A stretch of 64,000 nt of DNA from Tetmemena sp. SeJ-2015 (taxonomy: Eukaryota; Ciliophora; Spirotrichea; Sporadotrichida; Oxytrichidae): positions 1 through 64,000 of the forward strand of contig JAJKFJ010021560.1 of assembly GCA_027382625.1 (NCBI GenBank). The letters run 5' to 3'. The translations under genes and the position numbers were made by a program. Under the pieces are notes generated by a model that was not told the DNA's origin, did not search any database, and saw only the letters and a list, made by a program, of their open reading frames with translations. Positions 1 to 64,000 of the stretch are shown here, piece by piece (position 1 is the stretch's first letter; each line of letters opens with the position of its first letter).

Positions 1-18
1 AATCCCTGAGGTTGCTGA

Positions 19-580
19 TTCCTAAACAAAGCAGTAAACATTTCTAAGAGGTTCTTTGATCTTAAGATTGATTCCTCTCCCAAAGAAAGCAAACTCAACA
101 AGATCAACTCCACTAAAGCTAAGTTGAACCTAACACCTTTCTCTCTTGCTATGGCTACTCTAAGGCTGAACTCTAGCAAAAGGAAGATGAGTGAGGATGC
201 GCAAAGAGTATAGGAGGCAGCCCCATAAAGGATTACTCCACGGAAGCTCAAGCTCTCTTCTTCTAGTAAGGCAAGACTCCTTTTATAATATTCCATATAG
301 GCGAAACTGCTAAAAAATTTTACATGCAATAGCATAAAAATTGGAGCTTCAGTGAGATTTGAACCTGAATATAGAGCTAATATACCTGAGGATATACCTG
401 CTGTGGCCTACCTTCCCATCTCACAAGAGAGAGCCAACATAGATTTAGCACTGGGGAAGTATGGCAAGCGACTAAAAAACTTGCAATTAAGAAATAAGAA
501 CACAAGTAGCAGCAGTTTTCACTCAGCTTCATTGCTGCCATCAGCTAAGATAGGATCAAAGCAGCTAGATCATTAAAGGG
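19..580 (+). CDS. Unrecognised Ser/Lys-rich open frame ahead of the transposase fragment
   Basis: With TAA and TAG read as Gln, one frame is open from about base 19 past 576, roughly 185 codons with no TGA. The product is rich in Ser, Lys and Leu, with a more ordered part near its end containing VRFEPEYRANIPEDIPAVAY. I do not recognise a domain, and no DNA-binding helix-turn-helix is obvious. It overlaps, in another frame, the start of the transposase fragment, so it may be a separate element gene, a frameshifted N-terminal part, or a germline remnant. The true start probably lies before the window. Base composition is clearly less AT-rich than the spacer after 1160, which supports past or present coding. 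Confidence 0.35.
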
Positions 581-991
581 CGCTTTCAACTCAGTGCTCT
601 TTGAGAACTTTATCTATCAGACTCTGCGCTATGTGCGCACTGACAAAGAGATGCAAGACAAAAAGATAGTGCTACTGATGGACAACGCAGTCATTCATAA
701 ATACTCAGAGATGCTTGAGACAGTGAGGAAATTCAAAGCAGTGCTTCTCTTCAATGCAGAATACTCTCCATGGCTGAATCCAGTAGAGTCGCTGTTCTCA
801 CATGTGAAGAGCCACATGAAAGGTCAGCAAGTGCAGAACAAGTAATATACATCTGAATTCAATTTTTAGGCTGCAGCTTGTAAAAAAAGGTCGGAGAGAT
901 CCTGAGTGCGATGACTGAGAGAGAGATAAGACAGATCTGGAAGCTGAGCATGAAGAAATGGCTGCAGACTCTGCGCTATGAGCGCGTGTGA
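550..991 (+). pseudogene. Tc1/IS630-type DDE transposase, C-terminal fragment
   Basis: The frame carries LLMDNAVIHK (second catalytic Asp in the DN pair) and, about 36 residues on, AEYSPWLNPVESLF with the third catalytic acid in NPVE. This is the usual layout of the catalytic core in Tc1/mariner and IS630 transposases, including those of ciliate TBE and Tec elements. The first catalytic Asp region is not visible, so the copy is truncated or split. After base 845 the frame breaks; a second frame (about 892-991) with SAMTEREIRQIWKLSMKKW looks like the continuation to TGA at 989-991. A 16-base direct repeat (618-633 and 965-980) lies within it. Such transposases act in programmed DNA elimination in Oxytricha (known for the family); whether this copy is active is doubtful. 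Confidence 0.7.
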
Positions 992-1104
992 TGCAATATC
1001 TCTATTCTTCTGTAGGCGAAAGCCATGCATGCCTAAGACATAGATATATCTAAGTACAAGCAATTTAGCGATGTATTTTCAAACTCTGAACAAGAAAAGA
1101 AGAG

Positions 1105-1117
1105 TTTTGGGGTTTTG
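1105..1117 (+). repeat. Telomere-like tract TTTTGGGGTTTTG
   Basis: The bases read TTTTGGGGTTTTG, the hypotrich G4T4 telomere unit. It is too short for a chromosome end but matches the telomeric termini expected of TBE-type elements. Confidence 0.6.
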
Positions 1118-1164
1118 CATTTGGGTAATAATTATATAATTTTGAGTTATTTCGCGAAATCGCT

Positions 1165-2125
1165 CTTATTTATTTTCCATAACTTGGGAAAAACTTTTGT
1201 ATTCCTCCAATATTATGGTATATTTAAAGCCCTAACTTTGTATTATGTGAGATCGTAGAATATAAGTCTAATATGTTGATCATAGTTTGAATAAGCAGCC
1301 GCGGTATGTATATATTAATTTGGGCTTAAAAAATTTCCGGAATTAAATTGTAAATTAATTCGATTAATTCAATTTTACATTTCATTCTGAATTTCTACAA
1401 TATTTTATCTGCCTACATTTCAATTTATTAATTTAATCTCTACCCTTAATTTAAATTTACTATTTGTAATATATATTCGAGTAAATATAAAATAAAATTC
1501 TCTAAATTCTTTTTTATTATAATTCCAAACAAACACAGAATTTTAATATGAAAATTGTTAATAATTGAGTCAATTCATTCCTCTAGAAAAATCACTGAGC
1601 ATTAAAAAAATATCTTTTTTAATTAAATTTCAGTTATATTCGATATAATTTATTTAATTTATTTAAAGTATTATATTAGTGTATTAAACTAAAATCACAA
1701 TTCAAATTTTTTTTAAAAATAAAAATGATCATTTCTCAGATAAAAAAAAATAATTTAATAATATAAATCAATCCAAAAGTTTAATTTTATAAATAAAATA
1801 TATATATATTTAAGAACAGCTTTAGAGAAATAAAATGGAAACTTTTTTTATATCATTCATTAATGATCAAGCTAATTAAAAACATTTTTAAAGAAAAGTA
1901 CAATTAAAATTATTAAAATATATCTTTATTTTTGTTCTAAAGTATCTAAAATATTATCATTGTATTTACTTTATCTTTGCATTTTAGTTGCAGTTTTAGA
2001 AAAGAAATCAAATATCAATAATATGTAAAGTGACTGGCTGTGTTTGTAGCTTCATTATTTCTCAGGCAAATTTATAAACTTGGTTTTATTAATCTCAAAA
2101 TGGCTTGCATCAAACTCAAGCAACC
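1165..2125. other. AT-rich spacer, no gene seen
   Basis: Homopolymer-rich A/T sequence with TGA in all frames. I see no coding block or RNA gene. Confidence 0.6.
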
Positions 2126-2410
2126 TCAAAGTTGTTCCAAAGTGTTTTGGGCAGGCAAAGTAGCAGTCTCTTGATCACCTTCCTCTTCATCCTCCTCCTC
2201 AGTGGAAGAGTGGTCGGAGGAGTCATCATCTTCAGCAGTGTTATCTGGATCTCCCTCAGAACCGCTTTCAGTAGCATCAGCGTTTGAAGACTCATCTTGC
2301 CCACCTGAATTCCCAACCTTAACGAGCACACTTTAAAGTAGCTCTTCAGCCTTCTCTTTCCAAAAAAGAGCTTGAGGGTAAGTAGTCTAAGCTGAGATTA
2401 AAGATATCTC
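2126..2410 (-). CDS. Small acidic-tailed open frame, unrecognised
   Basis: The minus strand is open from about 2410 to a TGA at 2126. The first part is basic and hydrophobic (LKLFFGKRRLKSYFKVLVKV). The second is a low-complexity acidic tail of Asp, Glu, Ser and Thr (for example DDDSSDHSSTEEEDEEEGD), ending in TLEQL. GC content is well above the flanks. No ATG is obvious, so this is likely one germline segment of a larger gene, or a fragment. The acidic tail is a generic feature and gives no function. Confidence 0.35.
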
Positions 2411-5400
2411 ATCAATATTTAAACAAATAAAAATTATTGCCTCTAAATTGTAAACGGATTAGATCTAAGTAAATTAATTTAAGCTTTAATATAAGCTTAT
2501 ATCTTAGATAAATGGCAAAATACTTCAACTGGTTATTTAATATTTGTAACAGATCAACAAGTCAAATAGAAATTTTAAATGAGGAAGCATAAAACTGTTT
2601 CTATGGTTTTATCATTTTGGGATGAATGCCTGGTTATTCTTCAACTTCAAAATAATTTTTGCTCACTCTGAGAAGCCGATCATATATAAATTATATGGAG
2701 AATACGATTAGTTAATCGATGATTGATCATTCTAAAAATAAGTTTTTTATGAAAGAGGTGTCAACAGCGATTTAATTAATAGTTTTATTAGATTTCATTT
2801 ATTAAAACATATTATTATAGTGGAAGAATCAATTTAAATGAAAATTAATTGCTATACTAAAATTGATTAAAAGTATAAGTAAGTAAACCTTTATTCTCTA
2901 AAACTTATTATCATGATTTATTCCATGTTTAGCTAAGATTTAGTAATATTAATCATGATTTTCTTAGACTTATTTTGATATTCAAAGAGTATCACTTGAG
3001 GAAGGCGAGAGACCTTTAAATGTGCTTTATCCTGTAGCCAAATGAGTCTACTTTCATGAACCAACACCAATGAAAGAGGTAAGTTATAATCTATGATGAG
3101 GGCATCATTGTTTAAAAATGAAGGCAAACATTTAACAGATATTCTATAAGGTCTGAGTGTGAAGTGCATATAAACTAAAAGATTGTCAGGCCAAATTATG
3201 ACAATACAAGAAAAAACGGAATAATACAAACAATTAAATCCGAGGCAAATGAGAATTCAAAATGTGATTCAGCATTTAAGAGTCTCTAAATCTGAACTAG
3301 CGTGTATTTGCATATTTCAATTCACTAATCGTATCCTTCCTATAATTATCTGATGATATCAAAAGAATTTAAATTGCAATATAAATCATGGGAGTTTATA
3401 GGAAATTTTTTTTCTCAAACAATCCTATGAAATTATTTAATGCAACTTCAAAGTTCTTTATTATATTTTCAGATATGTCTCATATTCAATTTATTTTAAT
3501 AGAGGGTACACTACTCCATTTTCTATTTTAGAGGTTGAAATTTTTTGAAAAAATTTTGCCTTGACAATTTTTCCTTGAATATAATTAGTTGATAAAATTG
3601 TTATTTTTAATTATAATTATATTATCACTATGTTTCATTAAATTAATTAGAAATTAATTTCATCCTAGATATTCTTAATCTTGAGCTGAAGGGTAGCCAT
3701 CATTTAAAAGAAAGTTATTAAAAATCTGAGAGTCTTGATTGTCTTGAGTCTAAAAATAATTTGAATATAAAATTGAAATAAAATGCATATTATAATTTAA
3801 ACTACTAGAGTTTTTATTTTATAAATATTTTTTTCTCAATTAGCATGATAAGCTAAATCAATAAGTTAATTTGAGGTTACACAATCACTTATTCTGTCAT
3901 AATTTTTTAGAAATCTTAGAGCATTAAGTGAATTTATATTTGAGATTTATATAAGTTTATTAAATATTTTTAAACTAAATATTTAATACATAAAATTATT
4001 TAAGACAAAGACATAAAGAAATTTAAAAACTTCCAGAAAAGTTAAGTTTATATAAATCCTTAAAATGCCTATAATTTTTTTCTGAATCACAAATTCAATA
4101 AATATTTTGAAGTAGAGTTTTGAATAATGAGTGAGTTTGGATATAGAGCAAAAAATTTAAAATAGTGAATTAATGTTATATTTTCAGGCATATAATTTTC
4201 ACTTTAATTCATTAAAATAAGCTGCATATAGAGTATTTTTTATACCTTGAATAATAAATCATATTTGAATGTAGAGTACTGAAAAGTATAGCATTATTAT
4301 TTTCAAATCAAAGGTCATTGTGCCATTTCGGAGAAGCATACTTGGATTATATTATATTAGAGTAATCATCTTTAAAATAGAGTTTATTTTTTTCTTCTAA
4401 TGTTTTTGGGATAAAATATAAAATATAACTACACACCGTAGATAAAGAGAGCGAAATTTCGCAAATAAACAATTTAGAAATATAAAATCAAAACTTCAAA
4501 GTATTAGAAATTGAAGAATTTAATTTTAAAAAAAAAATTTTTATTATTCCAAAATGTTTATTCCTTTTTTTAATTTATATAATCATATTATTTTATTCAA
4601 ATACGTCGTTAATAAAAAGAGAAATAAATTATATTCAAAGTTAATGTTTTTGTATATTTAATTTATAGGTTTTGATTATTTTTTTAAAAATTAAATTAAG
4701 ATTTAAAAATATGAAAATTATTGTCTAGTAGCCAAGTTTGATTAATATAGGGATAAACCCTTTATCTTTAAGTAGCTCGAAATGCCATAAATAAAAAATA
4801 TTTTAAATGAGAAAATCAAAATTCTAATTTAATAAAGTTAATATAAATTATTTATGATATAAATTAAATTACTCCATTTAAGGAATATAAATTTATAGAT
4901 TGATATTGTTTAAAAATTAAAAGAGACTGAATGAAAGGATCTTATCTGAATTAGATCGCTAATATTTTTGTTATTGAAAACATAGAAATAGAAACTAAAA
5001 TGCCGTATTGGTTATAAATACACACCCATAAAATTTATTACATGGTATGATCTATATTTTGGGTAAGAACACTTTCTTTGGCCTACTTTCCCGTGCTTTC
5101 TGAACTCAGATAAAAGAGATTAATTAAGATAAACTACCATTAATATTCTATTTATGTTTAATAGTTGCAATTTTATAAAGTCAAACAAATTAAAGAAATA
5201 GCTGTCATTTAGAATTAGGAGGTTAAAATTAAATCAAATAGGAGAGAGCTTTAAGAATAAATTATAAAAGGAAAAAAGTGGCAGCTGAATTTTTTAGGTT
5301 TATATTTTTGAGATTCATTCCTCTCGTGTTTAAAGTTTAAGAAGTTAAAGATTGATTTCTAATTAATTAAATTGTTTTAAAAAGAACTTATTATGATCTG

Positions 5401-5690
5401 CATAATCTTGTCTAATCTCTTTTATTCGAGATTGGAATCTTATTATTCTTTTTTATGCTCAAAAGTTCTTATTCAAATAACCATTATTTTCATAAAAAAC
5501 TTATAGTTTTAAAAATTAAAGTATTTTTAAGCAATTATATTTTATTAATGCCAAATACTGCAGATCAAGAGTTCAAGAGCAAGCCGGAAAAGCTTATTCA
5601 TCTAGTAATTTTTTAATAAAATAAGAGTTAAAAACAAATATTATGTAAAAATTATTTACTAAACTTTATAAGAAAATAATTTAAATTTAT
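2411..5690. other. Long AT-rich spacer with one possible minus-strand ORF
   Basis: Mostly A/T-rich with scattered TGA. The only notable content is a minus-strand frame at 2933-3229, open for 98 codons with none of TAA, TAG or TGA (unusual in such DNA), containing DYNLPLSLVLVHESRLIWLQ. It lacks a recognisable domain. A short palindrome GCGAAATTTCGC lies near 4450-4461. Confidence 0.4.
2933..3229 (-). CDS. Possible ORF, unrecognised
   Basis: A 98-codon minus-strand frame without any of the three triplets, embedded in AT-rich DNA where chance frames are short. The residue mix is plausible for a protein (RLIWLQDKAHLKVSRLPQV), with hydrophobic stretches near the start. No family is recognised. 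It could be a single MDS of a gene whose other parts lie elsewhere. The start is unclear because the frame stays open on both sides under the ciliate code. Confidence 0.3.
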   Translation of the reverse strand: MYYSVFSCIVIIWPDNLLVYMHFTLRPYRISVKCLPSFLNNDALIIDYNLPLSLVLVHESRLIWLQDKAHLKVSRLPQVILFEYQNKSKKIMINITKS

Positions 5691-5768
5691 AGTTACTACA
5701 CTTCGCTATTTTCAACGATAGATGTTTGCTACAGTCTACTGAGAGATCTTGAGATAAGGAAACTATCT

Positions 5769-6023
5769 ATGGAAGATCTTCGCGCGCTACTCCAAACTGA
5801 AGTGCGCTTAGTGGCGAAGAGTTTGAGGATCAATCAAATAATTGATGTGCACGAAACTTAGAAGTGCGATGAGGAACAGCTGCAACTCCTAACTTTCTCA
5901 TCTGCAACTTTCAAATGCGAGAGTATAGTGCGCTGGCACTCTCAACATTTTTGCGATGGAGTTGATGTTGTGGCTATTACTACTGATAAGGGTGACTACA
6001 TCCATACCTTAGAGTCAAAATGA
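5769..6023 (+). CDS. 84-residue ORF in a GC-richer island, unrecognised
   Basis: ATG at 5769 to TGA at 6021-6023, with one in-frame TAG read as Gln. The protein begins MEDLRALLQTEVRLVAKSLR and contains a Cys/His-bearing stretch (KCDEEQLQLL, then FKCESIVRWHSQHFCDG). GC content is much higher than the flanks. About 30 bases after the stop comes TTTTGAGTAATTTCGCG (6053-6069), nearly identical to a motif beside the transposon end at 1140, and at 6146 a telomere-like GGGGTTTTGG. The context therefore suggests an ORF of a TBE-like element, or a remnant of one. The function is unknown. Confidence 0.45.
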
Positions 6024-6052
6024 AACTGAGATAGGATGGATCATGTAGTTAT

Positions 6053-6155
6053 TTTTGAGTAATTTCGCGTTTGACTCGCATGATATATAGTATTAATAAA
6101 GAAATTAATTATACACAACTTATTTTCACTTTCTTATCATTTTATGGGGTTTTGG
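6053..6155 (+). mobile_element. Second TBE-like terminus: shared motif plus GGGGTTTTGG
   Basis: TTTTGAGTAATTTCGCG at 6053-6069 differs at one base from 1140-1156, and GGGGTTTTGG lies at 6146-6155. Both features flank the first transposon end too, though in a different order, so rearranged or nested element termini are likely. Confidence 0.4.
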
Positions 6156-6734
6156 TTTAATAAGAATAAGAAATAGATTTAAATTATTTAAAATACAAGA
6201 CACATTAAAAATAACAGTAGAGACTTCAATTCGGCATTTATAATTATAATTATGAATTAATGTAAATAATTTGTAAATATAGAGCTCAAAGATTGGGTAT
6301 ATTAAGTGAATAGGGATTTCATAGATCTAAAACTGAATTATAAGAAAAGTTTTATGCATTTTAAAGAGCACTCCTTTAAAAGTTTTATGAATGGGTAAGT
6401 TCTAAAATTTATTGGGGCAATATTATTTTTTTTTTCAGAATTAATTCTGAATAATGTGTATTAATATAATAATGAAAAATACTAAATCTTGATGATTATG
6501 TTATTAGTTTTTGTTAGAATTGAATCTCTTCAATATTAAATTATTTTAACTTAAGGGCTGCATTTAAAAACCAGCTTTTAATTGTTCTAATTCCTATTTA
6601 ATAGAATTTTATGATTACTTTATTCTATCCTGCTTTTATTCTCTTGAAGAATATAAGTGTATAAATTGGATTAAATGCAAATAAATTAAAGTAATTTACT
6701 ATTTGAATGAAATGAATTTAATTTCTTTTAAGTA
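6156..6734. other. AT-rich spacer
   Basis: No open frame with coding character and no RNA gene seen. Confidence 0.5.
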
Positions 6735-7340
6735 TATAGTAAGCTTACTCAATCTGAAGTTGTGCACCCCCATTCTTGCTGCAGAGAAATTAAAAAGATG
6801 AAGGAGTTTGCGGATTGTGGGGTGCGTTTTCGCTCAAAAGACCACAAAGCTAGTTCTCTTTCTGTCTCACATATTCGCAAATGTGATCCATGTGCTCCAA
6901 AATGTGAATCATTTGCAACTTAGATTTATAAATAATAAAGTTCTCACCGCCGTGGAAGCAAGTTTCAAGAAGTCAACATAACTCTCTTGGACTTTGATTA
7001 AAACATTATAACTAAACATATTTTCTCCTAGAGATCCTTGGATAGAAACATAAAAATTGATTACAAATTAAAAGAGCTTCATCCTATTAGAGGTTGAGTT
7101 AGATTAATGTTGAATGCTTACTTCGATGTTGTCACTCAGCTGTTTGCGCAAATTCTCAAGCTGCTTAGATCTCTTGATCCTCTCCTTCGCACAAAAGTTG
7201 CTCAAAATATAAGATAAACTCATCTGGTTTATTTTCAAAGATTAAACCACAGTAGAAACCTCAAAACCTTTGATCTCCTCCTCAAATTGCTCAAAGTTAG
7301 TAGTAGTTGTAGATGTGGTGGGTTGGGATGATGATTCCAT
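6735..7340 (-). CDS. Small minus-strand gene, unrecognised, with intron or IES inserts
   Basis: ATG at 7340 begins MESSSQPTTSTTTTNFEQFE. A charged, helix-like block follows (AKERIKRSKQLENLRKQL), then an intron-like stretch that starts with GTAAGC after NIE. A later block carries ILEHMDHICEYVRQKE and ends near 6735. A 7-base repeat (TTTTGAG on the minus strand; CTCAAAA at 7201-7207 and 7260-7266) brackets 52 bases that may be an IES, but removing it gives a less convincing frame, so the structure there is unsettled. The helical, charged middle suggests a coiled coil. No family recognised. Exon borders are approximate. Confidence 0.4.
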
Positions 7341-7585
7341 AGACTCAAATTCAGCAAGTTCACAAAAGCAAAGTTAGTTTGATCACAAATAATTATTGAA
7401 CTTAAATTTTAAAATCTTAAACTCCTCTTGAACCAATCTAAATTACACTATCTTAAAAGAAATTCCTTCTCTTTAAGAAATTAATCCTGAGATAATCATA
7501 TTTAAAATTTAAGATAATCTCGTTAAGATTTACGATATAAAATTTGCTAATGGAGAGCTGAAATTCATTCTTAGTTGAACGAATG

Positions 7586-9987
7586 TCATTTATTTTTGTA
7601 AGGTGCCTTCATTAGATAGCAAAAGGATTGAATCAGTTTGGAAGTCAGAAGATGTTATGGGGTTTGCTCAAACTTATCCATCAATAGCGAGCATTATTGA
7701 ATTAGTTGTTCTATCTCCATCTCTTTCTTTTAGAAATATATTATATTTCTAGGTGGTCATGGTCTAAATTGCTTTTATGCTTGCATCTTCCTCAGCAGAT
7801 GAATAATTGTCTGCCTCAAAGAAATATATAAAATTCTCATAATAGATCGGACTTGAAAAAGGCCTTTTAAAGTCCCAGCTGAGTATCTCTAATTATTTAT
7901 TTTAATTTGTTCTGAGTAATGTGACATAAGAGTTCATCTATTATAGTTTCTATCTAAATCATTTAAACAAGATCAAAGGTTTCCTCAACGCCATCACTAG
8001 TTTAAAGATACCATGAAATTTATAATATTCTAAGTCAAAATAAGAATTTTAATTTAATAAAATTACATTTAATTATAAATTATCAAATGTTAGATATGTA
8101 TTTATAGTCTATTTATGATTTATAATATCCATTGAGTGAACATAGCTATTACTATCTGAAATTTATGAGGTAGTTAAGAAGGATGCTTCTCTACATAACT
8201 TAATAACTAAGATGCCCAGCTTTAAGCATTTTGTTTAGTATCTATCTAGCTATATTCTAAAATCATTTCTCTCAATAATCTTAATAAATAGCCTTAACGA
8301 AAAATAGTTATCGAATTAAATTTTTGAGAATTGACATGATGTATTCTTGATCTTAAATTTTAGGTGAAAACATATATCTATATTTTTCTAAATTAAATTC
8401 TCGTAAAAAAGGTCACAAGTCTCAAATTTTTAAGCAAAATTGAGCAAAGTTTACTTTAAATATTGCTATTATTTGATTATTTCTGACTTTGAATATAAAT
8501 GATTAGTTCCAGGATTAAGGGGATATACTCATGAATTCTTATAACTAGTGTTGTATTCACATCAAAATTATTTGAATTAAGATCCTTAATCAGTCTTTAA
8601 CTATAATGAAGAAATATTCTAAAAAATTTCAAACTGCCATGCTTTCAAAGGCTACACTAGGGACTTAGCCTCTTTTTAATAACAGAAAATTCATTTGACT
8701 TGTATTTAAAAAAGATTTTGCGAATTCAATGCCATTTTTTCAATATTATATTTCTAGGTGGTTATGGTCTAAATTGATTGTATGCTTGCATCTTCCTCTG
8801 CAGATGAATAAGTGTCTGCCTCAAAGAAATATATAAAATTCTCATCAATTAGATCGTGGTAGTTCTTGAAAAAGGCCTTTTAATGTCCCAGCTGCAGTAT
8901 CTCTAATTATTTAATTTTAATTTGTTCTTAGTAATGCGACATAAGAGTTCATCTATTAGTAGTTTCTACTCAACAATCATTTAAACAAGATCAAAGGTTT
9001 CCTCTACGCCATCACTAGTTTAAGATACCATAAATTTTATAATATATCTAAGACAAAATAAGATATTTTAATTTAATACAATTCATTTAATTATAAATTA
9101 TCAAATGTTAGATATCTATTTATAGTCTATTTATGATTTATAATATCCATTGAAAGATCATTGCTATTACTATCTGAAATTTATGAGGTGCTCAAGAAGG
9201 ATGCTTCTCAACACGAACTAAAAAAACTAAGATGCCCAGCTTTAAGAATTTTGTTTAGTATCTATCTAGCTATATTCTAAAATAATTTATCTCAATAAAC
9301 TTAATAAATAGCTTTAACTAAAAATAGGTTTCTAATTAAATTTTTGAGAATTAACATGATGTATTCTTGATCTTAAATTCTAGGTAACATATATCGATAT
9401 TTTTTTAAAAATCAAATTCTAGTAAAATGGTTATAAGTCTCAAAATTTTAAGCAAAGTTTGTGCAAAATTAACTTTAGATATTACTATTATTTGATAATT
9501 TCTGACTTTGGAAAATATAATGATTAGTTCCTGGCATTAAAGGAGGCCTCTGACTTAGTGATTTTATAAACTCATTGTGGAACTTCTAAATCTTGTCCAT
9601 TAGATTTTTTTAATCGAGATGCTTAAGAAGCTAATCTTTCATGTTAAAATATTAAGAAAGTTGTTGAGAGAGAATCTCATTAGCTGCGTGGATTAAATCT
9701 TCTTTAAAAGAGCTTCTATTTCAGCTTGCGCATCAATGAAAAATTAAATTTTGAAATATACATTAATGCAAAACTCCTCATCCTTTAGAAGATTATTGAT
9801 AAAGTAATAGAGGTACCTCGATATTAGAGGAAATCTGAAGCTTTAAGTCTTTAATTGATTGCAACAGATAGATCCTTTGCTTTGCGATGTAGTTAGTCAA
9901 TAAATTAATATTAATCCAAAGGGAAATGAATTGAATCTGCTCAGCAGGCAAGCATGCCATCCAGTCTGATGTTTAATGTTTTTCCAT
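7586..9987 (-). CDS. Interrupted minus-strand gene for a helical protein, unrecognised
   Basis: ATG at 9987 starts MEKHQTSDWMACLPAEQ. Successive blocks then appear in shifting frames: FISLWININLLTNYIAKQRI, FINNLLKDEEFCINVYF, EDLIHAANEILSQQLSQYF, DKIQKFHNEFIKSLSQRPP, RSILLEHLINFRQ and NFIYFFEADTYSSAEEDAS. The last block, MEIEQLIQQCSLLMDKFEQ, runs to TGA at 7586-7588. The frame changes fit intervening IESs. The middle part is present twice (see the repeat entries), so the germline locus carries two versions of the same coding segment. The composition is Leu-, Gln- and charge-rich, suggesting a mostly helical protein. I do not recognise the family. Confidence 0.5.
7741..8520. repeat. Duplicated segment, copy 1 of unit in the 7.6-10 kb gene
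   Basis: About 780 bases closely match 8746-9545 at an offset near 1005 bases, including both coding blocks and intervening AT-rich DNA. On the minus strand copy 1 has lost bases relative to copy 2 (CTCAG for CTGCAG, and a shortened stretch before ENFIYFFEAD), yet its frame stays open by compensating shifts. Confidence 0.85.
8746..9545. repeat. Duplicated segment, copy 2 of unit in the 7.6-10 kb gene
   Basis: Partner of 7741-8520. On the minus strand it encodes ILQLGHQKAFFKNYHDLIDE followed by NFIYFFEADTYSSAEED. This version reads more naturally than copy 1 and may be the ancestral one. Confidence 0.85.
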
Positions 9988-10131
9988 AAGGGCAAGGTGA
10001 TGATGATAGAGTTGATAAGAGTTATGTAGTTGCGCAAATTATTAAAATTTCAATTATCTACAGATTTATTAACTAAACTAAAAATATTAACTTAAGTCAG
10101 GAGTAATAAAATTTGAAATCTAAAAAGAGAA

Positions 10132-13100
10132 ATGCAGGGATCAAGTCCTTAAAAGAAACCACCGACTGTTTCAAACCAGTCTAATCAAAGTCCCTCCAAG
10201 AATCCAGGAGTCAGTAATTTTGCAAGTCTAGGTTTGGGTGGAGGTAGCAACACCCTCTCTGGGGGACTAATAACTCCTTCTGGCTCTTAAAATCAGAAGG
10301 CTCAAATTAATTACAATGATCTTGTGAGAAAGGAGCAGGAGAAAGTTATAAAGGCTTTACACTAAAACTCTTTAAGAGTAATTAGATAGAAATATAGTTT
10401 CATAAAGTATATCAGATGATGCAGCAGCATAAGGACTAAAGCAGTTCTAATCTGACTTAAACTTAAATGAAACTACAGCCTCACTAAGTGTAGGAGGATG
10501 ATGAGTCAGAGACCAAGCAAGCGTTAAAACATCCATACATCTAAGCATGCACAGATAGGGTAAGAGACTTCTTTTCCATTTTGATTTAAATATAGGAGAT
10601 GATAACAAAGAAGTATCTAGTCAAGACTTCCCAGATCCCACCTGCTAATTTAAAAGAGTACACTCACAAAGATAAGAATCTTATTTCAGATCTACCAGAT
10701 CAGTCAAACTTCATACTCTTTAATGGAGTAGAGCTTTCGCTCAAGAAGGCGTTTGGATAGTACTAACAACCAATTAACAAGGCAATTCACTTCATATCAA
10801 ATCGTAAGTCTAGCTCAATGTTTCATAATTTCAATAGAAACCCTGATCTTCTTCGTTGGAAATTACCTAGCTATGCACAACATAGTGAAGGATGAAACCA
10901 GATATATCGGAATAGATGCTAATTTGGCTATGATCACGGCTTTTGAGGTGTAAACTGTTGATGCGAATCAGAAAATAGACAAATTAGCTTTATCACCAGT
11001 GAGGTAGCTTGCATAATATTTTAAAGCCTTAGTAAACTGTAGAAGCCACTTTAACCACCAGCCAGAGTCCATCTAAGCAGGGTAATTTAAATGGATTCCA
11101 ACTCTTCAGCTCTGATAGCAACAGGCCCTCTACAAATGCACTTGTAAAGCAAGGCACTGGCAGCTACACCTAGTAGACTTCTGGCGGCTTCTAAAATCAA
11201 TAGCACGCTACAACCAATAACATCAATCTCCTAAATCATAATAGCTCTCCCTCTCAAACTGCTACTAACCTACTGCAGACTAATTCTCAAAAAGCTGAAG
11301 GTCAATAGGTTCCTCCTTCTCAACAGTAAACAGCTTAAAGCCAGACTAATGCATCTTTGTAAGCCTAGTAGTTTCAAAGAGAAATGCAAACTTTAATTGC
11401 ATATGCAGAGAGAGCGAAAGAAACTCATCTTAAAGAGAATAGATTCCAAGCTAGAAAAGTATATGGGATACAGAACTCTAAGAATAAGAGAATGCAAGGC
11501 ATGGCAGGAATAGGAGGAGGAGTTGCTAACTATGCCAGTAAAAGTAGTGGGCTGTCTCCTTCGAATGCGGCTGACCTTAACAAACATAGTATGGCTGGGG
11601 GATTAGGCTTCCAACTGCTTCCATCACCCACAAGGAATCATTATTTTTGAACTCTCCTTTGAAAATGGCTGACTTCCAAGGATCGATAAGGAACGAATCA
11701 CCCACCTTATTAAACTTGGAGGAAGTTTAAAACACTAAGTACCTAGTGAAAGTAAATGTGTTCACTTTGGCAAATCCTCAGAAGAAATATGTGCTACAGC
11801 ATTTCTTTGATGAATATATAATTTGAATTGGTATTAAATAGGAATACTTCTACGTGCAGCAGATTTCCATAAGAGACAAGGAATCTTTGTGCTACACTCT
11901 ATGCACTAATTAAACTGGAGAGCAGATCTTCTTCATCTGGAATTTCAGGAAAGAAATAGTGATAGGCCATGTTGAAATGAAAAATAAGATAAATAAGTTC
12001 CTTTCTTCTTTAATCTTATATTCTTATTTATAGTTCGTGGTGTCTCCTCAAAAGGCAGAACTAATTTTGTTCCTGGGCCAGTACTATCTCAAATATTATG
12101 AAGCAAACTTTACTAATAAGATCATAAAAGAGTAGAGCACTAACATCATACCTATGAAGATCGAAAAGGAGTCAAATTTTGTGGACATGGAGTACTTCAA
12201 CCCAAAGCAACAATCATCATCCAACTCAAGTTCTCAACAAAATAATGCAGCATCTTCAAATCCCAATCTAAGTCCAGGGCCAGCTGGGGTCGGATTCATT
12301 GGAGCGAGTAGCGCTAGTAAACTAGGGAGTGGAGACATGTTTGTGCTAATAGCAGACAACACCAACTCAATATTTGTATTCGAGCAGAATCAACTCAAGC
12401 ACAAACTTACTGACTAGTTCAAGCAACCTAGAATTGATCCTTAAGTCTCTTACTAACTTTTTAAAGTGAACGAAGACAACGAAGTGAATAAGTCCCATGA
12501 CTCTGTGCTTTCCGATTCTCTTGATATCGGAGAGTTGAGTGACAGAGAAGATGTGGGGAGAGGCGAAGACCACCTGAAAATTAAAAGCCAGGGCACTAAC
12601 CCTCACAAGACAATCTAAGCAGCTAATGCGAAGAAAAGTCAAAGCAAACGAGATGGATAGGCTACTAACATTAACATTCAAAGCTTTTAATAGCAACTTA
12701 ACAATCCCCCTAAGAAAAGGCAGGATGAGAATATTTCAGTGAGATAAGGATAAGACGATCACCTAAGAAGTCCATTATCAGGACAACTAAAGAAGAGTGA
12801 CGATGGAGAAAATAGTGCTGTTTTAAGTGGTAATCAGGAAACTATTCCAGCTAACTAGCTCGTGTTTTAGAAGATCTCAGTTACTCAGAAAGGTATACTA
12901 GTGGGTTGCTCGAATGGTTATCTTATTTGCTATGACTTTAAGAATGACTTTGAGCCTAAGTTTGTGAATAAGGTTCACATAAGTAATAAAGTCAAAGCTA
13001 TCTAGAGTATGTCACTGAGCAAAGGGCAGTTCTCAAATGATGATTATATGGTGGCTATCTCTGGAGTTTATCAAAAGGAACTTATAACTTAGCTAGTTAT

Positions 13101-16100
13101 ATATAATTATTCTGCAATTATAAAAAGGCTTTTCGAAGAGGCGAGGGTCAAGAAGAGTCTCAGGGCATAAGAACTTTCTCTCGAAAGAATTCGTTAAATA
13201 GAGGAGGATTTGGAGAGGGTGGCTCTTTGCCTCCTTCTTAGAGAGACTTCTTCATGCCTCCTGTAATAAAAAGCAGTGAGCAAAGGGGTGGAGCTCGACG
13301 AAACAAGAAGGTCGATCGCTAATCTTTGGCAGAAGGTTCAACCAAAAAGTTATCCTCTATAAGTGGATCTAAGTCTGTCGGACCTAAAGCCAGTGGCCTT
13401 GGAGGAGGATAGAGAGCTGATGACGCTAGTGTTCAGAATATATTTGGACCTGGAGATGTTATAGAAAAACAAGAGTTCTTAATTGTAAACATGAAAGCTA
13501 TATAGACTTAGCAACTTATTTAAATGTTATTTATATGAACAGAACAAGATTGTTGAGAAGATCTTTTCCAAGGGCGCGCATGATGGCCCTATTTTCTAGC
13601 TCGCATCATGCAGAAACAAAAGCTCAATTTACTCTATATCTGAGTCAAACACGATGAAAATGTGGAGTCACACCAATGAATGGAAAGGCATATCGAACTA
13701 CAAGTTAGATGAACTTAGATGCTTTAAATATTTTAACAGCCTCTATGCATAGATGTGCATCCCTCTTCTTGGTAAATAGCCTTGGGTTTTAAGTCAGGAA
13801 TAAAGATTTACTAGAGTTTAGGTAAAGAGATCAAACTCTCTTTTGAGAAATTAGGAAAGGCTGCTTTATCATTAGCTTATGCTGATGGCGGTCACCTACT
13901 TGCATGTAGTAACGCAGTTTATGTGGATATTATTGACCCAATCAGAATGCAACTACTAGTAACTCTTTTCGGCCACAAAGGTTTGGTCAGGAACTTAAAC
14001 TGGACAGCAAACAGTAAATTATTTATATTCTTGATCTCTACCTGCTCTAATGGAGGTTTGTTCTTCTGGAAGGGTAACTTCAAAGAGCAGACTCAGAAAG
14101 TATTAAACGCACCCGCAAACACTACCGAGGATTATAACTCTACAAACACAAACTAGCAGCATGTGATTTCGCCAATTGGCCAATAGAATGACAAGAACTA
14201 TCTTTATAACCATCTAGCTTATGATGATGAATTAGATGTAATAATAGCTCTCACTTCCAACTCAACTCTGAGGCTGCTTATCAACCACGGCTCAGATGCC
14301 ATTTATGAAGAGGATCTAATAAGCCTAGGCAGCTTGCAAAATAATGGCGACTCCAACCTCTAGGGGCTGCAGCTAGTAAATTATAATACAACTTCAAATC
14401 AGTTTGCAGCTGTCAATCTCTTCAGTTCAGTAAAAGCAACTGGGATGAGTTTCAGTAAAAGTCTAGGGATAATTGCAGTTTCATTTTCTAATGGAAAGAT
14501 CTCAGTGATATCTTGGCCGATCGTGCCCAACCTCAGAACTTTCAAATACGACGTGTTGCTTTAGAGCAATCCTATCACAGACATTAGATTCACCTATGCT
14601 TCCAGATACCTGCTGGCTTGCACTGATGATGGCAACATTTACGCTATGGAGACATTTAGGTCTACTGAGGGCTTAGAACGATCCTGGATGCACGAGAATC
14701 AGGAGAAGCTAACCCTCCAGAAGAAGAGAGAAACCTTTGGGCTGACTGGATTCTCAGTGACAGACAACATCATAATGACCAACAAAGAAGTGCTCAAGAA
14801 CGTCAATAAAAAGATAGACAAACTTCGCATGCTTAAGAAGTCGTAGGAAGTTAACCATGAAATTAAGAAGCGCAAGACTGAGAAGCGCTACGACAATAAA
14901 TGAAACTTATAGGGAAGGAACTTAAAGAAGAGCTGGAGAAGCAGGATAGATTAATGACTGCCACAGACGAGCATTCAAGTCTGAGAAAACTCATCTGCAA
15001 TAAATTCTGGAGGAACAGCTAAAAGAGCACCATGATGAAAGACAAGTACTCGTAGATGGAAAGGAGAAGAACTTAAACTTTGTTGCGAACGAGAATGATG
15101 AGCTGGAGACTCGCATCCTCAGGCTGAAAGAGACTATAGTGGAAGAGCTAGAGCGAATCGAGGAGGAGCACCAGTCGGCTGTAAATGAATTAGTGCACAC
15201 CTATGAAGTGAGTGTGAGACAGGCTTAGGAGGAAGTGAAGCTGACCATTGAGAGGTTAAGGCAGAACGGTAACTACTATGAAAACATGGTGAAGCTGTAA
15301 GAGAAGGACTACGAACTTGAAGTCTCGAAGTTACAAGCAGACCTGATCGAGGACCACACTGAGTTTGTGAATAGAAAGAACAGACTAGAGAACGAGGACC
15401 ACAAGTTGAAAGAGGACTACCAGCAGCTTGAAGCCTTTTACAAAGACAAGAATACTCAGAGGAAAGAGTTTTAAAATAAATTTATTCTAGAGAAACAGGT
15501 CAAGGTGCAAGATTTACAGAATGAGTACAAGTCTATGTTCTCTAACTTAGAGCGACTGGGAGAGAAGAATCTCCAGAGCAACGTCTTTATCGAGGAGAAA
15601 GAGCGAACTGCAGTAGAAACAGTTGGATAGAAGAGACAGCTTGAAAACGTAATAGCCTTCCTGGCTGAGAAGATAAAGGAGCTAAAGAACCAACGACTCC
15701 CTCTGGAGAAGAGAAAGCAGGAGCTGGAGAATATGATCCAAGACACTTACAGAGAACTCTAAGATGACTTTCAGTTCAGGAAGTAAACACTATGAAAAAC
15801 TATAAATCTCAAAAATATGTAGCATGTTATTTTATTTGCAGCTGAAGCACGAAGCACTTGAGAAAAAGATGGAGATCTTAAAGAAGGAGATCACAGAGAA
15901 GGATTCCTTGAAGGAAGCAATAGAGGCAAAGAACTATATCTTCAAGAGAGAACTGTGTTACCTTGCAGAAGCTCAGAGTCTAAGAGGGTGGACTCACAAG
16001 ATGTAAGGCATGCTTAAGTGCATGAGTGAGGTCTATAACGCAGCGAGTGCTGAGCAAGTGAAGAAGATCTCCACTGCCTTCATTCACATAGCAGAGATAA

Positions 16101-17952
16101 TGGAGTCAAATGCAAGACCCTACAGACCTTCTCAGAACGAAGAAGACAACTTCATGAAGCAGCAGAAGCTCAACGAGATGGAGCTAGCCTACTACCGCAA
16201 CAAGAACTCCCAAAAGATGGAGGAGATGCAAATCAGGTTCAAAGGTCTCTTCTCCCAACTTGAAAAGGCAGTCAAGAAACTCAGGAACGACAACATCAAG
16301 CTTATTGAGGAGTTCAACACCCTCATCAACGAGAAAAAGAAACTCAACAACCTAAAAATATACAAGAGGTTTCAATTTATTGCTAAACCTTAGAAGAATG
16401 ATAACTGAGAGTATTAAGGAAATCTTGGGTGACAAATATAATGAGGACAAGTATGGCTCAAGCGAAGAAGATACTTTCAAGCCTATTGGAGGTGGCAAAA
16501 GAAAGAAGAAGTTCAATCGCCAGAGAAGCCAAGATGACCTCTCCACTTCTCAGGCTATAGGAGCAGAAGCAGCCTACAGAAACGACAGGAGGGGTGGAGC
16601 CACTGAGAGAAGCAACTAAGAAGATTTAGGAGCCACAGCCACTAAAAAGAAGGAGAGTTAGTACTGGTAGAGTGGGATGAATAGAAGTTAATCCCAAGGC
16701 AGCTTTGCTATGAAGCATGCCAAGATCCTGCAAACTATCCACAAAGATGTCAACAAGGACTATTTGTTTGGAAGTCTAGTTGAGGCCCACTAACCTGAAG
16801 ATAGTCAACCAGCTGCTCAATTTGCAGATTTACCGAGCTCAATTTAGAATTAAGGCCTCAGCTAGGAAATGACCGCTGACTAGCAGTTCTACTAAAATAA
16901 CTAAGAGACTATCACTCTACCAACACTCAGATAAGGAAAGATAAAACCCAAGTAAAATCCAGAGTAGCAAGCACTTCCAATGAATCAGATATCCTTTGGA
17001 GCATCCTTGACAGCGAGAGAAAGGAATCAAACTACTGAGGACATTCATAAGCAAAGAGGTCAAATGTCAGGCTATAATCTAAACAAGTAACAGCAACTCA
17101 TGAATAAGAGGAGATTCATTAACAGTGTAACTGCAAATTCGCAGAGTAGTCAGATGGCAGGCTTCAGTGCAGGAGGGTTTGAAAGCAGCATGATTAGTTA
17201 AGGTAATACTGCAGCCAACAAGTATCTAGAAAGGATAGTGGACGAATTTGAAAAGAATAAGAAACAGATAGAAGAGCAGACTAAGACGCTCAAGCAAATT
17301 CAGAATCTTGCTCATGTTATCTCAGAAGCTTAGTCTCCGATGAATGAAATTGCTACTGGAGTTGGTCAATCAGCATAGGTCTAATTACAGATTGGTAACT
17401 TCTAAAATAGGTTTTATTTTTAAAAATGCTCCGTAAGTGAGATAGGTGGGGGCCGCACCTGCTGTTCCTTCTCTTAACCTAAGGAAAATGCTTCTAAAAA
17501 ATGAGCCTCTTAATGCCTCTCAAATTGAGTAACTGAATAAGAAAAATGGATCCCTCACTCAGCGACTTGTGATGACTAATAAACCTTAGCAACAAATTCA
17601 AACTCCATAGTAAATCACAGTAACTACAAGAGCTCATGTGTCCACTGAGAGAACACAGTCCATAATCTCAGTCATCAATAACCAAAAGCATGCTCCACTT
17701 AATTTCTCATAATCATTGATAGGTCCCTCAGGTAGTTCAAACTTCAATCCAAGTGGCAGAAGCCTTGCAGTTTCAGCCTCCACAAAGTAATTGCCCATCG
17801 TTAAGGAAAGACAATCATCTAAGTATCAGACAAAAGAAGGAGCGATGAAGAGCGGCTTAAGAAGTGGGGCAGGAACAGTCATGAGTAACTAAAGTGCATT
17901 TGCAAGTGGAGCTCAAACTGCAAGAGACAACACCTCCTCTAGAAATTTATGA
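10132..17952 (+). CDS. CFAP57: CFAP57-like WD-repeat and coiled-coil ciliary protein (interrupted germline copy)
   Basis: ATG at 10132 to TGA at 17950-17952, very Gln-rich through TAA/TAG codons. Order of parts: a disordered N-terminus; WD-repeat blocks (FFVGNYLAMHNI near 10850, LFGHKGLVRNLNW near 13970, ITDIRFTYASRYLLACTDDG near 14590) with long Ser/Asn/Gln inserts; a coiled coil from about 14640 to 16350 (RKNRLENEDHKLKEDYQQLE); then a disordered Ser/Gln tail. This order and the motifs match CFAP57/WDR65, an axonemal protein linked to inner-arm dynein placement. CFAP44 or CFAP43 are the main alternatives. The frame is restored by removing several introns (GTAAG...TAG) and several pointer-flanked inserts listed separately. 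Its 3' end abuts a convergent minus-strand gene. Confidence 0.65.
10381..10409 (+). other. Candidate IES, pointer AGTA (29 bp)
   Basis: AGTA at 10377-10380 and 10406-10409. Removing one copy plus the insert joins HQNSLR to VYQMMQQHKD in frame. A 20-base intron GTAATT...ATAG starting at 10378 would also keep the frame, so the assignment is not unique. Confidence 0.5.
10560..10595 (+). other. CFAP57: Intron (36 nt)
   Basis: Begins GTAAGAG and ends ATATAG. Removal joins QACTDR to EMITKKYLVK. An overlapping ATAGG repeat exists, but its excision would give the wrong frame, so this is an intron rather than an IES. Confidence 0.65.
10804..10837 (+). other. CFAP57: Intron (34 nt)
   Basis: Begins GTAAGTC and ends CAATAG. 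Removal joins KAIHFISN to QTLIFFVGNYLAMHN, giving the expected N-terminal WD segment. Confidence 0.75.
11632..11705 (+). other. Candidate IES with 9-bp pointer ATCACCCAC (74 bp)
   Basis: ATCACCCAC occurs at 11623-11631 and 11697-11705. Unexcised, the upstream frame hits TGA at 11648-11650. Removing 74 bases joins FQLLPSPT to LLNLEEVQNTKYLVKV in frame. No GT-AG alternative with these borders is visible. The insert is less AT-rich than most IESs. Confidence 0.75.
11817..11846 (+). other. IES, pointer GAATA (30 bp)
   Basis: GAATA at 11812-11816 and 11842-11846 flanks AT-rich DNA containing an in-frame TGA. Removal joins LQHFFDEY to FYVQQISIRDKE. No usable splice donor precedes the TGA. Confidence 0.8.
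12001..12036 (+). other. Candidate IES, pointer AGTTC (36 bp)
   Basis: AGTTC at 11996-12000 and 12032-12036 around pyrimidine- and AT-rich DNA. Removal joins EMKNKINKF to VVSPQKAELI. The length is a multiple of three with no TGA, so excision is inferred from composition and the repeat only. A GT...TAG intron with almost the same borders is possible. Confidence 0.5.
15784..15847 (+). other. Candidate IES, pointer AAG (64 bp)
   Basis: AAG at 15781-15783 and 15845-15847 brackets AT-rich DNA with TGA in the upstream frame. Removal joins RELQDDFQFRK to HEALEKKMEIL. The GT...GCAG splice with nearly the same borders would create a TGA, favouring IES excision. Confidence 0.6.
16354..16390 (+). other. 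Candidate IES, pointer AACCT (37 bp)
   Basis: AACCT at 16349-16353 and 16386-16390. Removal joins NEKKKLNNL to RRMITESIKEILGD across a frame change. A 25-base GT...AG intron inside it would also restore the frame but retain four extra residues. Confidence 0.6.
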
Positions 17953-17954
17953 GG

Positions 17955-19070
17955 ATATACTTAAATTCTATGAAACATTTCGGATTTAATTTCTTCAAAT
18001 TATGACTTTAAAGCTTAGAATTAATTTTTCCACTGATTTTAGTGTTGTCTAGATCTAGTTTTCTGTAGGCTTCTTGAAGTTTAACTTTAGCTTCGCTCTG
18101 TAGCCATTCAGCGACTGAACCATCAGCTTGAGGCTTAGTACTTTCTAGTTTCTCTGCTATATTTGAGCTACTTCCATAGAAATCGTACTTAAAATATCAA
18201 CAAATTATTAAACTGCTTTGGGATCTCGCTCTTATCTTGTCCCATTTATGATGAATTTTTCATGTAGTTCTAATGCTTAGACAAGTCAGTGAAAAGCCTC
18301 GCCACAGAGCCAGTTATAATTTCGTTTAAGAGTTCAAATTCCATTCTTTGATTCTGCTTTATCTAGGTTTAGAGATTGTTTACTATGCTTTCTGAATGGG
18401 TTGGGTGATGATGATTGACGGACAAATACTGAATATAAAATTGTGTTAGAGGCGAGCAATCTGTTTGCTGAAGAGTGTAATATATTTTATTTTCTTAATC
18501 TCTAAATATTTATAATATCGTACTGACAATTGTCTAAGATAATAATTGCATTCAAATTTTGAATTTCAAATGCTTTGAAATTAGAATTAGATTGGCTTCA
18601 TAGATATAAGGATTGTTTCTTAGCGAGGACATTTAAATACTCTTGTTCTCTTGTTTGAAGTTGTTCTCTCAATTAAATTAAAATAAGTTAAATTCTTGTA
18701 GGTCCTCTTGTAGTAGATCTATCTTTTGCTTTTCTTCCTCTATCCTTTGCATTATATCTTCCCTCTCACTTTCATTTGTAAACTCTTTATTTGTGGAGTT
18801 GGTTAGTTAGTTTTCATACTCTTCCAAGCAAGATTTAAAATAATAAATTAATAAATATTATTAATTGGGTCTCTGCTATTTCTAGTTCAAGCATTTGAAT
18901 AGTTTAGAGTAAATTTTCCTTTTCTTGCAATAGCTCATCCATTTTCTACTGAATCAACTTAAACATAAAATAAATTCCAACTCTCCATCCTCTAAATCAT
19001 AATCAATTTAAGAGAATATAAATTTATTTTCTTATCATTACAAGCCATTAAGATACTTACCCGCACTCAT
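17955..19070 (-). CDS. Coiled-coil protein cut by many tiny IESs, unrecognised
   Basis: ATG at 19070 begins MSAEDGELIQQKMDELLQ once a 69-nt intron (18992-19060, GTAAGT...TTTAG) and an IES are removed. The chain continues through helical, charged blocks (REDIMQRIEEEKQKIDLLQE, LREQLQTREQEYLNVLAKKQ). Next come a Ser-rich linker (RQSSSPNPFRKHSKQSLK) and a C-terminal block (QRMEFELLNEIITGSVARLF, later YDFYGSSSNIAEKLE and WLQSEAKVKLQEAYRKLD). At least five pointer-flanked inserts of 10-23 bp must be removed to read it. The 3' end is uncertain, since the frame runs on toward 17879 and overlaps the convergent CFAP57-like gene. Heptad-like composition implies a coiled coil; the neighbours suggest, but do not prove, a ciliary or centriolar role. 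Confidence 0.6.
18189..18207 (-). other. IES, pointer TTTAA (19 bp)
   Basis: On the plus strand TTAAA lies at 18189-18193 and 18208-18212. Removal joins SEIPKQFK to YDFYGSSSN; without it the frame is lost. No in-frame GT-AG solution was found. Confidence 0.7.
18358..18367 (-). other. Very short IES, pointer TAAA (10 bp)
   Basis: Plus-strand TTTA at 18358-18361 and 18368-18371. Removing ten bases joins RKHSKQSLK to QNQRMEFELL in frame. Confidence 0.55.
18590..18610 (-). other. IES, pointer CAATC (21 bp)
   Basis: Plus-strand GATTG at 18590-18594 and 18611-18615. The insert carries an in-frame TGA. Removal joins NVLAKKQS to NSNFKAFEIQN. Confidence 0.7.
18671..18690 (-). other. IES, pointer AATT (20 bp)
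   Basis: AATT at 18671-18674 and 18691-18694. Removal joins DLLQEDLQE to LREQLQTREQ across a frame change. The insert contains no GT, so it cannot be a standard intron. Confidence 0.75.
18955..18977 (-). other. IES, pointer AGTTG (23 bp)
   Basis: Plus-strand CAACT at 18955-18959 and 18978-18982. Removal joins MSAEDGEL to IQQKMDELLQ. Confidence 0.75.
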
Positions 19071-19280
19071 TTTAACAGATTTTAATTTGAACTAACTCAA
19101 TTTATTGTAAGATTAGTTTATTTTTCCTTTGAAATTTTTTATTTAATTCAATAATTGTATTTTAATTTAGATAAAAATAAGTTTAATATTTTTTTAAAAA
19201 AATTTGTTCCCCAAAATTTTAATCTATTTATCATTTAAAAAAATATTTATAAATTTATTTTTTTATTTAATAAATTGGTT

Positions 19281-20276
19281 TCAAATTTATTATCCTTTAG
19301 TGAAAATAATTAAGAAAGAATAGCATTTTAGATTTGTATTTGATCCATAATAATAATTAGAATAAATGAAATAATCTTTAGAAGATTAAGAATGGACTTG
19401 TTCAAAACTTGAAAAACTATAAATTTATTTATTTAATGTGGTCCCCAACATATGTTTGATAATCCGCTTGGAAAGCTTCTCCACCACACTCAACTCTGCC
19501 TTGTAAACTCAATCACTAACAATTCAATAAAAAAAACCAAAATTCATACATCTTATAATTATATCTTAGAGTTATTGGACTCACTCCAGAGTACTTGCTC
19601 ATAATCACCACTGATGCCTAAATAACTAAACAAACATTTAAAATCCAAAGAATCTTAAAGTTTTATGGTAGAATAAATGCTTAAACGAACAATGGCTTAC
19701 TGGATGAGGCAAGTTCCTCCATTTTGTAAACAGAGAAGAAGGTAGAAACAGCAGAGTAAAGCATCTCTAGAATATCAATACACAATTTCTTCAACCAGTT
19801 GAAAGAACAGTCATCATCTCTAGGGAGTAAAGGCCTCACAGCTTGCAAACACAAGAACAAGTAACTGTACAGATCATCTCCTTTGTTCGTTACTCTGAAA
19901 CTTAGAGTCTTCATTACTACAAAGTACTGTTTAAAGCAAGAAAGCAAGAATTTTGCACTTACTTTTGAGCTAGATTTGAGAGAGTTCTGAGTTTGTGAAA
20001 GAGTAAGCTGCAAACTTATGGATCTTTTTTAGGGGTATTTCTTCATCCCCTATCTTAGAAGATATTAAAATGCATCCAAGAGCAACCAACTGCAACTTCT
20101 GCTTTTTCAATTTACTATATAGAACAGGTAAATACTAAGAAATAAAAAAATCTCACAATTCAAACTCTTCACTACGATTCTTACTAGTTTTTGGCTTTCA
20201 GATATCTTTGAAGCAGGCTGAAAGATTGAAATTTAACAAAGTCTGGTTGTTTCTTGTGCTCGCAAATTGAAAACAT
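19281..20276 (-). CDS. Cyclin
   Basis: ATG at 20276 follows an in-frame TGA. After removal of a roughly 68-nt intron (GTAAGAATC...ATATAG) and a 47-nt intron (GTAAGTGC...TTGTAG) the chain reads as a cyclin box: SFSLLQRYLKAKN, then KLQLVALGCILISSK, the IGDEEIPLKKI turn, FAAYSFTNSELSQIQLKIM, and KTLSFRVTNKGDDLYSYLF opening the second fold. The LVAL..ILISSK core with the later T-x-x-E/Q-x-x-x-x-E/K-x-x-x-L segment is typical of cyclins that activate CDKs. The class (A/B-like or other) cannot be set by eye. A further intron or AAG-flanked IES separates SESNNSK from AELSVVEKLSKR. The C-terminal end at TGA 19281 is provisional. Confidence 0.75.
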
Positions 20277-20711
20277 GTACAAGTTAGATCAATTTTATGA
20301 GTAAATTTTAAAAGATTAGGATGTAGTTCAATATAGTCTGCAAGGCGAAAAGTGTAAAACTAGAGGGAAGAACTGTCAGTTTGCTTTTGAAATTGTCTCT
20401 TCAACTCTTTAAGAGGAAAGTTTAATATAAATAAATATAATAATTTGAAGATTGAAGGGTCATTCCAAGTAGGGACTTCTTACATTAGTTTATTCATCAG
20501 AAATATATATTACAACTTTAAAATTGTGCAATGATTACTTTTAACAAAAAATCAATTTCATAAAGCAAATATAAAGTCATTCACATATCAGATAAGCCAT
20601 TTAATAGCAGTTAGTTTCTCATCAGTCATAATTTTCATTGCATAGCGAGTTATAATTTTTTGTTTTTAAAACCAATAAAAAACAAAATGGATAAAATCAA
20701 GGATTTTTTTA
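20277..20711. other. Intergenic region between two minus-strand genes
   Basis: AT-rich, no coding block seen. It would hold the cyclin promoter and the 3' flank of the gene transcribed toward it. Confidence 0.5.
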
Positions 20712-23700
20712 TCATATGGAGAAAAAAATCTTCTCTATGTGAGGGATTGAAGAAAAAACTTTGCCACCTCCTCTTCGAGTGTTAAGCTGAGAGGGGGAAG
20801 CGAGAGTTGTGCAAACATCTGATATTTAGCAGTCAAAGAAGTTTTATGGATGAGGATGGAACATCTCAAATACTCTCTCTAACTCCTCCAGCTTGAGAGT
20901 CACAGCATCAGAGTTTTCGTTCTGCGCATCCTAAGCCTGATACTGCTAAACTTAGAAGTTATTCAAGTGGTTGAACGTTTGGTTGTTAAAGGTGTGCTAG
21001 TTCTACTATGAGGATGACTAGTAGGTAGAGGAATACTCATTCATCATGTTTTAGAAATTCAAGCTTGACATTTGGTTCTGTTGGTTATGAAGTTACTGTG
21101 GCTGAGCACTTTGATTAAAACTTTGGAGCTGAGACTTGCTTTGCATGTTGCCTAAGGAAATATTGAAATGTTACACGCCTTGATTATGAGCGTTAGTGTC
21201 CCATTAAGTTTGAGCCTTGGCCCTCAGTTGCTATCCTTGAGAAAGGTCCTATGCTAGCTGGAGATTTTATTACTGCTTGATAACTTAGTTTTAAGTGATA
21301 AGTTAGGGATTTGATTAGCGAATGAAATGTTCATTTTCATCTGGGATGCTCTCAATGTCAAGAGTCTCATCTTAGAGTTAGTAATTCAGCTAAGACTGAT
21401 AATTTACTTCCATCTTCATAGTGCTCTTTAAAATAAAAATACTTTGAGTTTTGAATAGCATTTGGATTTTGGACTAAACTTAACTACTGAATTGGAACTT
21501 AAGAGAAAGAGTTTGTTATTGAAGAAAAATAAATAAAAAAAGGATTTCCACTTCTAGTGTCAACTTAATTAGGTGTAACCTTTTATATATTCATCATACT
21601 TTGTGCATTCTAGACCTAGTTTCCTTTTTTGGCTTGAGCAAATGAACTCTTTGACTCTTCTATTTGCTGCTGAATACTGGATTTGTTATTTGAAATATCT
21701 TGTCTTGGAGATCTCAACCCACTGGTTTTCCTTCTGGTCTAACTAATGTTTTAAGATTTTGCGTCTTTATCTGCACCAAGTGTCGCTGGTGCCTTTTCAC
21801 CCTTGTTATTAGTCCAACAATCTATTCTTGACCTTACTTTCCATTCCAGCTTCTAAAACTTAACTGCTTGGGTCTTTCTTTTTAAGAATGGTTTTCCACT
21901 TTGATTTTAACTGCTTGCATTTGCTGTTGACAGTCCATCCTAACTGGGATCTTCGATATGCTTCTCTTCCTACCTTTGATTTTGAGTAAAAAAATACTTA
22001 GAGCTTTATCAGCTTCTACCTACTTTAGGGTTTTTCTCTTAGGGACTGACTTAACATTTTGAGTGTCCTTACTTCTTTCAACGGAGTTTTCTTCTTCTTA
22101 AGTCTTTGGCTAGGAAGTTTTGGACCTGATTCTGTCTTCTTGCTTTTGTACTGGGGAATCTTCTTTAGCATCAGGATTAAGAAAGCCTTTAGGGAAAGCA
22201 CTCTTCGCAGCTTTAATTTGCTCTGCTCCCTCTATCTTTTCTTTTTCTTCCCTTTTCTTTGCCTCTTCAATTGCCTTTCTGGGATCATACTTTTGTCTTT
22301 TCTTTAAGTTGTCTTTCTTTATAAATATTACAACTACGAATCTTGGCTTTATTCTTCTTGGTTCCTCCTCCGACTGCCTACTCTTCTTCAAATTCAAGAT
22401 CCTCTTAAAAGCTTTTATTTTCATTTGGTCTTGTGGTCTTCGATCTTCTAATTTATTTATTCTTCATATTTCCAGCTGGTTTTTCTTCATTATTTTAATC
22501 TCCACCTTCTTCTTGTAGGGCTCTCTCCAACATTTCCTCAAAGTTATACTGAGGAGGCACTACCCCAGATTCATTGAGCTCAGAGCCAAGCTTAAAATTA
22601 AAATATTCCTTGTTAGACTGATACATAGCATCCTTTGCAGGATTTTGAGAAGATTTGATAGGTCGGTTTTCTTCACCAGAGTCACTTCTCAAATCATTTT
22701 TATCGAAAACGGGATTCTTTTTAAGCACAGATTTTATAGGAAGGTCATCAACGTTCATTGAGCTTTATTTTTTAATGTTCTTCTGCTTTTGATTCTGATT
22801 TCCTTCTTCTTGCGAAAATTCTTGATAAACATTAGTCTTTGCTGGCTTGATAGGCATGTCATCCATATTAACAATTGGCCTTTGAAATTCGTTGTCTCTC
22901 TCGTCCTCATAGTTTTAAGTCTTGCTCCTCCTTTAAAGTGGTCTGTCTTCACGTTCCCAGTCATTCTCTTAATTCCTCTATTCATCATCTTCATCATCAT
23001 TATAGTTTCTAAATCTCTCATTCTAATTTCACTACAAAAATGTATGTTTAAATTTCTGGTGTTTCTATCTCGAATGCTATTTTGATAGAAGTCCTCTTCT
23101 TAATCCTCATTTTAAATATTTCTATTGTTTTTGCGGGAGGAATTGTGTTATCTGGGATAGAAGTCGATATTCCTATCTCTCTCTTCATCGCTTTGCTCTT
23201 CATAAACTCTAATTATACATTTAAACTAAAGTTTAATCTCAAGAGAAACAAATACATCTTTACTCCATCTTCTTTCATTTATTTTTTAAAATAAATTTGA
23301 AACAAATTATTTTTAAGAATGAAAATTTCTCTCATTGAATAGTTTATCTATTGAATCTTTGATTCTGCTTTCTATTGCTTATCTAAGTTCAGAAGTTTCT
23401 ATTTTCTCCATTTCTTGCTGCTTGTTCTTGATATTGCAGGTTAATACATATACTATAAAATAAATTAAAGAAGAGTAATTAAAGTTTCAACTTTAAATTA
23501 GATATTTATAAGTTAAAAACTCTTATAAACCCTTAATTAAACTAAACCGCTTATATTGTTTTTATTGTCTTTAAATAATAAAATTGTTCAAAATAAATAA
23601 TGGATTTATAAACATACTTTAATAGTAATCATTTTCTTAATCAAGATCAATATTGCTAGCTCTCCCTCTCTGAGGATAGTTGTCTGCTCTGTTTATGTGT

Positions 23701-24171
23701 TGGGAAAATTTATCTTTTTAAAAAGGAGACTTCTTCACTGAATTCTGGTTTGATAGATATCTCTATTTAACAAAGAAATATACAATCAATTTTTTAAATT
23801 TGTTTTTTATTAAGTAATAATCCTGAACCTATTAGTTATTGTTATGACTGAGCCACATAATGCCTTTTCCTGCTCCTTGAGTAGCTCCAAGATCATCATC
23901 CGCTTATTTATCTTCTTCCTCTTCTTCATCTTGCCAAGCTTTCTTAGGTTGATTTAGTCTTCTTTATTATGGATAGGTCTGCTCCTCGATACCATAACCT
24001 TCTTGTTGCTCCCTCTTTCCTATAAATAAAATCCATTATGAAATTGTTATATCTCTTCCAGCCATCTCTGCGGTTTTAGGTAACCTAATTATATTAAAGT
24101 GGCATATTAGACTCCTCTCCACCACCAAATCTAGGCTGTTATTTTGCTGGGATAGACTTCAAATTATTCAT
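20712..24171 (-). CDS. Gln/Ser-rich protein with PFLKR motif, possibly SAS-4/CPAP-like
   Basis: ATG at 24171 begins MNNLKSIPAKQQPRFGGG. Blocks follow with acidic and Gln-rich stretches, two variants of a short repeat (VNMDDMPIKPAKTN and MNVDDLPIKSVLKKN), YNFEEMLERALQEEGGD, and a basic helix QKYDPRKAIEEAKKREEKEK. The motif SGKPFLKRKTQAVKFQKLEW comes next, followed by VRSRIDCW. The C-terminal 235 codons (20712-21419) are an uninterrupted Gln-rich frame opening MKMEVNYQSQLNYQLQDET and ending at TGA 20712-20714; these could be a separate gene. The PFLKR motif recalls centriolar CPAP/SAS-4 proteins, but no TCP10 C-terminal domain is seen, so the family call is tentative. Several short introns or IESs (about 20-50 nt) shift the frame. 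Confidence 0.5.
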
Positions 24172-24273
24172 CTTGTCTCCTAAGTGCAGATCTATGACTA
24201 GCTGGGATATACCATCTATAATGAGCATTCTTCAATTCTTCGAATCAGTGGAAAGCAATTAATAACCTTCACA

Positions 24274-25138
24274 ATGGAAGAGTTGCAGCTAGAAAAGAAA
24301 AAGGTTAAGAATGAGTTGAAGGCTTATGACTTGCTCTTCGCTAGAAACTTCAATCGACCCCCAAGCAGACATGAAAAAGAACCTATGAGACACATTTATA
24401 TGTACTACAAAAAGCTTAAACAAGCAATTGCAAAGCAATAAACTATCGGTGCTAGTTCCATGGGAGCAAATGCTGGCTATATCATTTAAATATCATATAT
24501 TTATTATTAGGCAGGAGTTTAAGTCAAGGGTCAAGAATTTAAGGTTCTGGCTCTTCCCAACCAGGAATGAAAAGTGGCTCTCTTGGTAGCAATCTTGGGT
24601 CAGTTAGCAATGGCAGCGTCAGCAGTCTTGGAGGAGTGAGCAAGCTCCAGTGCAGCAAATTCCAGATCTAGTTCAGTAGCCTCAGGTGGGAACATCTCAG
24701 CCATATCCTCCAACCAAGGTAGTATTCTTGATGATATAACAACTAATAACCCAGAGGAGCAAAAGTTGGAAGATGACAAGCGGCAAGTAATCGTCTCAAA
24801 TGTGAGCCCTCAAGAAGCACAGCAGTATCTCTACAGAAAGTATAACTTGAAAAATCATCTAGAGCTCCAGAAGAAATGCATGGAGCTCAAGCAAGAGAAG
24901 TATTTTGTATTCATTAATTTAAGAGAGAAGAAATCTGCGAGTGAAGTTAGATAAATTCCAAAAAGACTTTGAAGTAAATCATCAGCGCAAGATCAGATTC
25001 ACAAAAGATATTGGGCCAGTAGCTGGAGATTTCAAGCGATATAAAGATCTGAAGAACGAAGTTTAAAGGTTCGAGACTGTAATTATTGCTCACGAGAAGA
25101 GCAAGGGCATTTCTGGAAATTAGCAAGGCTAAATTTGA
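24274..25138 (+). CDS. FAM13-like protein with two conserved helical motifs
   Basis: ATG at 24274 to TGA 25136-25138. The first block has KKKVKNELKAYDLLFAR then NRPPSRHEKEPMRHIYMYY, which resembles the GRPVTKNER...MKPLYDRYR motif of FAM13 proteins. A Ser/Gly/Asn linker follows, then HLELQKKCMELKQEKYF, and a second block KFQKDFEVNHQRKIRFTKDI with FKRYKDLKNEVQRFE, similar to the C-terminal FAM13 region. FAM13 proteins in animals link to Rho signalling, but no RhoGAP domain is present here. Three pointer-flanked inserts (35, 4 and 16 bp) restore the frame. The gene diverges from its minus-strand neighbour starting at 24171, so about 100 bases hold both promoters. Confidence 0.6.
24478..24512 (+). 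other. IES, pointer GGC (35 bp)
   Basis: GGC at 24475-24477 and 24510-24512 flanks 32 bases with only two C and no G. There is no GT in or before it that could splice. Removal joins SSMGANAG to RSLSQGSRIQGS in frame. This is the clearest single piece of evidence for germline DNA in the window. Confidence 0.85.
24642..24645 (+). other. Apparent 4-bp insertion between AGC repeats
   Basis: AGC at 24639-24641 and 24643-24645 with one A between. Removing four bases joins SVSSLGGVS to SSAANSRSSSVAS in frame. It may be a micro-IES, a true frameshift, or a sequence error. Confidence 0.4.
24926..24941 (+). other. Candidate IES, pointer GAG (16 bp)
   Basis: GAG at 24923-24925 and 24939-24941. Removal joins YFVFINLR to VKLDKFQKDFEV in frame. 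Confidence 0.5.
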
Positions 25139-25350
25139 GATTCAGTTGTAATCAAAATTCTCGTATACAAATAATTCAGCGATATTGTACATTTTTAAAT
25201 ACACAAAGAAAACAAAAAAAATACTCTTCCTCTCACTATATATTGAGAACTCTTTTTGAAATAAATTAAAATAAATATAGAATTAAAATAGATTATTACA
25301 CAATCAAGCTTCTTGCCCTTTGGATATTCTTGTATTACTGAGTAATAGAT

Positions 25351-26034
25351 ATGAGCAAAGGTCGTTCTTACGGAGGTAGAGGTGGTGGTTCAGACTATCT
25401 CTCCAAGACTTAATATGGACTATATATTTTGTAAAATGGAGTTCCCTTTACAACTAATTACCAACAGAATGGATCAGGTAGAGACACCTACATTTACTCT
25501 GATAATGGAGGGTTTTATGTAAGGAGTGAGCCAACTATGGCGGCAGACTTGGGCACATTTATGTCCACTGGCCAGAAACACTTCCAAAGTTATAATGTTC
25601 CTATCGGCCAAAAGTATACTTAATAATCAGAGTCATTTAAAACCTCTAAAATTTGTATTGTTTATGTGTTCTATAATCAAAATGGAACTGGAAGAGACAC
25701 TTACATCTCTTCTAACAACGGCGGTTTCTGCCCCTCTTAGCAAGTAGCTGCCTATAACTAGAACTTCTTTGCGCAGTTAAGGAACTATGACAATCACTAA
25801 CCTACATACAAGATAGCGCAGAACACAAGGCAGTACTTGGCAGCAAGGAGAACTCTTTCTTACTTATTTTATATCATTAATTATCTGTCCAACTTTAAGC
25901 TAGGGTAAGATGGAGTCCCATTCCAGAATAATGACGTACTAATTGACTCGTAAGGCTTCACCAACTCAAAGCACTAGGCTCAGATGAAATAAGTCTACAG
26001 AGAGCTAAAAACTTAATTCTCTTATTTTTAATGA
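25351..26034 (+). CDS. GRDTY-repeat protein, Tyr/Gln-rich, family not certain
   Basis: One frame from ATG 25351 to TGA 26032-26034, 227 residues, with many TAA/TAG Gln codons. It starts with a Gly/Arg-rich segment MSKGRSYGGRGGGSDYLS. Two copies of a unit follow: NGSGRDTYIYSDNGGFYV and NGTGRDTYISSNNGGFCP, each preceded by a Tyr-rich stretch. Later parts read FFAQLRNYDNHQPTYKIAQ and KLGQDGVPFQNNDVLIDSQG. Short Tyr-rich repeats with conserved Gly-Arg-Asp are seen in ciliate microtubule-associated and axonemal proteins, but I cannot name the family. An AT-rich stretch near 25855-25900 may be an unrecognised IES. It lies between two other plus-strand genes; the next starts only 11 bases after the stop. 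Confidence 0.6.
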
Positions 26035-26044
26035 GCAACTAAGA

Positions 26045-27095
26045 ATGAACAAGAGACTTTCTCAACCAAGGATGCTGGCAGATGTTAACAAACTATAATC
26101 CAATGTGTTCTCATCTCCATCTTTGGATTAAAAACAAGCACATAAAACTCTAATGAGCACTTCTAATCACAATCAATAGAAAAGCCAGCATCTGTCGCCC
26201 GAGCCATTTAAAAGCCCAAGGTAGTCTTCAATCAATTCAAATATCAGGATGAGCCTATAAAATTTACAAAAGGCTAGCTAGACTATAGATTATTCCAGCT
26301 CTGCCCCTAAGGGTGAGAGAGCAGTTTAGAGTATGGCTCTATCCCCAACTAGGCAAGCAATTTATATTTTATTGCTACTATGGAACTAAGAGAGCCGATA
26401 AAAAGAAATCTCATCTCAAGGAGTATGAATCAAAGTTAAAATAAAATGAAACTCAGACAATTCTTAGAGAAAGCTTAAAAGCAATCAGCAGACCCTGATC
26501 ATAACCTCAATTTGGCAAGTTTAAAACTTGGACAAAGCAATAGTAAACTAGCTTCTGCTTATTATCAATAAGGCGTTGAAGCTTCCCCAGTTTAATTGAA
26601 TAAGTTGAACTCAACAGTTAAGATTTTAATTTCTTTTAGAGATACAGCATTTGCTGAACTCAAGCATGAATCACAACTCAACCGCAATCAGCAATAACGA
26701 GCCTGACACTAAAAGCACTTATAATGCTTTGAGCAGTGGGAAGGCCCAAGCCGCTTACTTTAACAGAACTAGCGGTAAGAATCTCCCTATAGATTTCTCT
26801 GAAGAAAGTAAAAAGTAATTCCAATCATACACCTTGAGCCATTAACTTTAGATGTTATTTATTGTTCATTAATTTTTTTGGTTTAATATTTTGAGCTCGT
26901 CTCCTTTGAAGGTAGGAAAGATAGGAGATAGAAACCAGAAAGAGTCACTTTTTAGAATGACTGGAGGTGACTTTAATAAGCTTCAGTAAAATTAGCAATG
27001 AGTTAAATAGCTTTGGAGCAAAACCTTCTTCCTTTGAGGCTAAAAGATATTCCCTTGGGGACTAAATGATGAGATCGAACATGACATTCGATTGA
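26045..27095 (+). CDS. Ser/Gln/Asn-rich protein, unrecognised, with short IESs
   Basis: ATG 26045 to TGA 27093-27095. The product opens MNKRLSQPRMLADVNKLQSN. It has proline-directed phosphosite-like motifs (LSPEPFKSPR, ALSPTRQA) and a short helix KMKLRQFLEKAQKQSADPD, and ends RYSLGDQMMRSNMTFD. Reading it needs removal of an insert with GC pointers near 26360-26375, an AGAT-flanked 19-bp insert, a longer AT-rich insert near 26850, and a TGACT-flanked 10-bp insert. The composition suggests a disordered, possibly phosphorylated protein; no domain recognised. The upstream gene ends at 26034, but a frame running through via an AACT repeat is also open, so the border is not fully certain. Confidence 0.5.
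26625..26643 (+). other. IES, pointer AGAT (19 bp)
   Basis: AGAT at 26621-26624 and 26640-26643. Removal joins KLNSTVK to IQHLLNSSMNHNST in frame. Confidence 0.6.
26963..26972 (+). other. Candidate 10-bp IES, pointer TGACT
   Basis: TGACT at 26958-26962 and 26968-26972. Removal joins KESLFRM to TLISFSKISNELNSF in frame. Confidence 0.5.
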
Positions 27096-28470
27096 GAAGT
27101 CTTTATAATCATAACTCATTCGAGTTATTAACTATTATATGCTTACAACACACACTTTAAATTAAATTTAACTTCAATAACATTTAGGTTGCATATTTAA
27201 TGCTATTACAATTAAGAAAGATATTTCCAAAATAATATAGGAATAGGTTAAATGAATGATCAGACATTTAGAAATAATAAGAGTGGAATTTGAGTTATTT
27301 ATGATTTGAATTTTCACTAAATTGTAAGCTATAAGTGAAACCCATTCCAAATAACTAATTTAGATATTATGAAATCAGATTGTGTATTTATTATTCAAAT
27401 AATATAGTAGATTTGCTTAAGTCTTGCTATAAATTGTAATTAATTAAATGAATAACTAAGAATAGGAAAAATATCAATCGAATGAGTTTAAATTTAAATT
27501 TATTTTTACACCTTAGTGTAAGTGGTAGCTAGTTAAATTGTTGGTTATATCAATTATTTGAATTGATATCAAATGAAGCGTGCAAAATTGATGTTCTTAA
27601 AAAATTAAGAGATATTCATGAACATAAATTTCTAAAATATCTTGCGTCTATTTTGTTTATAATGAATTCTAAGCGAAAGTTAAGATAACAAACCTTTAAG
27701 TCGAAATCTAAAATTGAAGGATTAGATTTTATCCAAATTATTTTTCCTACAAAATCAGCTTGAATTTAAACTCAATTTATAATAAAGTAATTTAAACCCT
27801 TAAGCGAATTAAGCAACAGCCCCTTTAGAATTTGACCAGGCGTTCTCTGGTTCCAATTTTTCAGGTGAATTTGAGTAAAAATGACTAAATAGAAAATGGA
27901 GTTTCTTAGATCCAAAAATCATGGGTCGATTTTCCTGGCTAATGATTCTTTCTGTTAAAAATAATTGTGTACAGAATAATGACCTTGAAAGTATTTTGTG
28001 CCTTTGCTGTAATGGAGGGAATAGTTTATGTTTCTTACGTGGCAATAATGTCTGAAAGGTTGCTTTAAAATATTAAATTATAAATTAGCTCAAGCATATA
28101 CCTAATTCTACCTATAACCTAAACTAAAACAGGTTACTTTCTTCCAATAAGAATATCAGCTAATTTATATTTTTAAATTTTCTGAAGTTCAAAATTCGAA
28201 CAACTATCCAAGATAGCTTGAAGAAACTTCTTAGTCTATGCCATTTTTAATTCTTAATTAATTTTTATATTATCCTCATAATTAAAATGAGATTCAAAAC
28301 AAATTATTTTAAAGATGGAAGTTAACATTGAAAAAATGTATCTAAATTATTAAAGAAAAACAAGAAACTAACAAAAAGAAAATTGGTATAACAACAGGAC
28401 GTAGACGTCTAATATGTGTTACGTGAATCCAATAATGAGTTTCTTTATAATATTCTGTGCCCATAATTAG
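27096..28470. other. AT-rich spacer, one weak minus-strand ORF
   Basis: No convincing gene. A minus-strand frame at 27809-28045 (78 codons, containing PMIFGSKKLHFLFSHFYSNS) is somewhat less AT-rich but has no recognisable motif. Confidence 0.5.
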
Positions 28471-28471
28471 T

Positions 28472-28970
28472 GTTCTTTTTCATTCCAGGCTCCCGAGTAC
28501 CATTATTTCATACTTTAATTATATTGCGTCCAAGATAAAACTTGATGACCAACACTCTTTTCAAAGAACAAAAATGCCCTTGTAATATATTGAATTTGAG
28601 GCAAAGATACTTCTTGCCAGTGGTACCAAAGGCAATATAGCATAAGCAATGCTCAGGAGAGTAGACTTCTGTTTAAATAGTAACCTCTCACATTTAAAAA
28701 AGGAACTGATAGAAGTATTCATTAGCCTTATATACAATAACTCTTAATCACTGCAACTTAACTAAATCTAGAAATTATACTTGAGTTATATATTTGATCA
28801 ATATCTATTGAAGTAAATAAATGGATTTGATTATTTCTTATAAATACTAAATTAATAATTATATTTATAATAATTTAGGCTAGGTTTCTTATTAGATATC
28901 GATGAACTATTTTTCAAATGGACTGAGGGTTCTCCGTCCACGTCAATTAACGCTCTTAACATTTCAGGTG
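28472..28970 (+). CDS. Coding fragment, unrecognised
   Basis: One plus-strand frame is open from about 28472 to beyond 28970. It contains LPSTIISYFNYIASKIKLDD, MPLQYIEFEAKILLASGTKG, and MLRRVDFCLNSNLSHLKKEL followed by IEVFISLIYNN. After an AT-rich stretch (likely IES) it continues with GFLLDIDELFFKWTEGSP. The residue mix is protein-like and GC content rises within the blocks. No start or end is clear and I do not recognise a family. It could belong to the TmcB-like gene downstream, but the other copies show no matching segment. Confidence 0.4.
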
Positions 28971-29944
28971 TGTGCATTTTTTTTGCATATCTCTTTTTAT
29001 TAAAAATATTTAAATTTTTGATAGAGGCTCATTTAGAATGATTATGAGATTTCATTCGTTTTAATGTCAAATTTCAAATAGAAAAGTAAAGAACTTTTAA
29101 AAAATAAATTCATAATTAATAAAGCATTTTCTAAGGATTTTCTATATTTTGATATTTATGATAAAAATTATAATTTGTTTTAAACTGGCATACTAAAATT
29201 TTTTAGAGAAGTTTGTGAAGTCCTTACTTATTTAACATTAAGTTTGACCATAAATTTTTGGTGATAAGCTATCTGCTGTTAATATGATTTAGTTATTAAA
29301 TATTGATGCAAGTGATGTTCACTTTTATTAATATTCATAGTTATACTTATGTAATAATTTGAATTTAAAGAAAGCGATAAATTTATTTTCTTAAACTTTT
29401 CTTAATTATCCCTAAGCTTTCTAATTATAGGGTTAAAAAATATTTGTAAGGTTTTGGCAAAATATGGATCAAAACATAAATTATGAGTTACCCTAAAATT
29501 AATCCCCTCATAAATATTTACTCGCTCTAATTTTGTTTCTGCTTATTCTTCAACATAGGTCTATCAGAATTTATTTTATAAATCTAAAAGGGAAAAGTAA
29601 GCAAACAAGAATTTAAAGCAGCCAATGAATAAATTATTTTTACTTATTATAAATTATGCTGCGTACAGCTTAAGTTATCATAATAAGAAACATAAAATAT
29701 TAGTTTAAATATATAATATCATCTTATTTTCTAATTTAAATAAAAAGTAAAATACTTTCACCATTTTATATTAAACAGAACAAAATCGAATATAAGTTTC
29801 TTGTACAGATAATGACTTTGCTTACGATTAAAAATTAAAAATTAATTGATTCTAATAGTAAACTTAGAATCTTTATTAATCGAAATATTATATTTTATAA
29901 ACTATTAGATTCTTTTCTCAACTGTAAATTACTAGCCTGTTATG

Positions 29945-32900
29945 TCCGCATTGATTATTTTTATGTGATACTGATTGCTCGTATCACTGGAAATAGGATT
30001 GTTGACGACTCTGACGACACAGGTTCAGCAGTGGGTTACTTCGTCATAAACCTACTACATTATATAATATTTCTTAATACTGTCCCTAATAATGTACTTC
30101 ATACTGGCCATATTTGCCAAAAAGATAATGAGGATAAATATGACTACAACCCACTTAAAGGATGAATAAAATGCTATTTATATTATATGGGTCCTCAATA
30201 GGCATTAGCGAAGGCAAGACTAAGGCTTGCTGGAGTGAGCCAAATAATAACCTACAGTATCTGGAATTCTTCAACAAGATCATGATTCCGTTCTTTCTCC
30301 CTCTAAGGATTAAAATTGCTTTTTATGTATTAGCGAGGATACGATATTTCTACAAGTGGTGATAATTTTCGCAATCCAAGTTATTTATCTCCTGCTTCAA
30401 ATAATGCTTTTCCATAAAACTCTTGCTTATGAGTATTAGCTCAAGTAAAAATAGCCTTAAAATATTTATATTTATAACATTTGTAAGTACATTAAGTTTT
30501 GTTTTAATGCGATAGGAGTTGTGATAAACTTGAGTGCAATTCTCCTCTACCTCTTTGAAGTTAATGATGGTCGTTTAAATAAAATATATGCTCACGAGGG
30601 ATCCTATTTTGTTCTTACTATCATTTTTGTGATGATTTGTTCCTCCATGGTTATAAGGTGGCGCTCTGAAGGCTTGCTTAAAAGTTACATGCACAAAATT
30701 TAAGTTAACTAATTTCCAAGTTTCAGCATTTCAGAGCAATAATACCTTATTAACAATTAAAGAAGCTAAAATTTGATGTTTAAAATACTTATTTTAAGAA
30801 ATAATCAAGTTAAAACATATATCAAAAAAAGAACACACCACAAACCTCTTGTCGACATCTCTCAGTCAAGCTACGAGCAGATTTTCTCTCTATATTTATT
30901 TATAAAATGTCTATCTCTTAATTATTGAACTAGCTAAGAATTTTCATAGCGATTTTATAGCAAATCACTCCTCTATTAAGAAATTATAATTAAGGGAAAT
31001 TGATTGTTATTTTATTTTCTTTTTACGATAATAAGAATGAGATTTTTGAAAGCCAAGAAATGATTAAGTTTGTTCAATTAATGGAGGCACATATCGAAGG
31101 ATGCGACTAAATTGATTGCATTTGCGAGCATTTTGATGAGTTCTGCTCTATCTTTTAGAATCAAGGTGATTCTCTAATTTAAAATGAGCTACATTAATCT
31201 CCTTTTCAATTATTTATATTAATTTAATAAATAAATCTCCAGAGATCTAAGCCATCATTATAAATTAATTTCATTAAAAAAGTATTTTTCACAAATTTTA
31301 AAAAATTTAAAAATTTAAAAATTACAGAAAAGTGAATATAAAGTTTATTTAAAATATTTTCATTAAATTGTTGAAATTAAATTGAATGAAAAATGTTTTT
31401 AACAATCAAAAGAAAGACTCAACAACTAAGAAATCGATTGAGATTTATTTTGTTTCTCTCTAATAAAGGAGTTGGAAAAAAGGACTAAATCAGATTTTAA
31501 ATTTTAAAATTCTAATTATTTTTTATAATCAAATAAATGCATAACTCCTTTTATCACTTTTAATCTAAATATCTCTTTTTTTGTTATAGGTATTTAAATA
31601 TTTTAATTTAGTTTATTTATCGATTATCTTCAAGGAATAATATTATTCTAATATCTAAATTAATTATGAGGCTTCAAGCAAACAATAGAATTGTCCTGAA
31701 GTTAAAGAGTCATTAGAAAATATACCAGCTTCTAAATTACTCACAAAAGAATGTTGAATTTATTTTGAGAGCAGTCATAATTTATGCAAAATGCTCCACA
31801 CCTTCGTAAATATGCAAGATAATACCCAAAAAGACAATATTATTCGACTAGATTTATAAGCAATATTTTTTAATTAAATCTATCAACTTATAAAATTAAA
31901 ATATATATTCTCGGTTTATATAAGAATATTGTAATTATAATTATTCCAGGTAAAAATTTACTCTTTAAACAATTTTTTAAAAAAATTAGCTAATTAAAAT
32001 TAAGATTGAAATCTTACTTTATTATATGTAGGGAGATACAACAAACTTCAATTACAACTCTTCGGATGCTTTTTAATTTTTATGCTTCATTTCATTAATA
32101 TAGTGAGAGCTTATTTAAATAGTGAAAGTAATTTTAATCTTTAAAAAACAAGAAAAAGAAAATCATGATAGATCATCTATTTAAAAATGATAAAATGTTT
32201 AAACAAGGAGAGATTCCAGCAATCCAAGTTTTTGCATAGATAGTTATGTGATATCCTTAAATTGCGAATATTTTTTCTTCTTATTTACTGATTATAAAAA
32301 TTCTAAAACAAGGTTTTTTTTATTTACGACTAGAACAAGCTGAAATTAATGTTAAAAAATTATTTTAGCTCACATATTTTACTTGTTAATTGATTATTTT
32401 AGCAAACAAACGATCTTAATTGTGTTATCTACTATAGTCATATAATAAGGACTTTAACTCAAAATATGAAGAAATAAAGAGTAAATAGATAGATTATGAA
32501 CAACCCGATGCAACCTTATAGCAAGATGAATCCTATTTTGAAGTGGATTTTGACTACGCTCTCTAGTTTTTCGTCTCAAGTTATCTCAAAATCATGTTAG
32601 ATGACATCTACCACAAGAACCCTCACTCGCAGTTCGTAGAGAGAGCCTACAATTATTTTTCAGTCTTCATTCTTCAAAAACTTAAATCATTTGATTTATT
32701 TAACCACACCTAAACTAAGAGAATATGTTGATGACGAATGACAAATTATCTTTCAATTTAGCATTGCTTAATTTGAGAAAGAGTAAAAATATTGGGAAAG
32801 ATGGCAGCGGTAGAAACAGTGAGAAGAGTTGGATAGATTAAGTTCAAGATAAAATTTATGAAAACCTCATACTCCACTACTACGATAGATACCTCACCAA

Positions 32901-35900
32901 CAAAAATGAAAACGTCATCAACTCGCAGGTTAATGAGGTCAAGCCAAGTGACCACAGAAAATTGGCGATTGGCAAATCGCAAATAGATTTTATGTATAGA
33001 TATGACTGAACAGATATAGATGATCAAACCTAAAGTTGAATACATAGATGCTGATAAATTCATAGTGGTTAATCTTCAATACTTAAAATTTCTCAAAGAC
33101 ATAGAGTTTTTAATTAAGTATAAATCAAGTAGAGTACCTTTGCCTCTCAGCTGACATGTTTTGGAGAGGATTTTTGGGTGATGTTCTTGAACCTCATGAG
33201 TAAATAAACTTAGGATAGAAGCTCTCGACCACTCTAAAATCGATATATGAAAAGTTCATTGAGATAGAAGACTCCTTCGCTTAAAAGGACCCCAAGCTAT
33301 ACTTTTGGTTTGGCATAATTTAGCTTAAAATTGTGAACGACTAGAAAGCTTACAACCTCTTTATCTAGAAGATGCAGGAAATCCAACAGCTTAAATCATT
33401 TTTGTTTTAGAGGTCTATTTAAAGGCAAGCGACTGCGAAATCTTTCGACCATGAATCAGGGTTTCTAATCGCAGATGCCACAGTTGAGCAACAAGGAAAT
33501 ATTTTGTTGATGAATAAGTCATTGATTAAGATCTTGAAATAAAATGAAGGGCAAATAAGTCGCATGAATCTCTTTTTATTATAGAATATTTATAGAATAT
33601 AGTAGACATAATGCCATCTGCAATTGCTGAAATGTTTATTTTGAAAACCATAAATCATTCACATCAGAATATAACAAGAGTGGAGAGTCGAGACTGCTCA
33701 ACCGAAGAAGAGCTTTATTCATTAAAGATTCAAATTCATGCCTGATTCCAATGAGCTTTCTAGTACAGTTCCACTACTCCTATCAATACGGCTACTGCTT
33801 TGTTTGCTTGATAGATGTGAACAACAAGTTGAAGCCTTTTAGTGACAATATCACTTACAGCAAAAATGAGTTAGCTTTTCTTAGCTTTCAAAAATATAAA
33901 TTAAACTTTGACTGCAATACCGGGATTTATCAAATAATTTATCTTTAAATGTTTTGAAAGATTATCTTTGAGTCTTCTCAAGGATTCGCCTCTTTATTAG
34001 GACTTGAAGGGGATTTGTTTAATTGATTCATTTATTTTAAGATCAATAGACAGCAGTATATAACATAAGAGATTTAAAATGCTTAAATAAAACAGTTTCA
34101 AATAAACAATATATTTTATACTTTATTCCCGAGGAATAGAAATTATTTGTGAAAATTGTTTTCTAGAACTAAATAAATTAAATTATTTAAAGTATCTTTT
34201 CAATCTTGTGAGAAAAAAATATTTTAAATCAATTTATTTTTTTATTTGTGCTTTTATCATTTGTAATATATTTATTTTAAATTAAGAAATTAAATTTTCA
34301 AGATAAAATTAACTTTTGATAAATTAAGTAAACAGAGATTTCTGACGTTTAATAATTTCTTCATCATTCACAGTAATTCTAAAAAGTGATGTTTCAATTA
34401 TAGAGGAGAAGTTAAAATTGAGTTATAAGCAATATAGATGGTGGAATAATTGAAATAGAAGTTAGACAGATCAGATTAATGTATTATAAAATAAAACTGA
34501 GCTGAGTTCTAAATATTCTTAAATTTTAAAAATCCAATTTTACGTTTCTCTAGAGATTTACAACTTGAATCTAGAAATTAATTTTATCAGATTGAATGTT
34601 TTAGCTTCTTTTTTAGTCTTTTACCTTCATGAATTCATATTTATTTTAAAGCACAAACTATATTAAAAAAATCACAATATATCTTTAATAAATAAAGAGA
34701 TCGTTGTTTGTCAATCGATGATATAATTGACTAATTGAACTACAACCAAAGAAAATCATTACAAAACTTAGTTATAAATTAAAATTTGACCTGCTAGAAA
34801 ATGTTCATGCTAACTAAAAGAACATAATGGAGGGTTATATTTAGCAATTTTGTTAATTTTATTACTTCAGAATGAATTTAGAAGACTTCTATGATGATCT
34901 TGACTATATTGCAAATAAATGATAACATTAAAGCTTAATGAAGCTTTAAACTTATTGAATAGGACAGCTTTTGAGCAAGCCAGGGCGATGAAGAGGCTTC
35001 ACAAACTAGCTATATATGTGGAAGAGTATGGTTGCTAAAGAATACAAATTGGATTCATGGTAATATCTATTGGAGACAAGCAATACATAGATTAAGGAGA
35101 GAGATTGGAAAATAACAGCTATGAGTTTTATTCTCCTTCATAGATGAAGTCTATTTCAGACGACAACTAGTTCTTCCAGTACTAAGGAATTCAATTTATC
35201 TTTAATTGAAGAGATGTTTGAACTGCCAGAGTAATTAGATTAAAACAAAGAAGAAGAGGATAACCTATCAAGTTTAATTATTTAGTTATGATGGATCTTC
35301 AGGATCAGGCTCATAATAATTAAAAAATAAAATTAATGAATAATCTAGCGGTGACACTTATGCCTTTAACATAAAGTCATTTCATTAATTCTACCAACAA
35401 AAAACTCCAAGAATCCTGAAGCTTGTCATATAATTGAGATCTCTCATGCTCATAGTGTCTTTCATAATCGCTACTATAAACTTGGCGTTAAATATCTCCA
35501 TTTAATATTTTGATCAGTAGTTCCCAAAGTCAAGCGTTGGACATTCAGATGGTGAAAGCATCTTATGACAGAGTGAGTAACACTGTTAACTTGCGTATGA
35601 TAGTTAGAGTGATGTCAAATATAGCTCAGGGCTATGAGCCTACTCAAAGTGAAGTGCTTCCTGATAGATTTTAAATTACTTTACAATTTTATTTTATTCA
35701 GCAACTATAAATCCTGGCTTGGAATAAAGTTAGAGCAAATTTAAGACACAAAGTACTACATGGATAATTTTTTAATTATTTTCTTAAATTCAGGCTACAC
35801 TTACAGCAAAGCTTTTCAGCAATTCAAGGATGAGGCTGCAGTTCCACTAGTCTATTTGAGCGATAAAAATACAATCTATGTGGAAAATGCAACTACAAGT

Positions 35901-38900
35901 GTGGCACAGAACTTAATATAGAGCAGAATTTAATGAAAAAAAGGAAGTTTGTTGAGAAAAAAAAGACATTGAGCCCTTGATTTAATTATTACACTCCACC
36001 AAATATAGAATTAATTTTGGTACGACTTTACATTAGGATTTGAATGGAGGATGGCCACTCAGCAAATTCTTATAATTATTTCGAGTATTTTTGCCCCCTG
36101 TCGGATTGCTGACTGACTGATGGAATTCGGGTCCTCCGAGGTGACTGCCGATTTCTGACATTTGTTTTATTATGTTTCTAGTTAATCATATCTGATTCCA
36201 GGAGACTGCTTTATGCACTTCGCTATATGTTATCAAATTCATTAAATTGAATTGCGAATGATATAAATTTGGAATTAATGAGATTCGAACCCGGAATCAA
36301 TTCAAATAAGTTACCATCTGTTCGGCAGGACCACTCTGCCCACTACGTTCAAAACTTCATTTTATAGTTCTTAACCCCGCTCTTTATATATAAAATTCTT
36401 ACCTATAATTAGCAAATTCACTCAAATAAGTAATTTTACAATAGACCAGTTTAGGAGCAAGCTTAAAGTATTCTCGCTCTCTGCTTTTCAAATTTTACAA
36501 TCTAATAAAAATATTTACAAAAGATAAACTAAAGATTTATAAAATAGTGTCAAATCATTTATAAATTATCTCATCTTTGTTATTAGAAATATTAAGATTA
36601 TTTTTGATCACAAATATAGTGAATTGTCTAATTTAATTCTTCAAATGATACATTTATACACTAGTAAAATAACAATAATTAAAATTAATATATATTTATA
36701 ACAGACTATTACATTTGTAAACAATTACAATTTATAAAATGTTTAATGGGTATGTAATAAAGCTCTTGTCTCAATGTAGGAATGAACCATTTCAGCCTCC
36801 AACAGTAAAATCTAGCAATCACTCATTCTTAATGTAATTTCAATATTCACGATAGTCTTCATTACTCTAATCATTTCCCCTATCGTCAGTAAAACTGAGG
36901 AAAGAAAGTTCTTGGCACTTCAATTTAATATTTGGAAAAAAAATGTTTGTTTTGATAATTCTTTATCAAGCTGCCCAAGCAAATGATACAAGAGTTTTAA
37001 CGCAAATGTCTAACTTGCTTGCAGTTAATTAGGGTGTTTCATATTTTATGCGATTACATCTTTAATTTGTTATTAATTAGTAATTGATAGCACTTTAAAA
37101 GTATAGTAGTCTAGATAAATTGATACAGAATCACTAATGCACTAATAAATTAGATTACAGAATTAAGAGGAAGAAATTAGGGTATTGATGAGAAGTCTAA
37201 TATTTAGATAAATTATAGGTTAAAGAAATTTAGTAAAACTTTATATTTGAATAAAGAAATTAATTTTGCATTTTAGAATAAATTAATCCAAACAAAGTCT
37301 TATTATTTCTGAAAAATTCTAAATGCTGCTTAAATCAATTAGATGATTTAGATAATCAAGTTATTAGATTCTCTGAGAATTATTCTAACTTATTCTATTT
37401 ATAAAGAGAGAAATGAGACTCACTCATCTAAATTATTCTATATATTAATATTTATTTATAAAATTAAGTAACTTATTTTCTAGATCATTAAATCCTTTAA
37501 ATTAAATTTTAATTGTTAATTTAATTTTCAAAATATAAATTATACACCTATAAAATGTAATCTAAAAATATAAATGTATAATGTAAATAATTATAAATGT
37601 ACGACAATTCATCTAGGCAATCAGACAGAAACAACTTCCTACTTCAGCCACCAATTAAATATAATACTTAAATTGGCAAAGAAATATAAAATGAGAGAAG
37701 TATCAAGAAAACTAACACATTATTATATTTAATTCTCTAAGCCAGATGTCAGAAAACAATTATCCTCCTAGCATTCAATTTACTTTATTTTAAACAAGAG
37801 AGATCTTTCAGAAATAATTATAAAATATTAATTTAGCATATTTAGAATTTAAATGGGGGTATTTAAAAATAACGAGCTCTTTCTTAATGGTATGTTAATG
37901 AAACCATTTCAGCCTCCAACAGTAAAATCTAGCAATCGCTCATTCTTAATGTAATTTCAATATTCACGATAGTCTTCATCACTCTAATCATTTCCCCCAT
38001 CGTCAGCAAAACTGAGGAAAGAAAGTTCTTGGCACTTCAATTTAATATTTGGAAAAGAAAATGTTTGTTTTGATAATTCTTTATCAAGCTGCCCAAGCAA
38101 ATGATACAAGAGTTTTAACGCAAATGTCTAACTTGCTTACAGTTAATTAGGGTGTTTCATATTTTATGCGATTACATCTTTAATTTATTATTAATTAGTA
38201 AATTTGATAGCAACCCTCTAAAAGTTATAGTAAGGTCTGAGATAAATTAGATAGCAGAACATAAATAATCTAAATAGAAGTTAGGATTACAGAATTTAAG
38301 AGGAAGAAATCTCAGGGGATTAGATCCAGAATCAAATTTAAGATAAGATTATAAGATTAAATTAAATTTAGTAAAATCTTTTATTTTCCTTGGAAGAAAG
38401 AAAATAGCTTATTTTAGATTTTTAGAATAAAATTAATCCAAAAACTTTGTCTGAAAAATTCTAAATGCTGCTTTAAATCGATTTAAAATTGAGATGTTTA
38501 GATAACTCAATGTTATAAGATTCTCTGAGAATTAATTCATTTTAAGGAACTTATTCTAATTATATAATAGAGAGAGAAAGAGAGAGAGAGAAAGAGTAAA
38601 CTTTTTCTTTTCTATCTTAAATCATTTAATTATATAAAAGTTTAAACTCTGAGATTATTTTTTCCTACAAAAGTAATAAATTAACAACTATTTAAATTAA
38701 TAACTTAATTAAAGAATAGTAAATATGACCTATCAATGTTTATCTAAAAATAATTTATATTTTTTAATGTACGACATGACTTCCCATGCTGCAGCGATAA
38801 TCCATCGGCCAGAAGACAACTCCCTACTTCAGCCACCAATTAAATATAATATCTTAAATTGGCAAAGAAATATAAAATGAGAGAAGTATCAAGAAAACTA

Positions 38901-41900
38901 ACACATTCATTATATTTAATTCTCTAAGCCAGATGTCAGAAAACAATTATCCTCCTAGCATTCAATTTACTTTATTTTAAACAAAGAGAGAGATCTTTTC
39001 AGAAATAATTATAAAATATTAATTTAGCATATTTAGAATTTAAAATGCCTATTTAAAAAATTACAAGACTATTTTTTATATTGATATTTTAAAACTTATT
39101 TCAAGCTATCATAGGTTTTTATTTAATATAAATGAAATGGTCTCTCTATTTAATTTCCTTTAAAGAGTTAAAAGCATCTTTTAATTTTGTAAAAGCTTTC
39201 AAAATGATTGTGTAAATTAAAAATGAGAGTATTAAAATATTCTTGCCAAATAATTTAAAAAAAACTTTGAAAATTTTAAAAACTAACATTATAGAATTTT
39301 AAATTAAAGCTAATTATGTGCATTAAAGGAGAATAACTGTGAGTTCTAGTTTCCACATAAGGAATCCTAAATTTGACTACTCCTTCAATCAAAATGGAGA
39401 ACCCTAAAAGAGTAAATTTAAAGACCAAAACGAATACCCAATAATTGAATATTTTATTTAGAAAGTAACTCTATTAAGAATCTAAATATATTGTCCATAA
39501 ATAACAGCAGTCATCCTTACCCCAGATCCTACGTCCTAAACCTTAAAGATGAAAATTCAATCAGTAATGGCAATATTAACTCAGTTACTCAATTTATAAT
39601 TTATATTTTTGCTCTTCAAAAACAAATCCTTCAAGATGATCATCTTTTTTATATAAATTTAAAATTATATTCCGTAAAATCTTCTTAAAGAATTCTATTT
39701 TAAAAATAAAATATTTGCAAAAATGGAATTGATGGTAGTCTTATTATAATATTTCATAGAATTTGAATTTAACTGGCAAAAATGATTTAATCTAAATTAT
39801 AAAATATCACTTTAATTTATTATAATTTATAAAATATTTTTATATTGTTAAAATACAATTTTAAATATGATGCAGAGTCATTAAATATGCTTATGTTATT
39901 TTTTATTAATTTTTTTTAAGTCCTCTAGTCTTCCCTCATTTAAGATTAACAATAAAGAAAACATTTAAAACGATGCAACTAAAAAGTTAGAGAAAGAATC
40001 CTTCAACTTAAATTTTATTCACGATGAAAAAAAGAGCCTTTATTTTATCCTTAAAGATATTTTTTACTTTTAAAAATCAATAAAAAAGAGCTTTATTATT
40101 TATAATTTAAATAAAATAATGAAACAAATAATTAAAACATTTCAATTTGAATTAAACTATAAGACTATGATATCAGTAGCAGCAACCTAGCATGAAGAAT
40201 AGAAAAACCTTATAATACTTTATTTTTCTTATTTATAAATTTAAATGAATTAAAAAAATATACATATTAGATGAAATAATTTTAAATTAAAACATTTAAG
40301 AAGTATTAATAAGTTGAATAGAATTATTTGCCAATAATATATCTAACGTTGCATTTTTGCATGATGATTTCTCAATTGAAATCCTAAAAGTTATAATTTG
40401 GCTTTCAGTTTTTATACTTTCCTTCCTTGTGTTCAAATAATTTGTTTAAAAAGGTATATTTGTGAAGCCAATTTCTGTATAAGAATTCTAAGATTTACTT
40501 AAATTAATTTAAACCCTAAAATACTCATGATGTATTCGAGTATCCAAGTTTAACTCAATCTAATGCTCTATTAAAACTTTTAAGTTTAATGTAATCTTTA
40601 AGCTCAGTTATCCAATTTTCATAATTTATTTTTTAAAAAAAACAAAAACATATTGTTTAAACTTCATTTAATGAAGTTAATCACTTAATTCAATAAAATG
40701 AATCACTAAAATTGTTTTGCTATTAATTGCTTAATTTAATTCAATTTTGCTCTTTAAAAATTTATATCTTTAATTATTATTTTAAATAATTAATCAATAA
40801 AACCTAAATAAGAAGAAAGCAGAGCAGCCTAAAGCTAATAAAGAATTAGATACTCATGAGCAGCATATCATAAAAACTCAATAAGATGATAAACTTTTAC
40901 TTATTATGAAATTTTAAAGGAATAAAAGTACTCAATTAATTAAATAGCAAGCCTTTTTTAATACAGTTTATTTATTTAACCTTCAAATATAAATAAACCT
41001 ATTTTTAATAACAAAAAATTCTAGTCCTCAAATTTCAACTTATTTGTAACATTTTCACAAGTAAAATTTAGATTTTTTAAATATAAGGAAAATTGCTTTC
41101 AAATAGAAGCTTAGAATCTTATTCATTGTCTTATTTGCTGCATTGGTATTTTATAAATTACTCCTATTAAATTTTAGATCATCTAAATTATTTAATAATT
41201 TAATAACACGCTTAAGTTTTTTTAATTGAATTATTTCTAATATAAAAGAGCAAATGTAAAATAAAATTTTGTTGGTTAATATAGCTTAAGAAAATTAATT
41301 AGATTAGGTATTCGTTTAGAACTTCTTGATTACTTTTATTCTGCAACGGAATATGTTTTCATAAGTGGAAGATTCTCTGACTGATTTGCAGTATGTGTTT
41401 TATAAAGAGACTTGCTATGAAGATATGATGATATTTCTGAGAGGAGACGTGGCCTAGAACACAACTCTGAATCTGAGTATTCATGAGCACTTCAGGGCTT
41501 CAGAATACCTTCTCAATTTGTGTTAAGACTTAGAGAGTAAATACAACAATATGCGTAATAAGGGGGTATATGCTAGTTTAAATAAGAAATATATGGAAAT
41601 TATTTTCACATTTATAAAATGGTACATAAATACAAATTATAAATTAAATCCTTTTACAAATTTGCGATCACCTTGTGCTCAGAGATAACTTTTTTAGTTA
41701 CTTATTTATAAAAGTTAGAATAATTTTATATAAATGTTTATAAAGAAATTAGATAAAAGGAAAGTAGTTAAAGCTTTCCTCATAAACATATATAGAGCTA
41801 GAAAATATAAAATTGTCTTTAAAAGCAATATTATAATGAATTATTATGTCCAATAACTGAACATGAAATAAACTATAAGCTTCATTATTCGTAACAGAAA

Positions 41901-43174
41901 ATTAAAAAATTTTAATTTTATGTTTAACCTCCCGTAAAAGTCTACCAGTGTACTTATAAGATGCAATTAAATATTTTTTGGCAAAAGGAGCGATTGATTT
42001 TATGGAGTCAGAAAACTTCTGTGATTTCTATAAGGATTTGACAGATATAATATCGAAGTATTTATACGCTGAATGCAGACGTATAAATTCAAATATTCTA
42101 AGCAAGGGAATTACTTCAGTCAATGCTTTTCTTTACAAATATAATTAATTTTGAATTTAATAAAAGAATTTACAAGCAAGCAATTCAGTATAAATTATCT
42201 CTCGATACTCACTGGAAGCTGAAGAATGCCACTTTAGATTACCTCAAATCAATGCTTATTGCCAAATTAATTATTCATATTGTACAAATAATTTATAATA
42301 TTTAATAAGAACATTTTTTCCTAGTGTAGGGAAACTTATTCCAAAAAAATACAAATATATTTTATTTAGAGTAATCAAATTGTGTTTTTAAAAAAAAATT
42401 GTATAAAAGAAATGGTCCTTTTTATAAAGAGATTTCTTAAAATACCCATTTAAATATTTCAATAAATGAAATTCTATTACAAAGTGGCCTTAGTATTAAA
42501 ATAATAGGATTAGCTGTGTCAAGAATAATTATTTTTTTTCCTAGCCTTTTTATATTTTTAGAATATTAAAAACAATCAATTAAGTATAATTTTAATTTAT
42601 GGATGCAGACACTGCAATGGTAAACTCAATCGACATGAAAATGATAGTGATGGCTGATCCATTTAGCTATTTAAAAAGTGCCTGCGTTGATAGCGTAATA
42701 AGCTACTTCAAGAAATAGAAAGACCTCAGTATTATCATATTCTCAATTTTTGTGGTTCTTCTGAGTATATCTACACTTTACTTTTTGCTTACTTAAAAAT
42801 ATCTTTTTATTATTAGCAAAAATTAAATTTATAAGTTTATAAAAATATAAATTTATATTCTTTGACTGACAATACAAATAAAAGGATTAATTTATTATGA
42901 ACATAAACTATTAGCAGCACAAAGAAGTTATTAATAAGATAAATCAGAACCTGCACTTTATAAATTCATTACCTTAAAATATTAAATTTTTACTAGCATA
43001 CAAGATTAATCATTTTATTTTTAAATTTATTAAGTAACCTTATTAATTATGCTGGTGACTGTAAAATCATTCAGAAGAAGCATGTGGAACACCAATCTCA
43101 TGCTAAAGATCATTCCCTAGGATTCATTATCATAAGAGGACGCAGACCTCATTAAAAGTTTCTTTGTCAGTTGA
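29945..43174 (+). CDS. TmcB-like (tiny macrocysts) multipass membrane protein with PAS domain, copy 1, split into many segments
   Basis: Coding blocks in order: membrane segments with CWSEPNNNLQYLEFF (30.2 kb) and YAHEGSYFVLTIIFV (30.6 kb); the Cys block EGCDQIDCICEHFDEFCSIF (31.1 kb); TPR-like YHKNPHSQFVERAYNYF (32.6 kb) and DPKLYFWFGIIQLKIVND (33.3 kb); a PAS-like block FDHESGFLIADATVEQQGN (33.5 kb) with LVQFHYSYQYGYCFVCLIDV (33.8 kb). Then come membrane segments (35.4 kb), KTEERKFLALQF (36.9 kb), LTFILQRNMFSQ-type helices (41.3 kb, TFILQRNMFSQVEDSLTDLQ), and a C-terminal SMWNTNLMLKIIPQDSL ending at TGA 43172-43174. The order equals that of copy 2. The family is large in ciliates and includes Dictyostelium TmcB. 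Spacing of hundreds of AT-rich bases between blocks is far beyond introns in this window and fits IESs. Function unknown; a membrane sensor is an inference. Confidence 0.6.
36030..36350 (-). mobile_element. tRNA-derived (SINE-like) element or tRNA relic
   Basis: On the minus strand 36350-36275 has a D-arm-like hairpin GGCAG/CTGCC around AGTGGTC (36324-36340), a following stem CAGAT/ATTTG, and a perfect B-box-like GGGTTCGAATCTC (36280-36292). The T stem pairs poorly and no standard 7-base anticodon loop forms, so a functional tRNA is unlikely. Downstream on the same strand about 240 bases are GC-richer than the surroundings, as expected for a SINE body. It lies in the spacer of the first TmcB-like gene. 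Confidence 0.45.
36738..37855. repeat. Tandem duplication unit A within TmcB-like copy 1
   Basis: Closely matches unit B (37852-39053), including the coding block IFTIVFITLIISPIVSKTEE, the spacer, and the block around MYDNSSRQSDRNNF. The join between units is the motif TTTAGAATTTAAATGGG. Differences are mainly short indels in the AT-rich spacer. Confidence 0.85.
37852..39053. repeat. Tandem duplication unit B within TmcB-like copy 1
   Basis: Second copy of unit A, about 85 bases longer, with an inserted GA-rich run (38570-38596). The run TGG-A8-TG of unit A is TGG-AAAAGAAAA-TG in unit B, so the two copies have different downstream frames after that point. Confidence 0.85.
38570..38596. repeat. 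GA-rich simple repeat
   Basis: A run of GAGAGA interrupted by AAA, absent from the matching place in unit A. Confidence 0.8.
39054..41290. other. AT-rich spacer with two short coding-like blocks
   Basis: Mostly IES-like AT-rich DNA. Blocks at about 39340-39450 (SSSFHIRNPKFDYSFNQNGE) and 39480-39660 (INNSSHPYPRSYVLNLKDEN) are polar and fit the cytoplasmic region of TmcB-like copy 1; their frame and borders are unclear. Confidence 0.4.
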
Positions 43175-43309
43175 ATTAACGCACTTTAACCATTAATTTC
43201 ATAATTTAATATATGCTTTTCCTAATTTCTCAATCATAGGAACTAAGTTACGTTATTTTAATATAGAATTAGAGAAATAAATTGCCATATGTAAATAAGT
43301 TAAGAAGAC

Positions 43310-43520
43310 CCATGCTTAAAATCGCAACCTTCATAATATAAACAATTTAAAAATGCATAAACAAAATCCAAATCACATCCAAAAAACTCTGGATGCTTAA
43401 CTCACCAACAAATTCCCAAATAAGAAGCAGGATGCCTGATAAACCAATGACAACATTCGAAAGTAAAAATACAGTGAATAAACTAATCCAGCCGATCCTC
43501 TCAACAATCTCAAAAATCTT
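43310..43520 (-). other. Possible inverted membrane-segment coding block
   Basis: The minus strand reads ERIGWISLFTVFLLSNVVIG, then LSGILLLIWEFVGEL, a typical pair of transmembrane helices. The plus strand is also open but gives an unremarkable Ser/Ile/Thr-rich peptide. If real it is an inverted (scrambled) MDS or a separate minus-strand gene. Confidence 0.3.
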
Positions 43521-43920
43521 AAAAAATTAAGCCAAAACTTTTATTTCATAAATTTAATATAAATTTTATTAATATTTTTCTTTAATTTACCTTTAAAAAA
43601 TACACGTAAATCGCTTTTCTAAAGGTATTTTTTATATTTAAATATATTTATCGAAGAAAATCACTTCCATTCTTTTATTATGCTATTTTTAAACTTAATT
43701 GACTATAAATTGGTAGATATTTTTTATTGTTTTACCTATTCCTTCTAATTAAGACTGTAGAGACATCTTATATATCTAAATAAATATCAAAAAAAGAAGA
43801 AAGAAATCACAACTGATCAAGCTGAAAGGAAATAGAAGAATATTATATGAGGAATAGAAATTTAATATATACAAATTTTTTTATAAAAAGAGATTTTAAC
43901 AAATCCTACAATATTTCATT

Positions 43921-44330
43921 ATGAGGTTTGCATTTGTAAATAGGATTTTGAATAATACAATTTATAATTAATAAAACTAAGAGAGTATAGAGAAGACAGA
44001 CGCCGAAAATGGCGATGAGGGAGTAAAAAGGACTAAGAAATCATTGAGGTCTGGTTAGTTAATGGTTGCAAGTGAATTCAAATCCTTCAACATTCTCTCC
44101 CCTAAGATTGTGGGCAAGCTGAGCTGGAAAGTTATAAATGCAGTTAGTCGCTACATGACTCTTTTTTTATTCTCTGCGCATTATATTCCTTTTTACCTTT
44201 CTCGAGGGATTCACAGCTTTAACTCTAGTTACTTTTAAAAAATTCTGTTTTACTTTGCTTTAGCAGAGACTATTCCTAAAACTATTTATTTATATAAGAG
44301 ACATATGTTTGCTTTATGTATCTAACATAA
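43921..44330 (+). CDS. Coding block, unrecognised
   Basis: ATG 43921 opens MRFAFVNRILNNTIYNQQNQ and continues in one frame with the basic segment EGVKRTKKSLRSGQLMVASE, SFNILSPKIVGKLSWKVINA, and a hydrophobic part VSRYMTLFLFSAHYIPFYLS, to about 44330, after which composition turns AT-rich although TGA appears only near 44727. The less AT-rich centre supports coding. It lies between TmcB-like copies 1 and 2 but matches no block of the other copies that I can see, so it may be a separate gene, or a copy 2 N-terminus not conserved elsewhere. Confidence 0.35.
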
Positions 44331-45689
44331 AATAAAATTAATAATAAAGGACATAACGAGAACTACCTAAGAAAAGCCCGATGGTATAATGCCATTCATA
44401 ATTTTATATTATTTACTATATTTTAAAGAAATATATAATTGTGATATAATTGATTAAATAAAAAATAACATGAATACAACTTGCTTTTTATTGATTTTAT
44501 ATTTAGAATAAAATAGCAAATAGCAAATCAAACTCATCATTTAATTTTATTTTTATGAATAACTAAAAACCAAAATATAAGTTTTTGTGTAAGAATTTTT
44601 GCATTTATTATTCATTTTATAGAAATTTTATTATAATAAAATTTAATTCGGTTTCAAATTCTTGCAATAAATAGACAACTTCCTTGACGATTATGTTTAT
44701 ATTTTATGGACAAAACGATATTGAGTAAACTAAAACATCAGTTTAATTGCTTAATAAATCTTTTAATCCCCTTTTTAAATATAATAATTTTATGATTTCA
44801 GAATTATTGGTATTTATTGTCAATACTTTATATTTTATTTTTAGAATATGTGTATAATTCAATAATATTTATATCTAAAATTATCAGTTTTGATTTCATC
44901 ACTAGTCATATTTGGTTTATTTTATATTAAAATTTATATCTAATTTTATAAATTACTTAATTTCTTGAAAAAGTTTTATCAAAAGATTGGCGAGAATTGC
45001 ATTAATTTGAGGAATTGAAAGATCAAATATAAATTAAATTAAAAGATCTTTAAATGATCATAAATTATTTTATAAAATTTGAAGCTATTCAGAAGCTACT
45101 TAATTATTATATAAAATAGATGAACCTTGAAATTTCAATTGAATTTTATTTCTAATTAATTTTATATTACTTATTTGGGGCTTTATAAATTTATAATGGT
45201 TTCCAGGCTTTATTCTTTACCACATTTATCTATCTTCTCGTTAAAGAAAAAAGAGCTCTTGAGACATTTTAAAATATTCTCATTTAAATATCAGTTAATT
45301 TACAAATGATTAAATTTATTTTGAAATTATTTTTTGCGAAAATAACTAAAGGAAATTAAAAAAGTAAGTATAGTTTACAAAAAAATTAAAATCTAATGTT
45401 AAAATAGCACAATATACTTTTCTGCCTCGACCTATTGCATATATCTTAAATTTATATCCTTTAAATCTTTACGATTTTAGTTAGGACCACTCTATAAAAA
45501 AGAATAGAAGCTTTTAAAATGTTTTGCAATTTATTGCTATAAGAAAATTATGTAAAAATTTTGATTACAAAATAAAATTGGCTACATATATATTTTTTAT
45601 TTTATAATCTACAATAAATAGAATATAAATAATTTTATTATCATTTAAATCTTAATATTTTATTATAATTAAAAAAAGAATAACTAATT
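44331..45689. other. AT-rich spacer
   Basis: No coding block or RNA gene recognised. Confidence 0.5.
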
Positions 45690-48600
45690 CGTTTATTTTG
45701 AGTGGGAGAAAAGCAACAATTTGAATAATAAAATATCCTTTGATTCTGGTTTATCTGATTAGAAAAGCAGTGGATTAGATAAATTCTCAAGTAACTTATT
45801 AATATTATATGTTTTATTACTCTATGATGGTAAATAAGGAAGCTAAGTTCATACACAAAGTGTTTGGCATAATGATTATAGTCCTACAAACAGCATTATT
45901 CATGCCTTTATCCTTATTCATAATCAACAACTCATTTACATATCAAATTATAACTCTAGGATTAATTTCAAAAATCTAGAATCTGGAGCCATGCCTGTAA
46001 TTTGTCTTGTTCTCAACATTAAATCAATTATTATAGTTTATATAAGATTAAATACAATTGAATAAAAGCTCTATTGATAATATGAAGCCAATATATTTTC
46101 ATAGACTAAGATAATAAAAAATTACTTAGTCCTTAAGAAATAAATCACATTTATTGTAAATATATGAATACATAGTTTCTATGCTGCTAATCTTAGTAAA
46201 ACAGCTGTTCTCTAAAAAGATATTTAGAATCAACATGATCACTACTTAACTTTAATTTAGTTATCATTCAATTATTATTTAACTGGAGGAAGACAGAGCG
46301 ATAAACATAGGAAATTGGACAACCATGGGATGCTGGAGTGAACCTGACTCCACTCTTCAATACCTTGAGATACTTGCCAAGTTTGCCATTCCACTATTCC
46401 TGGGCCTAAAAGTTTAAAATATTAGTTGACTCAAGCTATAACTTTCTGCTTGTACTTATAGTTGTAACCATAAAAGGAATTAAGTTTGTAGCTTTCACTC
46501 TTATGTTTAACAAGATAGTTGCCTTCAACAAGAGACTTAAATGATCTAAAAAAATATATAAACTGGGTTACATGAGAATGAGTTTCCATTTCTTAGTTTT
46601 TTTCTAACTGATAATTGGGCTGGCCAAGTACTTTTATGGGATTTACGACAATCACGAAGGATATATAATCGTTTTCCTATTCTCCTTTCCTTATTCTTTT
46701 CAGTGTAAATATAAGCATATTTAATTTAGCAGGCATTTCTCTTAAAACATTCTTTGGAGGTATACTTAATCAATAAACAAGTCTGCATTTCCAAGCGTAG
46801 ATGATGCTAATTTTACAATAAATTGTATAATTACCAAAGCATGATAAAAAACTTGTTGTTTATTATTTATTACTTCATCTACAAGAAGGCATAGGCAGGA
46901 GAATCGTATTAATAAGATAAGTTGAAACTATCTGATTATGAGCAAACTTTCTTATTAATGAGAATGTGTTTTAAATTATTTTCTCAATCCTGATAGATAT
47001 GACTCAAAGTTGCCTGAAGAAAGGATCCTTGTACAGTAAGTTTATTTTTAAGGGTAGTTTGTTTGAGGGGAAACAAATGAGCAGGTTCCTTCATCTAATT
47101 GAAAATCACATTGATGGTTGTGAGCAAATAGACTGCATTTGCGAAGTATTCGATGACTTCTGCACTATTTTTTCCTCCTCAAACAATCTCTAATATATTA
47201 GTTATATAATCTTCCAGTGAAATGATACATCTAATATATATGTTTATACAACAATGAATGTACGATTTGATTATAGTAAGTTTAAGGTTATTTTTTATTA
47301 ATTAATTTTAATCTAAGCATGAAAAAGTACAGAAGAATTTACTAGATATTGTGCAATCATTGAAAACAAATAAAGTATATCAAATTTGAAAATAAATAAA
47401 TGAATGCTAACTATCACCATCTCACTAATTTCAATTTGAACAAGATGCTCTACAACGCCTAAAATTTTAATCAAAAGAGAGCCAAGACCTCCACCACTAG
47501 CCTCCAAAAGGAGAAAAACGAAATTTCACCCACATTCTAATAAGTGAGCTAGAAGATTGAGCACCACATCCAAAAGCTGCAAGATAAATCTTAGTATTTA
47601 TTTATTTAAGAAGACTAAGAAGTCAATCCATCCGATATTTAAATCTTAGAGAACCAAGAAAATGAAGAGGAGAACGATGACGATGAATTCTTTGAGGTAT
47701 CATTCTCCTTCGCACTTAGATACTTCATAGTTAACTTCATGAAGATATTCATGGATTAGATTAAAGCCAAGAACCCTAATTCTGAATTTATAGAAAATGC
47801 TTACAACTACTCTGCTTTATTCTTGTTCTAAAAAGTTCATCTGGCTATAGTTTCCTTGCGAAAGCATACTGTAGATTAGAAAGGCGGCGCAAATAGTAAA
47901 AGATCGTTTGGGCAAGCCTGGTTAGCTTTAAATCGTTAATGAGTAATTTATTCTTCACTACTTCGATTAGTACATGATTCATAAGTTTTTATCTTAAGAC
48001 AAGCACTAAAGGAATAGAAAAGAGATAAGAAGTAATGATAATTAATTCTTTATGGAATTTATATTAAATTTATAATGATAGTAAAAGAAGAAGCAGAACA
48101 GAGAGAATAAATGAAGCAGCAGAATATAGAGCTAATAAATCAGCAAAAGCACAATTCATTCCAAGTGCCAGCTGAAAAGTTCATATTCGTGAATACTCTT
48201 TACATTAATTCCACACTGACATCGAGCAGCTTTGCTAGAATGCCATATACTTTTGGAAAGGCTTCACAGAGATAACGATCAATCCTTACTCTCAAATAAG
48301 TCTTGGAGAAAAGCTTTCTAAATACCTAAAGTCAATCTACTAAGGCTTTCTTCAAATAGAAAACACTCTCCTTCAAAAAGACCCTAACCTTTACTTTTGG
48401 TTTGGACTCATTCAATTGAAGATAGTCAATGATTCGAATGTGTACAATTCATTCATCGCTAAAATTTTAATATCCTTATTTATAAATGAGAGAGATCTAG
48501 TAATTCAAAAAAGCCATTACTAGAAATCTCTATGACAAGAAATTTGATCATGAATCAGGGTTTATGATAGCAGACGCAAAAATAAAGACTCAAGGAAGTA

Positions 48601-51600
48601 TTTACATGATGAACAAGCACCTATGCAAGTGGATTAAAAAAGACAACATTCAAGTCAAGAACATGAACATTAAGGATGTTATGCCCAAGCTATTAGCCGA
48701 GAATCATGATACCTTAAAAATTATATTAATTTGACTAGTTCATGGCAGACTATAATAAATCTGGAGAGTCTATGATCATCAACAAGAAGATGACTTTCTT
48801 TATCAGAGATGCGAATTAAAGCCTCATCTCAGTAAACTTCTTTGTTCAGTTTCATTATTCCTATCGCTATGGCCACTGTTTCATCTGCCTTATCGATATA
48901 AATAACACACTCAAGCCCTTTAATGATAATCAAGAATACAAATCAGACCACTTGGTCTTCATGAGCTTCGACAGCAAAAATGGACAAATTTATTAATTGA
49001 TTTTTAAATTATAGAGTGCTCGGACAACATTTCTAAGCTAGTATCATTCAATTCTGGAATCAAGATAGAGAGATCAATTGGTGCTATTGTTTTATTTAGC
49101 TTATCAGTTTCAAGAGAAGATGGTAGCTATGGATGACATCTTCGAGAACTTAAACTTTGCCATGCTCAAGTTAAATTCATTATTTTTGAGTTCTAGTTGG
49201 CAGTGTAAACACAGCGATAAGGAAAATGTACTCATGAAGGGCTTTACAAGTTAAACATGTACGATTTTTACGAAGATGAGGATAGCAGATTTATTAAAGT
49301 TATACATTTTTTATTCGCTTATGGTTCAGGTAGGAAATAGCTTTACGCCAAAATGGCACTCTATATTGAGGAGCTTGGCAGGCAAAAATGCTAAGTGGGA
49401 TTTGCTGTTTTCACTATTCAAAAGTCCAAGCTTTAAACTTTAGACTTCCAACTTTCACTAAACTCTAATGACAATACTGGAAAGATGGTGAAACTTATAG
49501 GCAATTTGGATTAGAACGATATGGAAGACAATCTATTAGTTTTTATTAAAATGATGACCAAGCTTCTTCCTCTTACAATGGGTCCTCCAATTATATTTTA
49601 ATTCTAGCACTACTGACAAAACAAACTAATTTGACATAAAGCAGTTCCATGTTTTCTATTAGCAGAATACTCCAAGAATTCTCAAGCTGGTGATTTAGCT
49701 TATGGTTTTCCTGTTCTTGAGTTGCATAATTATCTCTACCATAAATTTGGCCCTCAATGTTGAGAACACAATTTCAACTACGCTCGATATCAACTCAGTT
49801 AAAGCCTCCTTCGATAGAATAAACTACACAATCAACAGCAGAATGATCTTGAGAATACTCTTGAACATAGCTAATGGTTACGAGCCTAGTTACTCTTTAT
49901 TGGGTGGGGGCCTAAGATTCTAATCTTATTAAGGCCTACTCTAATTCAGAGTATCTAGCCTCTATGATGCAGACTACTATCTTGAAAATTCAGGCTACAC
50001 CTACGACAACGAATTCAAAGATTTTGTAAGCAAAGGAATAGAATTAGCATACCTCAATGGGTAGAACCAAGTTATTCATGACATTAAGAGCCTCAGTGTT
50101 GCTCAAAGTCTACTCATAACTAGAATATATCAGATCAACAACTATACTTCAATAATAATTTATTTACTGCTTCTGATATGATTGGAAAGCTTAAGAAATT
50201 ATATTTTCTAACATAGTTAAAATTAAAATGAGAATTAGAATTAAGTCAATAATAATGAAGAATTTAAATGTTGGTCGTTAAATTGTAAGTAAAGTAGTAT
50301 CGCAATATGGGGCTTTTTCAATATATTGTTAAATTTTAATATGAGTTTGTTCTATGCCATTAGGATAGGAGGTGCCTATCAAGAGATTTTGATGTCACAA
50401 ACTCTGAACCAATAATTTAACTAAGTTTAAAAATACTTATGGCCGTGGTAACTCTTTCAACAGACTTCCTGCAAAGAAGTGTCAAAGATGAAAGTTGTTT
50501 AGAATTTAATTTTTAATTGAATGATCATAAATTAAAGCCAATATCTCACATTTAAACTGCCACATACTTTAAGTATATTAATTTATTTATTATATTAATT
50601 CTCCTTTATTAAATTCTTAGCTATATATTTGGTTAAGATTCAGAGTCTAAATCCAAACCTCACTACTTCATACGCACCAACAATATAGGACTAAACTCTC
50701 TTCTTCGCAGTTAATAACTCTCTTTCATCTATCAGAGAAAATAATTTGAAACTTCAGGACTTGTATATTAGAAAGACTGTCCAGAGAGCTTCGGAAAAGC
50801 AAGATCAAGCAATCATTCTTTATAAAATAATATTTCTTTGCGTTGTCTCAATTGTCTCTATCCTTTTGGTTAATAATAAAATATAATTTATTGATAAAAA
50901 ATATTTATCTTATTTTCTACAATGATACAGAGTCATAAATGCCTTTTAACAACTCTAATTGACAATAATTTAGAAGATTTAATAAGGATTATTGCTGCAT
51001 CTTTACTATGCAATTAAAGGAGTAATTTATAATTTGGTTACTCTGATGATTTCTCCAATTTTTAGCAAGACGGAGGAAAGAAAGTTCCAGGCTCTAAAGT
51101 TTTTCATTAAGCTATCAGCTGACAAGATCAAGCTGTTTAAATGCAATATAAATCATTAAATGTTTTAAGAGAGATGTGAGCAGTGTCTGAGAGTGGAGGA
51201 GGACTTACTCAGGAGCAGCAACAACAACTTCATTCAAACTCATGGGACTGATAGATCCAAAAAACACTCTACTAGGTTTGGAAACAGGCATATAAGCAAA
51301 CAAAGCGAGGATTCTTTCCATGAAGAATATTCCTCTTCTTCTAAAATTGGCAGCAGCTACAGAGGGCTAATGCCTTCTACTGCCCTCCAAGACCCAAGAT
51401 ACAGCTCAAGACCCATTCTCAATCAAGGCGTCTCCATGTACGATTTCAGCTCAAGGATCATCGAGGAGGAAGAGAACAGCATTGAAACTATCTATATTTT
51501 ACTCTGTCCAATGTCGCTCCTAATATTTATAAAACTTATTTTAATAAAGTACTCAATATTTTTTATTAATTCGAGCTATATCAAGAAATCTCAGATCTTC

Positions 51601-54400
51601 ATGTCGCACTTCAAACTTACATTACTCTTTTACTCTATAAACTAGCCAACCAAGTAAAGAGACAGTAGATCAAATAAATTACTATATAGCAATATTTAGA
51701 TAGAAAGTTAAAGCATAGAAGACTCGTCTAGTCCAGTTAAAAGACAGCAGTCACTGGCGAGGAGGAGAATCAAAGAGAGTTTGGGGGAAGTAAACCAAGT
51801 CTCAAAAGCATATACTATGTTTTTTAAAAGAGTTCAAATCAGTGGATATGAATATCATTCATCAGAGTGAGAACGAGTCTTCCAACATAAAGAACAGTGA
51901 CCTACAAAATCATATTAAATAGCTTTAATGCAAGTCAAGACGCACTCGACTTAAATTCTACCATGAGACACCTCGTTCAGCCTTTGCCAAGCTTATCTTC
52001 CTCAGGATTATTAAATATTTTTATTGGAATAGCAGAAGTCGGAATTCGCAAAAAGAAATCTAACAATCAACATGAAAATAATAGTCACGAATTTATTTTC
52101 AAGAAATTCTAGTTAAAATTAACCACGGCACATAAAATAATAATATTTTTTCTCTAATAAAATAAATTTAAGATTTTATGAAGCATTTATTTTTAAAATT
52201 TTATCAATAGAGCTTCAACAAATTATTAATCTTTAGCGGGTATCAGATTACTATATTTAATTATAAAATAATATATTTCTTAAAGCTAAATAAATTTTTT
52301 TTCTCAATTTAGTAATTATAGAAATGAATAATTTGATGAAAACGAGACTGAAGCCTAAGATGAAGATCTCGATGAAGATTCTAATATTAAAATTGCAAGA
52401 ATCAAGAAACTTTATAATTTAAATAGACATTTTCATCATTTATTCTTAATAATCTTTACTTAAAAATATTTATAATTTATTTGATAATCGTGTAATTGAT
52501 ACCAATATTTAGATTTTGAAACTTAAAATGCATGAAAATTTCTTAAGAAGTAGGTTTTCAGCACAAGCTTTCAATACATTAAGAATGAAAATTAAAAATC
52601 AATCAAAATTTATCTATTTAAAATGAAGAATTATTTAGAAGATGCTCAATATTTAATGAATAATAATTGTATAATTGATAATAATAATATATAATTAATT
52701 AAATAAACTTGCATTCCAGAAGAAGATTTAGACTCTCGTGATAACTTTGGTAATTTCTGCAGTATTTGCCCAGTACTAAACATTACAACTATTGATTAAT
52801 TCTTCTTATAAGTAAAAACTAGTGTCTGATTTCCTTTAGTTTACTTGTTGACGTTTCTTTTGCAAAGAGATGTGTATAAGAAAGCTCAAACATCAGTGGA
52901 GGACTTGAATCTAATTTTCAATAAGGAATCTTGCATAGAAGACTTATTTGGCTTTCTCAGAGAAAACACCATCTAGAATTATAGAGTATTTTAATTCTCT
53001 TAGAATTCATCACTTCTCTACTCCAAAGATGATAATACATCTGCAGTAGAATACTTAATGAACGAGTGCCAATAAAGAGAAACCAAGTACAACTAAATGA
53101 GGAAAGACTTGCCTAAGTATTTGGGAGATGCCAAAGGAGCCATTGAGAAGATGGAGTCATCAGCATTTTGTCTGGAGTTCTATCCTGCTAATAATGACAT
53201 CTATTAGCTCTATCCCCTGTGCAATCAAGCACTCAACGGAATTCTCAGTAAAGGAATAACAAATGTTAACGCCTTAATGTAAACACCTCAATTTTTTAAT
53301 CCACACTAGCTAGTATGAATTAGATTTACCAAAAAGCTTAGAAGTACAAGCTTAACTTGGAAACAGCTTGGGCTTAGAAGGAAGCAAACTCTACTTTCTT
53401 GAAACAAATCCTAATGGATCAAGAGACCGTAGACTTACTAGACATGAAGGAGAGATTACTTGCAATTCCCTTTGGCAACTTAAAAGATGCATGCGTGAGC
53501 AGCGTAATCAGCTACTTCGAAAAGCAGAGAGACACCTTGATAATTATGGGTAGAATATGAATTGTTGATCGAGGATAAGTGCAAAATTGATCTCTAGGGA
53601 GGGGAAGGAAGAGGCTAGTAAAGGGCTTATTTAAATTAATTAATTTTTGAATTAAGACACTAATAGAATCTAAGATGGAAGAGAAGACCTCAAAGGTAAA
53701 AGTGACACAGCTGGCTTAGAGATTCTACGACATGTACAACAGTCTCAAGACAGCTTGAAACAAACTCTTCCTTGAAGAAGAAGATAAATCTCTTGAGTGT
53801 TGGATTTAAGAACCTGATCAACGCAAACAGAATCCTAAGCTTTGATGCAAAAAATCAGACTCTTTGAAAGCACTTGAAACCTATTTCAAGAGAGATGAAG
53901 ATATTCAAGATATGGAAACAAACTTGGGCAAGATAGCAAAGACTACAGGAGGCTAAAACTAAGTGTGTCAGGTTTGCTTCCTCAAGATGGCTGATGAATA
54001 CTATAGATGCGCTGCCGAGACAGTTCAATAGAGGTTGACATGTTCCATTATTTATATTAAACAGACATATATAATCTCTCTTAATTTATTAAAGCTATAA
54101 CTTACACTTCCTTCCCTCCCTAGAGAGATCAATTTTGTACTTACCCTCCATCAACAATTCATATTCTACCCATAATAAAAACAAATATATATGATAATCC
54201 TTTATGCGGTGTTTGTGACTTTGATAACCCTATTCCTAGTCTACTTAAATTATCATAATCTATAATATATCTTTTTCATGAGAGTGCTGAAACGGATAAG
54301 AATTACAATGTGGAATACAAATATTATGGTGAAGATCATACCCCAAGAAGTCCTTTCAAAGAACGACTAGGAGCTTATCAAATCATTTTTCGTGAGTTGA
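45690..54400 (+). CDS. TmcB-like (tiny macrocysts) multipass membrane protein with PAS domain, copy 2
   Basis: The best preserved copy. Blocks: N-terminal membrane helix VFGIMIIVLQTALFMPLSLF (45.85 kb); GCWSEPDSTLQYLEILAKF (46.33 kb); YDNHEGYIIVFLFSFPYSF (46.65 kb); Cys block IDGCEQIDCICEVFDDFC (47.1 kb); TPR-like SFALRYFIVNFMKIFMDQI with KNPNSEFIENAYNYSALFLF (47.7 kb). Then DPNLYFWFGLIQLKIVNDSN (48.4 kb), PAS-like FDHESGFMIADAKIKTQGS (48.55 kb), FVQFHYSYRYGHCFICLIDI (48.84 kb), membrane block LMVFLFLSCIIISTINLALN (49.7 kb), TLMISPIFSKTEERKFQAL (51.04 kb), and a Ser-rich cytoplasmic region (51.2-51.5 kb). The end is YLLTFLLQRDVYKKAQTSVE (52.85 kb), VSSVISYFEKQRDT (53.5 kb), then TMWNTNIMVKIIPQEVLS with TGA 54398-54400. 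The family is TmcB-like by motif memory; PAS suggests sensing. A 654-bp IES near the end hosts another gene. Confidence 0.65.
53545..54198 (+). other. Large IES with 7-bp pointer TGATAAT, containing a foreign coding segment
   Basis: TGATAAT at 53538-53544 and 54192-54198. Removing 654 bases joins SSVISYFEKQRDTLII to LYAVFVTLITLFLVYLN, exactly where paralog copy 1 reads SYFKKQKDLSIIIFSIFVVL without an insert. Inside lies the 14-3-3-like coding segment. Confidence 0.8.
53675..54050 (+). CDS. 14-3-3-like protein, N-terminal half, nested inside an IES
   Basis: ATG 53675 opens MEEKTSKVKVTQLAQRFYDM. After a small frame correction it continues LETNSSLKKKINLLSVGFKN and LINANRILSFDAKNQ, then after another break ALETYFKRDEDIQDMETNLG and CQVCFLKMADEYYRCAAE. 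These align in order with 14-3-3 landmarks: the AERYDDM helix, ERNLLSVAYKN, and VFYLKMKGDYYRYLAE. 14-3-3 proteins bind phospho-Ser/Thr motifs. The C-terminal half is not found nearby, so this is either one cluster of MDSs of a scattered gene or a relic. Frame breaks near 53752 and 53850 may be micro-IESs. The copy is divergent: for example, the Arg of the usual GARR is replaced by Asn in NANR. Confidence 0.65.
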
Positions 54401-55149
54401 AATATTGGCTAAAGTTATAGCATTATTTTATTATGCTCTCTCTTTCATATTTCTTAGCTTTATTAGTTCAAAAATGAAATAGAGAATTCTTTCAGAGGAT
54501 AAATTAAAATCTAAGAGGATATGTCAGCTTTAATGATTTATTTTAAAATCACCATTTAATTAATTTAAATGAAGAATATCGATATAATTAGAATTAATTT
54601 TATACTTATATACCTCCTTAACTTTTTGAATATTTTCTGATTATTTATTAGCAAATAATATAAATTATATTTATCTTATTTGCCATTATAATTATAAATA
54701 TAGGATAAATAGGATTAAATGAGTACTGATTTAAAATATAAATTCTTTACAAAACTTAATCTTAAAGCATAGTATATTAAACTAGTCAAATAATAAAAAT
54801 AGAAACTTAATGGCGATGAAAAGTAAAACTACTTTCAGCATCTAAATCATGATCAGAGATGCTTTACTAATTCTAATATTTAGAGTCGTGAATTGTGATT
54901 AATTAAATATGATTCCATTTTATGAAGGGGAGCTATTATCATTCTAAAATCTAATTCCTTCCTTATCCAGGTATATATACGTTACTTCTACGATAACAAA
55001 TTTTTCAAAAGATACAGACTCGAAATTAAGTTCTTGCACACATTAATTGTTGCTTTGATGTATTCATCAAATTTTATTAATTGATATTTGTAATGATATA
55101 ATCAAAATCTTATCTTAAGTATATAATACGAAACTATGAACTAAAATCT
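54401..55149. other. AT-rich spacer
   Basis: No coding block recognised. Confidence 0.5.
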
Positions 55150-55720
55150 TAACTAATCATAACTCTACCAGCAGCTAGCTTAAAACAACATAAACCAAAT
55201 ATATTCATCATTATTATAAACAGAGTTTAGTTATTGGTCTTAAATCAACAACTATGTTTTTATTAAACTGCAATAGTTATTATATTAATCGAGAGGACTT
55301 GGTCAACAGACTTTAGACTCTAACATATATAATGCATCCTAAATCATTCAAAACTAAAATCAAGCGGCTTAGGTATTGCCAAGCAATTTGACTTAGATCC
55401 TTTTAAATTCAAACTACTCTCAAAATTACTTTTTAAAAAATATAGAGATGTGGATATTTTAATTCAGTTGGTCAGCATTTGGGAGGGATGGGTCTAATGA
55501 ACCATATCCCCATTCATAATCCTTTGACTTCAGTATACTGTCCATTGCAATATGCCTAAGCCTCTTCTTAGTTGAGAAACAATTTACATGTCTGCTCAGT
55601 TCACAATCCTAACCAATGCCAAAAATATTTCAATTACTATCAGATATTTCAATTTCATCATTAACTTATTGGGAAAATAATATTCTCGAGATTTCATTAA
55701 CTAACTCATTTAAGCAATTT
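55150..55720 (-). CDS. Possible interrupted minus-strand gene, unrecognised
   Basis: Minus-strand blocks, upstream to downstream: FDENCLNELVNEISRILFSQ (about 55700), then KKRLRHIAMDSILKSKDYEW with GYGSLDPSLPNADQ (about 55600-55460), then SKSNCLAIPKPLDFSFE (about 55400). The plus strand is also open across much of this, but its peptide is low-quality (Ser/Ile/Phe-rich). No family or exact ends recognised. Confidence 0.3.
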
Positions 55721-55790
55721 TCATCAAATCAAATTTATATGTTTTCATAATTTATTTCCAATTCAATTTCACAAACAAATTATGATAGTT

Positions 55791-55813
55791 TTTTTTTTAA
55801 AAAAAAAAAAAAA
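55791..55813. repeat. T-run followed by A-run
   Basis: A run of T directly followed by a run of A, about 23 bases in total; a simple palindromic homopolymer tract. Confidence 0.8.
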
Positions 55814-55998
55814 TAGTTTCAAAACATAAATAGAGTCTTTGCAATTTCTAATAAATTATGCCATTTATCAATTATAACTAAAATATTATTCATGATTACT
55901 TGAATATGAAAAGTGTATAATAAATAACTAATTCTAATGACTTAATTATTCATTTTTTTGTATAATATAAAACAATTGCTTGTGATAATGCCTTAATT

Positions 55999-56247
55999 AT
56001 GGTTGTGTTTCGACTTAGCACTAGGCTTCAGCAAATGCTAGCCTGCCTATAATTATAGATAGACTTGTTCAATAAGCTCAAACGCGCCATTCTTCCTGCC
56101 TCAACCAAACTCTTTTGCCGCCTCTCAGCCAACATTTACAAAACATTCACTGTACTCCTCATCAAATATACCATGAGTAAATTAATATTTTATAACTTAA
56201 CTTCACATAAAATTAGAACTTATTTTTACCATATTTAAAATTCTTGA
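55999..56247 (+). CDS. Short basic ORF, possibly a first exon
   Basis: ATG 55999 opens MVVFRLSTRLQQMLACLQLQ and continues IDLFNKLKRAILPASTKLFC, RLSANIYKTFTVLLIKYTM. The block is GC-richer than its flanks and ends at a possible splice donor (GAGTAAAT near 56174), after which the frame is AT-rich until TGA at 56245-56247. No family recognised. Confidence 0.3.
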
Positions 56248-56375
56248 ACAAAGTTCAAACCTTTTCATAAATAACTGAATTTTTAATTATTTAGAGTCTT
56301 TGTTAAAACATTTACTTTTCTTTTTCTGTTATGTTGTTGTTAATAATTACAAGCTGCTCACCTTAAACTGAATTA

Positions 56376-58781
56376 ATGGAGGAGTAGTTAGTGTATTAAA
56401 ATGCATGTCCCTAGAATACTGAGTGCCAAATGACTTGCACTAAAGATGACTGTCTTATAAATTCTGAGTCTGCTAATGCTGAATGTCTTTTGGGCAAATG
56501 CCCAAACTAGTGCGAGGGAATTATTGATCAGCCTGACGTAGCTGATGAAGAATAATTATGCAAGTAAACATATTTAAATTTAAAAGATAAAATGCTATAT
56601 TTCTGTTAAAACAAATTTAAACTTGCAAAAATAAATTATATTATATGATACCTTATACTTTTTTAATATCTGTATGTCAGTGAAATTTGATGCAATGGGG
56701 TATTTAAATTGTTTTGGCAAATTTTTTGAATTTAAAATAGGAATATTTTTTTAATTGCTATTTTGAAATTCAATAAAATAAAAATGCAATTTAGAAAAAA
56801 ATTTTAAATATAAAGCTTATTAAAGATAACAAGATTACAATGAAAATACAGTTTTAAGAAAAAATTATCTAACTCTGATCAAATTTGAAAAATAATTGAA
56901 ATTTTAATTTCGCTATCGATAATTTGTATTTTAAAATGCAATAAATCTTGCTTTGATAATCAGAATTCTTGCTAAGAATCCGCTCAATAAAAATAAAATG
57001 TTCTAGCAGTATTTTAGGAGTTAGAAGAGCCTCCACCTGTATCAAAGATTTGCACTTATATTGATTTTTTTCTATTTTATTTTCACTAAGAGATAATTCA
57101 CGAAGCCTCTTGCCATGTTATCCCTATCAACAAACCCTGTCCACTTCTCACTACCGAGTAGCATTCATTAAATTTAATTAAAATAATTAATAAATAAGCT
57201 CAATTCTTATTAATTATAATATAATAATACTTATGACTGCAAAATAAAATTTATATCAGGGAGTCCTACAACATTTTCTTATTTACATATTTCATTATAA
57301 ACTTAATAAAAGGAGGGAAATTAAGTTAATTAAACATTTTAATAAGTAATTGATTGTCCAGAAGGAGGGAATAGCGAACCCTGCTTTAATTAGGACTGTG
57401 AAGCAGCTACTATCTCTCCCTGTACTATTCCAAATTGCGATGCTGAACAAATTAAAATACATGCCTTTATTAAAATACCTTGCCTTTAGGAGGCCAAAAA
57501 GAAAGTGAGCTCACGTTCCTCATCTGCTTCAAACTGCCATAAAGATTAAATACTTTATATTTAGCAGACTCTAGTAAGTGTTCAGAAGGGGTAGAAGAGT
57601 TTAAGGAAAATTAACAACACAAGAGTCATGCAGAGGCAGATTGCATCGGAGAGCATTTGCACAGAGTAATTCACTATGATGATATTCACTATAAAAAGCC
57701 AAAGTCTCCCTCAGAGCAACCTCCCATTGCTCATATCCACTGCCACGAGATAGTTGTTTGCGAAAACTAGATTGTTAATCAGCATTCATTAACAGTATTA
57801 TTTGAATGAAAGCTTCACAGTTTTTTCTTAAAAAAAGAAATTAAAATTTATATAATAAGCCCTTAAAATAAATACAATTTCCTTTTTCAGGGTAGTTAAT
57901 ATGTTTTTAATTTGGCAAAGATAAAATTGATTTCTTAAATCGATAAATTATTTGAGTAATAAGTATTTTATTTAAATTTCTAATTTTTTTTTTAAATATA
58001 ATTGCCATTTAGAACCTCCAAGTGTAGTTGATATGAGAAAAAGGGACTCTAAATACTGCGCTAAACACCATCATAAACATGCTTCCAAAAAATCTGAGAA
58101 AGGAGGTGTCGAGGATTCTGAAATTAAATAAATAATTGCGGTTGATGAAGATACAGTTGCTCCTTCAAGCAAAAAAGGCGGCCAAAATATTTATATAGCA
58201 GTTTTTATCTTTAAATAGTTTTACAATTAGAAGCTTTATTGATCCCATAGATGGAAAACAAAAACACGAATACATATGCTAACTCTTCCTAGTCAACAGA
58301 GATAAAAATGCAGACACTTCTTGCAAACACTCAGCCCAAAAATCAAAACCTAATCAGGATGATTACGATACATTTTTAATGAAGGAAAGGAGGAAGAGGA
58401 AGATATGGCAGCTGATTCAACACAGCAGTAGATCATAGATAACATCTCAATTTTTTATGAGATAAGATTATACTTCAATCTAATGTAGAACAGCTGAGAA
58501 CTTTGGTAAAAGAGTACGAGGAGATGGGAAGCTTCACTGAAAACACTGTGATTTTAATGGGCTGTCCTAGACTTCACAATTAAACGAAGAGGGGATCAAT
58601 CTATCGTGGAGTATCTAAGAATGGAAAGAAATGGCAAGTCATGGTAATGGGAAATAACTGCAAGTACTTCAGCGGTTCAATCACCAGCGAGAAACTAGCA
58701 GCTAGAATCTATGATAGATTTGCTCTTTAGCACTTTGGATTAAGAGCAAGACCAACCTAGACTACAACAAGCAAACTATGA
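56376..58781 (+). CDS. Cys/His-rich protein with C-terminal AP2/ERF DNA-binding domain
   Basis: ATG 56376 starts MEEQLVYQNACPQNTECQMT with many Cys (LLGKCPNQCEG). Further blocks, separated by AT-rich IES-like DNA: EIIHEASCHVIPINKPCPLL (57.1 kb), CFNQDCEAATISPCTIPNCD (57.4 kb), HLHRVIHYDDIHYKKPKSP and IAHIHCHEIVVCENQ (57.7 kb), and YCAKHHHKHASKKSEKGG (58.07 kb). The last frame holds TLVKEYEEMGSFTENTVILM and an AP2 domain: SIYRGVSKNGKKWQVMVMG, a strand around KYFSG, and EKLAARIYDRFALQHFGLRA, ending at TGA 58779-58781. YRGV...W.V and the AAR.YD..A helix are the AP2 hallmarks, so the protein is probably a sequence-specific DNA-binding regulator. The Cys/His part may bind zinc (inference). MDS borders are approximate. 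Confidence 0.7.
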
Positions 58782-60789
58782 TTTAAATGATTGAAGAGAT
58801 TTAGCAGCAAATAACAATTAGATTTATTCATTATATATTTTAAAGAAACAAACTTATCTTCAAACAAAAATTTTATTAATGCTTTAGTTTCCACTTTCAT
58901 AAATTAAATTATGATATAAAAAGATTAATTCAATTAAACAGACAAATTTGATTTTAAAATTATAGATATAAGCAAATTTTAAGTGATTTTTAATTGCTTA
59001 TTTTTATTAACTTTAAAGCTCCATAAAGAAAAAAGGGGGGTGAACTGCTTTAAAAATCTTTTTATTTAATTATAATTCCTTCTTTAATTAATTAATTTAC
59101 GTGTGCGTAAAGTCATTCACTCATACAGAAGGATTAATTGAGACTTGAAGCCTTCAAAGTCACCTGTCACAAATTTTAAGGAAGCTAATTTCTATTTTTA
59201 AAACCTTATTTTTTAAAATAAATTCCTATAATAATTTAAAATTTAACTTATTGTATATTTCATATAAAGTAAGTATTTAAAAATAAGCGATGAGTAAACC
59301 GCATCTCAAAATCAGTAAGCAAATCTTAATTCTCTAAAGAATGTAAATAAATTTAAGTTTTCATTCAATGCCATTAAAAAATAAAAAGGATATTTAATAT
59401 TTTTATCTGAAGATAAAAATAAAATTTTCTATACGTTTCAAATCTTAGATATAAAGTTATAATTGTTTTTTTATATTTTGATGTAAAGGGGTTAGTTAGA
59501 TCTACAAAACTTTAAAATTATTTAAATTAAAATCTAAATTAGATTATCAAGCTAGTATTTTTTATTTTAAATTTGTTATTTTATTAAACTATCTAAATAA
59601 GACTTTAATTTGTGTTCTAAAACAATAAGGTAATAATCATTATCTAGCAGAGCCTTTTCAAAGTTAACACGGCTTGAATTATACTTACCTTAAATTAAAC
59701 TGCATATATGTGGAGCACTAGAAAAATAAAGACATGTAGACTGATCGCTGCTCTAAAATTTTTACTAATAGTTTGGTGTGAGTTGCTTCCCTATGTAGTA
59801 AATTTCCTCTAAAGCTATTAATATATCATTAACATCAATTTATTTGAAAATATCTAAGTTAGCCTATACTTAATTTTGACCGTAATAAATATAAAAATAA
59901 GCCAATAATTATATAGATACTATGACTGTTATTAATTTTTGAAAATGAAGATAAAATAGAATGTGATTCAGCTGAAGGGTATCATCAAGGAAAGTGATAT
60001 AGAGTGAATTTATAACTAGGAATTCTTCTTCATTCTATGACCTCATTATTTATTAATTGTGTCTAATTTCTTTTAATTCATTCTTGCGAATTTTTTTAAT
60101 TTAACTTAAATTTATTTATATTACTAGTGGACAATTTGCTGCAAACATAAGAAGGTAATCTATATTAAATTTACCTTTTGCTAAGAGATAATAATATGCT
60201 TTAAATACAAATGCTTTGCCATTGGCCAACTAAGTTTTGCTAAATGTGTTATTATTAAATTATTAAAAATACTAGACATTAAACATTACTTAAACTCTTC
60301 AAATTAATATATCAACAACTTAATAAAATTTAAATACAAAAATAATAATAAACTATTTTATAGTTAATTTTTTTTAATTTAAATAAATATAAAGTCTTGT
60401 TTGAAAAACTATCTTTTATTTAAATTAATAAAAAATAGGGAAAAGGAACTGCTCTTTTCGTAATCTTATTATTTAAAATGTAATTGCTTTATAAATCTAG
60501 AAGCTTCGAATATTAAAGTTATAGAGTCTGCATTATAATCTCCTAAATAATTTATTATAGATTTATATTTATACTAGAACTAAATTAATTTTTGAAAATC
60601 CCAATTTTGACTTTTTGCGATAAAATTCTTAATTTTAATATGCAATTATTTTGAATGTTGAATTAAAAGTTTTAGCGAAATAACTATTTTAGAGCTTACA
60701 AGATTAATATGAATGATTTATTTAATGTTAAAAGGAGTTAATATGTTCATAATCCCTCAAAATAATAATTTGCTATCTAAATAAAATAT
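58782..60789. other. AT-rich spacer with one weak ORF
   Basis: Mostly A/T-rich. A plus-strand frame from ATG 59708 to TGA near 60008 (100 codons) begins MWSTRKIKTCRLIAALKFLL, and its last 20 codons look coding-like (KMKIKQNVIQLKGIIKES). There is no recognisable family. Confidence 0.4.
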
Positions 60790-63700
60790 ATGGAGGCTAA
60801 CAATATAAATAACTAAATGAATTCTAAAAGTGCTTAAGAAAAAGGAGATCGCATTTAAAATGTTTAAAAGATGGATGATAGCTTATTCTCAAAGATTAAT
60901 AGCGAATCGAGATAGGATTCTTTTTAAAAAATAAATCTATATCTATTTATTGCATGGCTTCTTCTCCCAAAGGTAGTGAGCCAGCTTCTCTGGGAAATGA
61001 TTTTCACTACTAGTGAAGTTATTAGTCCCTGAGTAATTACAGTTTTTGCAGGGATAGAATACATTCTAAGCATTTTTTACGCACTCATCATGCAAGAGCG
61101 ACTCTTTAATATTAAAATAAATATTTATGTTAGCTCTTGTCGTAAATTAGATCCCACTCAGACTAAGTGTAAAACATATTTTGTTATAAAGAGGAACTTT
61201 CTTTCAGTTAAAAATGAATTTAAAGTTTGAAGAGAATAGGAGATTTGAATAGCTTTGGAGGGTAGATATATTTATAATTTAGATAATATCGCAGGAAGAT
61301 GAAAGTGTGTTATTGCTCACTACTTTGGTGATATTCGGAATTCTGAGTTGCATATACTTGGCATTGTTACTGTTAATACATATTAAAAGATAGCAATTAC
61401 AGTCCTTGAGACTTTTTTTTTATTTTAGTTAGACATAATAACAGAAAGCAAAAACAGTCTGGAGGAGGACTAATCAGCAGAAATGAAAACAGCTTTAATT
61501 ATAATTTGCTTAGATTTGTAAAGGGGAAGAATGCTTCATCAACTGCTAGCAATAGCTTTGATTTTTGTAAGCCACTCGGTATTTCTTCCACTAGTTGACA
61601 TCACTATCAATTTATTATAAAATCTTTAAATTTGGCCAGTTATAGCTACTTAAATATAAACCAAGATTCCACAAATATAGCAATCCTTATTCTCAACATC
61701 TTTTTAAAAAATTTAAATTACTAATTAATTACCCTTGAGCTTCATTTTGCTAATTGCCTTTGTGTTTCTCTACAAAAAGATGTTTAAGTTAAATGTCCCC
61801 AACAATTCAGTCTTTTAATATTTTAGTACAAGATAGCAGGATGGCCAGGTTTAGTAAAGGAAATTAAATTGGCTGCTGGAGTTGACCTGATTCCAATATT
61901 CTCTATTCCAATATAAAAATATGTAGTAAATGGTTTATTTAAAAAAATTTTGGGTTTAAAATTTTTAAAAGGATTTATTTTTTTTAAATTAAAAATTTAA
62001 AATATCTTAACAAAGATATCTTTACCTTTGCTATTAGCAATAGAAATAAAACAGGTTTCTCTTGGCTTTGCTGATAATCGCCCTTGTCCTATCATGCTCA
62101 AGCACTGTTGCTAATTTCATGATATACTTTAGATGCATGCCATACTCTCACAACCTGAGGACAATTAACTTTCTAATAAATTATTTATTTCTGTAGCTGT
62201 TTTCAGTTAGTTTCATCCTACTGGTGGGATTATTAAGGTATATTCTCAACATTAATGACTAAAGATATATAAATTTAAAGAGAGGGATTTATCCTTTTAT
62301 TCCTTTCCAGCTTTGTTTAATTGCTGCACTCTAAGCACCTCATTATCAAAAGAAGTGGTTGCTCAAGAAATACTTACATACCTTTTCTTATATTTTTAAG
62401 ATTATAATTTTTATTAGAAATCAATTAAAAATTAGATTTTTTAAAATTCCTAAATAAAAACGGAGTCATCCCTTAAATTTTATTGATCTAAATTGATATA
62501 AATTCAGGCTAATTTTAAAATAAAAAAGGGTTTCCCCCAAGCAATATTCTGTCATAGGACATTTTAAATTTAAAACCAATTTTTAAATACTCATTTTTTT
62601 AGTTTTAGCTAACTCTTTAATCTTTAATAAGAAAATACTTAAGACTGATAAATCCTCTAAAGTTAATGTTTTTATAAGTTTCAATTTTTATAATTTGTAC
62701 TTTTCAAACAATTTAATAGAAGAAGCCGATAATGATAAATTAGAATAGATGTTCAAAGCATTTAAGGTAATTAAAAAACCATTTTCTACTATTGATGGTT
62801 CAAGTACTCCAAAGAAAAGCTAGCATATTCAAATCAAATACAAAAAAGCAACTAATTAAAACAATCACTAGTCAAAATAATCATAAACTGAGCACTCTCT
62901 TAAATAAATAGACTACGAATAAATCTTTATTCTAATCATTGAGGCTGTCCACAAAGCCCTCAATAAATTTCAAGTTTCCTAGAGTTCTTTGTTTAATTAT
63001 GATTAGTTCTATTTTCGAAGAGCCAGAAGTGCTGATGATCCTTGATTTAGTTGAAAAACATGAAGTGACTTGCTAAAACATAAATTGCGTTTGTAACCAT
63101 TTTCATGAGTTCTTAGCAATCTTCGGTGTTGAATATAGAATAGGAGGAGAATAAATTGTTCTGAGAAAGCTTAAATTTCCGAATGTATATGAAATAATGA
63201 GTGAAAAACAGTAAAATAGTAAGTTCAATTCTAATCTCAACAAGCATTTTTATTCTATTAGCTTAATCAGTAGATAGAATTCCACCTAGATAATTAGTAG
63301 AAAGATTAGAGAAATTTAAGTAAATCACAGATCTTGCAAAATATTGATCTTCCTTAAGTTTAGTCCGATTTATTAGGAAGTGATACAGGCAGCTATTTAA
63401 TGAAAATGAATTAAGATGATGAAGACTAAAATTCAGGGTTCATGGTTTCATATAGCTTCGCGTTTAAATTTTTCTTGCTAACATTTTCTAAGCTGTTCTT
63501 AAAGGATATTAGCTAGAAAGTGCCCTCATCAGAATTTATATCCTGGCAGTTTAGTTACTTCTATCTGTTTCTATATGAAGTGCCACATTTGTATTATATT
63601 TGGCTTTAGTTGAGTTACTCTTAAATGAGAGCTTTGGATCTAAAAGCTAAACTGAAAGCTGGTCTAGCAAGGTATAGAGACATATTGACTAGCACTATGT

Positions 63701-64000
63701 AATGAGCATGTTTTAAGGCTACGTTTATGAAGAAACAAAACGAGGTCGCAACTAGGAAAATGCAACTTTAAATTTTCTTTTCATTTTTGCAGTTCAAGAA
63801 ATTCTATCCTTTATTCGTCATAGGTTGGCACGTGGCATCAGGAACAGGCTACACCAGCTATGATCGTGTTATTAGTAGGTGAGATAAAAGCTTATTAGAA
63901 ATATACCCTAGCGGGGTGTTTAATTCTGCTAATAAACTCTCCTTTATTTTTAAATTGACGACTGTAGAGATATTCATAACCAAAGGGAGCTCCTAACAAA
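60790..64000 (+). CDS. TmcB-like (tiny macrocysts) membrane protein, copy 3, 3' part beyond the window
   Basis: ATG 60790 opens MEANNINNQMNSKSAQEKGD, then a membrane helix INLYLFIAWLLLPKVVSQLL and a second AGIEYILSIFYALIM (61.05 kb). The block equivalent to CWSEPDS reads CWS-TGA-PDSN at 61883-61885. Later: FSVSFILLVGLLRYILNIND (62.2 kb), the Cys block CQNINCVCNHFHEFLAIF (63.1 kb), and the TPR-like SYSFAFKFFLLTFSKLFLKD (63.45 kb) with SSEFISWQFSYFYLFLYE. Block order matches copies 1 and 2 as far as the window goes. The in-frame TGA suggests decay, or an unrecognised segment boundary. Confidence 0.6.

Follow-up and report, generated by a model that had tools for sequence, protein, structure and literature searches.

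The TmcB-like locus and its interruption

Within the window, by which is meant the whole 64,000-nucleotide stretch of Tetmemena DNA analysed here, a gene termed TmcB-like lies on the + strand in two pieces on either side of an insert. These are a left MDS at 53318..53537, which resembles a paralog at 42165-42290 and 42596-42784, and a right, transmembrane-like MDS at 54199..54397, which resembles the same paralog at 42596-42784 and 43016-43171. The label TmcB-like stands without Pfam confirmation, nothing in the pieces scanned having risen above the cut-offs (the lowest E belonged to DUF4790, at 20.6 bits against a cut-off of 31.5). The gene, translated throughout with TAA and TAG as glutamine, also appears to require the removal of at least one further short IES.

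An earlier note on this DNA had described a TGATAAT pointer pair around 654 bp, and the pair is indeed found, on the + strand at 53538..53544 and 54192..54198, a spacing of 654 bp. With the 654 bp removed the TmcB-like frame is open across the join (...FEKQRDTLIILYAVFVTLITLFLVYL...), and the joined frame matches copy 1 of the paralog at 42596..42784 (+) with 48% identity and E 9e-14, gapless at the join. Comparison with the joined frame places no interruption at the homologous position of copy 1, which bears out the further claim that excision restores the frame where that copy is uninterrupted. Repeats of 7 bp that may fall anywhere in two 41-nt stretches are common in such A+T-rich DNA, at 107 of 614 window placements and 299 of 2000 shuffles, whereas with the register fixed a repeat of at least 7 bp turns up rarely, in 130 of 69,825 placements, and the TGATAAT register is fixed independently by the paralog. 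An alternative 7-bp word, TTGATAA (53537/54221), also gives an in-frame join, but paralog residues are then lost and a TGA is encountered. Since the fixed-register repeat is rare, the paralog sets the register and the TTGATAA join is the poorer, the junction is accepted as IES-like. With a pair of direct-repeat pointers at which excision would restore the gene, by frame and by paralog, the 654-bp interruption is likely to be an IES with TGATAAT pointers, and the anatomy of the germline sequence suggests that somatic excision would take place there.

A different view is that the insert disrupted this TmcB-like copy, which would now be a germline pseudogene with TGATAAT present by chance and no precise excision. 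The frequency with which loose 7-bp repeats occur near two ends would allow for this, as would the 17 bp left over where the inserted element falls short of the right pointer. Set against it are the exact frame-restoring and paralog-matching register of the repeat, for which chance offers the 130 in 69,825 given above, and the joined flanks that remain open, at least one other short IES apparently needing removal as well; the pseudogene view is held to be unlikely, although it is the one alternative reading of the locus to keep some small weight.

A MITE-like element between the pointers

Between the pointers lies a MITE-like element of 630 bp (53545..54174, + strand; TATGGG...CCCATA), its ends set against 41 other copies and its termini formed by inverted repeats. 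The left terminal inverted repeat, of about 67-70 bp, occupies 53545..53611 (+), and the right one 54107..54174 (−), the latter delimited by inverted-repeat matches and the comparison of copies; 54107-54176 on the − strand matches 53543-53611 at 92%, and the arms 53543-53595 and 54124-54176 are 94% complementary. Similar ends are present in most of the 42 copies read, with a family end consensus of TATRGG...CCYATA, and TATRGG(T/A)NGAATATG at greater length. In the window copy the last base of the left pointer directly adjoins the TATGGG end. On the right a gap of 17 bp is left before the second pointer, and this gap, 54175..54191, is A+T-rich DNA of the kind that differs between loci past the right end of the element. 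Both the terminal inverted repeats and the multi-copy nature of the insert had been overlooked in the earlier note.

The assembly searched is germline-like and comprises 5,213 contigs with 146 Mb in total. The left terminal inverted repeat has at least 40 matching places there (the best 40 of 71 candidates were scored), and an interior query (53660-54060 of the window) likewise at least 40 (the best 40 of 66 candidates). A second query adds C3526, C2012 and C2162 and so brings the first subfamily to at least 43 places, and a query with a sister copy finds at least 30 further places, some partial, that make up a sister subfamily. The family thus has at least 73 matched places, some of them allelic, partial or on duplicate contigs, as exemplified by the identical pairs L020 and L021, and L071 and L047. 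Copies were read at 42 of the 43 first-subfamily places and at 2 of the 30 in the second, and both sister-subfamily copies have the same type of inverted ends. Many copies of near-uniform short length are seen, as in MITEs, 34 of the 42 measuring 580-636 bp between outermost matches, and the longest ATG frame among the 42 is 172 aa. No autonomous partner or transposase was seen among the terminal inverted repeat matches listed (40 scored places), and so the assignment to MITEs rests on structure.

Of 32 well-ended copies, duplicate loci among them, 30 have the dinucleotide TA on each side, although TA is also part of the element ends. Exact flank repeats of at least 3 bp wholly outside the element occur in at most 1 of these 32, and target duplications of 3-8 bp were not found beyond that one. 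If terminal bases of the element are counted in the register, 3-bp matches appear in 6 of the 32 copies and TATA in 19. Neither an empty nor an allelic counterpart of the window insertion was seen in the assembly. Flanks are A+T-rich in most copies, and so most copies probably lie in IES or intergenic DNA. The left flank of the window copy is at 41% G+C the highest among the copies with 200 bp of left flank, and this copy is an advantageous one, since the surrounding gene reveals the boundary.

In four copies (L012, L018, L019 and L065) flanks are exchanged between contigs. Such exchange can be a sign of mis-joins or of recombination, and it might be asked if the window arrangement is itself an assembly artefact, a repeat mis-joined into the TmcB-like locus. 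A mis-join would not be expected to yield two flanks that belong to the same gene in the correct order and frame, as seen here, and the right flank (54199..54397) has no DNA-level match in the assembly except itself. An artefact is hence given very little credence.

14-3-3 descent of a fragment within the insert

The interior of the element carries three blocks, all on the + strand, that resemble 14-3-3 proteins. An ATG with 27 codons to a TGA (53675..53758; translated with code 6, codons checked) forms what would be the N-terminal start of a captured 14-3-3 fragment. Block 1, KVTQLAQRFYDMYNSLK, at 53699..53749 and block 3, FLKMADEYYRCAAETVQ, at 53978..54028, both found by tblastn of host 14-3-3 proteins, share a frame; block 2, NLLSVGFKNLINANR, at 53787..53831, has 11 of 15 residues identical to host h81 and lies in a frame that differs from theirs. 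The similarity stops near block 3, at about residue 130, so that the fragment corresponds to residues about 1-130, or the 5' half of a gene, and full-length 14-3-3 genes are present elsewhere in the same assembly. A fragment of a host gene between terminal inverted repeats, as seen here, is the arrangement that marks Pack-TYPE-like capture.

With three host 14-3-3 genes as the comparison, tblastn of the host proteins against the copies (E<0.01) gave 119 matches in 35 of the 42 copies, all on the + strand, and in a controlled run 26 of the 42 copies matched host 14-3-3 while none of 420 dinucleotide-shuffled sequences did. Among the best 120 of 1,479 matches to a host 14-3-3, the single one with a eukprot label has 84% identity, and this, together with the glutamine reading of TAA and TAG, points to a probable hypotrich as the source. 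Copy L018 aligns to the 14-3-3 profile PF00244 at positions 33-126 with E 1e-6, although its 28.9 bits fall under the curated cut-off of 33.2. The copies C895 (E 9e-4) and C2037 (E 1.1e-3) are also under that cut-off. Against PDB sequences the best 60 of 124 matches of L018 are 14-3-3 proteins, the best with E 6.5e-4. A Pfam scan of the window peptide itself, with TGAs read through, gave no PF00244 match at E<=1. Taken alone the window copy therefore fails the profile search by which the earlier note had proposed to judge its own claim. As read from sequence resemblance, the 14-3-3 descent is rescued by the family-level evidence and the function is not, the origin being shown mainly by the better preserved sister copies.

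What had been described as an ATG and about 120 codons with 14-3-3 landmarks survives in part. The ATG and the landmarks are there, and the single frame is not, since 27 codons lead to a TGA and the blocks occupy two frames. The 14-3-3-like content stands similarly divided, with descent upheld by the 26 of 42 copies against no shuffle, and a working gene contradicted by a 5' half that is broken in frame.

Frame breaks and change rates

The window frame that opens at the ATG at 53675 meets its first TGA at 53756-53758 and a second at 53843-53845. Between blocks 1 and 2, where the host has 96 nt, 29 of 42 copies have exactly 88 nt and 35 of 42 a spacing equal to 1 modulo 3; between blocks 2 and 3, where the host has 225 nt, 17 of 42 have exactly 191 nt and 23 of 42 a spacing equal to 2 modulo 3. 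Both host values are derived from the residue positions of host matches. At least one spacing is not a multiple of three in 41 of the 42 copies read; the exception, L027, carries indels within its blocks 1 and 2. Judged by spacing, 38 of 42 copies have block 2 in another frame than block 1. The two sister-subfamily copies read are out of frame at block 2 as well (L082 with phases 1 and 2, L083 with phases 2 and 1, modulo 3). Because the frame breaks are common to the copies, the 14-3-3 fragment was most likely dead before the element spread, to judge by the spacings.

These results bear directly on the proposal of the earlier note that the insert is a nested, "Russian doll" locus, in which it would supply MDSs of a real 14-3-3 gene to a somatic chromosome of its own. 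The 14-3-3 landmarks do occur in order and with an ATG, and in Oxytricha MDSs are commonly nested in IESs, with 1,163 contigs at depth 1 (PMC5940158). A nested gene should offer an inner segment that is a readable gene part, and what is found instead is a segment with two TGAs and frame breaks. Moreover, matching pieces of a terminal inverted repeat element family lie at 73 places or more, off-frame spacing is shared by 41 of 42 copies with L027 damaged within its blocks, and the insert holds only the N-terminal half while full-length 14-3-3 genes sit elsewhere. As the insert is repetitive and frame-broken, the nested-gene claim is rejected with high confidence, and a true nested locus is judged extremely improbable. 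Since the insert is a repetitive element with a dead fragment, the question raised earlier of both genes being made from one molecule falls away.

Another possibility is that the element frame is a functional germline-limited gene for a truncated or altered 14-3-3-like protein. Long frames do exist in some copies (L010 with 167 aa, L018 with 147 aa, L069 with 172 aa), and transcribed germline-limited ORFs, some within IESs, are known in Oxytricha (PMC8495736); but where TGA is the sole stop, chance alone should produce long frames. The window copy, moreover, has its two in-frame TGAs, and most copies, the 38 of 42 noted above, have their block 2 off the frame of block 1. Change rates were obtained as parsimony counts on 33 copies, 9 duplicate or truncated ones of the 42 being left out. 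Blocks 1, 2 and 3 have 3.73, 2.56 and 2.69 changes per column; the non-coding subterminal parts have 2.68 and 1.93, and the stretch between blocks 2 and 3 has 2.46. First and second codon positions in blocks 2 and 3 have 2.21-3.08 changes per column, which equals or exceeds the slower non-coding parts; in block 1 these positions have 3.66 and 3.00, more than any non-coding part.

What speaks somewhat for coding is a weak third-position excess in the pooled blocks (2.86, 2.84 and 3.57 changes per column for the three positions, p 0.015), which is clearest in block 1 (p 0.006), is absent from block 3 and recurs in pairwise counts with all copies used. We take it to reflect composition or history rather than maintained coding, although it could be a hint of old constraint. 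Nothing convincing was seen of purifying selection on the 14-3-3 blocks in the parsimony counts on 33 copies. A functional mini-protein was rejected on change rates and frames, and a germline-limited gene of this sort is accordingly rated as most improbable.

Parent gene and template of the capture

Resemblance to live host genes differs along the fragment. A sister-subfamily copy matches the host 14-3-3 gene C2595 at 88% over 101 nt, of which 37 nt lie upstream of the ATG, and the 5' end matches C4694 and C2749 at 73% over 70 nt, so that C2595 is the closest host gene at the 5' end. For block 3 the live-gene matches listed are C4694 and C2916, at 91% over 47 nt, and C2749, at 89%; C2595 is absent from the best 40 of 43 candidates in that search. 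The parent may thus be another paralog than C2595.

The C2595 gene has an interruption of about 102-108 nt near residues 40-46, and block 2 of the element is, unlike C2595, continuous across residues 39-53. Such continuity could mean that the fragment was captured from a processed template, either rearranged somatic DNA or spliced RNA, which would amount to somatic DNA passing back to the germline by way of a transposon. Against this, the gap in C2595 is a multiple of three and is missing from the 14-3-3 paralogs C4694 and C2749, and the interruption of C2595 may be younger than the capture. A processed template is therefore considered doubtful, an idea to be kept in view at long odds.

Proposed history of the insert

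The insert is very probably a MITE with a dead 14-3-3 fragment, of Pack-TYPE-like character, lying in an IES of the TmcB-like gene. An ancestor of the family would have captured from a host 14-3-3 gene its start codon, a stretch of DNA before it and about the first half of the gene, and base losses would then have thrown the middle block out of frame before most copies arose, as the shared spacings of the first subfamily suggest. The dead fragment would have multiplied around the germline genome together with the element, inserting without clear target duplication beyond the TA common to the element's own ends.

Quite how the element came to its present position can be pictured in two ways. 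Most likely it fell next to the left pointer of an IES of about 20 bp that was already there, which would leave the 17 bp at the right. Because those 17 bp of non-element DNA stand between the right end and the second pointer, the host IES was probably pre-existing and short, with 54175..54191 a candidate remnant of it. Alternatively, the element may have inserted directly, with pointer sliding to follow. By either route, development would cut at TGATAAT and discard the element and the 14-3-3 fragment together, as the anatomy suggests, and so only the TmcB-like gene would be made.

Relation to known elements and implications

Transposons are regarded as a source of the DNA that ciliates excise from their genes. 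The element described here is of an ordinary kind in an unusual combination, being a Pack-TYPE-like MITE with a dead 14-3-3 half-gene that acts as, or lies inside, an IES.

The nearest ciliate parallel is the MITIES/BogoMITE system of Blepharisma, in which MITEs act as IESs and for which Paramecium cases are also cited or discussed (PMC9942856). The present elements resemble BogoMITE in being short, in having terminal inverted repeats with no transposase seen among the matches listed, and in their many copies, some of them probably in ciliate germline IESs, and the element may be likened to those BogoMITEs that are sometimes nested in other IESs (PMC9942856). BogoMITE forms an IES size class of about 389 bp with no predicted coding sequence, whereas the element here has about 630 bp and a captured gene fragment; the TAA/TTA duplication of BogoMITE coincides with the IES end, whereas here the ends are of TA type and the TGATAAT pointer is off the right element end; and an autonomous partner is known for BogoMITE, and here none was seen among the matches listed (PMC9942856).

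The Pack-TYPE elements of plants are non-autonomous terminal inverted repeat elements with host coding fragments (PMC8903248), and the present element would be of that kind. They are described there for plants, in contrast to the ciliate germline, the expected removal and the one fragment common to the copies read in the present case (PMC8903248). The TBE transposons of Oxytricha and Tetmemena also lie in IESs, with pointers that may no longer match the transposon ends, but they are autonomous Tc1/mariner elements with three ORFs (PMC9797194), and no such ORF is seen in the element here. In the nested loci of Oxytricha the MDSs of one nanochromosome are inside an IES of another (PMC5940158), and the present insert similarly places coding-derived DNA of another gene inside an IES. 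Unlike those loci, its inner piece is not, as far as testable, a readable MDS set (PMC5940158). Within the open-access literature, and in the partial texts that this covers, no MITE in hypotrichs and no gene-fragment MITE in any ciliate was found, an absence of weak force; for MITEs, micronuclear genomes and IESs in combination the same literature returned the Blepharisma study (PMC9942856) and no other.

With a MITE family of this kind, carrying a gene fragment, in a hypotrich-like germline, capture of the Pack-TYPE-like sort would reach ciliates as well, and the series of copies would allow IES formation, pointer position and element end to be compared. The element has short stretches of about 90% identity to live 14-3-3 genes (47 nt at 91%), and in Oxytricha DNA is marked for retention by small RNAs that come from the old somatic nucleus (PMC8495736), so such stretches could interfere with elimination of the element. 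The case also serves as a warning that a gene-like piece inside an IES is not necessarily a nested gene, and it suggests how such elements can reside inside germline genes when the cell excises them.

A 14-3-3 gene of the germline assembly, found in several pieces on one contig (G000:C2595:199177-200119), shares its 5' end with the element family. Two gaps interrupt it, one measuring about 102-108 nt and located around residues 40-46, the other after about residue 131, and TGAs lie within its matched stretches. The end of block 3, the third 14-3-3-like stretch of the element, together with the non-14-3-3 DNA downstream of it, is also matched over 62 nt at 94% at G000:C3912:14207-14268 and G000:C2000:109873-109934. 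Neither match is among the element copies listed, and the two may be truncated elements or may belong to another carrier.

Four element copies (L012, L018, L019 and L065) have flanks in common crosswise, such that left flank A is paired with right flank X or Z and left flank B with X or Y, as could arise if the elements had recombined with one another, by scrambling, or if contigs had been wrongly joined in the assembly.

The open frame at 51191-52072 matches DUF4790 at 20.6 bits, short of the cut-off of 31.5. The MITE-bearing TmcB-like gene (copy 2) probably has a second short IES at 53277-53317, where ATG occurs twice (53277-53279 and 53315-53317) and removal between the two would take out 38 bp. 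The predicted join of ...VNALM to NQIYQKAQ... agrees with the paralogous copy 1 counterparts, VNAFL and RIYKQAIQ. Copy 1 has an interruption of its own of about 230 bp (42785-43015), a few residues downstream of the position matching the copy 2 MITE, and so the IES-like breaks of the two copies are at different positions close to each other.
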